Source of the DNA: Microcaldota archaeon
Lineage (GTDB): Archaea; Micrarchaeota; Micrarchaeia; Micrarchaeales; CABMGC01
Reading direction: 5' to 3'
Length of the DNA: 41,347 bases
NCBI GenBank assembly: GCA_021850625.1
Contig: JAJZLJ010000011.1
Span: forward strand, 1 to 41,347
Both the position numbers and the translations under genes were made by a program. The notes beneath the pieces are model-generated. The model searched no databases. It saw only the letters and a program-made list of their open reading frames with translations, and was not told the DNA's origin. Positions 1 to 41,347 of the stretch are shown here, piece after piece; position 1 is the stretch's first letter, and each line of letters opens with the position of its first letter.

Positions 1-94
1 GATAGTATTACGAAAAAAAGAATATTAAAGTTATAGGTAAGTACGTATTATTTCCTTTAATTTATAAATAGCGTGGGATTTCCCGCTCACGTTG

Positions 95-116
95 TTAAAT
101 AACTTAAATTATTTAA
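95..116 (-). terminator. AT-only inverted repeat at the 3' end of the first gene
   Basis: An 8-bp perfect inverted repeat (95-102 against 109-116, six-base loop) overlaps the stop codon of the leftward gene at 109-510. It could mark the transcript end. It consists only of A, T and one C in the loop, so the hairpin is weak, and chance is possible in such AT-rich DNA. Confidence 0.3.
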
Positions 117-510
117 GAAGATTAAGATTGCCATTCAATATGACTGGCTGCATCGCTAATATCTCTTGTGTATAAGCTATATCAGGAACAGCATATAGGC
201 AAAACAATTTCTTATTCAACACAAATCCAAATCCCATCTCTAGAAAAGTGTTTCCTCCAATATATCCTACTATGCCTTTCTTTTCTGGATTTACTACAAG
301 AATTGCATCGCAGTTCTTTATCTTCTCATAGTAACTTCTTATCAGATCATACTTGATCTTATCGCTTGTCTGCTCAGATATACTACGCAGATCCTCATTC
401 TTCATGCCTTCTGGAATAATGACTTCATGCCCTTTAGCTACCAAGATATCTCTAGCTTTGAATATCTCTTCAGCTGCACTACTTACTGAGCCACAGATAA
501 TTATTTTCAT
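109..510 (-). CDS. nucleoside 2-deoxyribosyltransferase-like protein
   Basis: A 133-residue soluble protein with a Rossmann-like start (MKIIICGSVSS), a central strand CDAILVVN (67-74) and the motif GGNTFLEMG (85-93). A GG-x-x-x-x-E-x-G pattern is typical of the nucleoside 2-deoxyribosyltransferase fold, where the glutamate (here E91) is the nucleophile that takes the deoxyribosyl group from a nucleoside. Many small archaeal and bacterial members of this family have no proven substrate, so a role in nucleotide salvage or clean-up is an inference. The gene lies downstream of tRNA-Val. The 80-base gap between them contains an AT-rich TATA-like stretch, so it probably has its own promoter. Confidence 0.7.
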   Translation of the reverse strand: MKIIICGSVSSAAEEIFKARDILVAKGHEVIIPEGMKNEDLRSISEQTSDKIKYDLIRSYYEKIKNCDAILVVNPEKKGIVGYIGGNTFLEMGFGFVLNKKLFCLYAVPDIAYTQEILAMQPVILNGNLNLLK

Positions 511-591
511 AAAGTCATCTAAGATATAATTGATTATAATAGTTTAAATGATATGGTGTCTTTACAGCTTTGAATTTTGTAAAGTACTTCA

Positions 592-662
592 TGGAGGCAC
601 AGGGAATCGAACCCAGACCTTCACCGTGTAAAGGTGACGTCCTACCACTAGACTATGCCTCC
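592..662 (-). tRNA. tRNA-Val (anticodon UAC)
   Basis: A full cloverleaf can be drawn on the minus strand. The acceptor stem pairs GGAGGCA (656-662) with TGCCTCC (593-599), with discriminator A at 592. The D arm is GTCT/GGAC, and the anticodon stem TCACC/GGTGA encloses the loop TTTACAC, giving anticodon UAC for valine. The T arm is CTGGG-TTCGATT-CCCTG and has one U-U mismatch at the second pair. No intron is present and the 3' CCA is not encoded (the next bases read TGA), so CCA must be added after transcription. The mature 5' end lies only two bases after the stop codon of the upstream aminotransferase gene, which suggests the tRNA is cut out of the protein-coding transcript. Confidence 0.95.
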
Positions 663-664
663 AG

Positions 665-1879
665 TTATTTTTTATGCCTTTTGCAGAACCTTTCAATACG
701 AGAAAATGCTTCTGTTATTTTCTCCTCGCTTGGAAGTGTGACCATTCTTATAAAGCCAGGCATTCCAAAACCAGATCCTCGTATAACCTGAAGATACTCT
801 TCTTTTAAGAGAAGCTCTACAAAATCCTTATCTGTATTAATCTTTAAAATATTTAAGTCTATTTGAGGAAAGAGGTAAAACGCAGATGTGGGTTTTACAG
901 CTTTTAAAAACTCACTTTCTTGGGATAGTTTGTATGAAAGAGAGGATCTTTTCTCTACTTTGTCTATAAAATCTTTAAGTGCTTTTTTATGTTCTTCTTT
1001 GTTGCTTATTCCCTCTGCAACTGCGTATTGTGAAGGAGTGTTTGCCGAAAGCCTTGAGTTGGACAATATTGAGATTGAGTTCCTTAATGAAATTGATTTT
1101 TTATCATTTTCAGGTGTTATGCAAAAACCTATTCTAAAGCCAGTAGCTATTAAATTCTTTGATGCGCCGTTTAATATCATATGAGGCACTCCTTTTGCCA
1201 ATGAAGAAACGCTGGTGAATTTTATACCTTTATAAAGAATCTCATCGTATATCTCATCTGATATCAAAAAAATGTCGTTGTCCTTTGCTATTTCAACTAC
1301 CTCTTTTAATGATTTTTCAGATGGAACTGTACCAGTAGGATTATTAGGATTTGTTACAAGAATATATTTTGGCTTGTTTTTTCCTGCATTTTTTATCTTT
1401 TCTTTTAGACTTTCAGTATCTATATTCCAGTTGTTTGAAAAATCATGAAATGTTAATATTGGTTTTCCCCCTTCCATAAGTATGTAAGGCAAGTACTGCG
1501 TGAAGAAAGGTGCTATTATAACAGCAGTTGTATTTTTCTCTATCAAAGACATGTTTATGAACTGCAGTGCCTCACTAACGCCTTGTGTTATCTGAACTAT
1601 ATCTGAGGTATACTCTACATTGTATAGGTCTTTGTATCGCGATGCTACTGCTGATCGTAAGCCTTCATTTCCTTTCCAATCGGAGTATGCAGTTTTATGA
1701 TTTTCTAATGCCAGTTTATATGCAGAAAGTATATACTCGGGAGTTTTGAAGTATGCCGCAGGATCACCTATACTGAATCTAAGTATTTGGTTTCCTTTCT
1801 TTTCTAGCTGTTCTGCTATCTGTGAAGTCTCGGCTATAGGATTCTCAACCATACTTATTTTATCTAAAACAAATGACAT
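665..1879 (-). CDS. class I/II PLP-dependent aminotransferase (aspartate/alanine type)
   Basis: A 404-residue cytosolic fold-type I aminotransferase that moves an amino group between an amino acid and a 2-oxoacid using pyridoxal phosphate. Visible motifs are NPNNPTG (177-183), SDEIYD (207-212, with the Asp and Tyr that contact the cofactor), the Schiff-base lysine K241 in NGASKN, and R249 in GFRIG for the phosphate. The C-terminal RGSGFGMPGFIRM segment carries the arginine expected to hold the substrate carboxylate. Length matches the archaeal AspC/AlaT group. The exact substrate cannot be read from the sequence. It begins five bases after dph6 and sits at the far end of the ATP synthase transcription block, directly followed by tRNA-Val. 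Confidence 0.9.
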   Translation of the reverse strand: MSFVLDKISMVENPIAETSQIAEQLEKKGNQILRFSIGDPAAYFKTPEYILSAYKLALENHKTAYSDWKGNEGLRSAVASRYKDLYNVEYTSDIVQITQGVSEALQFINMSLIEKNTTAVIIAPFFTQYLPYILMEGGKPILTFHDFSNNWNIDTESLKEKIKNAGKNKPKYILVTNPNNPTGTVPSEKSLKEVVEIAKDNDIFLISDEIYDEILYKGIKFTSVSSLAKGVPHMILNGASKNLIATGFRIGFCITPENDKKSISLRNSISILSNSRLSANTPSQYAVAEGISNKEEHKKALKDFIDKVEKRSSLSYKLSQESEFLKAVKPTSAFYLFPQIDLNILKINTDKDFVELLLKEEYLQVIRGSGFGMPGFIRMVTLPSEEKITEAFSRIERFCKRHKK

Positions 1880-1884
1880 TGAAT

Positions 1885-2553
1885 CTACTTATTTTCAAGA
1901 ACAGCATCAAGTATTTCAAATACTCCACGCTCTCCATTCCATTCTTTCTTTGAGTTTTTAATCACTATTTTTTTATTGAAAAGCGGTGCATCTAAAACAA
2001 AGCTTTCAGCTTCTCCGCCTTCGAATACAAGATTTATCCCATTCTTTTTATTTAATATAATGAGTTTTTTTATTAATTGTTCATCTATTCTTTTTCCTAG
2101 AAAAGTTTCATCTAAGCCTTCAGCTGCTACCGCAGTCATTATTACATTAAAGTTTTCAGACAATTCGGTTAGTTCTGATATTGGATCTATATGCCATAAT
2201 GGAGCTATATTTTCTATGCCATGTTTGTCGGTTATTGCCTTTATTCTATCAGCTTGATATTTACTATATGTTGCTCCGGTTACAAGAAGTTTTACATTAT
2301 TCTTCAAAAGAGCAGTCTCCAAATCAGAAAGCTCCTCCTCTTTTTTGCCCTCGGTTTCTATAAAAACCTGCGGTATGCCAAGCGCTTGCGACTGTAGAGA
2401 GGTCTTTGATGCGTTGGGATAATGAAACATATAACTGAATTTATTTTTAGATAAAAATGTTATAAGAAGATCTATTTTTATTCCTTTAGTCATAACTTTA
2501 TGCAATGCTAATGTGGAATCTTTTCCACCACTAAAAAGGCACGCGTTGCTCAT
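1885..2553 (-). CDS. dph6: diphthine--ammonia ligase (Dph6-type ATP pyrophosphatase)
   Basis: A 222-residue protein of the COG2102 PP-loop ATPase family. The PP-loop SGGKDS is at 8-13. The family signatures GLDETFLGKRID (near 146-157) and FEGGEAESFVLDAP in the C-terminal half are present. Known members carry out the last step of diphthamide synthesis, the ATP-dependent amidation of diphthine on elongation factor 2. Its ATG overlaps the TGA of the ATP synthase D gene in an ATGA junction (2550-2553), so it is translationally coupled to the ATP synthase operon. Nothing metabolic obviously links the two, so the link is probably shared expression. Confidence 0.88.
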   Translation of the reverse strand: MSNACLFSGGKDSTLALHKVMTKGIKIDLLITFLSKNKFSYMFHYPNASKTSLQSQALGIPQVFIETEGKKEEELSDLETALLKNNVKLLVTGATYSKYQADRIKAITDKHGIENIAPLWHIDPISELTELSENFNVIMTAVAAEGLDETFLGKRIDEQLIKKLIILNKKNGINLVFEGGEAESFVLDAPLFNKKIVIKNSKKEWNGERGVFEILDAVLENK

Positions 2554-3170
2554 TGCTCTTCCCTCGAGAGTCTTTTCTTTACGTGCTTTAGTGCAGAAAA
2601 TGTATCTCTATCAAGCTCCTCTAAACGCATCGAGATATACTTAGCCTGCGAGTTTAGCCTTGGTATTACTATATAATCAAGCGCATTTACTCGTCTTTTT
2701 GTTTTTTCAACCTCAAGGACAAGACGCTTTAGCCCTTGTTCCCTTTGTGCAACATCAAGAACTGTAGTTATTACCTCATTAAAAGAGAGACTAATATCAG
2801 TTACTGCTGCACTTGAAGAGAGGATAGTTGTATCTTTTTTATTCTGATCCTCGCGCGAGGTCTCTGGAATCTTTACACCCATTATATTCTTTATGGACAT
2901 TCCTATAGGATCAACCTCTGGCACATATACTGCAGCAGATTCAAGTTCGAAATTACCTACATATGCAGATGACATAGCTACTGTCCTATAAGCGCCTTGA
3001 AGTATTTTATATAGATGATCTCTATCTTTTCCTGACTCCTTCAATAATTTAAGAAATTCTAGTACCAGAGCCTCTCTTTTTTTCTTTAGAATCGAGTAAC
3101 CTTTAGTTGCAGTTCTTGTTCTGATGCGAGTTTGTATAAGATTTATCCTTGTTGGATTTACTCGTTCCAT
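2550..3170 (-). CDS. atpD: A-type ATP synthase subunit D (central stalk)
   Basis: A 206-residue subunit whose long antiparallel coiled coil forms the rotor axle inside the A3B3 head. The family start is clear: PTR near residue 6 and the basic G-x-x-x-L-K-K-K-R-E-A-L segment near 24-35. The C-terminal helix ends in a basic tail. It is the last ATP synthase gene of the leftward operon, starting four bases after the B gene stops, and its stop overlaps the dph6 start. Length is usual for archaeal D. Confidence 0.95.
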   Translation of the reverse strand: MERVNPTRINLIQTRIRTRTATKGYSILKKKREALVLEFLKLLKESGKDRDHLYKILQGAYRTVAMSSAYVGNFELESAAVYVPEVDPIGMSIKNIMGVKIPETSREDQNKKDTTILSSSAAVTDISLSFNEVITTVLDVAQREQGLKRLVLEVEKTKRRVNALDYIVIPRLNSQAKYISMRLEELDRDTFSALKHVKKRLSREEQ

Positions 3171-3174
3171 TTCT

Positions 3175-4560
3175 CTACGCCTGCTTTTTAGTATAGTATT
3201 TTTTTATGTATTCCTCCTTTATTCTTGAAAGTTCAGATTCAGGAAGTGCAGATAGTAGTTCCCATCCTATCTCAAGTGTGCGTTCTATAGAGCGGTTTTC
3301 GTCAAAACCTTGTTTTATAAATTTATTTTCAAAGTTCTCCCCGAAATTTAGATATCTTTTATCTATTTCACTTAACGCCTCTGCTCCAACTATAGAGCTT
3401 AGGTTTTTTGCATCCTGGGCTCTAGCATATGCTCCGAATAATTGATCTGATACACCTTTATGATCCTCTCTTGTTTTTCCAGAGCCTACCCCATTCCCCA
3501 TAAGTCTTGAAAGTGAACCTATAGGATTAATAGGAGGATATATGCCTTTGTTGTATAGCTGCCTGCTCAAAAAGATCTGGCCCTCAGTTATATAGCCAGT
3601 GAGGTCTGGTATAGGATGAGTAACGTCGTCGCTTGGCATCGTAAGTATGTCCAATTGAGTTATGCTTCCTTTCTTTCCTCTTAAAACTCCTGCACGCTCG
3701 TATATGCTTGCAAAGTCAGTATACATGTATCCAGGATATCCTCTTCTTCCAGGAACCTCCTCTCTTGCACTTGAAAGTTCTCTTAACGCCTCTGCATAAT
3801 TTGTCATGTCATTTAATATAACAAGAACATGCATTCCTTTTTCATATGCCAAATACTCTGCAGTAGTAAGTGCAAGTCTTGGCGTGAGTATTCTTTCTAT
3901 GCTAGGATCATCTGCGAGATTTATAAAGGCTACTGTTCTGCTTAAAGCGCCTGTTCTTCTGAATTCATTTGTGAAATACTCTGCATCGTCATAGGTTATT
4001 CCTATTCCTGCAAAAACGACAGCAAAGCTCTCGCTTTTATTTTTTACCTTTGCCTGTCTTGTTATCTGCGCAGCTAGTTGATTATGCGGAAGACCCGAAC
4101 CTGAAAAGATAGGAAGTTTTTGTCCTCTTACCAAGGTATTCATGCCGTCTATTGTTGAGATTCCTGTTTCTATGAAATCGCTTGGATATGATCTTGAAAC
4201 TGGATTTATTGGAAAACCATTTATATCTCTTTTTTCCTTTCCAGCTATACCTGCAGCACCATCGCGTGGATGACCCTGACCATCAAAGATCCTACCTAGC
4301 ATTGAGTCACTAACACCTATATTGAAGGTTTCTCCTAGAAAACTTACAGAGGTTTTATCGAGATTTATGCCGCTTGTAGATCCGAATACCTGCACTATTG
4401 CCTTGCCTTCGCTGGTGTCTAAAACCTGGCCCAATCTATACTCGCCATTTTGCATTCTAATTCTTACTATTTCATTGTATGATGCAGCACGTACCTTTCC
4501 AACCACAACCAAAGGCCCAGCAACATTTTCAATTGTTTTATATTCTATATCAAACTTCAT
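3175..4560 (-). CDS. atpB: A-type ATP synthase subunit B (non-catalytic head subunit)
   Basis: A 461-residue regulatory head subunit. It keeps the N-terminal barrel, the [14 protein letters not shown] segment (about 153-166) that replaces a classical P-loop in B subunits, and the ERAG...GSIT region that feeds the neighbouring catalytic site. The missing Walker A lysine is normal for this subunit and does not mean decay. Its ATG follows the A-subunit TAA directly and is preceded by AGGTGA, a strong match to the archaeal ribosome-binding site. Confidence 0.97.
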
Positions 4561-6354
4561 TTAATTCACCTTTTGTTTTTCCTGTTTTAGTTCACTGCCT
4601 AGCTCATCTTTTTCTAATGCATTAAACTCAGCAGAGATGCCAAGTGTTGTTTTTTTGAGTGCAGCCCCAAAGTCCTGTTCTTTTACAGTCTTAAGCCTTG
4701 AGATATCGGTTCTTATCTTCATTGCGGCTATCTTCTCCACCTTAACACCATTAGAAACTGCCTTTGATGCTAGTTTTGAAAAAAGAAGCATTGCATTTAA
4801 CATGCCTGCCTGTTTCTTCATTGTCGTGTACGCATCTATCTCGTCATAAGCATTCTGCCTTAGATAATCCTCCCTCAGCATTCTTCCTATTATTAAAACT
4901 ATGCGCTCAGATTCTGGAAGTGCATCCTCTCCTACAAGCTGGACTATGTCCTTTAACTCCGACTCTCTTTGTAGAAGCTGCATAGCCTGCTTTTTATCCG
5001 AAACAAATTCTTCGCCTACATTTTTTATATACCATGGCTCGAGAATATCTAGATATAGTGAATAACTGTTAAGCCAGTTTATTGATGGAAAGTGCTTTGA
5101 GCTTGCTAACGACGCATCAAGCGACCAGAAGGTCTTTACCACTCTTAATGTTCCCTGTGAAACAGGCTCAGAGATGTCTCCTCCAGGAGGAGAGACAGCA
5201 CCTATAAGTGTTATAGAACCTCTTTTGCCTCCTAAACTCTCGACGCTTCCACTTCTTTCATAATACTCTGCAAGCCTTTTTGAGAGATATGCAGGATATC
5301 CTTCCTCTCCAGGCATCTCCTCTAATCTTGCAGAGATCTCTCGCATAGCCTCTGCCCACCTTGAGGTAGAGTCTGCCATTATCGAGATATTGTAACCCAT
5401 GTCGCGAATATACTCGGCTATAGTTATTCCAGTATATATGCTTGCTTCTCTTGCAGCTACAGGCATATTGCTTGTGTTTGCAATAAGGATTGTTCTTTCC
5501 ATAAGAGGCCTTGCTGTTTTAGGATCCTTAAGTTCTGGAAATTCTGAGAGTATCTCAGTCATTTCATTGCCACGCTCTCCGCAGCCTATATATACAACTA
5601 CATCGCTGTCAGAGTACTTTGCAAGGCTATGCTGAATTACTGTTTTTCCAGCTCCGAAAGGTCCTGGAACAGCCGCCGTTCCACCCTTTGCTATAGGGAA
5701 TAATGTATCGATTACACGTTGACCAGTAACTAGTGGCTCTTCTGACTTAAACTTTCTTTTTATCTTTGATGCATACCTAACTGAACGGCGCTGCATCATA
5801 GTTATTGGACTCTTCTTTCCATTATTATCAAGCTCTGCTATCTTTTCTTCTATTGTAAAGCTTCCGCTTTTTATCATTGAGAGTTTGCCTTTTGCTCCTT
5901 TTGGCAGCAATATATAATGTTTAAAGGTTGGTGTTTCCTGAACAAAACCGAGTATCATGCCTTCATGCACTTGCATGCCTTTTTTAATATTTTTTTCTGG
6001 AGTGAAATGCCATTTCTTTTTTCGATCTAGCGCAAAGGCTTCTATTCCTTTTCCTATAAAACTGCCGCTCTTTTTTTCAAGTGTTTCTAGAGGACGTTGT
6101 ATTCCATCATAAATCATTCCAAGAAGACCAGGACCAAGTTCTACAGACAAAGGTAATGAAGTGGTCTCTACAGGCTCTCCAGGTCTTAGGCCAGTGGTAT
6201 CTTCATATACTTGTATTACTGCATTGTCGCCCCTTAGTTGAATTATCTCGCCTATCAACCTTGATTTGCCAACCTTTACCACGTCATACATATTGCTTCC
6301 AAGCATCTCCTTTGCTATTACCAAAGGTCCTGATATTCTTTTTATAAGTCCCAT
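4561..6354 (-). CDS. atpA: A-type ATP synthase subunit A (catalytic)
   Basis: The catalytic nucleotide-binding subunit, 597 residues from the chosen ATG. The P-loop GPFGAGKT lies at 231-238, followed by GCGERGNE with the catalytic glutamate region. The archaeal bulge domain (about 110-190) is present and there is no intein. I chose ATG 6354 rather than the upstream TTG at 6366 because the ATG follows the F stop by one base, begins with the conserved [10 protein letters not shown] and has a GGTAG sequence just upstream. Together with B it forms the hexameric head that makes or splits ATP. Confidence 0.97.
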
Positions 6355-6355
6355 A

Positions 6356-6715
6356 TTAACTACCAATTGTTTTGCTTATATCTATTCCTATTGCTCTGAG
6401 AATAAGCTTTCTAAGTGTATCTGGAGTGTACTCAGAACCATAGTCTGGTACCTCTATGAAGATAGGCATTATACTCGTATCTATAGCATTTAATATTTTC
6501 CTATCTTTAATACCCTTAGATATTCTCGAAGAGATAATTATTATTCCTATTTCTGGCCTTTCCATAAGTGAACGGATTGCAGCTTCGCCTTCCTGAACTG
6601 TTTCTACTGTGAATGAGTCATGTACTCCTGCAAGCTTGAAGCCTAGCGAAAGTTCCTCGCCACCAACAAGCGCAATCTTAAAATTTTTATAATTTTTATT
6701 TATGCTCCCTTCCAA
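6356..6715 (-). CDS. atpF: A-type ATP synthase subunit F
   Basis: A 119-residue central-stalk subunit. The N-terminal fold [19 protein letters not shown] is characteristic of F, where a Rossmann-like domain ends with a mobile C-terminal helix. The only usable start upstream of this conserved core is a TTG at 6715, which overlaps the end of the C gene by 16 bases, so translational coupling is likely. It binds subunit D in the rotor. Confidence 0.88.
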
Positions 6716-7770
6716 ATCATCAGCTCAGAAAGCTCATCTTTAGTGAGTCCGTACTCCTTTCCTTTAATTAATATCCTCAAGGTTGATACCTCTATCTCTT
6801 TAAGATATACATAAGAGATTATCGAGGTTAAACACAGAACGCTTTGTGTTATTGCCTTTTTTGACATGTTAAATATGGCATTTTTCATAGCAACTTCAAA
6901 AGAAAGCAGCCTTTTATTTTTTTTGTAAAGTGCAGCTGCGCCTTTTAAATCAAAAACAGTTATTTTTGAAGATAACGCTTCTATTGAATCTGAAGAGTCG
7001 TATACCTTACGCAGAGCCTCCAGATCCATATAGCCGCGAGATATTATATTTTCTTGAAATGAATTAAAGGTTTTATTCTTTGACTTTGCTAGTATTAAGG
7101 TAAGTATATTTCTTGAGTCTATCTCTTTGCGCAGTATTCGAGTAGCGCGTTCTTTCCTATCGAATAAAAGAGCTATTGTCTTTTCAAGAAGCTTATAGTA
7201 GCTAATATCCATTGCGGAGATAGCAGAGTAGATATTTTTATTAGCGAGATAAGACTTTTCTGCAACATTAATAAGCTTTGAATAGTGAGGCGATTTTTTG
7301 GATAGATGCTGAAACATTTTTTCGAGGTTGTCTTCTTTTAATGCTTCTTTTAATATTAGATGATTAAACTCTCCATAGTCTATTACATATCTTGAGATTT
7401 GTTCATAAGGCAGATTGCGCCCCTTTGCTTCTATTGCTAATCGCAGATTATGAAGATCCCAACGCCCTATTATGCTCAGTATTATTGATTTATCTTCTGG
7501 TGGAGTAATTTTTAATAATATGATTATATGCTCTGCGAGGTTTTTACTCAGCGCAAAATCTATGAGGGATTGTTTTATACTTATACCGCCAAAATCGGAG
7601 AGTGATTTTGAGTAATCGGTTTGCATTAGCGTAGAAAGAATAGTTGAGTTGTCCTTAGATGAAAGTATGGTTGCCATCTGCGATTCTTTTATCAAAAAGA
7701 ACTCCATGCTCTTTACTCTTGTATTGGAATAAGCGTACTTTGTAGACAGTCCGTACACACAAACACCCAT
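6700..7770 (-). CDS. atpC: A-type ATP synthase subunit C (rotor collar)
   Basis: A 356-residue funnel-shaped subunit (homologous to V-ATPase d) that joins the central stalk to the membrane c-ring. The start fits the family: YGLSTKYAYSNTRVKSME is the usual Y-x-N-x-R-V-K-x-M beginning. The ATG at 7770 shares its first base with the TGA of subunit E (TGATG), so I prefer it to the TTG one codon upstream. It is entirely helical in composition and has no membrane segment. Confidence 0.9.
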   Translation of the reverse strand: MGVCVYGLSTKYAYSNTRVKSMEFFLIKESQMATILSSKDNSTILSTLMQTDYSKSLSDFGGISIKQSLIDFALSKNLAEHIIILLKITPPEDKSIILSIIGRWDLHNLRLAIEAKGRNLPYEQISRYVIDYGEFNHLILKEALKEDNLEKMFQHLSKKSPHYSKLINVAEKSYLANKNIYSAISAMDISYYKLLEKTIALLFDRKERATRILRKEIDSRNILTLILAKSKNKTFNSFQENIISRGYMDLEALRKVYDSSDSIEALSSKITVFDLKGAAALYKKNKRLLSFEVAMKNAIFNMSKKAITQSVLCLTSIISYVYLKEIEVSTLRILIKGKEYGLTKDELSELMIWKGA

Positions 7771-8330
7771 CAATCCCCAAAAACAATATGCATCATTATA
7801 TTTCTAAGACGCTCAAGTTCAGAGTCTACAATTTCCGAAGGTTGTGCGTTTAAGCTTATACTGCCGTCATTAGTGTACATTAAAACGCCGACCATATTCT
7901 TAGAGGTTACTTTGTTTCCAAAGCCAGTCAATGACTCAAGATTCTTTTTGTTTGACTCTATAGTTGATGCTGCTTTATCCGCAATTGAGGAGAAGGAGCT
8001 TACTGCTTTTGAGACTAGCTCTTTTTCATGCTTTGAGGATAATTGTTTTATGGCCTCATTTCGCATATGAGGTAAATTTTTTGAAATTAACTCCTCTTTT
8101 GCAGAGGAAAGTATAGAAGCTATCTCTACCTCTATCTCTGCATTTGTTTCAGCGAGCATTCGCGCAGCGGTTATTCTTGCTGTTTCCCTTGCAGTTCTTA
8201 ATGTCTCATCGCAGCTTTTCTTAGCTGATATAATCATATCATTGCTAGCCTTGAGGGCTGCTTGACGCTCGCCCTCAAGATATTTCCTTGAGCTCTGTTC
8301 TATACTTTGCTTTATTTCTAACAGACCCAT
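7770..8330 (-). CDS. atpE: A-type ATP synthase subunit E (peripheral stalk)
   Basis: A 186-residue subunit with an N-terminal coiled coil rich in Ala, Glu and Lys (about 1-100) and a globular C-terminal half. With subunit H it forms the peripheral stalks that hold the head still. It starts with ATG 11 bases after the K stop, preceded by GGTG. Sequence conservation in this family is low, so the call rests on composition, length and its operon position between K and C. Confidence 0.88.
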   Translation of the reverse strand: MGLLEIKQSIEQSSRKYLEGERQAALKASNDMIISAKKSCDETLRTARETARITAARMLAETNAEIEVEIASILSSAKEELISKNLPHMRNEAIKQLSSKHEKELVSKAVSSFSSIADKAASTIESNKKNLESLTGFGNKVTSKNMVGVLMYTNDGSISLNAQPSEIVDSELERLRNIMMHIVFGD

Positions 8331-8341
8331 TTATCGCACCG

Positions 8342-8578
8342 TCAGATTATTCCTGCTGACAAAGCTATTAGTATTGCTATTACGAATCCGAAGATTACCA
8401 ATGTTTCTGGTATTACAAGAAAAAGTATTACCTTTCCTATTTCTTCAGGTTTTTCTGCTAAAAGGCCCATGCCTGCGCTCCCTATTCCAGCCTGTGCTAT
8501 ACCAGTTCCTAAAGCTCCTCCAAATATTGCAATACCAGCCCCTATAGATGCTATTGCAACTTCCAATGTTATTGCCAT
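8342..8578 (-). CDS. atpK: A-type ATP synthase subunit K (membrane c-ring proteolipid)
   Basis: A 78-residue two-helix hairpin (about 5-30 and 48-75), the single-hairpin form rather than the fused forms of some archaea. The ion-carrying glutamate is E58 in LVIPETLVIFG. Q29 in the first helix (GIAQAGIG) and T59 beside the glutamate are the positions that supply sodium ligands in sodium-translocating rings, so sodium or mixed coupling is possible. The loop AEKPEEIGK contacts the central stalk. A GGTGA ribosome site lies just upstream of the ATG. Confidence 0.95.
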   Translation of the reverse strand: MAITLEVAIASIGAGIAIFGGALGTGIAQAGIGSAGMGLLAEKPEEIGKVILFLVIPETLVIFGFVIAILIALSAGII

Positions 8579-8595
8579 TTTTTCACCAATATTTT

Positions 8596-10473
8596 TTATT
8601 CTTTAGTATAAACCCGTTTATATGAGAAGGGCTTGAATTTTTGACCTCCGCCCTCATAGAATTTTGTGAAAAACTCTACGAAATTGAGCCTAAGCCCCTG
8701 AACAAGACCTTCAAAGATAGAAACAATCATATTTAACACATGCAGTATTAAGAATATTACTAGATATAATATGAATACAAGTATGCCATCACTAAGCTTA
8801 GGAGTGAACGCGAAATCTATTAGGAATGCTATTATTACACTGGCAAGTCCAAAACCCATTATTCGCATATAACTAAGCGAGTGTGAGATTAAATCTATTA
8901 TTTCTAAGGCTTTTTCTCCGCTGAGCAGTATTGTAAGAACCAGCGATGCTAGACCCAATACAGTGCTAATTAATGTCAAGGTATAATTTATAGATCCGAA
9001 AAGAGCTCCGGCAATAGCCAATGAACTAAATAGGACAAGCGTAAATGAGGTCAGCTTTGAGATAGCAAGTTTTTTCTTATGGTGTCTATACTCATTTATA
9101 AAACCAAAAATAAGCCCCAGAAGTATTTGAGTAAGACCAAATAATATTGAGATTACTGCTATGTAACTTATATCGGCAAACCAGTTTATTCCGGTAAAAC
9201 CTGTAAAGTACTGGTTGAATGGCATGCCAAGGTATTGATTTGATATAAAACCGAAGAACATTGCTGAGATAGAGTTTATCTGCCATAGCGTTGCAGTATT
9301 GTACATAAGTCCATTAGGATCGGTCTTTCTTTTTATAAAAGTAGATAAAATCAATGACATTATGCCATAGCCTACGTCTGAAATCATAAAGCCGTAGAAT
9401 ATAGGAAAAGAAATTATAAAGATCCACGATGGATCTATTTCATCGCTTCTTGGAAGAGAGAAAAACTCAATCATATAGTCAAATGATCGTAAAAATTTAG
9501 GGTGATTTATGAGTGTTGGAGCTAATTCATCATCTGTATTTATTCTCTCTATATAAACAGTCCCAGATAATTTTTCCTCTAATTCTTTTTTAAGAATTTG
9601 TTCTTTTTTTCTAGCAATCCATCCTTCTATTACAACAGTATTGTCTGTTTTTTTGAAGAGAGCAGTAGCGTTGGATCTTGATAGTTCTATATTAAGAAGT
9701 TCAGAATATGCTGCTATTCTTGAATAGGATAATAAACTCAATTCTTTAATTCTTTTTGAGATTTGATCTAATTCGATATTTAATGCATTTATTTTTTTAG
9801 TTGTTGAAGATATCACCTGGGCAGGGGTTCCAACAAGCTCTTTTGAGGATAAATCAAGCTCCATTATTTCATATTTTTTTATTATGTTCTCTATATTTGC
9901 TTTTTTATCATATGCTACAACAACTGCTTCGATACTGCCAGTTCTATTTGAAGTTATCTCTATATTTTTAACGTTGCTTAAAAGATCACTCTTGAAATGA
10001 CGTAATGCTTTGTGTGAAATCTCAAATGCCTTCACAATAATAGCATCGCTTGATAATTTTGAGAAATTCATATTTATAGTATTAAGTTTCTTGCCTACAG
10101 AAAGCGCAGAAGTTGCAAGTTTTAACTCATCTTCTAACTCTTTTTTCTTATCGTTTAATGAATAAATCTCCACTAATGTTTTATCGCCATTTATTTTTTT
10201 GCTTAACTCCTCAAAGGGCATATGTTTTATCTTGTTTTTTGGCTCAGCATTTAATGATTTTTGAGGTTTTTCTAAAATAGTTAATGCTCCATCGACTCTT
10301 ACTAGAAGTTCATTTATAGCATTTATATACTCTTGAGTCTGTACCTCATTGAGCCCGAGCTTTGTACGCCTAAGTTCTATAACCCCAAGTTTGTGGAATG
10401 TTTGCACTACTGTACGCAACCCAGTTTCCAGAGAAATAACTCTTACTTTATACATAACTTCTGATTTAAACAT
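8596..10473 (-). CDS. atpI: A-type ATP synthase subunit I (membrane stator)
   Basis: A 625-residue stator subunit. Residues 1-340 form the cytosolic arm with coiled-coil stretches (50-130 and 225-300). Residues 345-590 hold about seven or eight membrane helices. The conserved PIFYGFMISDVGYG (357-370), the ion-path arginine R537 in LSYMRIMGFGLA, and the C-terminal VQGLRLNFVEFF...EGGG...F.PF (591-616) are all present. It forms the ion half-channels against the K ring. Confidence 0.96.
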   Translation of the reverse strand: MFKSEVMYKVRVISLETGLRTVVQTFHKLGVIELRRTKLGLNEVQTQEYINAINELLVRVDGALTILEKPQKSLNAEPKNKIKHMPFEELSKKINGDKTLVEIYSLNDKKKELEDELKLATSALSVGKKLNTINMNFSKLSSDAIIVKAFEISHKALRHFKSDLLSNVKNIEITSNRTGSIEAVVVAYDKKANIENIIKKYEIMELDLSSKELVGTPAQVISSTTKKINALNIELDQISKRIKELSLLSYSRIAAYSELLNIELSRSNATALFKKTDNTVVIEGWIARKKEQILKKELEEKLSGTVYIERINTDDELAPTLINHPKFLRSFDYMIEFFSLPRSDEIDPSWIFIISFPIFYGFMISDVGYGIMSLILSTFIKRKTDPNGLMYNTATLWQINSISAMFFGFISNQYLGMPFNQYFTGFTGINWFADISYIAVISILFGLTQILLGLIFGFINEYRHHKKKLAISKLTSFTLVLFSSLAIAGALFGSINYTLTLISTVLGLASLVLTILLSGEKALEIIDLISHSLSYMRIMGFGLASVIIAFLIDFAFTPKLSDGILVFILYLVIFLILHVLNMIVSIFEGLVQGLRLNFVEFFTKFYEGGGQKFKPFSYKRVYTKE

Positions 10474-10483
10474 ATATTTTTAC

Positions 10484-10816
10484 CTAGAGAATTTCATTTA
10501 TAAAGGAAGAGATTATTTTTTTCTGCTTTTCTTTGCTGATTTTCATAGATGTAATTTTATGTGCCTCTTTCTGTGCAGCTGCAATTTTTAATTTTTTAAG
10601 TTTTTCTGCTTCGACATTTGACTGTTGATTTGAATTTTCTAAAATTATTTTTGCTTTTTCCTCTGCTTCTGCCATGAGTTTAGAAACCTTTTCCTTTGTT
10701 TCTAACATAAGCTTGTCTTGCTCTTTTTGAAGATTTTCGCGTAAATATTTTGCTTTCTCTTCAACATCATGTATTTGTGAAATTGAATCCTTGTTTATTT
10801 TTTCGGAGTTGTCCAT
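10484..10816 (-). CDS. atpH: A-type ATP synthase subunit H (peripheral stalk coiled coil)
   Basis: A roughly 110-residue, highly charged coiled-coil protein that pairs with subunit E in the peripheral stalk. I chose ATG 10816 (MDNSEKINK): the 25 codons upstream look unlike protein and overlap the promoter, and a TATA-like element at 10838-10847 sits at the right distance for a leaderless transcript. It is the first gene of the operon, as in many euryarchaeal ATP synthase clusters. Confidence 0.82.
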   Translation of the reverse strand: MDNSEKINKDSISQIHDVEEKAKYLRENLQKEQDKLMLETKEKVSKLMAEAEEKAKIILENSNQQSNVEAEKLKKLKIAAAQKEAHKITSMKISKEKQKKIISSFINEIL

Positions 10817-10837
10817 AATTCTCAGCCAATAAAAAGA

Positions 10838-10901
10838 TGATAGTATATACAATATTAAATTTATATTACTTTCGCGACACCTAATAAACATAGTTTATTA
10901 G
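10838..10901 (-). promoter_or_regulatory. ATP synthase operon promoter with upstream palindrome
   Basis: Reading leftward, the TATA-like TGTATATACT (10838-10847) is centred about 26 bases before the H start. A second AT-rich box (AATATAAATTTA) lies at about 10853-10865. Further upstream, 10881-10889 and 10893-10901 form a perfect 9-bp inverted repeat with a three-base spacer. A dyad about 35 bp upstream of the TATA-like box is where archaeal activators or repressors often bind, so it is a candidate operator for the whole operon. The regulator is unknown. Confidence 0.45.
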
Positions 10902-11019
10902 TTCATTTTTGGTCTTTGCAGAAAAATGTAGAAAAAAAGATAAAAAATAACAATGTCAAGAAACTCTGCTGGTAAATGGCATAAGTAAGGCATTTAAATA
11001 TTTCTGATGTAAGTTATTC

Positions 11020-11250
11020 ATGGAATCACTTGAATTGCTAAGCGATTATGAGAAACAGAACCTCTTTATTGCTATTGCAACATTATTTTTAGGCATAATA
11101 ACCATACTTTCATATATGTATACCGGCGCTGGAGTTATATTTTTTATATTTGCAGTGATAACAGTGATAGTAGGACTTTATATGGCATTGAGAATCTCTA
11201 ACGAAAAAGAGGTTTTAGTGGCAAACGAAAAAAAGACTAAAAAACAATAG
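11020..11250 (+). CDS. small two-helix membrane protein of unknown function
   Basis: A 76-residue protein with a short charged start, two hydrophobic helices (about 16-36 and 38-60) and a lysine-rich tail ending KKTKKQ. I do not recognise a family. It lies alone between the ATP synthase operon, which runs away from it, and the topoisomerase gene. The upstream AT-rich stretch (about 10990-11005, ATTTAAATA) is at promoter distance. The basic tail probably faces the cytosol. Confidence 0.6.
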   Translation: MESLELLSDYEKQNLFIAIATLFLGIITILSYMYTGAGVIFFIFAVITVIVGLYMALRISNEKEVLVANEKKTKKQ

Positions 11251-11376
11251 TTTATTTGATGCTAAAAGAGTTACTTATTTTGCAGGTTACGTTTTTATGC
11301 GCGGCTTTTTTCTACGCAGCTTTAAATATCTTTTATTGTAAAATGGAATAATACTTATCTTGTTAAGGTATTAATT

Positions 11377-13644
11377 GTGAATAAACTTATAATAGCAGAA
11401 AAACCAAGCGTTGCGCTTAGAGTGGCACTTTCATTAGGTGATACACAACCAAAGAGATATAATGTAAACGGCGTTGGATACTTTGAGGTAGATAACGGAA
11501 TGGACACGCTGTTTATAGTTGCAGCGGCAGGACACCTATTCACACTTCAGCAAAAAGATAAAGAAAAAAAAGAGCTGCCCATATTTGATATAGAATGGAT
11601 ACCATCGTATAAAGCCAATGAAAGCTCATATTTTACAAAAAAATACTTAGACACAATATCTGAAATTTCTAGAAAGTGTACTTTTTTCATTAACGCCTGC
11701 GACTATGATCTTGAAGGAACAGTGATAGGCACAAACATACTCAAGCTCGTCCTTAATAATGATGTAAATGCAGCATTAAAGAATGAAAGAATAGGCAGAA
11801 TGCGTTTTTCTACGACTACAAAACCAGATTTAGTAAATGCTTATGAAAAGATTGAAACCTTTGATTTTTCTAATTTTTATGCAGGAGAAGCAAGGCACAT
11901 GTTAGACTGGATGTGGGGCATAAATCTTAGCAGGGCGCTTATGAACTCATTATTTTCTATTGGAATAAGAAAGGTACTCAGCATAGGTAGAGTGCAGGGA
12001 CCAACGCTTGCTGTTCTTGCTAAAAGAGAGGTAGAAATTAAAAACTTTGTTTCTAAGCCTTTATGGAAGCTGCTTATAAAGGTAGACAAGCTTGAGCTTG
12101 AGAACAAAAGAGGCAGTATATTCGATAAAAAAGAAGCTGAAGAGGCATTTAATAAAACAAGCAAAGGCAAGGCAGTGGTAATGGAGCTTGATATAAAAGA
12201 AGAACTGCATGCCCCATTTCCACCGTTCGATCTTACCTCATTGCAGCTTGAGGCTAGTAGAGTTTTCAGACTTGACCCTTCAAGAACACTTAAAATAGCA
12301 CAGACACTTTACGAACGATCTTATATCTCATATCCAAGGACCTCTTCGCAAAAATTGCCGTATACATTAAATCTTAAAAAAATATTAAGCGATATAGCAA
12401 AAAATGAGAAGTATAAAGATAGCGCAAATGCACTTATTCAAAATAACAGGGTACGCCCTCACGAAGGCGCAAAGCAAGATGAAGCACACCCTGCTATATA
12501 TCCAACAGGCGAACTGCCTAAAAAACTTTCTGCTGAAGAAGAAAAATTATATGATTTGATAGTAAAACGATTTTTAGCATGTTTTGCCGAGTATTCTAAA
12601 GGTGAAAAGACAAGCATAATGATAGGTGTTGACGGTGAAGAGTACGCTGCTGTTGGAGAGATAATTAAAGAGAGAGGATGGATCGCAATTTATGAACCAT
12701 ATTACAAACCAAAAGAGCTTGAGATACCAAAACTAGAAAAAGGAAAGGAAGTAAAGATAGATGACATAGTTATGAACGAAGGAAAGACAGAGCCGCCAAA
12801 CAGATACGGAAAGGCAGGTCTTATAAGTCTTTTAGAAAAGAAGAATCTTGGAACAAAGGCCACACGTGCCTCGATAATAGATACGTTATTTGACAGAGGA
12901 TATATAACAAATTCAAGAATAGAGGTAACAGGATTTGGAATGAGCGTTTATAACGCACTTAACTCTTATTGCAATGAAATACTAGACGAGGAGATGACAA
13001 GAAAACTAGAGGAGGATATGGAAAAGGTTGCAAAAGGGGAGCTTGATGAACAAAGAATAATAAACGAAGGAAAAGAGGTAATAAGCAAAATAATAGATGA
13101 CTTCAAAAAGAATGGAAAGGAGATTGGACAGGCTCTGGCTGAAGGATTGAAAGAAAGTGAAAAATCAAACATACTTGGAAAGTGTAATAAATGCGGAGGA
13201 GATCTTATTATGAGAAGATCAAAAATAGGAAAAGCATTTGTTGGCTGCGCCAGCTGGCCGAAATGCAACAATACTTATCCGCTACCGCAATACGCTAAAA
13301 TAATACCGTTAAACAAAATCTGTGAAAAATGTGGCACGCCTAAAGTTAAGGTCTTTTCAAAAGGAAAGGTCTTTGAGATGTGTTTAGATACTAATTGTGA
13401 AACAAAGAAAAACTGGGGAGCTAAAAAAGATGACAAGAATGCTCAAGCAATAAAGGCAAATAATATGACAGCTACGCCAGGTATTTCAAAGGATAATATA
13501 GAAAAGGATATAAAAAGCGAAAATAAAGAAAAGATTAAAAAAACAAGAATTCCTAAGAAAACAACAAAAAAACAAACAAAGAAAAAGATAAAGAGTGTAA
13601 AGAAAGAGGATAAAACTAGCAATGACAGTTTACTAGGAGCTTAA
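11377..13644 (+). CDS. topA: DNA topoisomerase I (type IA)
   Basis: A 755-residue type IA topoisomerase that relaxes negatively supercoiled DNA through a 5'-phosphotyrosine link. The Toprim domain has E8 (AEKPSVA) and D109/D111 (CDYDLEG). The catalytic tyrosine is Y319 in ISYPRTSS, followed by HPAIYPTG. Two zinc fingers lie at the C-terminus (C603, C606, C624, C630 and C649, C652, C669, C674), then a lysine-rich tail (about 705-747) likely to bind DNA. The start codon is GTG, placed so the protein begins at the conserved NKLIIAEKPS. There is no helicase domain, so it is not reverse gyrase. Confidence 0.96.
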   Translation: MNKLIIAEKPSVALRVALSLGDTQPKRYNVNGVGYFEVDNGMDTLFIVAAAGHLFTLQQKDKEKKELPIFDIEWIPSYKANESSYFTKKYLDTISEISRKCTFFINACDYDLEGTVIGTNILKLVLNNDVNAALKNERIGRMRFSTTTKPDLVNAYEKIETFDFSNFYAGEARHMLDWMWGINLSRALMNSLFSIGIRKVLSIGRVQGPTLAVLAKREVEIKNFVSKPLWKLLIKVDKLELENKRGSIFDKKEAEEAFNKTSKGKAVVMELDIKEELHAPFPPFDLTSLQLEASRVFRLDPSRTLKIAQTLYERSYISYPRTSSQKLPYTLNLKKILSDIAKNEKYKDSANALIQNNRVRPHEGAKQDEAHPAIYPTGELPKKLSAEEEKLYDLIVKRFLACFAEYSKGEKTSIMIGVDGEEYAAVGEIIKERGWIAIYEPYYKPKELEIPKLEKGKEVKIDDIVMNEGKTEPPNRYGKAGLISLLEKKNLGTKATRASIIDTLFDRGYITNSRIEVTGFGMSVYNALNSYCNEILDEEMTRKLEEDMEKVAKGELDEQRIINEGKEVISKIIDDFKKNGKEIGQALAEGLKESEKSNILGKCNKCGGDLIMRRSKIGKAFVGCASWPKCNNTYPLPQYAKIIPLNKICEKCGTPKVKVFSKGKVFEMCLDTNCETKKNWGAKKDDKNAQAIKANNMTATPGISKDNIEKDIKSENKEKIKKTRIPKKTTKKQTKKKIKSVKKEDKTSNDSLLGA

Positions 13645-13683
13645 GCTTATGTTTTTATACTTATTCTTATAATAGATATAAAC

Positions 13684-14310
13684 ATGGACCTAATGTCAAA
13701 AACAGCTATTGTAGTTATTGTCTTGATGGCTATTATTTTTTTAGTCTTTTACCTTGAAAGTAACGGCGCTTTCGGAACACAACAGATAACGCAGTCAGAA
13801 GCTACGACGTTGGTTTATCACGACCTTCAGAATTCTTTTCAAGGAGCAGTTATAAATATAACAAATGTAACCCCTTCGCAGTATTCTGGAAGCTGGCATA
13901 TAGTTGCAGCCGTAATTCAGAATGCTACCTCCCCGTGCCCAAGTTATTCAGTATACTCTTTTGATTATCCAAAGTATAATTTTGTCTACAAAACAGAAAA
14001 TATATACACAGAGAACTGCGTAATATATGAAAATCAAAATAATCAAAACAATATCATAGGATCGTATCCTGCTGCTATAACCAAAAGTTATGATAGCAAC
14101 ATAACACTTGTCAAAAACTTTGTTTATAAATTTGGTTTCTCAAACGTCACTGTAAAGGCGCAATACTTTAAGTCTCTTGAATATGCAGGCAAACCATATA
14201 CAGATGTTTGGAGAATTAATTATACCTCAAACCAAACAAACAATACGACAAGTGTTTTATTATATGAAAACAATGGAACTATAATTAAGGCGTATAATGA
14301 AACAGTATAG
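13684..14310 (+). CDS. membrane-anchored extracellular protein of unknown function
   Basis: A 208-residue protein with one N-terminal hydrophobic helix (about 6-25) and a polar remainder with several N-x-S/T sequons (for example NITNVT, NATS, NVT, NQTNNTTS), typical of glycosylated archaeal surface proteins. Two cysteines (in SPCPSY and ENCVIY) could form a disulfide. A TATA-like TTTTTATAC lies about 30 bases upstream of the ATG. Family and function are not recognisable. It could be a small pilin-like or substrate-binding protein, but I see no class III signal-peptide motif. Confidence 0.65.
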   Translation: MDLMSKTAIVVIVLMAIIFLVFYLESNGAFGTQQITQSEATTLVYHDLQNSFQGAVINITNVTPSQYSGSWHIVAAVIQNATSPCPSYSVYSFDYPKYNFVYKTENIYTENCVIYENQNNQNNIIGSYPAAITKSYDSNITLVKNFVYKFGFSNVTVKAQYFKSLEYAGKPYTDVWRINYTSNQTNNTTSVLLYENNGTIIKAYNETV

Positions 14311-14387
14311 GAGCTTTTTTCTATTCCGTAAAATGCTAATTTGTAATAAAAATATATCTCTCAGCAGTTTTATTTTTTTAAAATTTT

Positions 14388-14870
14388 TTAACTGAGAGTC
14401 ATTTCGAGTACTTTTTCGCTTGAATTGCCATTTTTGGAAGAAGAGTTTTTAACAACAAAACCATTTTTTTTAAAAAATGATATCCCGGCAATATTTTTCT
14501 CCGAGATCATAGCGCATATTTTGCAATTGAATAATTTTTTAGATAGATCAATGCATGCTTTTAGAAGCATTGTTCCATAACCTTTTTTTCTACAGCTACT
14601 TTTTATTATTATCCCTATTACAACACAGTTTTCATTTAAAACAGCTTCACACTCTCCGACAACCACACCGTTTTCTAGCCCTACTAGATCTATTATGTGA
14701 TTTGAATTAGCAAGAGACACCTTTGTTGATAATAAAAGATTAAGCTGCATTAGCTCTGGCTTTTTATTGAAGGTTGTAGCATAAGGCGTAGCAGCGTAGG
14801 TTTCAAGAATTATCTCTGTAAGATCAGCTATATCTGGCATTGCTATTGTACGAATTGTAAAATTATTCAT
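14388..14870 (-). CDS. GNAT-family N-acetyltransferase
   Basis: A 160-residue single-domain acetyltransferase. The acetyl-CoA loop is R-K-K-G-Y-G in SSCRKKGYGTMLLKA, preceded by the beta strand CVVIGIIIKSS, and followed by the late FFKKNGF motif typical of the fold. The substrate is unknown. I chose ATG 14870 (MNNFTIRT) over 14885 because a TTAAAAA box at about 14892-14902 then sits at leaderless-promoter distance. The gene is divergent from the histone gene and shares its short upstream region. Confidence 0.82.
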   Translation of the reverse strand: MNNFTIRTIAMPDIADLTEIILETYAATPYATTFNKKPELMQLNLLLSTKVSLANSNHIIDLVGLENGVVVGECEAVLNENCVVIGIIIKSSCRKKGYGTMLLKACIDLSKKLFNCKICAMISEKNIAGISFFKKNGFVVKNSSSKNGNSSEKVLEMTLS

Positions 14871-14922
14871 GGTAAAAATTAGCATAGCAAGGTTTTTAAG
14901 CAGTTTGATGCTATGATTACAT

Positions 14923-15117
14923 ATGTCAATAAGTAAGATGACCGCAAAAAAAATACTTATAGAGTCTGGTGCAAAAAGAGTTAGCGATGATGCTGCAGTT
15001 GAACTGGCTGATACATTGAATAAGATAGCTTATGCAATAAGCAGTAAGGCAGTCAAATTATCTGCGCATGCAAAAAGAACCACAATTAAAAAATCAGACA
15101 TAGACTTAGCAAAATAG
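14923..15117 (+). CDS. archaeal histone
   Basis: A 64-residue single histone fold without tails. The pattern GAKRVSDDAAVELAD (16-30) matches loop 1 with the DNA-binding arginine R19, and HAKRTTIKKSDIDLA (49-63) matches loop 2 and helix 3. Archaeal histones dimerise and wrap DNA. The protein ends directly after helix 3, so it is at the short end for the family. It is a single-gene unit, facing the GNAT gene across a 52-base gap. Confidence 0.95.
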   Translation: MSISKMTAKKILIESGAKRVSDDAAVELADTLNKIAYAISSKAVKLSAHAKRTTIKKSDIDLAK

Positions 15118-15226
15118 TAAATAGTAGTTAATATTGCAAAACATAAAATTAAGCCTTTGCGATAGTTTACTTATGAGTTTATGCAACATAAAAATTGAAG
15201 CTAATGAATTTTATAAAACACATATG

Positions 15227-16567
15227 CTATTTAAACAGCCTAACTTTTATTATTGGTTTTTCCTTTATTTCTCTAATAAAATAGTATACCATTATGCTTA
15301 GTAGTATTGTTATGACTCCGCCTGCAAGTGCATCTGCAGGAAAACCGAAAAAGAAGATAAAAAGAGACATAGATGCAACAATTGGTAGATATGGATATAG
15401 AGGGGTTAGAAATATATTGGTTTTAGAAAGCTTCATGCTTGCTAGAAGTATTTTGTGTTTTTTGGCATTTTCAAGCGTTCTTATTTTTAACAATGCAAAA
15501 CTGTTTATTAAATAACTGAAGATAGTGCCGAAGTTACTTATTGCTGCTATTAAATAGATATTGCCTGCTGAAAGAAATGAAATGCCCAAAAGAACAGTAG
15601 TTATTATTGCATTCTTTTGTGAAGATTTTCCTGAATGATCCGTTTTTAATATATTAGGCAGAAGGCCATCCTTTGCCATTTGAAATATTAGTAATTCGCA
15701 ACCTACAATCATAGAAAGCGTTGCGCTTGCAGTAGCTACCATTGCTGCTATGTCAACCAATACAGATAGAGATAATGGTGCTAATCCTGCATGAAGAGCT
15801 ATAGAAAGAGGGTCTCCAGATAAGGCATAAGCTGATTTTGGAGCTAACATCAACATAGCTATAGTAACACCTACATACAGTATTGCACTTATTAATACTG
15901 ATAGAAGTATGGCTTTAGCTGCTGTCCTTCCTCCGCCTTTTATGTAAGGAGTTATACTGGCTATAGACTGAAAACCAGAGTAAGCAAACATTGAAAGAAC
16001 ACCAGCTGCGAAGATACCAGATAAACCACCTGAAAAGAACCCATCTAGAGATATATTTGCTGCTTTTCCAACATATATTCCAAAAATAACAAAGATTATC
16101 AAGACCATAATCTTGAATGTTACAAGAACAGTATCTGTCCTTGCTGCTTTTTTAATGCCCTTATGTGTAATGTATCCTAGTATAAATATCAAGATTACTG
16201 AAAATATTGGAGCATAAAGTTGTGGCAAATTTACAAATGATACAAAATATGAACCAAAGCCCACTGCTATTGCTGCTATTGCGGCAACAAAAGAAAGCAG
16301 TCTTAATAGTCCAGTTATAAAACCCAGTTCACTTCCAAAAACCTTGTATGAAAAGGAGTAAGCTGCACCCTCAACGTTAGGCATTCTTGACGAAAGCTCT
16401 CCGGTTTCAAATGCAACCAAAATAGCTACGAATCCAGTAAGCAAAAAAGCTATGAGCGCGCCAGAACCAGATAAAGTTATAGCGACACCGCTAAGAACGA
16501 AGATACCTGCGCCTATTATTGCACCAAGACCAATAGCAGTTGCTCCAATAAGGCCTATCTTCTCCAT
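15227..16567 (-). CDS. APC-superfamily amino acid permease
   Basis: A 446-residue protein with about twelve hydrophobic helices. The first helix carries the substrate-backbone motif GLGAIIGAGIFVLSG (about 12-26), a hallmark of the amino acid-polyamine-organocation superfamily, and the glycine-rich broken helix 6 region FAYSGFQSI follows. It imports or exchanges amino acids across the cytoplasmic membrane; specificity cannot be read. It is a monocistronic-looking gene between the histone and the bofA-like gene. Confidence 0.9.
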   Translation of the reverse strand: MEKIGLIGATAIGLGAIIGAGIFVLSGVAITLSGSGALIAFLLTGFVAILVAFETGELSSRMPNVEGAAYSFSYKVFGSELGFITGLLRLLSFVAAIAAIAVGFGSYFVSFVNLPQLYAPIFSVILIFILGYITHKGIKKAARTDTVLVTFKIMVLIIFVIFGIYVGKAANISLDGFFSGGLSGIFAAGVLSMFAYSGFQSIASITPYIKGGGRTAAKAILLSVLISAILYVGVTIAMLMLAPKSAYALSGDPLSIALHAGLAPLSLSVLVDIAAMVATASATLSMIVGCELLIFQMAKDGLLPNILKTDHSGKSSQKNAIITTVLLGISFLSAGNIYLIAAISNFGTIFSYLINSFALLKIRTLENAKKHKILLASMKLSKTNIFLTPLYPYLPIVASMSLFIFFFGFPADALAGGVITILLSIMVYYFIREIKEKPIIKVRLFK

Positions 16568-16652
16568 TAACTCGAATATAAATAGATATGAATATATTTA
16601 AGGTTTACCGAATTTGAGCAGCATTTAGGATGTGCCATTAGGGTTTATGCCC

Positions 16653-16967
16653 TTACAAAAATGAGATCGCTCCTAAAAGTTTTAATAGAGCTATGGCACC
16701 TACACCAGGAAGACCAAAAAGAGCCGTTGCAGCAAAAATTGGAAATGTAAGCGGAATTCCAAAATTAAGGACAAAATCAAGAATAAGAAGAGCTATTGCA
16801 CCTAAAACAATATTTATTATAAGTCCTATAATTAATTTTACTAGAGATTTTCCCAAAATAAATAGTATATAGATAAGTATTATGGCTAATATTGCCAGAA
16901 GTATATATACTCCTAAAGAGGACAACGCAGAGGTCAACACAATTAATGAAGAAAGTAAGCTTAGCAT
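16653..16967 (-). CDS. BofA-like small membrane protein
   Basis: A 104-residue hydrophobic protein with about three membrane segments. The C-terminal half (SLVKLIIGLIINIVLG and FGLPGVGAIALLKLLG) matches the SigmaK-processing regulator BofA family, which occurs in archaea with no known role. I place the start at ATG 16967 (MLSLLSSL) because the possible 49-codon extension up to 17114 runs antisense through RNase P RNA. A TTTATAC box at about 16989-16995 reading leftward gives a leaderless start. Confidence 0.7.
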   Translation of the reverse strand: MLSLLSSLIVLTSALSSLGVYILLAILAIILIYILFILGKSLVKLIIGLIINIVLGAIALLILDFVLNFGIPLTFPIFAATALFGLPGVGAIALLKLLGAISFL

Positions 16968-16970
16968 AAT

Positions 16971-17000
16971 TTTATATAGCTTGTAATGTATAAATAGATA
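16971..17000. promoter_or_regulatory. overlapping divergent promoters of RNase P RNA and the bofA-like gene
   Basis: Rightward, TTTATATA at 16971-16978 stands 23-30 bases before the first paired base of RNase P RNA, the normal archaeal TATA distance. Leftward, TTTATAC at about 16989-16995 stands about 25 bases before ATG 16967. The two promoters interleave within 30 bp, so polymerase loading in one direction should interfere with the other. Confidence 0.55.
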
Positions 17001-17243
17001 TGTGGTGCGCGGGTGATTCACGGCTATTATATGGCTGAGGAAGCTCCCTCCATGAAGAGTTTGGTAAGGGTCTAAGGCCCTATTCAGAACAGAAACGATA
17101 CCTTTATGCAACATACGCTATGACACTACGAGCGTTGCAATGAGGATGAAACGGCTGATGTACCGACAATGAACATGCAAGGCGAAATTACGCCGCTTAG
17201 TCTAATATCACCTAAAACAGAAGAGGGGCTACGGCGCACCACA
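17001..17243 (+). ncRNA. rnpB: RNase P RNA
   Basis: The catalytic RNA that trims tRNA 5' leaders. The ends pair as helix P1: TGTGGTGCGC (17001-17010) with GCGCACCACA (17234-17243). P2 pairs GGTGAT (near 17012) with ATCACC (near 17207). Helix P4 pairs AGCTCCCTC (17042-17050) with GAGGGGCT (17223-17230) with one extra base, as in all RNase P RNAs. Universal blocks GAGGAAG (just before P4), ACAGAAACGATACC, GAGGATGAAACGG (17142-17153) and ACAGAAGAGGGGCT (17217-17230) are present, as are hairpins AGGGTC-TAA-GGCCCT and GGCG...CGCC. At about 243 nt it is compact for an archaeal molecule. Confidence 0.93.
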
Positions 17244-17284
17244 TCTATAAAAATATTGCCTTCCAATTCTTTTTGTGAAAATAT

Positions 17285-17626
17285 ATGAATGATTTAGATA
17301 GTGCAATGGATGTCTTAGATACTCTTGAAAAAAGGAATAGAGGAGTAGAACACAATAATGATGGAATAAAAAGCAGTAGAGTATTTATAGGGACAGTTGA
17401 GCAGTATTTTAGTAAAATAGGAGTAGTCGCAATAAAACTTAATGAAACCTTGAATGTTGGAGATGTTATAGAGATTGGAACAGATGATGACGCAGTAAGG
17501 CAAAAGATTATTAGCATGCAAATAGACAGGCAGGACATAGACTCTGCAACAGATGGAGACTCAGTAGGAATAAAATTAAAGTATAAAGTAGAAGAAGGAA
17601 GCGAGGTTTACAAAATAATTAGATAA
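17285..17626 (+). CDS. EF-Tu/EF-1A domain 2-like protein
   Basis: A 113-residue protein. Residues 32-113 resemble the stand-alone beta barrel of translation GTPase domain 2: VFIGTVEQYFSKIGVVAIKL, then LNVGDVIEIG, then the IDRQDIDSATDGDSVGIKL turn. There is no GTPase domain. Similar small proteins occur across archaea with unknown roles in translation. The first 30 residues are acidic and probably unstructured. A TATA-like CTATAAAAATA at about 17245 follows directly after RNase P RNA, so it may have its own promoter or be read from rnpB. Confidence 0.7.
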   Translation: MNDLDSAMDVLDTLEKRNRGVEHNNDGIKSSRVFIGTVEQYFSKIGVVAIKLNETLNVGDVIEIGTDDDAVRQKIISMQIDRQDIDSATDGDSVGIKLKYKVEEGSEVYKIIR

Positions 17627-17657
17627 TAAGAAACTGTCGTAGTTATGGATTGATTTA

Positions 17658-18731
17658 TTGAGATACTTTATTTATGGTTCGCCTATTTTTTTAAAAAGTA
17701 ATATATCTGAAATGAAAGAGAGATTCAATAACTTTAAAATAGAATCAAATTTTGTAAATGCGTATGTAATCTCAACTCATGAAACCTCGACTAAACGTTT
17801 TGCAGGAATAAAGCCAGAGTTTCTTGATAGAATCTTAAAAATTAAAAAAACAGCCAGGTTATCTGAAAAGGAGTATTTGAATAGTATAAAATCACTTCTT
17901 CTTTCTGTTCCATTACCTGATAAAAAATTAAAGATAGAATGTGTGGATATAAATTCACGGCGTGGTTTTTCTGCCAAGGATATTGAGGTCTATTTAGGGC
18001 AAGAGCTTGAATCATTAGGCACTAAGATTGATATAGAAAAACCTGAGATCTTATGCTATGTGATACTTTTCGATATGACCTGTCATATTGGCTTTGAGTC
18101 CTATAAAAAACTTAGGTTTGTAGATTCAGGAAGGCATTATAAACAACTTTCTTCTAAAATAAGCCGCGCAGAGTTTAAGCTAATGGAAGCATTTGATGAA
18201 TTTAAAATAAAAATCAAGGGAAAAAAATTTGCATTAGATTTAGGTGCTGCGCCAGGAGGTTGGAGTGTTTTTTTAGCAAAACAAGGCTTTAATGTACTAG
18301 CTATAGATCAAGGAGAGTTAAATGTAAAAAACATAAATGATTTGAAAATAGAGTATATGGAATTTTTAAAGGATCAGAATACAGATATAGATAAATTGTT
18401 AAGTAAATATCAAATACTACATGTTAAGGACAAATTCCAGAGTTTGCTGGAAAACAAAATTGCAACTAAATTTTTACTAATGACCTGTGATATGAATATA
18501 AGTCCTTCAGAGGCTTCACAGGCCGTTCTTCTTTTCAAAAATATGCTTGTTTCAGGAGGAGCGCTTATTTTTACAATAAAATGCAAAACATTATACGCCA
18601 AAAACTTTATAGAAGAAGCAGTAGGAGTATTATCAAAGGACTTTGAGATACTTCAGATACTTGCACTTCCAAACAACAGGCAGGAATTGACATTGTATGC
18701 TAAAAAGAAGAAGCGCAATAATATGAACTGA
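17658..18731 (+). CDS. THUMP-FtsJ RNA 2'-O-methyltransferase (RlmM-like)
   Basis: A 357-residue protein beginning with TTG. A THUMP-like RNA-binding region spans about 60-145 (RRGFSAKDIEVYLGQELESLG). The FtsJ domain follows: SRAEFKL (169-175, K174), the SAM loop LDLGAAPGGW (193-202), D278 in TCDMN, K308 in FTIKC, and a late NRQELTLYA with the glutamate, which together make the K-D-K-E catalytic tetrad of ribose 2'-O-methyltransferases. Domain order is that of RlmM, which methylates a cytidine of 23S rRNA in bacteria. The archaeal target is not known from sequence. It starts 31 bases after the EF-Tu-like gene. Confidence 0.82.
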   Translation: MRYFIYGSPIFLKSNISEMKERFNNFKIESNFVNAYVISTHETSTKRFAGIKPEFLDRILKIKKTARLSEKEYLNSIKSLLLSVPLPDKKLKIECVDINSRRGFSAKDIEVYLGQELESLGTKIDIEKPEILCYVILFDMTCHIGFESYKKLRFVDSGRHYKQLSSKISRAEFKLMEAFDEFKIKIKGKKFALDLGAAPGGWSVFLAKQGFNVLAIDQGELNVKNINDLKIEYMEFLKDQNTDIDKLLSKYQILHVKDKFQSLLENKIATKFLLMTCDMNISPSEASQAVLLFKNMLVSGGALIFTIKCKTLYAKNFIEEAVGVLSKDFEILQILALPNNRQELTLYAKKKKRNNMN

Positions 18732-18770
18732 AATCCCACATAGTTTATTGATTAAGAAATGTCGTATAAT

Positions 18771-19028
18771 TTACAATGTCTTTAATTTTTTAAGCAGCTC
18801 TATTGCAGTATCTCTAATGACTAGTAATTTATCATTAATTGCTATATTTTTTATTATCTCTGGATGTTTTTGTATATTTGGATTAAGAAAGATTGCCATT
18901 CTAACAAATTCGCTTTCATGCCTTGAGAGCCGCTTTAATAAAATCTTGTCTCCAGTTTTTGCAGCTAAAAGTTTAGCTTTCCACTCCTCTTCAGGAAATC
19001 TTCTTTTTTTACCATATTGTATTTGCAA
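18771..19028 (-). CDS. small HEAT-like helical protein
   Basis: An 85-residue protein. Its C-terminal half (SEFVRMAIFLNPNIQKHPEI and ANDKLLVIRDTAIELLKKL-like helices) has the two-helix rhythm of HEAT or leucine-rich-variant repeats, where short antiparallel helices stack to bind proteins. The N-terminal stretch GKKRRFPEEEWKAK is strongly basic and could contact nucleic acid. The opposite-strand reading frame looks low-complexity, so I accept this one. It lies 35 bases downstream of top6A and may be its last operon gene. Confidence 0.6.
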   Translation of the reverse strand: MQIQYGKKRRFPEEEWKAKLLAAKTGDKILLKRLSRHESEFVRMAIFLNPNIQKHPEIIKNIAINDKLLVIRDTAIELLKKLKTL

Positions 19029-19063
19029 TGCAGTACGCCTTTGAATGATTTACTAGTATTGCA

Positions 19064-20179
19064 TTATGATAAATATTCTTTATTCTTTATCTTTTCACGT
19101 ACGTAGTCTCCTACAAAGGTAAGTCTAGGACCTTGAAGCGCGTCCTGCTCTAATTTTATTTTGGATTTTATCATGCGTTTAAGTTCTAACTCCCAATCTT
19201 CATGCATCTTTATCCATTCGTAATTCAACATCTCTTGCGCTCTCTTAAGGTCTACATCTGTTGCTTTCATAGTAAGTTTATTTAGGAACTCATATTTGTC
19301 AAGATCAGACATTGTAACTCCTAGAAAACGAGCTTCAGGAGTAGCGACATCTGCGCCTATATATGCAAGATTTATACTCCCGGTTTTTATAGTCCAATAA
19401 ATATACCATCCCCATGCGTCAGAATCTGTAAAGATATAGATAGGTAAACCCTTGTCTGCTAATTTTCTTATTAGTCTTCTGCAACCCCTTGCGGCTTGCC
19501 CTTGAGGAGTAATAAGTATGGCATTCTCTTTTTTCCAGAATAAATCTTCATTCAATCTTTGCCAAAGTGCATCTTTTTCTACTACAAGCACATACTTTGC
19601 CTTAACATCTACAAACTCTATATCATTATCTACATCGCTAGGTATTGCCCATCCGCTCCTACCCTGTTTTGAACAATCTATCTCTATCTTTTCATTTCCA
19701 AATGTATCTATTATACGCATATTTCCTGCAAGAACCCCTTTTCTATTTGCATTTAAATTAAGATTCTCTCTTTTAAGTGATAGAGCAACCTCTATGTCCT
19801 CTATCAACGGATTCGATTCTGCTTGTTCACTAAAGACGTTTTCATCTACATCATCGCCTAGTGAAAATTTGAGCTGATAGAAAAGTCCTCTTATTGTAGT
19901 GTGCAGACCTTCCTTTACAAATCTATGACACTTTGCAGCTATAGCTATAGTTTGCATAAATCTTTTTGACTGTGCTACATTTATAAAATTTCTTTCTTCT
20001 TTTGCACTTCCCAATCTTAAATAACCATTCTTCTGATCAAATATTATATTTGAACGTGTTCTAGCGGTTGTAGTGAATTTAGGATTTGAACCATTTTTAA
20101 TATCGCGAACTATATTTGAGCCAAGTTCCTCTATCTTCTCTTCTGGTTTTATCTTATTTTCCTTGCTGTTTTTACTCAT
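19064..20179 (-). CDS. top6A: DNA topoisomerase VI subunit A (Spo11-like)
   Basis: A 371-residue catalytic subunit that cuts both DNA strands through tyrosine. The catalytic tyrosine is Y101 in TTIRGLFYQLK. The Toprim metal ligands are E201 (VVEKDA) and D252/D254 in FTDSDAWGWYIYW. Most Top6A proteins have D-x-D-P here, so the alanine after D254 is unusual. Length is normal. Top6A usually needs Top6B, often encoded next to it, but the neighbours here are lonB and a HEAT-like gene. Either B lies elsewhere or this is an orphan Spo11-type protein. Confidence 0.92.
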   Translation of the reverse strand: MSKNSKENKIKPEEKIEELGSNIVRDIKNGSNPKFTTTARTRSNIIFDQKNGYLRLGSAKEERNFINVAQSKRFMQTIAIAAKCHRFVKEGLHTTIRGLFYQLKFSLGDDVDENVFSEQAESNPLIEDIEVALSLKRENLNLNANRKGVLAGNMRIIDTFGNEKIEIDCSKQGRSGWAIPSDVDNDIEFVDVKAKYVLVVEKDALWQRLNEDLFWKKENAILITPQGQAARGCRRLIRKLADKGLPIYIFTDSDAWGWYIYWTIKTGSINLAYIGADVATPEARFLGVTMSDLDKYEFLNKLTMKATDVDLKRAQEMLNYEWIKMHEDWELELKRMIKSKIKLEQDALQGPRLTFVGDYVREKIKNKEYLS

Positions 20180-20252
20180 TGATACGCCTCTTCTCCTTTT
20201 TCCAGTAAACCGCAGTATTTTAATTATTAAAGTAAATTACTCTTATTAATAA

Positions 20253-22232
20253 TTATACATTATCTGTAAACACTAAAGGTTTTCTTTCCTTTGAATCACT
20301 AGTTATATACTCTTTAAGCTCCTTGACCATGGCATCTCTTCTAGGACTCTTCTTAAGTACATTTTCTAATACCTCTGCTATATTCTTAGCTGTTATTACC
20401 TTAATCTTTTTAAGATCTTCTTTATCGAGATTTATGTCCTTTGAATTTGTTTCTGGTATTACTACATACTTCATTCCAGCTTCTATTGCAGCCATTATTT
20501 TATAACTTATACCTCCTACTGGAAGGACCTCCCCTCTTACCGAAAGCGAGCCAGTCATAGCAAACTCTTGATTTACAGGTATGCCCTCCATTGCTGATAT
20601 TACTGCTACTGCAACTGAAATGCTTGCACTATCTCCTTCTACACCTTCATACGTTTGCAAAAACTGTACATGTATATCGTAATTTGCCATATCTCTTCCT
20701 ATGTGTTTCTTTATTATGGCGCTTATGTTCTTCACAGCTTCTTGTGCTATTTTTCCTAATTTTCCAGTAGGTATTAATTTGCCTTCGGTTCTAGAACTTG
20801 CCTTTGTTACCTCTGCAACTATAGGCAGAACTATTCCTGCAGAAAGATAGGAAGAACCTACTACAGCAAGTCCATTGACCCGACCTATAGCAAAGCCTAC
20901 TGTTTTGAATATCTGATAATCTTTTCTGTATTCTAAGTTTTGGGCTACATATTGTGCTTCTATAGGCCTTGAAAGACCCATCGCAGCAAGTACATCCTTT
21001 CTGGTAACAACAGTTCTATTTTCCTCTTTTGCTATATCTCCTGCCGCACGTATGAGACCGCCTAGATCTCTTAATATAAGTGTAAGTCTATTCTTTCTGC
21101 CACTTCTTCGTTTTGCCTCATCTATTATAGCCATGCATGCTTCATAACCAAATGGCGGTATCTTTCCGTCCTTCTTTATCTCTTGTGTAATAAATTTTAT
21201 TATCTCAAATCTGTTTTCATCTGTGTCTGGCATCGAGGACTCCATATAAACCTCATAACCATAACCCCTTATTCTTGAACGCAGTGCAGGATGCATCTTC
21301 TGTATATCCTGAAGATTTCCAGCTGCAACCAAAAGGAAATCACAAGGTACTGCCTCTGTTCTTATCAAAGCACCTGAACTCATCTCGCTCTGCCCGGTTA
21401 TAGGATATTTTTTCTCCTGTAATGCAGTTAAAAGCTCTTGCTGAGATCTCGGTTCTATATCGGCTACTTCATCTATAAATAAAACACCCTTGTTAGCTCT
21501 GTGTATAGCGCCGCCTTCTACTCTTAAATGGGCCGGAGTTCCAAGTCCTCCGGATTGTAGTGGATCGTGTTTGACATCGCCGAACATTGCTCCTGCTCTT
21601 GAACCAGTTGCATCTATAAAAGGAGCGTGAGTCATTCCAGTATTGTCCACAATTAATTTTGGATCATTGCTATCGAACATACCAGGAAGTATTCCACCTC
21701 CCATCTTTCTAAAACTTCCTACAAAAAGTATCATTGATGCAAAGATTAATACGCCAAGTATTAGTCCTGCCAAAAGAAGCATCCGGTATCCGCTAAATAT
21801 ATTTGAAAAACTTAATGCAAACAGTATTACTATTATAACAAGTATTATAGGAATAATACTGCTTTTTGGTGCTGCATTGTCCATTCTTACCTTCATCTTT
21901 TCCTTCTGAATTATTTGTCTGCCTTGTCCGTCTCCTAAAGGTTTACCTTCTTGAGGAGGATTAGGATAGGTCTTTACTACCTTTATTAATGGTTTATTTT
22001 CATCATTTACATTTTTATAGACTAATACATCTTCTAAATCAGTATTCCCAAGAAGCTCTGCCATTCCCTGTGCAAGCATAGTTTTTCCTGTGCCTGGATC
22101 ACCGATAAGAAGAACATTTCTATGCTGCTTTGCAGCCTTTCGCACTATTTCAGTAGCATTCTTCTGACCTATAACCTGATCAATCATTTTATCAGGTATC
22201 TTTATCTCATTTGTCGTGTTAAATTTTTTCAT
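20253..22232 (-). CDS. lonB: membrane-bound LonB protease
   Basis: A 659-residue archaeal Lon. The AAA+ domain has Walker A GDPGTGKT (44-51) and Walker [13 protein letters not shown] (249-260). Two membrane helices (about 125-145 and 150-172) are inserted inside the AAA+ domain, as in archaeal LonB, anchoring it to the cytoplasmic membrane. The proteolytic dyad is S535 in EGDSAS and K578 in GGISYK. It degrades damaged and regulatory proteins using ATP. A TATA-like stretch near 22284-22297 on the minus strand precedes the start with a leader of about 30-40 bases. Top6A follows 73 bases downstream. Confidence 0.97.
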
Positions 22233-22475
22233 AAATTTGCACTGATGATTAACAATTTTTTAGAAAGCAGAAATATAACGCCCATAAAATATATAAATAG
22301 TATGCTAAAAAGTTTATTATGGATTAGTTAATAGTATGGTTTTGAGTTTAATTGAATTTTATTTTTATATCGAATTTTATTCCGCATTTTTGCAGCGTGA
22401 AAAAGCCGAAGCTAAAGGAAAAATATATAAATAGCGTTTAGAGGGTGGGGAAGATAAATAGATTACTCTAAACGC
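22233..22475 (+). promoter_or_regulatory. lonB upstream region with TATA box and 10-bp inverted repeat
   Basis: This part of the 395-base gap holds the lonB promoter (leftward) and, rightward, a clear TATA element (AAATATATAAATA, 22420-22432) immediately followed by GCGTTTAGAG (22434-22443) and its perfect inverse CTCTAAACGC (22466-22475) around a 22-base loop containing GGGTGGGG. The position so close to the TATA box fits either an operator or the stem of a short RNA. The remainder of the gap shows no clear gene. Confidence 0.4.
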
Positions 22476-22529
22476 ATGGAAATTATTTATCACTATTGCT
22501 TTATATATCTTGCTATTTTTTATGTGTAG
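22476..22529 (+). CDS. possible 17-residue hydrophobic peptide
   Basis: An ATG directly abutting the 10-bp inverted repeat opens a 17-codon frame (MEIIYHYCFIYLAIFYV) that is almost wholly hydrophobic and could insert in a membrane. A TATA box lies about 50 bases upstream and the loop of the hairpin carries GGGTGGGG, which resembles a ribosome site placed under hairpin control. Chance frames of this size are common, so this is a weak call recorded for testing only. Confidence 0.15.
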   Translation: MEIIYHYCFIYLAIFYV

Positions 22530-22627
22530 AGTAGTGCTTTGCTATTATTATCATTCGAAAGCGTAGAATATTTATAAGTATAGTTTTTATTACTTGGTAA
22601 ATATAAAATTTAGTAATTATTGATTAC

Positions 22628-23857
22628 ATGTCATATTATGATAATACAGATGAACAGAATGGTTCTTTAGATAATAAAGAAAATAAATCAAATAAATCAA
22701 ACAACGTGGCTAATGCTAACAACTCGCAGAAATCTATTTTCGATAATACAGATAACCCACATAAAGCCTCGATAATAGGGAAGGTTCTGATTGGATTTTT
22801 CATTTTAATAATAATTGTGGCTGTAGTAGGATATGTTTATTTTTTTATGATACAACCAAATGCTATTTTAAAACTGCTAAATGAAATGCCATTAAACAAG
22901 CCGATTCCGCTTTCAAATGCAATAATTATTATAAGCAATTTAAGCGCTATAAAATCATCAGTCCCTTATAATTTAACATACTCAATTAATTCTGGAGCCA
23001 CAATGGCAATCGATGGCAGCTCTAAATCATTACAGTTAACAGGCAACTACTCTACATTTATGACAGATAATAAAACAAGATCTGATTTTTCTATTTTGAT
23101 GCCTGCGATTTTATCTGAATATCTAAGTAAGATAAATGCGATTATAATAACAAATCAAAGTGAAAACTATGTATGTTATAACATATTATACGGCTCGCTT
23201 TCAGGAAGTGGAATAAATTCAGTAAATAATTATAGCTGTTTAAACATTGTAGCTTCTAAAGCAAATGAAAGTAAGCTAGTGGGAAGTGCAAAAGAGAATC
23301 TCACAAGATATCTTAATGGAATTAATTTTACATTAACCAATCTTTCTTTATCATCTTATAAAAATAACAGTTGTGTTCTTTTAAATGGCACGGTGTATGG
23401 CAATCCAAAAACTATATTAGAAAACATATCCAATACAATTAATAACGCAGGTAATCTAACACTTAATATCGATGGTAAAATAAGCACATGCATCTCTATG
23501 ATAAATTACATGCCAGTTTATATTAGAATAAATGGCAATGGAGCATTGAATGCAAGCACATTTAACGCGGCAGGAGCAAGAAATAGTATAACGGCATCGA
23601 TTTACTTATATATAAATCAAACAAGATCTGGAACTCCGCTTAATGTAACACAACTGCTTAAACTTCCAGGAACTGTAGTTAATAGATATAATTTAACCAG
23701 CGGCTCAGTAGAAAATATACTTCATGGAAATGGAATTTCTACTACACCTACTACAATAGCGCCAACTACAGTACCAATACAACAAAATGTTACTTCTGGT
23801 ATTATTCCAACAAACTCGATTAATTCGTCTACATCAACTCCACCTCCATTGCCATAA
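22628..23857 (+). CDS. single-pass membrane protein with glycosylated-type ectodomain
   Basis: A 409-residue protein. Residues 1-46 are polar and Asn-rich and presumably cytosolic; one helix spans about 48-74. The large C-terminal part carries more than ten N-x-S/T sequons and four to six cysteines, and ends in a Thr/Pro-rich stalk (about 365-409). This is the layout of archaeal cell-surface proteins. No enzymatic motif is visible. A TATA-like GTAAATATAAAA about 20-30 bases before the ATG suggests a leaderless transcript. It may form a unit with the ABC exporter that starts 35 bases later. Confidence 0.65.
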   Translation: MSYYDNTDEQNGSLDNKENKSNKSNNVANANNSQKSIFDNTDNPHKASIIGKVLIGFFILIIIVAVVGYVYFFMIQPNAILKLLNEMPLNKPIPLSNAIIIISNLSAIKSSVPYNLTYSINSGATMAIDGSSKSLQLTGNYSTFMTDNKTRSDFSILMPAILSEYLSKINAIIITNQSENYVCYNILYGSLSGSGINSVNNYSCLNIVASKANESKLVGSAKENLTRYLNGINFTLTNLSLSSYKNNSCVLLNGTVYGNPKTILENISNTINNAGNLTLNIDGKISTCISMINYMPVYIRINGNGALNASTFNAAGARNSITASIYLYINQTRSGTPLNVTQLLKLPGTVVNRYNLTSGSVENILHGNGISTTPTTIAPTTVPIQQNVTSGIIPTNSINSSTSTPPPLP

Positions 23858-23891
23858 GTGTGAGATAAATTACAAAAACAGGGATTAAAAA

Positions 23892-24815
23892 ATGCAAAGC
23901 ATAGTATGTAGAGGACTTTCTAAAACTTATTCTAAAGGAAGTAAGGCACTTGATTCAGTAAGTTTTAAGTTTGAGGGCAATGGCATACTTGCAATAATAG
24001 GTCGAAATGGTGCGGGTAAGACCACACTTATACGTATACTTGCTACAGAACTCATGCCAACCAAAGGAACAGCTTTAATAAATGGCATAGATTTAATTAA
24101 AGAACCAAAAAAAATACGTGAATTTATAGCTATAGTGCCCCAGGAGGCAAAGGCAGTACATTGGCTTACTCCAAAGCAAACTGTAGTATCATATTTAATG
24201 TATAGGGGAATTGGTTTTTCTCAGGCAAAAATAAAGGCTGAGGAGTCGTTAAAAAAACTTGCGCTGGAAAAACAGATAAATAAGCTCAATAGGTTGCTTT
24301 CAGGAGGTACAAAAAGAAAAGTATTGGTTGCGACTGTACTTTCATCAGGAGCCAAGATTATATTTTTAGATGAGCCAACCACAGGACTTGACCCGATATC
24401 AAGAAGCGATCTCTGGAAACTTCTAAATACACTTAAAAAGGAGTATCTCATAGTTCTTACAACTCATTATTTGGAGGAGGCTGAGAGACTTGCAGATAAG
24501 ATAGGAATAATGGAGCAAGGGAAATTACTTGCTTTTGATACACTAAATGAACTAAGAAAAAAATTGAAGTATAAATATAGCATAAAAATAATAGGAACTG
24601 AGATAAAAATAAACTATAAAGATGCAGTATCAATAAATGGAATAGATGGAAATCAACAAATACTTACAAATGAAAATCGATCATCACAGATAAGTCAGAT
24701 GCTTATAAAAAAAGGAGTGAAATTTTCAACTAACATGATCACTCTTGAAGATATTTTTTATTATCTTGTGAAAAAATCTATAATTGAAGAGAATGAGGAC
24801 AATGATGAATCGTAA
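23892..24815 (+). CDS. ABC-2 exporter ATP-binding protein
   Basis: A 307-residue ABC ATPase that powers export through the membrane partner encoded next. Walker A is GRNGAGKT (37-44), the signature LSGGT (136-140), Walker B IIFLDE (156-161) and the switch histidine H192 in TTHYLEEAE. A C-terminal extension of about 85 residues follows the nucleotide-binding domain, as in DrrA/CcmA-type proteins. The substrate (lipid, drug or polysaccharide) is unknown. Its end overlaps the permease start, so the two are translationally coupled. Confidence 0.93.
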   Translation: MQSIVCRGLSKTYSKGSKALDSVSFKFEGNGILAIIGRNGAGKTTLIRILATELMPTKGTALINGIDLIKEPKKIREFIAIVPQEAKAVHWLTPKQTVVSYLMYRGIGFSQAKIKAEESLKKLALEKQINKLNRLLSGGTKRKVLVATVLSSGAKIIFLDEPTTGLDPISRSDLWKLLNTLKKEYLIVLTTHYLEEAERLADKIGIMEQGKLLAFDTLNELRKKLKYKYSIKIIGTEIKINYKDAVSINGIDGNQQILTNENRSSQISQMLIKKGVKFSTNMITLEDIFYYLVKKSIIEENEDNDES

Positions 24816-25548
24816 ATCATTAAATCAGATTATGGCCTCTGTTTTAGTAAACAGCATATATGCTATGAAGAACTACCCGATTATGCTTATAAATACACTT
24901 CTTGCTCCTTTGTCCATATTAGTAATAATTGTTTTTATAAGTAGGGGCGCACTTATAGGAGTCGGAATAGAGGGCGCCTTTATAATGGCTATGATAAGTA
25001 GTGGAATTGGACTTCAGTCAGATCTTTCGCACTTGAAGAATGATTTCAAATTGCAGGATATGGTTGTTAGCTCTCCAACATCAGCAGTTAATTATATGGT
25101 TGGGATGGGAGTATCTGAGCTTGTGTATGCAATACCTATACTTGTAATACTTTCCATAATGGCAGCCATTTTTCTGCATCCTACGCTTATTCAAACCTTA
25201 ATATTAATTGCAGTGATGACAATAGTTTATATCTTTTCCATAGCTTTGGGCTTTTTCTTTTCTACTGTTACAACAGATGTTATGCAAAGCTGGGGCTTTA
25301 CAGGAATAATATCTACGCTTTTATCCACCATACCTCCTGTTTATTATCTCATAACATATATTCCGCTACCGTTTAGATACATAGCATATATTTCTCCAAC
25401 AACATATGCGGCAGAGATAGTACAAAGTTCGTTAGGTTTTCTCTCTATAACTCAAACAAATCTTATTATAGATTGGATAGTTATAATAACGGTGACTGTG
25501 ATTGTATTAGTAATAGCGATTAAAAAATCTATGTGGAGAGAGGTTTAA
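24802..25548 (+). CDS. ABC-2 type transporter permease
   Basis: A roughly 248-residue integral membrane protein with six predicted helices and the ABC-2 layout: helix 1 after a short amphipathic start, and the conserved late motif IPPVYYLITYIPLPFRYIAY followed by SPTTYAAEIVQ. The reading frame is open from a TTG at 24784, but ATG 24802 or 24805 is more natural. It overlaps the ATPase gene by about 14 bases, and its last codons overlap the deoxyhypusine synthase frame. Confidence 0.88.
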   Translation: MMNRKSLNQIMASVLVNSIYAMKNYPIMLINTLLAPLSILVIIVFISRGALIGVGIEGAFIMAMISSGIGLQSDLSHLKNDFKLQDMVVSSPTSAVNYMVGMGVSELVYAIPILVILSIMAAIFLHPTLIQTLILIAVMTIVYIFSIALGFFFSTVTTDVMQSWGFTGIISTLLSTIPPVYYLITYIPLPFRYIAYISPTTYAAEIVQSSLGFLSITQTNLIIDWIVIITVTVIVLVIAIKKSMWREV

Positions 25549-26573
25549 TTAGCTTTGTGCTTATAATTAATTGTGATTTTATTAAAAAAATAGATCCCAA
25601 AAAAGCGTTATTTAAAAAGAGCAAGGAGTTAGGCTATGGTAAAATACGAGGTTATGACCTTAATAAAAGCTTTGACGCGCTTGAATTTTTTAATGCATAT
25701 GCAGATATTGGATTTCAGGCCACTAATCTTGCAAAAGCAATAGAGTTAGTTAAAAAAATGCGTTCTGAAAATGCAACTATTTTTCTTGGTTTTACCTCTA
25801 ATGTAACAACCAGTGGTTTACGTGATATAATTACATATCTAGTGAAAAATAAGCTGGTTAATTTCTTAGTGACTACAACAGGAGGACTCGAGGAAGATAT
25901 ACTAAAGATTCATGGCCCATTTCTAAAAGGTTCATTTGATGCTGATGGAGCATACCTCAGAAAAAACGGCGTTAACAGAAGTGGAAATATTTATGTTCCA
26001 AATGAACGCTACATCTGGTTTGAAGGCTTTATGAAGACATATCTAAATAGAATTTATAAAATACAGACAAAACAGAATCGTATGCTCGATTCAGTTGAAT
26101 TTGTTAAGGAGCTTGGCGTCTCATTAGAGAATATTAACAAGCATGAAGAAAGCTTTACTTATTGGTGTTATAAAAACAAGATACCTCTTATCTGTACACC
26201 ACTTGCTGATGGAGCAATAGGTGACCATTTATACTTCTTTAAGAAAGAACACCCAGACTTTGGGGTGGAGCTTTCAAAAGAGGTAGAATTATTATATGAT
26301 ACAGTAATGAATGCAGAAAAGACAGGAGCAATAATACTCGGAGGTTCTGTACCAAAGCATCATATAATGAATGCTTTAATGCTGCGCGATGGAGCTGAAT
26401 ATACCATTTATATAAATACAGGTTATGAACAAGAGGGCAGTAATGCTGGGGCAAATCCAGAAGAAGCAAAAAGCTGGGGAAAGGCGTCACTTGATGATAA
26501 TAATGTAAAGGTATGGGGAGAAGCAAGTATATTATTTCCAATTTTAGTTGCTGCAGGATTCAAGCTTTCGTGA
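25533..26573 (+). CDS. dys: deoxyhypusine synthase
   Basis: An NAD-dependent enzyme that moves the butylamine part of spermidine onto a lysine of initiation factor 5A. Family motifs are TTTGGLEED (114-122), GGSVPKHH (270-277) and SWGKA with the catalytic lysine K317, which forms the imine intermediate. The strand VWGEASILFPILVA near the end is also conserved. Length (346) is typical. It starts with GTG, either at 25533 (overlapping the permease by 16 bases) or at 25557; conservation begins only later, so the choice stays open. Its presence implies hypusinated IF5A and a spermidine supply. Confidence 0.95.
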   Translation: MERGLISFVLIINCDFIKKIDPKKALFKKSKELGYGKIRGYDLNKSFDALEFFNAYADIGFQATNLAKAIELVKKMRSENATIFLGFTSNVTTSGLRDIITYLVKNKLVNFLVTTTGGLEEDILKIHGPFLKGSFDADGAYLRKNGVNRSGNIYVPNERYIWFEGFMKTYLNRIYKIQTKQNRMLDSVEFVKELGVSLENINKHEESFTYWCYKNKIPLICTPLADGAIGDHLYFFKKEHPDFGVELSKEVELLYDTVMNAEKTGAIILGGSVPKHHIMNALMLRDGAEYTIYINTGYEQEGSNAGANPEEAKSWGKASLDDNNVKVWGEASILFPILVAAGFKLS

Positions 26574-26632
26574 TAGAGTTACATCCAGACATAATAGTAT
26601 TTATTCTTTATCTGTGTTTGTTTATTGATTAA

Positions 26633-27580
26633 ATGGCTAATAAAATGCAAAATAACAATAAAAATAAAGTTGGCAGTGTAGAAAGTCCGATAAACAAAAA
26701 ATATTTGAGACGACATACAATACGTGTTTTGATATTAGCATTAATTACCTTTTTAGGATTATATTTTATAACCAAATATTTTGGCATAAATCCTTCTAGT
26801 AATGGAGAAGAAATAGCCTTAAGTGCAATCATAGGAATATTAGGTATAGAAACGCTAGGAGTCATACTTTATTATTCTCTAAGATACTCGGTGAAAGGAG
26901 ATGAAGCATCTACGCTTAGAAATTTATTTAGAATAATAGGATACACTGCACTGATAATATTTCTTTTTTCATTGCTATCTATAAATGTTACTGGCTTACT
27001 ACTTAGTGCAGGATTTTTAGGCATTGTTCTTGGTTTGGCTGCGCAGTCAACACTCTCTAATTTTATAGCAGGAGTTTATCTTTTATCAAGCAAGGCCTTT
27101 GAACCTGGAGATAGAGTAACCATGCATACATGGCAGTACAATATGGTTCCACAGAGCTATCCTCATGATAAATTTGTTCCTGGATTTTTTGGAAAGATTA
27201 AAAATATAGGTTTGTTATATACTGAACTCACTAATGATGAGAATACACCAGTATATGTTCCAAACAGCATAGTAGTACAGGCACTTGTACTTAATTATGG
27301 GCGTGCACCAGAAAATACCGTAAAACTTCAGTTCGATATCTCAACTAAAATACCTTATGAACGAGTAAAAAAAAGAATAATAGAGACCTTGAAAACAAAA
27401 AAAGTAAAGAACTACGAGATAGCTATAGAGTATTTACATGATCAGATATATGTTATTACTATACACCTAATTTACGAATTTTTTGACCGCAGAGAGCTAA
27501 GATCTGAGATCTATGAAAAAATAATAAAGGACATTCAGAATGATGAAAAAAATGCTAAGAATAAAAAAAAGAAGCAGTAA
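26633..27580 (+). CDS. MscS-family mechanosensitive channel
   Basis: A 315-residue protein with three membrane parts: TM1 (about 28-49), TM2 (about 62-86) and the pore helix region 100-150, which carries the small-residue-rich GFLGIVLGLAAQSTLSNFIAG. Then come F-E-P-G-D-R-V (156-162) and PVYVPNSIVV of the cytosolic beta domain, followed by an alpha-beta cage domain and a lysine-rich tail. It opens under membrane tension to protect against osmotic downshock. An insertion of about 20 residues (164-184, MHTWQYNM...HDKF) between the pore and the beta domain is longer than in minimal MscS. Confidence 0.9.
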   Translation: MANKMQNNNKNKVGSVESPINKKYLRRHTIRVLILALITFLGLYFITKYFGINPSSNGEEIALSAIIGILGIETLGVILYYSLRYSVKGDEASTLRNLFRIIGYTALIIFLFSLLSINVTGLLLSAGFLGIVLGLAAQSTLSNFIAGVYLLSSKAFEPGDRVTMHTWQYNMVPQSYPHDKFVPGFFGKIKNIGLLYTELTNDENTPVYVPNSIVVQALVLNYGRAPENTVKLQFDISTKIPYERVKKRIIETLKTKKVKNYEIAIEYLHDQIYVITIHLIYEFFDRRELRSEIYEKIIKDIQNDEKNAKNKKKKQ

Positions 27581-27614
27581 AAATTTATTGAAAGTTGCAA
27601 TTGCAATTAAGCAA

Positions 27615-27950
27615 TTAACTTAGCCCAACCAACGCAGTTCCAGCTGCTATTAATAGTATTCCTATCCATCTTAAGAGAGTAATAGGTTCGTTTATAAATA
27701 TAAGTGCAAAAACGCTTGCGAAAATATAACTTAATCCTCCAACCCCATAGGCCCAGCTAAGATGAGATCTTCCAAGAACATAAAGATAGATTATAGTAGA
27801 TAATCCGTAGCTTATTATTCCAAGCAGTATAAGCCCTATAAGATAAACTCCAGTACTTTGCAAACCTAGTTTAAATAATAACTGGCCTACGGCGCCTAGG
27901 ATTGTACTGCCTACAAGCATGAGCAATAAAAGTTTTTTAATATTTTGCAT
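27615..27950 (-). CDS. EamA/SMR-like half transporter, second of a pair
   Basis: A 111-residue protein with four hydrophobic helices, half the size of a full EamA permease. It resembles small multidrug resistance and ArnE/ArnF-type proteins: an early G-Q-L-L-F-K-L-G motif, then LSWAYGVGGLSYIFASVFALIFINEP, the EamA repeat end. Proteins of this type work as antiparallel dimers. It starts seven bases after the gene at 27958, so a heterodimer is likely. Cargo could be a lipid-linked sugar or small cation; the sequence does not decide. Confidence 0.8.
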   Translation of the reverse strand: MQNIKKLLLLMLVGSTILGAVGQLLFKLGLQSTGVYLIGLILLGIISYGLSTIIYLYVLGRSHLSWAYGVGGLSYIFASVFALIFINEPITLLRWIGILLIAAGTALVGLS

Positions 27951-27957
27951 AAACTCA

Positions 27958-28326
27958 CTAATAAGTCATTGCTACAATTATTATACCAAGCACTATTAGC
28001 ATTAGTCCTAGGCCTCGTTTAAGTCCTATTCCTTCTCCAAGCTTAAATCTCGCTATTAGAAATACAAAAACAAAGGTACTTGCAAAGGTAGGGTATACAA
28101 AGGAGAGCTCGCCAGAAGAAAGAGCGGTTAGATAAAAAACAAGACTTGATAGATATACACCAATGCCTACAAGAAGCCCTTTGTTTTTAAGCAGTGATAT
28201 CCCCCCATCAATACTAAGAGTAAACTTGTGCACTGAACGCTTCATTATATATTGAGAAATTGCGGCTATTGCTGCTGCGATAAGTGTAAGAAGTATTATA
28301 TCTAATTCTCCAAGCAAAAGGTTCAC
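27958..28326 (-). CDS. EamA/SMR-like half transporter, first of a pair
   Basis: A 122-residue four-helix protein related to the gene that follows it. Visible features are A-A-I-S-Q-Y-I-M-K-R in helix 1 and LSFVYPTFASTFVFVFLIARF with a following G-E-G-I, matching the EamA half-repeat. No ATG is available. GTG 28326 or the TTG just before it are the candidates. A strong TATA box lies about 155-165 bases upstream, so the transcript has a long leader (28330-28460) with hairpins. Confidence 0.78.
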   Translation of the reverse strand: MNLLLGELDIILLTLIAAAIAAISQYIMKRSVHKFTLSIDGGISLLKNKGLLVGIGVYLSSLVFYLTALSSGELSFVYPTFASTFVFVFLIARFKLGEGIGLKRGLGLMLIVLGIIIVAMTY

Positions 28327-28329
28327 CAA

Positions 28330-28493
28330 TTTTTCTTTTTTGTTTTTATTGTTATTTCACGTTCTATCAAGGTAAAGAGTACGAGCTTCTCTATTTTGTA
28401 GAGAGTTTTAGTAACTTCTCAGTGCGATTTTTCAAGATAACAGGAAGTTATCTGAAAGCTAATTATTTATCTTATTGTTCATATTTATATACC
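28330..28493 (-). promoter_or_regulatory. TATA box and long structured leader of the EamA pair
   Basis: Reading leftward, TATATAAAT (about 28483-28493) with an A-rich upstream element predicts a start near 28460. This is immediately followed by a hairpin of about ten pairs with one bulge (28430-28457, loop TTCCT) and a second hairpin (28387-28405, five to six pairs). About 130 untranslated bases before the coding start is unusual in a genome where most starts are nearly leaderless. It may be a cis-regulatory RNA or a separate small RNA. I could not match it to a known riboswitch. Confidence 0.4.
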
Positions 28494-28542
28494 TTTTGCG
28501 GTTCGCCTTAATCTAATGCCTTAAAAGTATTGAGTTTCTCAT

Positions 28543-30213
28543 TCACTTAGCGCTAACTTTGTTAAAAATTTTTACTACTGTACTCAAAAATGCAGTACAC
28601 TCTTCATATACAAGAAAGTCTTCCATACTCATGCAAAGTACACCAGTTATAGAGTTATAATTTATGAGATCTGTTTTTTTACATAAGACTATTACACGAT
28701 CATAATTTTTTATTCGTTCAGTAATCATATTTTTTGTTTCATTTAAATTCTTAAGCCCTGTTTCATATTCAATAGCATATTTAATACCGTCCTTCTCTGC
28801 TATAATATCTGGTCCATATGATGTATTATGAATCTTTACATAAAACCCAAAACGTTTAAGTTGTAGTGCTATTATTCCAACACTAATATCATGTTCAGGC
28901 GTATTTAGCACGTTTCCTAAATACCACGTATCGTCATATGCGCAGCCGTATTTTATTGTATATTGTTGAATATTTTTATTATTCTTTAAAGTTTTAATTC
29001 CCATATCTATTTCATGATCAATAAAGCCGTTTACTCTTAGCTCGTTTCGCAGCTCTTTTTCTCTTATTACGGCTCTTGTTAACTCATCTAATATATATGC
29101 CATTGGAGGAGTTTGGTTTTTAACTCTGCCGAACTTAAGTATCAAGGGCTCTTTATGATAATAATCTACAGCGACAGCCTCTCCTACGCTTAAGGATCTG
29201 AGCGCAGTTTTTATTCTACTTGATCGTTCTCCTTCGTTTCCGCCAGATATAAAACTAGATACATAATTAAGTTCCTCTGGTTCTCTTGTATAAAAACTTA
29301 TAAAAAGCGATGAGTTACATCTTACATCTCTATCCAACGTTTTGGCAGTTTGAGAGATTGATATTATACCTATACCATACTTTCTTCCTTCAGAAACAAG
29401 TCTGCCAAGTATTGGATTATCGCCAAGCTTTCCAGCTTCATCTACTACTATATAAAGTTTCATAATACTGCTTTCTCCATGCATTATGGCATAGGTATAA
29501 ATCTGTTTAAGTATACCCTCCATAAAAATACTTTGTGCATCTACCGTTCCAAGACCTTTTAATAAAATGATTGTCCTTGAGTTTACAGCTTCTGAAATCT
29601 TTATTGTATTTTTAGTATCAAGATACTCCAATGATGTGAATCTTGTTAAAAGATACTCAAGCATGTTTGCTTCTGTTTTATTGTTTTTGAGCTCTGCGTT
29701 TTTCTTGAAAACCTTTAAGGTAAAAATGAGTGAAGAAAATGACGGCTCCTTTGTCTTTCTTTCGCAGATTTCATAAGTATATTTTATACATCGATATAAC
29801 AGATTTGATTGTACATGACCAAGCCTAAGATATTTTTGTAAAATTGTTGATAGTTCTGAGGTTTTCTCATTTATGCTTGCCATGCCTCTTTCAAAAATAT
29901 TTATTCCATTGTGCTTTGCATTTATTACTTTTGCATTTATGCTATTTGCCAATCCAACATAATCACTTTTTGGATCTAAAATAATTAAATTAAAGTTATC
30001 TTCCGAAAGCATCTGAATAATTACATTAGCGGCATTTGATTTTCCAGATCCACTTTGTCCGACTATTGCTATATGTGGATTTATTCTGTTGCTAATTGAG
30101 AGATAATTATTAAAAAATGGCTTTTTCCAAACAAAAGAAAATTCATTGTTGTACGTTATTCTTCTTTTTTTAAGGTATTTAAAAATCATACAATAATTAT
30201 TTTTTTTATCCAT
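28543..30213 (-). CDS. HerA/DUF87-like ATPase fused to a nuclease-like domain
   Basis: A 556-residue protein from ATG 30213. Residues about 45-360 form a HerA/VirB4-type motor ATPase with Walker A GQSGSGKS (52-59), NLIILDPKSDYVGL, Walker B LYIVVDEAGK (D258, E259), SEGRKYGIG for an arginine finger, and a sensor SISQTAK. A helical linker follows, then a C-terminal domain (about 435-540) with Y-G-P-D-I-I-A...Y-A-I-E-Y-E-T-G, which resembles the PD-(D/E)xK nuclease core (P468, D469, E482-x-E484), with Glu where Lys is usual. Such motors pump or thread DNA in repair or conjugation. No nurA, mre11 or rad50 is beside it, so it is not the standard end-resection HerA. Confidence 0.75.
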   Translation of the reverse strand: MDKKNNYCMIFKYLKKRRITYNNEFSFVWKKPFFNNYLSISNRINPHIAIVGQSGSGKSNAANVIIQMLSEDNFNLIILDPKSDYVGLANSINAKVINAKHNGINIFERGMASINEKTSELSTILQKYLRLGHVQSNLLYRCIKYTYEICERKTKEPSFSSLIFTLKVFKKNAELKNNKTEANMLEYLLTRFTSLEYLDTKNTIKISEAVNSRTIILLKGLGTVDAQSIFMEGILKQIYTYAIMHGESSIMKLYIVVDEAGKLGDNPILGRLVSEGRKYGIGIISISQTAKTLDRDVRCNSSLFISFYTREPEELNYVSSFISGGNEGERSSRIKTALRSLSVGEAVAVDYYHKEPLILKFGRVKNQTPPMAYILDELTRAVIREKELRNELRVNGFIDHEIDMGIKTLKNNKNIQQYTIKYGCAYDDTWYLGNVLNTPEHDISVGIIALQLKRFGFYVKIHNTSYGPDIIAEKDGIKYAIEYETGLKNLNETKNMITERIKNYDRVIVLCKKTDLINYNSITGVLCMSMEDFLVYEECTAFLSTVVKIFNKVSAK

Positions 30214-30235
30214 AAATATCACATTTACTTAAAAC

Positions 30236-30335
30236 TGAAAGGAAAAGAAAGATAGAAAGATAAAAATAAAAGATAAAAAATAAAAAGATAAGAAAAAAGA
30301 GATAGTAAATTACATTAAACTGTTATAAAATAAAA
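30236..30335 (-). terminator. pyrimidine-rich tract after endonuclease IV
   Basis: On the transcribed strand this stretch downstream of the nfo stop is almost only T with scattered C and A (several runs of four to six T). Archaeal polymerase stops at such T clusters without a hairpin, so this is a likely terminator for nfo. It also separates nfo from the ATPase gene at 28543-30213, whose promoter must lie in the same gap. Confidence 0.5.
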
Positions 30336-31160
30336 TTACAAAAGTATTTCCCTGACTGTTTTTAATTCGTTTAGTTCCTGTTCCTTGCTTGAATGTGGAG
30401 TTTCTAGAATAAAATTAAGGCCAAGAAACTTCTTATAAGAAAAAAACGATTTGAATCCATCTATTCCTATATTTCCAAGACCTATGCACTCATGTCTGTC
30501 CCTTCCGGATCCTAATTCATATTTAGCATCATTCAAATGAATAAGTTTGATGTTTTCAAATCCAAGTTTGTCATCTATAAGTTTTGCAGTTTCTGTTTTT
30601 CTTACATCGTATCCTGCAGCAAAAAGATGACAAGTATCTATACAAAAACCTACCTCACTTGAATGTATCTTATCATATATTTCTTTAAGATCCTCAAGTG
30701 TAGAACCTACGCTGTTTTTCTGTCCTGCCTGATTTTCAAGCAATACAAAAACCCCGTTTTTTTCACTTTTCACAGAACTTACTGCATTTACCACCCTATC
30801 AATGGCTTTTTCCTTACCCTCGCCAAGACCACTTCCTAAATGAACTACTACGTACTCTATCTTAAGTGCAGCACACTCTTTAACTATTATTGAGAGTGTT
30901 TCTACTGATTTTTTATATACATCTTCTTTTGGTGATGCTAGATTAGGTAAATAGGGCATATGAACAAAGACCGGTTCAATTTTGGTATTTTTTGATTTTA
31001 TAAGAAATTTATTTTTTTCTTCGGTAGATATTTTTTGCACTGACCAGATTCTTGGACTGCCTATAAATATTTGCATTGTAGTACAGTTTATCTCCTTAGA
31101 ATAATCAAAAGCGTTTGAAATTCCTCCTGAAATTGATACATGATACCCAAGTTTTAACAT
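30336..31160 (-). CDS. nfo: endonuclease IV (AP endonuclease)
   Basis: A 274-residue TIM-barrel enzyme that cuts DNA 5' to abasic sites in base excision repair. All nine zinc ligands can be lined up with E. coli Nfo: H67, H107, E142, D175, H178, H208, D221, H223 and E253, in blocks such as VHLGSGLGEG, LLENQAGQ, CIDTCHLFAAG, LIHLNDAK and DRHECIGLG. Start ATG 31160 (MLKLGYHVSISGG) has AGGTAA just upstream and lies four bases after the previous gene ends, so the two form an operon. Confidence 0.96.
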   Translation of the reverse strand: MLKLGYHVSISGGISNAFDYSKEINCTTMQIFIGSPRIWSVQKISTEEKNKFLIKSKNTKIEPVFVHMPYLPNLASPKEDVYKKSVETLSIIVKECAALKIEYVVVHLGSGLGEGKEKAIDRVVNAVSSVKSEKNGVFVLLENQAGQKNSVGSTLEDLKEIYDKIHSSEVGFCIDTCHLFAAGYDVRKTETAKLIDDKLGFENIKLIHLNDAKYELGSGRDRHECIGLGNIGIDGFKSFFSYKKFLGLNFILETPHSSKEQELNELKTVREILL

Positions 31161-31164
31161 CAAA

Positions 31165-31776
31165 TTACCTGCATAGTTGTAATGCTTTTTTTACAATGTC
31201 AATTTCTTCATCGCTTAATGCCTCGCTTTTTAGGAAATTTTTGCTTTTAATCACAAACTCTAGAATATCTATTCTTTCGACATTTCTTTTTGCAGTTTCT
31301 GCTATTATCATTGCCGTATTATTTATTTTCATCGTTTCAGCAAAATCAAGCACCCAGGAATCTATCACCTTAACAAATCCCATAAGCAGATGTATGCTGG
31401 ATATGGCCATAAGAAACTTTTTGAGTTCGTCCATTCTTTCTATTAATTCTGGTTTTTCTTCCTCTCCATTTTCTATTTTTTTTATGAATTCAGAGTACTG
31501 CTTGCTTATTTCGTCCTCTTTTTCTAAAAGATTGCTTATTATCAACATATCCATCTCAATCTCAGAGGATTTATCAGGAAGTTTTACTGTGTTGCCATTT
31601 ATCTCTAGTCTTTTTTCATCAATCTCGATATGTACTAAATCTATAGCTTCTAGAATAAGTTCATTTTTGGTCTTTACAAGGATCTCCTGTGCAAGCATCC
31701 ATTGTGGTATGTCGTCAGCAATATTACTTAAGGAATTGGTTTGTTTGTTTTCAAAATTGCCAGGGGTCTTTGCCAT
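31165..31776 (-). CDS. unknown helical protein co-transcribed with nfo
   Basis: A 203-residue acidic, mostly helical protein. A heptad-like stretch (about 75-125, LIISNLLEKEDEISKQYSEF and KKIENGEEEKPELIERMDEL) suggests a coiled coil, and the C-terminal part (IDILEFVIKSKNFLKSEAL) looks like a helical bundle. I do not recognise a family. It is the first gene of a two-gene unit with endonuclease IV, so a role in DNA repair or damage response is a guess from context. A longer opposite-strand frame covers the same bases but is low-complexity Ser/Ile/Phe-rich and is rejected. Confidence 0.65.
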   Translation of the reverse strand: MAKTPGNFENKQTNSLSNIADDIPQWMLAQEILVKTKNELILEAIDLVHIEIDEKRLEINGNTVKLPDKSSEIEMDMLIISNLLEKEDEISKQYSEFIKKIENGEEEKPELIERMDELKKFLMAISSIHLLMGFVKVIDSWVLDFAETMKINNTAMIIAETAKRNVERIDILEFVIKSKNFLKSEALSDEEIDIVKKALQLCR

Positions 31777-31940
31777 AAAATCATAGTTTTAAATATTGGT
31801 AATCCAATTGCGAGATTATTAATTACCCATTAATAAATAAATAGGTTATGTAGCTATATTATACTAAAAAATAAGTGATTTTATGCTACAGATAAAATAC
31901 GCATAAAATCTAAAATAATCATATTTTTTATGGGAGTAAA

Positions 31941-32558
31941 ATGAACTGCGATAATATCAAAATTGAAACGTTAGAGACTGTATACAAACCTGCAGAAGAC
32001 TCATATCTTTTGATTGAGATGCTTTCTGAATATTTGAAGGATAAGAAAGAAAAAATGACACTTCTCGATATGGGTAGTGGAACAGGAATCATAGGATTGT
32101 GCGCTGCTACAAATAAAAATATCTCAAAGGTAATCATGGCTGATATAAACAAGGAATCCATAATGCTTACAAAAAGAAATTTCTTAGCAAACAAACACCA
32201 GATTAAAGCTGATATCAACATTGTAGAGAGCGATTTGTTTGATAAGCTTGATACTTTTATTTTTAATATAATAACTTTTAATCCACCGTATCTTCCTAAT
32301 GAAAACAATGCTGAGCTCATGAAAGATGCTTTCTATGGCGGCTGGTCAGGTATTGAAACAACAAAACGTTTTCTAGAAAAGGCGAAATCGCATATTGCTA
32401 AAGATGGACGTATTTTTATAATAGCAAGCTCTCTTTCTGATATTGAATCTCTACGAAGATTTATTATTGCATCTGATTTTAAGATTGAAAATGAAGGTAA
32501 GATCCATATATTTTTTGAGGATATAATTGGAATTGAATTAAGTAATATTGATAAATAA
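31941..32558 (+). CDS. Mtq2/HemK2-type protein glutamine methyltransferase
   Basis: A 205-residue SAM methyltransferase of the short archaeal/eukaryal HemK group that methylates the GGQ glutamine of the release factor. Diagnostic features are V-Y-K-P-A-E-D-S-Y-L-L (14-24), the SAM loop LLDMGSGTGIIGL (41-53) and the catalytic NPPYLP (114-119). In other organisms this enzyme works with a Trm112 partner; none is adjacent. It starts 21 bases upstream of the rhodanese-like gene in the same direction. Confidence 0.88.
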   Translation: MNCDNIKIETLETVYKPAEDSYLLIEMLSEYLKDKKEKMTLLDMGSGTGIIGLCAATNKNISKVIMADINKESIMLTKRNFLANKHQIKADINIVESDLFDKLDTFIFNIITFNPPYLPNENNAELMKDAFYGGWSGIETTKRFLEKAKSHIAKDGRIFIIASSLSDIESLRRFIIASDFKIENEGKIHIFFEDIIGIELSNIDK

Positions 32559-32578
32559 TAGTTTGTTGAGAGTATAGT

Positions 32579-32908
32579 ATGGAAAATAATGAAGTTGAAG
32601 AACTTGAGTTTGATGAAGCCATACAGTACGCTTCAAAAAAGAAAACAGCACTCGTATGGGTCGGTTTTGAACCTAAAGAATATATTGAAGAGCTGCTTGG
32701 CGTAGAAAAAAACACCATTAAACAGATATCAATAAATCAAGTATTAAAAATAAATGCAGAGCAAGCAAAAGAATTGGAAAACCATATTTTTGTATGCTAC
32801 CATGGTAATTCGTCTAGATATGTAGTTGATATTCTCAAGGATAAGTATGGAATACATGCTTTAAATCTAAAAGGCGGCATAACCAGAATAGTTGGAGAGA
32901 TATTCTAA
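32579..32908 (+). CDS. GlpE-like single-domain rhodanese
   Basis: A 109-residue rhodanese-fold protein. The active-site loop CYHGNSSR (about 83-90) matches the CYHGNSS loop of E. coli GlpE, a thiosulfate:cyanide sulfurtransferase, and is followed by the family's L-K-D-K-Y-G-I...N-L-K-G-G-I. The catalytic cysteine is in VCYHG. The N-terminal half is more divergent (charged, with IEELLGVEKNTIKQI), so the natural sulfur acceptor is unknown. It is the second gene of a short unit with the methyltransferase. Confidence 0.82.
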   Translation: MENNEVEELEFDEAIQYASKKKTALVWVGFEPKEYIEELLGVEKNTIKQISINQVLKINAEQAKELENHIFVCYHGNSSRYVVDILKDKYGIHALNLKGGITRIVGEIF

Positions 32909-32912
32909 TTGT

Positions 32913-33671
32913 TTATTTTTTGGAAAGCCTACTATGTTTTTCTTTATACATTCTGCGGTCTGCAATTTTAAATAAAGTTTCTTGGATATGGTTTGCATTG
33001 CTATTTTGAAGTATACGTTTATCTATATCCCTCATGCTTGCAATTCCTGCAGAGAAACTAACATTAAAATCATTGCTTGCAAGATTTAGTTTTTCCACTG
33101 CGATTCTTAATCTTTCTACAAAACGCATTGCAGAATTTTTATCTGTATTTTCTAGTATTACAATAAACTCATCGGCTCCGTTTCCTCGCCTATATGCGTA
33201 ATCTGATTCTCGTATGGTATTTTTAATTGCAAGACCTAGTCTTTTTATTGCAGCATCTCCAAATTCATGCCCCATACTGTCATTTATTTTTTTTAATCCA
33301 TTTCCGTCTATTACAACAAAGGAGATTCCAGATTGGTTTTTTTCTATATTCCTAACATAACCTGAGATTATTTTTTTTGAATCGTCAAGATATTTGTTGT
33401 TATTCCCAAGCCCAGTCATTCTATCTGTAAAAAGCATAGTTCTAAGAATTTTATTTTCTCTTCTTAGTTCAATTATCTCATTTAAAAGATTGGTTTTGTC
33501 TTTTTTAGAGGTATTAGCTTTTCTAAGTATAACTTTGAAATTGTGAGGATCTATTTTCTCTACGCGACGTACTTGTTCTAAATCAAGAATCCTAATCTCC
33601 TTGGCAAGACTAACGGCCCCCTCATTTTGTCCGTTTTGTTTGTGATTATTACTGGTATTATTGGAATACAT
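32913..33671 (-). CDS. divergent GGDEF-domain protein
   Basis: A 252-residue soluble protein. The first 75 residues hold no known sensor and end in a short coiled-coil linker; the GGDEF domain starts at DRMTGLGN (83-90). It keeps D122 as metal ligand, KKIND (127-131), GHEFGD (134-139) and an RxxD (R154-E-S-D157) that could be an inhibitory site. The signature reads G165-A-D-E-F169 instead of GGDEF, and two extra residues (GN) lie before it. It may synthesise c-di-GMP or another dinucleotide, or may only bind nucleotide. GGDEF proteins are rare in archaea. A GTTTAAATACC box at about 33695-33705 gives a leaderless start. Confidence 0.82.
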   Translation of the reverse strand: MYSNNTSNNHKQNGQNEGAVSLAKEIRILDLEQVRRVEKIDPHNFKVILRKANTSKKDKTNLLNEIIELRRENKILRTMLFTDRMTGLGNNNKYLDDSKKIISGYVRNIEKNQSGISFVVIDGNGLKKINDSMGHEFGDAAIKRLGLAIKNTIRESDYAYRRGNGADEFIVILENTDKNSAMRFVERLRIAVEKLNLASNDFNVSFSAGIASMRDIDKRILQNSNANHIQETLFKIADRRMYKEKHSRLSKK

Positions 33672-33695
33672 GAATCTCAGTATATATATGCGTTT

Positions 33696-34109
33696 TTAGG
33701 TATTTAAACTTACCGTTAATATGTTCTTTGAAGTTAATAGATGGAAGATGGCTGGGGAGAGAGGCTCCGAAGCCTCTCTCGAAATTATGTTTATCTCTTC
33801 ACTTTCTACGCCTTCGCTGCCTATCACATATTTAAGCTCATAGCGCCTTTTCGTATACGTGCTCTGCTCTAACAACTTGCAATGGTCTATGACCTTTGCA
33901 ATTCTACCAGATGCCCTAACAAGATCTTTAACTATCTTGTATGTGCATACTGTTAGGTTTTCTGCAAAGCCGTATTCTGCATCCCATAACTTTTTATAGT
34001 CATGTAAAGATACAGCAAGATCCTTCGCTTCGGCCTTAGACAGCTCCTTTATGTGCGTATTGAGATCTTTCATAACCTTCTCCCAGCCATTTTTATTTCT
34101 TCCATCCAT
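33696..34109 (-). CDS. unknown 137-residue protein
   Basis: A soluble, mixed alpha/beta protein of no recognised family. The first half is helical and charged (HIKELSKAEAKDLAVSLHDY, KIVKDLVRASGRIAKVIDH) and the second half contains a possible beta hairpin (RRYELKYVIGSEG...EEINIIS). GGGTGA directly before the ATG is a good ribosome site, and a TATA-like AGTATAAATTG lies about 50 bases upstream, so there is a short leader with a hairpin (34129-34148). It lies upstream of the GGDEF gene in the same direction with 24 bases between them. Confidence 0.6.
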   Translation of the reverse strand: MDGRNKNGWEKVMKDLNTHIKELSKAEAKDLAVSLHDYKKLWDAEYGFAENLTVCTYKIVKDLVRASGRIAKVIDHCKLLEQSTYTKRRYELKYVIGSEGVESEEINIISREASEPLSPAIFHLLTSKNILTVSLNT

Positions 34110-34128
34110 TTTTTCACCCAGATTTAGA

Positions 34129-34148
34129 GTCTGATAAAAGGGTCAGAC
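34129..34148 (-). promoter_or_regulatory. hairpin in the leader of the 137-residue protein gene
   Basis: GTCTGA (34129-34134) and TCAGAC (34143-34148) form a perfect 6-bp inverted repeat around an eight-base loop. It lies between the predicted TATA box and the GGGTGA ribosome site, so it would be at the 5' end of the mRNA or act as an operator dyad. Confidence 0.35.
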
Positions 34149-34200
34149 GTCCCCGCCAATTTATACTGCGTATGGCACGCTTTCTGCGATATCATATACT

Positions 34201-34226
34201 TTAGTAAAGTATTTATACTTTGCTAA
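34201..34226. repeat. near-perfect 11-bp inverted repeat
   Basis: TTAGTAAAGTA (34201-34211) and TACTTTGCTAA (34216-34226) pair with one mismatch around a four-base centre (TTTA). Its symmetry suits a dimeric regulator. It stands about 25 bases upstream of the rightward TATA box at 34250 and about 35 bases upstream of the leftward promoter of the neighbouring gene, so it could serve either. Confidence 0.45.
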
Positions 34227-34249
34227 AATATTTAACTTCAAGTAGATAG

Positions 34250-34340
34250 ATATATAAAGATGTATATGAAATATTAATATGTCGGATGAAAATCCGGCAC
34301 ACCCAGAAAGGGGGCGGCTACGCTGCCCCTTTATTTTCTT
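34250..34340 (+). ncRNA. candidate small structured RNA (or 28-codon leaderless gene)
   Basis: A clear TATA box (ATATATAAAG, 34250-34259) predicts transcription from about 34280. Exactly there begins an 8-pair hairpin closed by a GAAA tetraloop (34280-34299), followed after seven bases by a second hairpin of 11 pairs with one bulged G (34307-34332) and a T-rich run (TTTATTTTCTT). This is GC-rich within very AT-rich DNA. The same DNA also opens a frame at ATG 34279, MSDENPAHPERGRLRCPFIF plus eight more residues, ending at 34365, at leaderless distance from the TATA box. Structure and frame are both plausible; I slightly prefer the RNA. Confidence 0.45.
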
Positions 34341-34396
34341 GCTTTTTAATAATCATATCAACTAATTGCAGCAGAATCGAATTTATTTTAAAAAAT

Positions 34397-35626
34397 TTAT
34401 TTTTTATTTCTGCCTAATTTTTCATGAGCACTTCCAAGCTCACGTTTAGAGAGTGCGCAAAGTAGATTGAGTTCTCCTGCAAGCACCGATGCCGCTATTA
34501 TCTCTACAAGTTTTCTGGAGTTCTCGCCTGTTTTTTTAGTTTTATCTAAAACTCCAAGCATTGAAAGTGCCTCTGTTTGAGTAGAAAGAGAGGTTCCTCC
34601 ACCTATTGTTCCTACCTCGATTGAAGGAAGAGTTACAGAGATATAAAGAGAACCATTGCGCTCCTCGGTCCAGGTATAACCGCTGCTGCTTTCAACAATT
34701 TGGGCTATATCCTGGCCTGTTGCTGCAAAGACTGCCGCTATGACATTTGCAAAATGAGCATTATGTTTGCTGCTTCCTGCCCTTGAACTTCCCAGAAGAT
34801 TTTTCTTTATATTTATTTTGTTAATCTCAACTGCACTTGTGTTAAAGGTCTTTTCAAGAACCTCTTTTTTAATCACGCAGTCTGCAACAACACCCCTACC
34901 ACGGCCCAGAAGCTCATTTATGTAAGATTCTTTTTTATCTGAGCACATATTGCCGCTTATTGCAACCAAAGACGCATCAGAAAAATTTTTTTCTATGTAA
35001 TTACATGCTGCCTCACTAGCTACTGTAGCCATATTCATGCCCATTGCGTCTCCAGTATCGAAAAGAAATCTAAGCCAAACATTATTTCCTACTATGAAAC
35101 TCGTTATTGTTTTTAATTTTCCATGCTTTGTTGTTTTTTCTGCTTCCATAGCTATTTGTTTTGTATTTTTTTCAACCCATTTTGAGAACTCAACTGCCAA
35201 TTTAGCAGAGTCAAACTCAAATACAGGAGCCCTTGCCATTCCCTCGTTTATAATGCGAACCTCTGCTCCACCGCTTTCATTTATACCTTTCATACCACGT
35301 GAAATGCTTGCTATCAACGCGCCCTCAGTAGTTGCAAGAGGGACATAGAACTCTCCCTTTGCATACTCACCTTTAAGCAGTATTGGACCTGCAACGCCCA
35401 AAGGAATGCTTATTGCACCTATAACATTTTCTGCATTTTTATTATGAATCTTATTATAATCTAGCTTAACCTCTCCGATAGCTCTAAGATCACAGCTAGC
35501 CAGTTTTCCTATGAATTCACGCCTGATTTTAGCTGCGCGCTCAGGTGCTATATACTCCTCTATCTTATGTAAGGATAGCTTGCCACTTTCAAGCTGTTCT
35601 AAAATAGCTTTTTCGTCCATTTCCAT
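34397..35626 (-). CDS. hmgA: HMG-CoA reductase (class I)
   Basis: A 409-residue NADPH-dependent enzyme that makes mevalonate for isoprenoid membrane lipids. Catalytic residues are visible: E101 in LATTEGAL, K231 in GNMCSDKKES, D306 in TGQDIAQ and H401 in GSAHEKLG close to the C-terminus. Class I membership follows from the C-terminal His arrangement and the GTIGGGT motif. There is no membrane anchor, as usual in archaea. I chose ATG 35626 over GTG 35635; GTGA lies a few bases upstream of it. It is an isolated gene facing the oxidoreductase operon across a shared promoter region. Confidence 0.97.
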   Translation of the reverse strand: MEMDEKAILEQLESGKLSLHKIEEYIAPERAAKIRREFIGKLASCDLRAIGEVKLDYNKIHNKNAENVIGAISIPLGVAGPILLKGEYAKGEFYVPLATTEGALIASISRGMKGINESGGAEVRIINEGMARAPVFEFDSAKLAVEFSKWVEKNTKQIAMEAEKTTKHGKLKTITSFIVGNNVWLRFLFDTGDAMGMNMATVASEAACNYIEKNFSDASLVAISGNMCSDKKESYINELLGRGRGVVADCVIKKEVLEKTFNTSAVEINKINIKKNLLGSSRAGSSKHNAHFANVIAAVFAATGQDIAQIVESSSGYTWTEERNGSLYISVTLPSIEVGTIGGGTSLSTQTEALSMLGVLDKTKKTGENSRKLVEIIAASVLAGELNLLCALSKRELGSAHEKLGRNKK

Positions 35627-35769
35627 GATATTCACTGTAATATTATATTCATATACAAGGATAAGTATTTTAGCTTAGATTGCATTACGTCAGTTGCATA
35701 ACCACTGGCTAAGGCTATAAAGCCATATCTCTAGCTTAAATAAACGGTGTTACCAGTAAAGTGTTTACT

Positions 35770-37506
35770 ATGACTAATGTATGTGTCAGAATAGCAGGAG
35801 CAAATGGAGATGGAGTAGAGTCAAGCGGAGGCTTGTTGGTCAAAATAGCAGCTAGAAATGGACTTAAGGTTTTTGGTTATAGAGGTTATCAATCAATAAT
35901 TAGAGGAGGACATGTATGGTATCAAATACGTATAGGTGATGAAAAACTATACGGACATGGAAATAAAGTAGATATACTTATAGCATTAAACCAGGATGGA
36001 ATAAAAAATCAGAAGAACCATCTAAACAAAGGAGCATTTGTAATTTATGATAATACTAAAGTTAATGTTGATTTACTTAAAGGATTAGATGTAAAATTAA
36101 TAGGAATCCCTTTGCTTGATATTGCTGTAACAACAAGCGGAGATCCTATTATGCGCAATACAGTTGCAGTAGGCGCAGTAATAAAACTTCTAGGAATATC
36201 AATGGAGGCATTTGAACAGGTAATTACATCTATGTTTGGCAGAAAGGGTGAAAAAACAGTAAAGGACAATATAGTAGCAGCAAGCAAGGGCTTTAATTTC
36301 GAGGGAGTTGTTAGCAGTTATAAATTAATTGGAGATGGAAAACAGCGATACTCAATGGATGGGAATACTGCATTGTCTATAAGTGCTTATGCTTCAGGAT
36401 GCAAGTTTTATGCTGCATATCCTATGACACCTGCAAGCGGAATATTACATTGGTTTGCAGCTCACGACCATAAAGGCGTTCTGTTCAAGCAAAGTGAAGA
36501 TGAAATAGCAGCAATAAACATGGCTATAGGAGCTTCGTATGCTGGCGTACGAGCTATGTGCGGAACAAGTGGAGGAGGCTTTTCATTGATGACAGAAGCA
36601 CTTGGTTATGCTGGCATGATAGAAACACCACTAGTAGTTGTAGAGTCACAAAGAACAGGCCCTAGTACCGGTCTTCCAACAAAAACCGAACAAGCAGATC
36701 TTCTTTTTGTAATGCATGCTTCACAAGGAGAATATCCTAGAATAGTTGTAGCACCTAGAGACATTGATGAATGTTTTACAATAACAACCCAGGCATTTAA
36801 TCTTGCAGATAAATATCAATGTCCAGTAATAATACTAATGGATTTGTTTATATCAGAACATATTGAGACGATTGAAGGTTTTGATGCTTCTTCAGTTAAG
36901 ATAGAGCGCGGAAAAATAACAATGACAAATACTGGCGGAGGCAGATTTAAACGTTATGAATATAGCGAAGATGGAGTATCTTCTCGTTCTATCCCTGGAA
37001 CAAAAGGCACTGAGTTTATAGCGCCTACAGATGAACATGATGAGTATGGCGATTTAATAAGCGATGCGTTTTCTGGACTTGATGAATATGTAGAGATGCG
37101 CGTAAAAATGCATGAAAAACGTATGCGAAAGATGGATATGATGCTTAAGAATGAGGAATATTTTGTTCCTAAGATTGAAAACCCTTCTGCAAAAATCTTT
37201 CTCGTAACTTTCGGATCGACTACCGAAGCGGTAAGAGAAGCAGTTGTTCTTCTCAATAAAAAAGGATTCGAATTTGGAGTAATATCATTTAATTACCTAC
37301 TCCCACTTGATAAAGAAAAAACCACAGCTATATTACAAGGCAAAAAATTAATAGATGTAGAATGCAATTACACAGCCCAACTTGCACAGGTAATTATGAT
37401 GAATACAGGAATTGATATAAAAAATAAGATTTTGAAGTATGATGGTGAGGCAATAACCGGAGAAGAGATAGCCGAGAAGGTAGAAAAACTCTATAATTCA
37501 ATGTGA
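35770..37506 (+). CDS. 2-oxoacid:ferredoxin oxidoreductase, fused gamma-alpha subunit
   Basis: A 578-residue subunit of the CoA-acylating oxidoreductase that oxidises pyruvate, 2-oxoglutarate or related acids and reduces ferredoxin. Residues 1-180 are the gamma domain (IAGANGDGVESSGGLL, RGGHVWYQIRIG); the alpha part follows with YPMTPASG (217-224), the family's YPITP motif, and QSEDEIAAINMAIGASYAG. The frame is open from GTG 35761, but ATG 35770 fits the conserved start. A TTAAATA box lies about 30 bases upstream. It forms an operon with the beta gene four bases later. The substrate cannot be fixed from sequence. Confidence 0.94.
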   Translation: MTNVCVRIAGANGDGVESSGGLLVKIAARNGLKVFGYRGYQSIIRGGHVWYQIRIGDEKLYGHGNKVDILIALNQDGIKNQKNHLNKGAFVIYDNTKVNVDLLKGLDVKLIGIPLLDIAVTTSGDPIMRNTVAVGAVIKLLGISMEAFEQVITSMFGRKGEKTVKDNIVAASKGFNFEGVVSSYKLIGDGKQRYSMDGNTALSISAYASGCKFYAAYPMTPASGILHWFAAHDHKGVLFKQSEDEIAAINMAIGASYAGVRAMCGTSGGGFSLMTEALGYAGMIETPLVVVESQRTGPSTGLPTKTEQADLLFVMHASQGEYPRIVVAPRDIDECFTITTQAFNLADKYQCPVIILMDLFISEHIETIEGFDASSVKIERGKITMTNTGGGRFKRYEYSEDGVSSRSIPGTKGTEFIAPTDEHDEYGDLISDAFSGLDEYVEMRVKMHEKRMRKMDMMLKNEEYFVPKIENPSAKIFLVTFGSTTEAVREAVVLLNKKGFEFGVISFNYLLPLDKEKTTAILQGKKLIDVECNYTAQLAQVIMMNTGIDIKNKILKYDGEAITGEEIAEKVEKLYNSM

Positions 37507-37510
37507 TTTT

Positions 37511-38422
37511 ATGGCAGAAAATATTACAAATCAAAATATAACACAAGGAGCAAAAACAAAACAAGTGTATACATCTACAAATAAGCCAATATGGTGCGCA
37601 GGTTGCGGTGATTACTCTGTATTTGCCTCAATAAACAAAGCACTTACTGAACTAGGTATAGATAAGAGCAGTGTTGCTATTGTATCTGGAATAGGATGCA
37701 GCTCTGCTATGCCACATTCGTTTAGCACATATGGTGTTCATAGTTTACATGGACGTTTACTCCCTACTGCAACTGGAATAAAACTTGCAAATTCTTCCTT
37801 AACTGTGATAGGAACAGGAGGAGATGGAGACGGATATGGAATAGGTGGCGGCCATTTGATGCATACTGCGAGAAGAAACTTAGATATGACATATATAATA
37901 ATGGATAATGAAACGTATGGCTTAACTACAGGACAGACCTCTCCTACAGCTCTTTTAGGTCATAAAACCAAATCCACACCATTTGGTGTTATAGAGATGC
38001 CTGTAAATCCTATGGCACTCGCAATAAGCGCAGGGGCAACTTATGTTGCAAGAGGTTTTTCTGGAGACGTGGCACACCTATCGCAGCTAATTAAAGGTGG
38101 AATAGAACACAAAGGTTTTGCACTCATAGATATCTTTAGTCCATGTGTTACATTTAATCATGATAACACCTATGATTGGTTTCGTCCTAGAATTTATAAA
38201 CTTGATAGTGTTGGTCACGATCCATCAAATCTTAATGCTGCTATGGAAAAAGCATTCGAGGATGTTCAGACTAAATATGAAAAGATACCAATAGGTCTTT
38301 TCTATAAGACCTCACGCCCTACATATGAAGATCTTGAGTTATCCTTCAAAAATGGACCGCTAGTAAAACAGGAGATGCCAACAAAAGAACAGATACAATC
38401 AATACTCGAAGAAAATTTATAA
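37511..38422 (+). CDS. 2-oxoacid:ferredoxin oxidoreductase, beta subunit
   Basis: A 303-residue thiamine diphosphate-binding subunit. The diphosphate/Mg motif is GDGDGYGIGGGH (104-115) with N133 downstream in MDNETYG. The four cysteines that hold the [4Fe-4S] cluster are C29 and C32 (WCAGCGD), C63 (GIGCSS) and C212 (SPCVTF). Together with the fused alpha-gamma subunit this makes the two-subunit form known from Sulfolobus, Thermoplasma and haloarchaea, which has no delta ferredoxin subunit. The electron acceptor must be a separate ferredoxin. Confidence 0.95.
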   Translation: MAENITNQNITQGAKTKQVYTSTNKPIWCAGCGDYSVFASINKALTELGIDKSSVAIVSGIGCSSAMPHSFSTYGVHSLHGRLLPTATGIKLANSSLTVIGTGGDGDGYGIGGGHLMHTARRNLDMTYIIMDNETYGLTTGQTSPTALLGHKTKSTPFGVIEMPVNPMALAISAGATYVARGFSGDVAHLSQLIKGGIEHKGFALIDIFSPCVTFNHDNTYDWFRPRIYKLDSVGHDPSNLNAAMEKAFEDVQTKYEKIPIGLFYKTSRPTYEDLELSFKNGPLVKQEMPTKEQIQSILEENL

Positions 38423-38473
38423 CATTATTAAAATTTCATAGAGTATGATGTATTATATTTTGATTTGTAAAGA

Positions 38474-38489
38474 TATAAATATCAAAAAA
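38474..38489 (+). promoter_or_regulatory. promoter core TATAAATATCAAAAAA, copy 1
   Basis: This 16-base sequence stands 30 bases before the ATG of the 349-residue unknown gene, at leaderless TATA distance. The identical 16 bases occur again at 39672-39687 before the repeat-protein gene. Confidence 0.55.
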
Positions 38490-38503
38490 ATCAAAATCTT
38501 ATT

Positions 38504-39553
38504 ATGAAATTTAATATAAAAATAAAAACATCTCATGCAGAGTTCTTATTGCCACCCATACGTACCGCTGCAAAATTAGAGGAAGATGGTAGTAGAAATT
38601 ATGTTTTTGCTCATGAGCTTAGAAAAAATGATAGGATTCTTGTAGCTAATCTTAATATAGGAGAAAAAGTCTCGGTTGTTAGAGTTATTGAGGATCCTTC
38701 TGAGGTTGCACATTCAGAGGAAAAACCTCAAGAGGTATATTCTAAGCAAAAACCAGAGGTAAAGATAGCTGGTTTTACTTATATTAATAATGAAGAAAAG
38801 AGCATAACTTTCAAAGAATACGGTGAAGGCAGAGAAAATAAAACACAAATAGAGCTAGCGTTAAATAAACGTAAATCATTCTTAAATGAGATCAGGAAAA
38901 GATTCGAGCATATAGCAGACGATATAGATAGACGTGATAAATATAAACAAAATTATGGAAAACCAGAATTAGATATGCTAAGAAGAAAAGAAATTTTAGG
39001 AAGAGTTATTTATTATGGAAGAGCCTCGTATACCTCGGTGCCTTTAGGTGAGATTCTTGAAGAGATATGGGATAATGTTTCTACACGACAAAAATTAAGT
39101 GCGCTTATAGGAATTAAAAATGCAGAGGAGTTCTTTAGTAGAGTAATGGAATTTCCATTGGTTAGTTCTAGCATTAGATCTTATAATGAAATATATGAAA
39201 ATACTATTATAGAAAGATATATTTTTGATAGAGCTGAGTTCTTAACAATGTTGGGCCAAGAACCAGAAAGAATACAAATGAATCTTTGGATGCAACTTTC
39301 AGAGTATGAATCTGCAAAAAAGCATAACATTTCTAGAAGAAGATGGTTAAAAGGTATACGACAGTATGTAAAATATGTAAGATTATACGATAAAAAATTA
39401 TCAAATGATGATACATTCAGAGAACTTGTAAATACAGCAAATAAAATAGAGATACCACGAACACTTATACTTATACAAAATGGAATGTGTTATGATAATT
39501 ATGCAAACAAACTTTTACAAGCATATGGTATTGTACAGTCTCCAGTCATATGA
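38504..39553 (+). CDS. unknown 349-residue protein
   Basis: A soluble, charged protein with no family I recognise. The first 60 residues look like a small beta domain (KIKTSHAEFLLPPIRTAAK, ELRKNDRILVANLNIGEKVS), then a proline/glutamate-rich linker (66-90). From about 115 on it is helical and very basic (KRKSFLNEIRKRFEHIADD, RRRWLKGIRQYVKYVRLYDK), consistent with nucleic-acid or protein binding. The N-terminal start after a textbook TATA box suggests a leaderless mRNA. It shares its promoter core with the downstream repeat-protein gene. Confidence 0.65.
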   Translation: MKFNIKIKTSHAEFLLPPIRTAAKLEEDGSRNYVFAHELRKNDRILVANLNIGEKVSVVRVIEDPSEVAHSEEKPQEVYSKQKPEVKIAGFTYINNEEKSITFKEYGEGRENKTQIELALNKRKSFLNEIRKRFEHIADDIDRRDKYKQNYGKPELDMLRRKEILGRVIYYGRASYTSVPLGEILEEIWDNVSTRQKLSALIGIKNAEEFFSRVMEFPLVSSSIRSYNEIYENTIIERYIFDRAEFLTMLGQEPERIQMNLWMQLSEYESAKKHNISRRRWLKGIRQYVKYVRLYDKKLSNDDTFRELVNTANKIEIPRTLILIQNGMCYDNYANKLLQAYGIVQSPVI

Positions 39554-39671
39554 TTTTTAATATAACAGCTTCAATGCACGTATTTATAATAGATTTGACG
39601 GATTAAATTAAGTCAGCTTTTATAAAATATACTATTTTTCTGATAAGAAATAGGACATGTGAAATGTTAAG

Positions 39672-39687
39672 TATAAATATCAAAAAA
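39672..39687 (+). promoter_or_regulatory. promoter core TATAAATATCAAAAAA, copy 2
   Basis: Identical to the sequence at 38474-38489. It lies 48 bases before the ATG of the repeat-protein gene, so a leader of about 20 bases is expected. The identity goes beyond the TATA box itself (TATAAATA) into the ATCAAAAAA initiator side, which suggests shared control or duplication. Confidence 0.5.
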
Positions 39688-39719
39688 TAGAAAATTAAGT
39701 GTAATGATTAGTGAATGTC

Positions 39720-41347
39720 ATGGCTAAAAAATTAAAAATGCCCTGTAAACAGCAAAATGAGGTTTCTAAAGGCAACACAGCTACAAATTTAATTAGTGAT
39801 ACGTTTGAGAAGAGATTTGAATATTGTGTAGAAGAAATGGAGAAATTAAATACTGTGAGAGAGTACTTAAAAGCAATCAGATGTACAGGAAGGGTAGAGT
39901 TATTTACAGATGAAAGAGTTATAACTTTTGCAAAGGAGTTAGGATCTAATGCTGCGAAGGAGTACTTTCATGCAATCGCAGATACAAAAGCAGTAGATGC
40001 GCTTATAAATGAAAAGGTTATGGGTTTTGCAAAGGAGTTAGGATCTAATGCTGCGAAGAAGTACTTTAAAGTAATCGCAGATACAAAAGCAGTAGAGGTA
40101 CTTACGAATGAAGGAGTACTCACGAAAAATGTTATAAATTTTGCAAATGAGTTAGGGTATGATGCTGCGGAAATATACTTTAAAGCAATCACCGATACAA
40201 AAGCAGTAGATGTACTTACGAATGAAAATGTTATGAACTTTGCGAAAGAGTTAGGGTATGATGCTGCAGTAGGGTACTTCGACGAAATCAGAAAAATAAG
40301 AACAGTAGATGCACTCATAAATAGAGAAATACTCCTACAGAATATCATAAATTTTGCGAAGGAGTTAGGGCCTGATGCTGCGAAGATGTACTTTAAAACA
40401 ATTGTAGATACAAAGGCAATAGACGCACTTACGAATGAAAAAGTACTCACGGAAAATGTTATAAATTTTGCGAAGGAATTAGGGCCTTATGCTGCGGAAG
40501 GATACTTCTACGCAATAGCAAATACAAAAGCAGTAGAGGTACTTACGAATGAAAAGGTTATGGGCTTTGCGAGGGAGTTAGGGCCTGATGCTACAGAGGA
40601 GTACTTCTACGCAATCGCAGATACAAAAGCAGTAGAGGTACTTACGAATGAAAGAATTATAAATTTTGCAAAGGAGTTAGGGTCTGATGCTGCAGAGATG
40701 TATTTTAAAGCAATCGCAGATACAAAAGCAGTAGAGGTACTTACGAATGAAAATTTTACAACAAAAAAATCAGCTGAACTTTTAAAGTATCTTGAATACG
40801 GTAGTTATTTCAAAGAGGTAGCAATTACAAGAAATCCTGAGCTTCTTAAAAGAGGTGCAATTGCGATTGCTATAAGTGCAGGTTCTGATTTTTCCACTTT
40901 AATCAAATCAAAAGGTATAATAAAAGATGCAATAGACTATTATGATTTGCTCTCGAAATCACTCAGAAATATTGGAGAGATGGAAGATGTAGAGATAAAC
41001 TATGATGAAGAGTTTTGTAGAATTGCAATGGCCCATGTTAAGAATGGTAGTGCAACTTTACTTATTCATGATATTGCAAGTACGGCATACGAGATAAATA
41101 GTAAAAAATTACTTAGTATAGATATGAATACATTGTTTTCTATGGGTCCTAATAAGATAAAACAGTATGTACAAAAATCAATTTTACCAGTATTTGAAAA
41201 GTTTGGAATAAAAGGATATATGGCATTTGACATAGAAGAATCATTTATTCTATTAAAAGATATAGAGTATATTGAAAAAAATTCTAAACAGTTAAATGCT
41301 TTTATTGAAAGAAGGATTAATAATTTAAAGCAGATATCTCCATTCAA
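39720..41347 (+). CDS. alpha-helical tandem-repeat protein, 3' end outside the window
   Basis: An open frame of at least 542 codons, beginning at ATG 39720 (MAKKLKMPCKQQNEV) and running off the window without a stop. A helical start (about 1-58) precedes eight tandem repeats (residues 59-337) with consensus V-E-V-L-T-N-E-K-V-I-N-F-A-K-E-L-G-x-D-A-A-E-x-Y-F-K-A-I-A-D-T-K-A and one degraded ninth. After them comes non-repeated helical sequence to the window end. The repeats look like a two-helix solenoid of the HEAT/TPR type, probably a protein-binding scaffold. There is no signal peptide or membrane helix in the visible part, so it is cytosolic as far as can be seen. I recognise no family. Confidence 0.8.
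   Translation, partial: MAKKLKMPCKQQNEVSKGNTATNLISDTFEKRFEYCVEEMEKLNTVREYLKAIRCTGRVELFTDERVITFAKELGSNAAKEYFHAIADTKAVDALINEKVMGFAKELGSNAAKKYFKVIADTKAVEVLTNEGVLTKNVINFANELGYDAAEIYFKAITDTKAVDVLTNENVMNFAKELGYDAAVGYFDEIRKIRTVDALINREILLQNIINFAKELGPDAAKMYFKTIVDTKAIDALTNEKVLTENVINFAKELGPYAAEGYFYAIANTKAVEVLTNEKVMGFARELGPDATEEYFYAIADTKAVEVLTNERIINFAKELGSDAAEMYFKAIADTKAVEVLTNENFTTKKSAELLKYLEYGSYFKEVAITRNPELLKRGAIAIAISAGSDFSTLIKSKGIIKDAIDYYDLLSKSLRNIGEMEDVEINYDEEFCRIAMAHVKNGSATLLIHDIASTAYEINSKKLLSIDMNTLFSMGPNKIKQYVQKSILPVFEKFGIKGYMAFDIEESFILLKDIEYIEKNSKQLNAFIERRINNLKQISPF
39894..40730 (+). repeat. eight in-frame tandem repeats of 99 or 114 bp
   Basis: Units start at 39894, 39993, 40092, 40206, 40305, 40419, 40533 and 40632; a partial ninth starts at 40731. 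Lengths are 33, 33, 38, 33, 38, 38, 33 and 33 codons: the long form has five extra residues (as in GVLTKN or KVLTEN) between the two helices. Unit 4 is the most divergent at its end (RKIRT in place of ADTKA). DNA identity between some units is very high (for example GTAGAGGTACTTACGAATGA at several starts), pointing to recent duplication or gene conversion. Confidence 0.9.

Follow-up and report, generated by a model that had tools for sequence, protein, structure and literature searches.

A repeat gene cut by the contig end

The window, meaning the whole stretch of 41,347 nucleotides analysed here, is the entire contig C3 of an archaeal genome (G000; 807,689 bases in 32 contigs), and its features are collected in Table 1. 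The contig ends inside a gene, here called W, which starts with an ATG at 39720 (a GTG at 39711 is also possible) and whose frame is still open at 41347. An earlier, sequence-only reading had described this gene as an array of eight repeats of two lengths in no fixed order, differing by five residues at one constant place. The unit lengths are indeed 33, 33, 38, 33, 38, 38, 33 and 33, followed by a partial ninth unit diverging after 16 residues, so that the count of eight holds for full units and becomes nine if the last one is included. In all 38-residue units of W the insert (TKNVI, LQNII or TENVI) lies between 'LTNEKVx' and 'xFAKELG'. The near-identity of the DNA copies, also part of that reading, is true of the unit starts and weaker over full units, which share 67-88% DNA identity with one another, unit 1 being diverged.

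Table 1. Features of the window, in window coordinates.
Feature	Coordinates	Strand	Remarks
Archaeal RNase P RNA	17001-17243		
Neighbour ORF, 349 aa	38504..39553	+	G005 relative shares a contig with korAB and speD
54-bp upstream segment	39666..39719	+	presumed promoter/leader; same in the C8 paralog
Gene W	39720..41347	+	545-aa open frame: N-terminus, array, part of helical middle; contig end at 41347
N-terminal 48 residues preceding the array	39720..39863	+	81% aa identity with paralog
Unit 1, 33 aa	39864..39962	+	diverged; 88% DNA identity with paralog unit 1
Unit 2, 33 aa	39963..40061	+	
Unit 3, 38 aa	40062..40175	+	insert TKNVI 40122-40136
Unit 4, 33 aa	40176..40274	+	
Unit 5, 38 aa	40275..40388	+	insert LQNII 40335-40349
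Unit 6, 38 aa	40389..40502	+	insert TENVI 40449-40463
Unit 7, 33 aa	40503..40601	+	
Unit 8, 33 aa	40602..40700	+	
Unit 9, partial	40701..40748	+	repeat pattern lost afterwards
Helical region 3' of the array	40749..41347	+	597 bp with 97.3% DNA identity to paralog

The genes korAB (35761-38422, named by eye from the sequence) lie just upstream of W. The window korB (37511-38422) has no intein; korB of the same-genus genome G005 (L140:13440-15452, contig C12) contains one with a LAGLIDADG domain. The neighbour ORF has no Pfam match; its relatives of 539 aa (G005) and 589 aa (G003) have N-termini that look Hint-like by eye, and a Pfam search with these gave no match.

A complete paralog and a probable tandem pair

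The protein had been expected to run past the window, as the open frame and a full-length paralog found on contig C8 both bear out. This paralog, gene E, comprises 954 codons from a GTG or 951 from the ATG equivalent to that of W, and its ten full units (33, 33, 38, 38, 38, 38, 36, 33, 33 and 33 residues) are followed by a partial eleventh. Upstream of E, contig C8 ends within another copy, of which the last 99 codons are present with 95% amino acid identity; the 126 bp where the contig ends are identical between this further copy and E. The 99-codon fragment is most simply the 3' end of W. C8 also carries speD (L008:2031-2549, again named by eye from the sequence), and in G005 a single contig carries korB (ending at C12:15452) and, some 4 kb further on, speD (starting near 20070), together with a relative of the neighbour ORF that likewise links C3 to C8. 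It is therefore very likely, judging from gene order, that C3 and C8 are neighbours with a tandem W/E pair between them, and the GNAT-fold-like C-terminus of W, known from the paralog and relatives, would lie beyond the contig end. Just downstream of E, a tRNA of 113 bases (L008:4150-4262) is found by Rfam, not by ARAGORN, and probably contains an intron.

The arrays recombine in frame

Comparison of W with E revealed nearly constant flanks around changing arrays. No difference is seen over the 54 bp that precede the genes, and identity is 89.6% over the initial 144 coding bp and 97.3% over the 597 bp after the array, while the number of full units (8 in W versus 10 in E) and their order differ. 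Inner units show no positional correspondence between the genes, and their mean DNA identity is 77% within W, 75% within E and 76% between the two. Over positions with the same amino acid, synonymous codon agreement was 0.786 in W and 0.821 in E, whereas 500 rounds of synonymous shuffling within each gene never exceeded 0.578 and 0.572, respectively, so that protein constraint alone is insufficient to account for the DNA similarity. Exact in-frame matches are up to 40 bp (W) and 87 bp (E) long, and no long exact match out of frame was detected in either array. Nearly constant flanks, differing unit number and order and synonymous agreement above all shuffles together indicate that the arrays recombine in frame. 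The sequence-only proposal that the array is expanding or being homogenised is thereby upheld; its suggestion of phase variation is not, since long exact matches that all lie in frame imply a change of unit number and order rather than an on/off switch. Codon changes between W and E affect 33 of 114 codons in the N-terminus and units 1-2 and 15 of 199 after the array, a density about four times higher in the former.

The same behaviour was observed across genomes. Among 49 units from 8 arrays of 7 genomes, the nearest unit came from the same genome in 42 cases (shuffled-label maximum 21), and the unit arrays thus evolve in concert. Two-length arrays occur elsewhere with units of 32/38 (G042), 33/36 (G129 and G252) and 32/37 residues (G032); several families of the class have expanded arrays. 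Identity at fourfold sites is high for G005 (1.00) and G129 (0.90), at expectation for G252C93 and near expectation for G032; by this measure some arrays appear freshly homogenised and others old. Mis-assembly as the source of such arrays was ruled out, because the G042 homologue (1051 residues, 32/38-type array) is located inside a single contig of 952,257 bp and its array is therefore real. The exact array length in G000 may nevertheless be affected by assembly.

A predicted solenoid of an unrecognised repeat family

An AlphaFold2 model of the window protein, built from one sequence and with a mean pLDDT of 54, displays three helices per unit, with a pLDDT of about 70-85 over large parts of the array. 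Its best Foldseek matches include armadillo, importin-alpha and PUF proteins, with TM-scores of about 0.1-0.3; one match has an E-value below 1e-3, at a TM-score of about 0.2. W is thus predicted to be an alpha-solenoid of three-helix units followed by a helical middle region. Positions Y1, I5, F22 and L26 in the unit core are invariant or nearly so and exposed positions vary; unit variability tracks the exposed face of helix B, as would be expected of any amphipathic helix.

Like armadillo, HEAT and PUF solenoids, the array would stack tandem three-helix units, but its unit of 33 or 38 residues differs from those of armadillo (about 42) and PUF (36) repeats, and these families show no sequence match to the window protein. 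Single-sequence Pfam and NCBIfam searches with the window or C8 protein gave nothing above cut-off on the repeats, Pfam gave no ARM, HEAT or PUF match for either protein, and a PDB profile search returned no credible sequence match and no ARM, HEAT or PUF chain. For TPR and Sel1, Pfam yielded only PF25756 (INTS8 TPR), below cut-off and across 22 residues. With HEAT, TPR and Sel1 all searched and no confident match obtained, the family stays unrecognised, as first supposed. Single-sequence PHROGs and PADLOC matches on the repeats were weak, sub-threshold and mutually inconsistent, and repeated 20-residue partial matches to Bagel designed beta-propellers among the PDB profile matches were dismissed.

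A C-terminal GNAT-fold-like domain lacking the canonical P-loop

The C-terminal domain of the family was modelled in the distant homologue L099 (AlphaFold, 11 rows), where its pLDDT is mostly 84-93. In a Foldseek search of the PDB the top 50 matches were essentially all GNAT proteins (probability 1.00), the best E-value being 3e-3; GNATs also make up the majority of the best matches in BFVD. The likeness is found by fold only: PF13480, a GNAT family of Pfam, matches one of nine members, at E 0.14 and below cut-off. The subfamily of the window protein and the folded L099 subfamily are linked by profile comparison (99.5%, E 1.3e-22, about 22% identity). We conclude that the C-terminal domain of the family is predicted to adopt a GNAT fold.

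The canonical GNAT P-loop reads Gln/Arg-x-x-Gly-x-Gly/Ala (PMC4964394). This motif (Q/RxxGxG/A), which lies between strand 4 and helix 3, was found in 0 of 31 relatives, whereas an ordinary GNAT of the window (14388-14885), serving as positive control, carries RKKGYG. Acetyl transfer is doubtful because the P-loop is missing in all 31. Conserved in the domain family are an invariant Cys, an Asp and VDSxEG. The predicted likeness to GNAT superfamily acetyltransferases such as RimI, Ard1 and PanZ concerns the fold; in place of the canonical loop the relatives have the Cys and VDSxEG. N-terminal acetyltransferase complexes of the NatA type join an alpha-helical repeat auxiliary subunit with a GNAT catalytic subunit, a combination that the predicted architecture would resemble. 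In NatA, however, these are separate subunits with another repeat; the present proteins unite both parts in one polypeptide with near-identical recombining units, lack the P-loop and have so far been seen in Micrarchaeota only.

Distribution of the family and reuse of the repeat module

Of 164 genomes of the order, 22 encode larger proteins that end in the C-terminal domain, which is about 315 residues long, and strict matches to the repeat profile occur in 14 of 301 genomes of the phylum. Named profile relatives are nearly all Candidatus Micrarchaeota, across which the family is patchy; a genome-contig scan with the whole C8 protein as query yielded no relatives. Family proteins measure roughly 450-1050 residues. 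The Micrarchaeota genomes searched are nearly all under about 1.2 Mb, and several hold one to five paralogs. The family is probably under-counted, since short-read assemblies seem to be broken by the arrays. All five GNAT-like paralogs of G011 (L029-L033) are no more than about 5 kb from a contig end, and most arrays in other genomes are placed likewise; these ends are probably assembly breaks. G010 carries two tandem GNAT-like members 13 bp apart (L034:4899-9003) devoid of near-identical repeats. Gene neighbourhoods vary among genomes and indicate no pathway.

Many relatives have only 3-5 diverged units. In five Micrarchaeota proteins (L037, L122, L044, L045 and L046) such units form an N-terminal module common with W, and a B12-binding domain (PF02310) with a long, mostly low-complexity tail replaces the GNAT-like domain. 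In G251, which together with G252 belongs to another family within the class, near-identical units precede a nucleotidyltransferase-like domain and TPR, with Pfam scores just below cut-off. A third C-terminal type (L155, L159 and L160) is similar by eye and was left out, as hhalign gives no support for homology.

An intracellular adaptor with a changing binding surface?

As the best explanation, to which we give about even credence, these genes would encode, in tandem, an intracellular adaptor in which a recombining solenoid selects the ligand for an atypical GNAT-fold domain. The N-terminal alpha-solenoid, with its units of two interchangeable lengths, would provide a modular binding surface and be connected by a helical linker to the C-terminal domain, which may act on, or sense, the ligand held by the solenoid. 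Recombination within and between tandem copies would add, remove or swap units in frame, shifting the binding surface while the promoter and the C-terminal part are kept constant. A cytosolic location is predicted, from the GNAT-fold-like C-terminal domain and from a scan of the window protein and family members that detected no transmembrane segment.

The main rival is that the arrays result from neutral repeat dynamics, slippage and unequal recombination with no selection on array content; the protein would then be a scaffold largely indifferent to its number of repeats, and recent duplication or gene conversion alone would explain why the flanks are nearly identical. Changes between W and E in the N-terminus and units 1-2 (25 non-synonymous, 8 synonymous) are close to neutral, those after the array number 9 and 6, respectively, over 199 codons, and the many relatives with few, diverged units fit this reading as well. 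We nevertheless hold it to be somewhat unlikely: the reading frame is intact across both arrays, the four core positions are kept, or nearly so, while exposed ones vary, and array expansion recurs in several families of the class.

An intracellular sensor of viruses or other elements, combining a fast-changing recognition array with an effector domain, would agree with a patchy, multi-copy, lineage-specific family and with the swapping of GNAT-like, B12-binding and nucleotidyltransferase-like C-terminal domains. This is improbable, as no PADLOC match rises above trivial scores, no defence neighbourhood was seen and an IMG/VR search with the C-terminal profile found no viral homologues. Very improbable is a PUF- or TALE-like protein that binds nucleic acids sequence-specifically, reading one base per unit: a similar unit length of 33, three-helix units and weak Foldseek PUF matches among armadillo proteins speak for it, but the arrays of W and E are acidic (pI 4.9 and 4.4), TM-scores are low, PUF and TALE chains are absent from the PDB profile matches (for TALE, up to E 10) and neither family is among the Pfam matches listed, and both readings were set aside. 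Least probable of all is the host contact suggested by the sequence-only reading, through a surface or secreted protein: in its favour is the presence of a large repeat protein in a presumably host-dependent archaeon of reduced genome, and archaea of this sort do have large repeat proteins at the surface, although these are of the beta-propeller/PKD type (PMC5498576). Here the N-terminus is not signal-peptide-like by eye, no transmembrane stretch was found in the proteins scanned and full-length members end in a GNAT-like domain.

The adaptor reading allows a broader version, which we advance tentatively and consider rather unlikely, whereby DPANN archaea would possess a self-diversifying intracellular recognition system. 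In it, in-frame recombination among the two-length solenoid units of tandem genes would give new targets to a GNAT-fold enzyme that is non-canonical and possibly cysteine-dependent, the same module being mounted also on B12-binding and nucleotidyltransferase-like effectors. A GNAT-fold domain without the CoA loop may represent new chemistry, or a sensor. In some genomes the turnover of the array outpaces that of the remaining gene. Together with the retention of paralogs in small genomes, this suggests that the protein has a function that repays its cost and that its binding surface changes.
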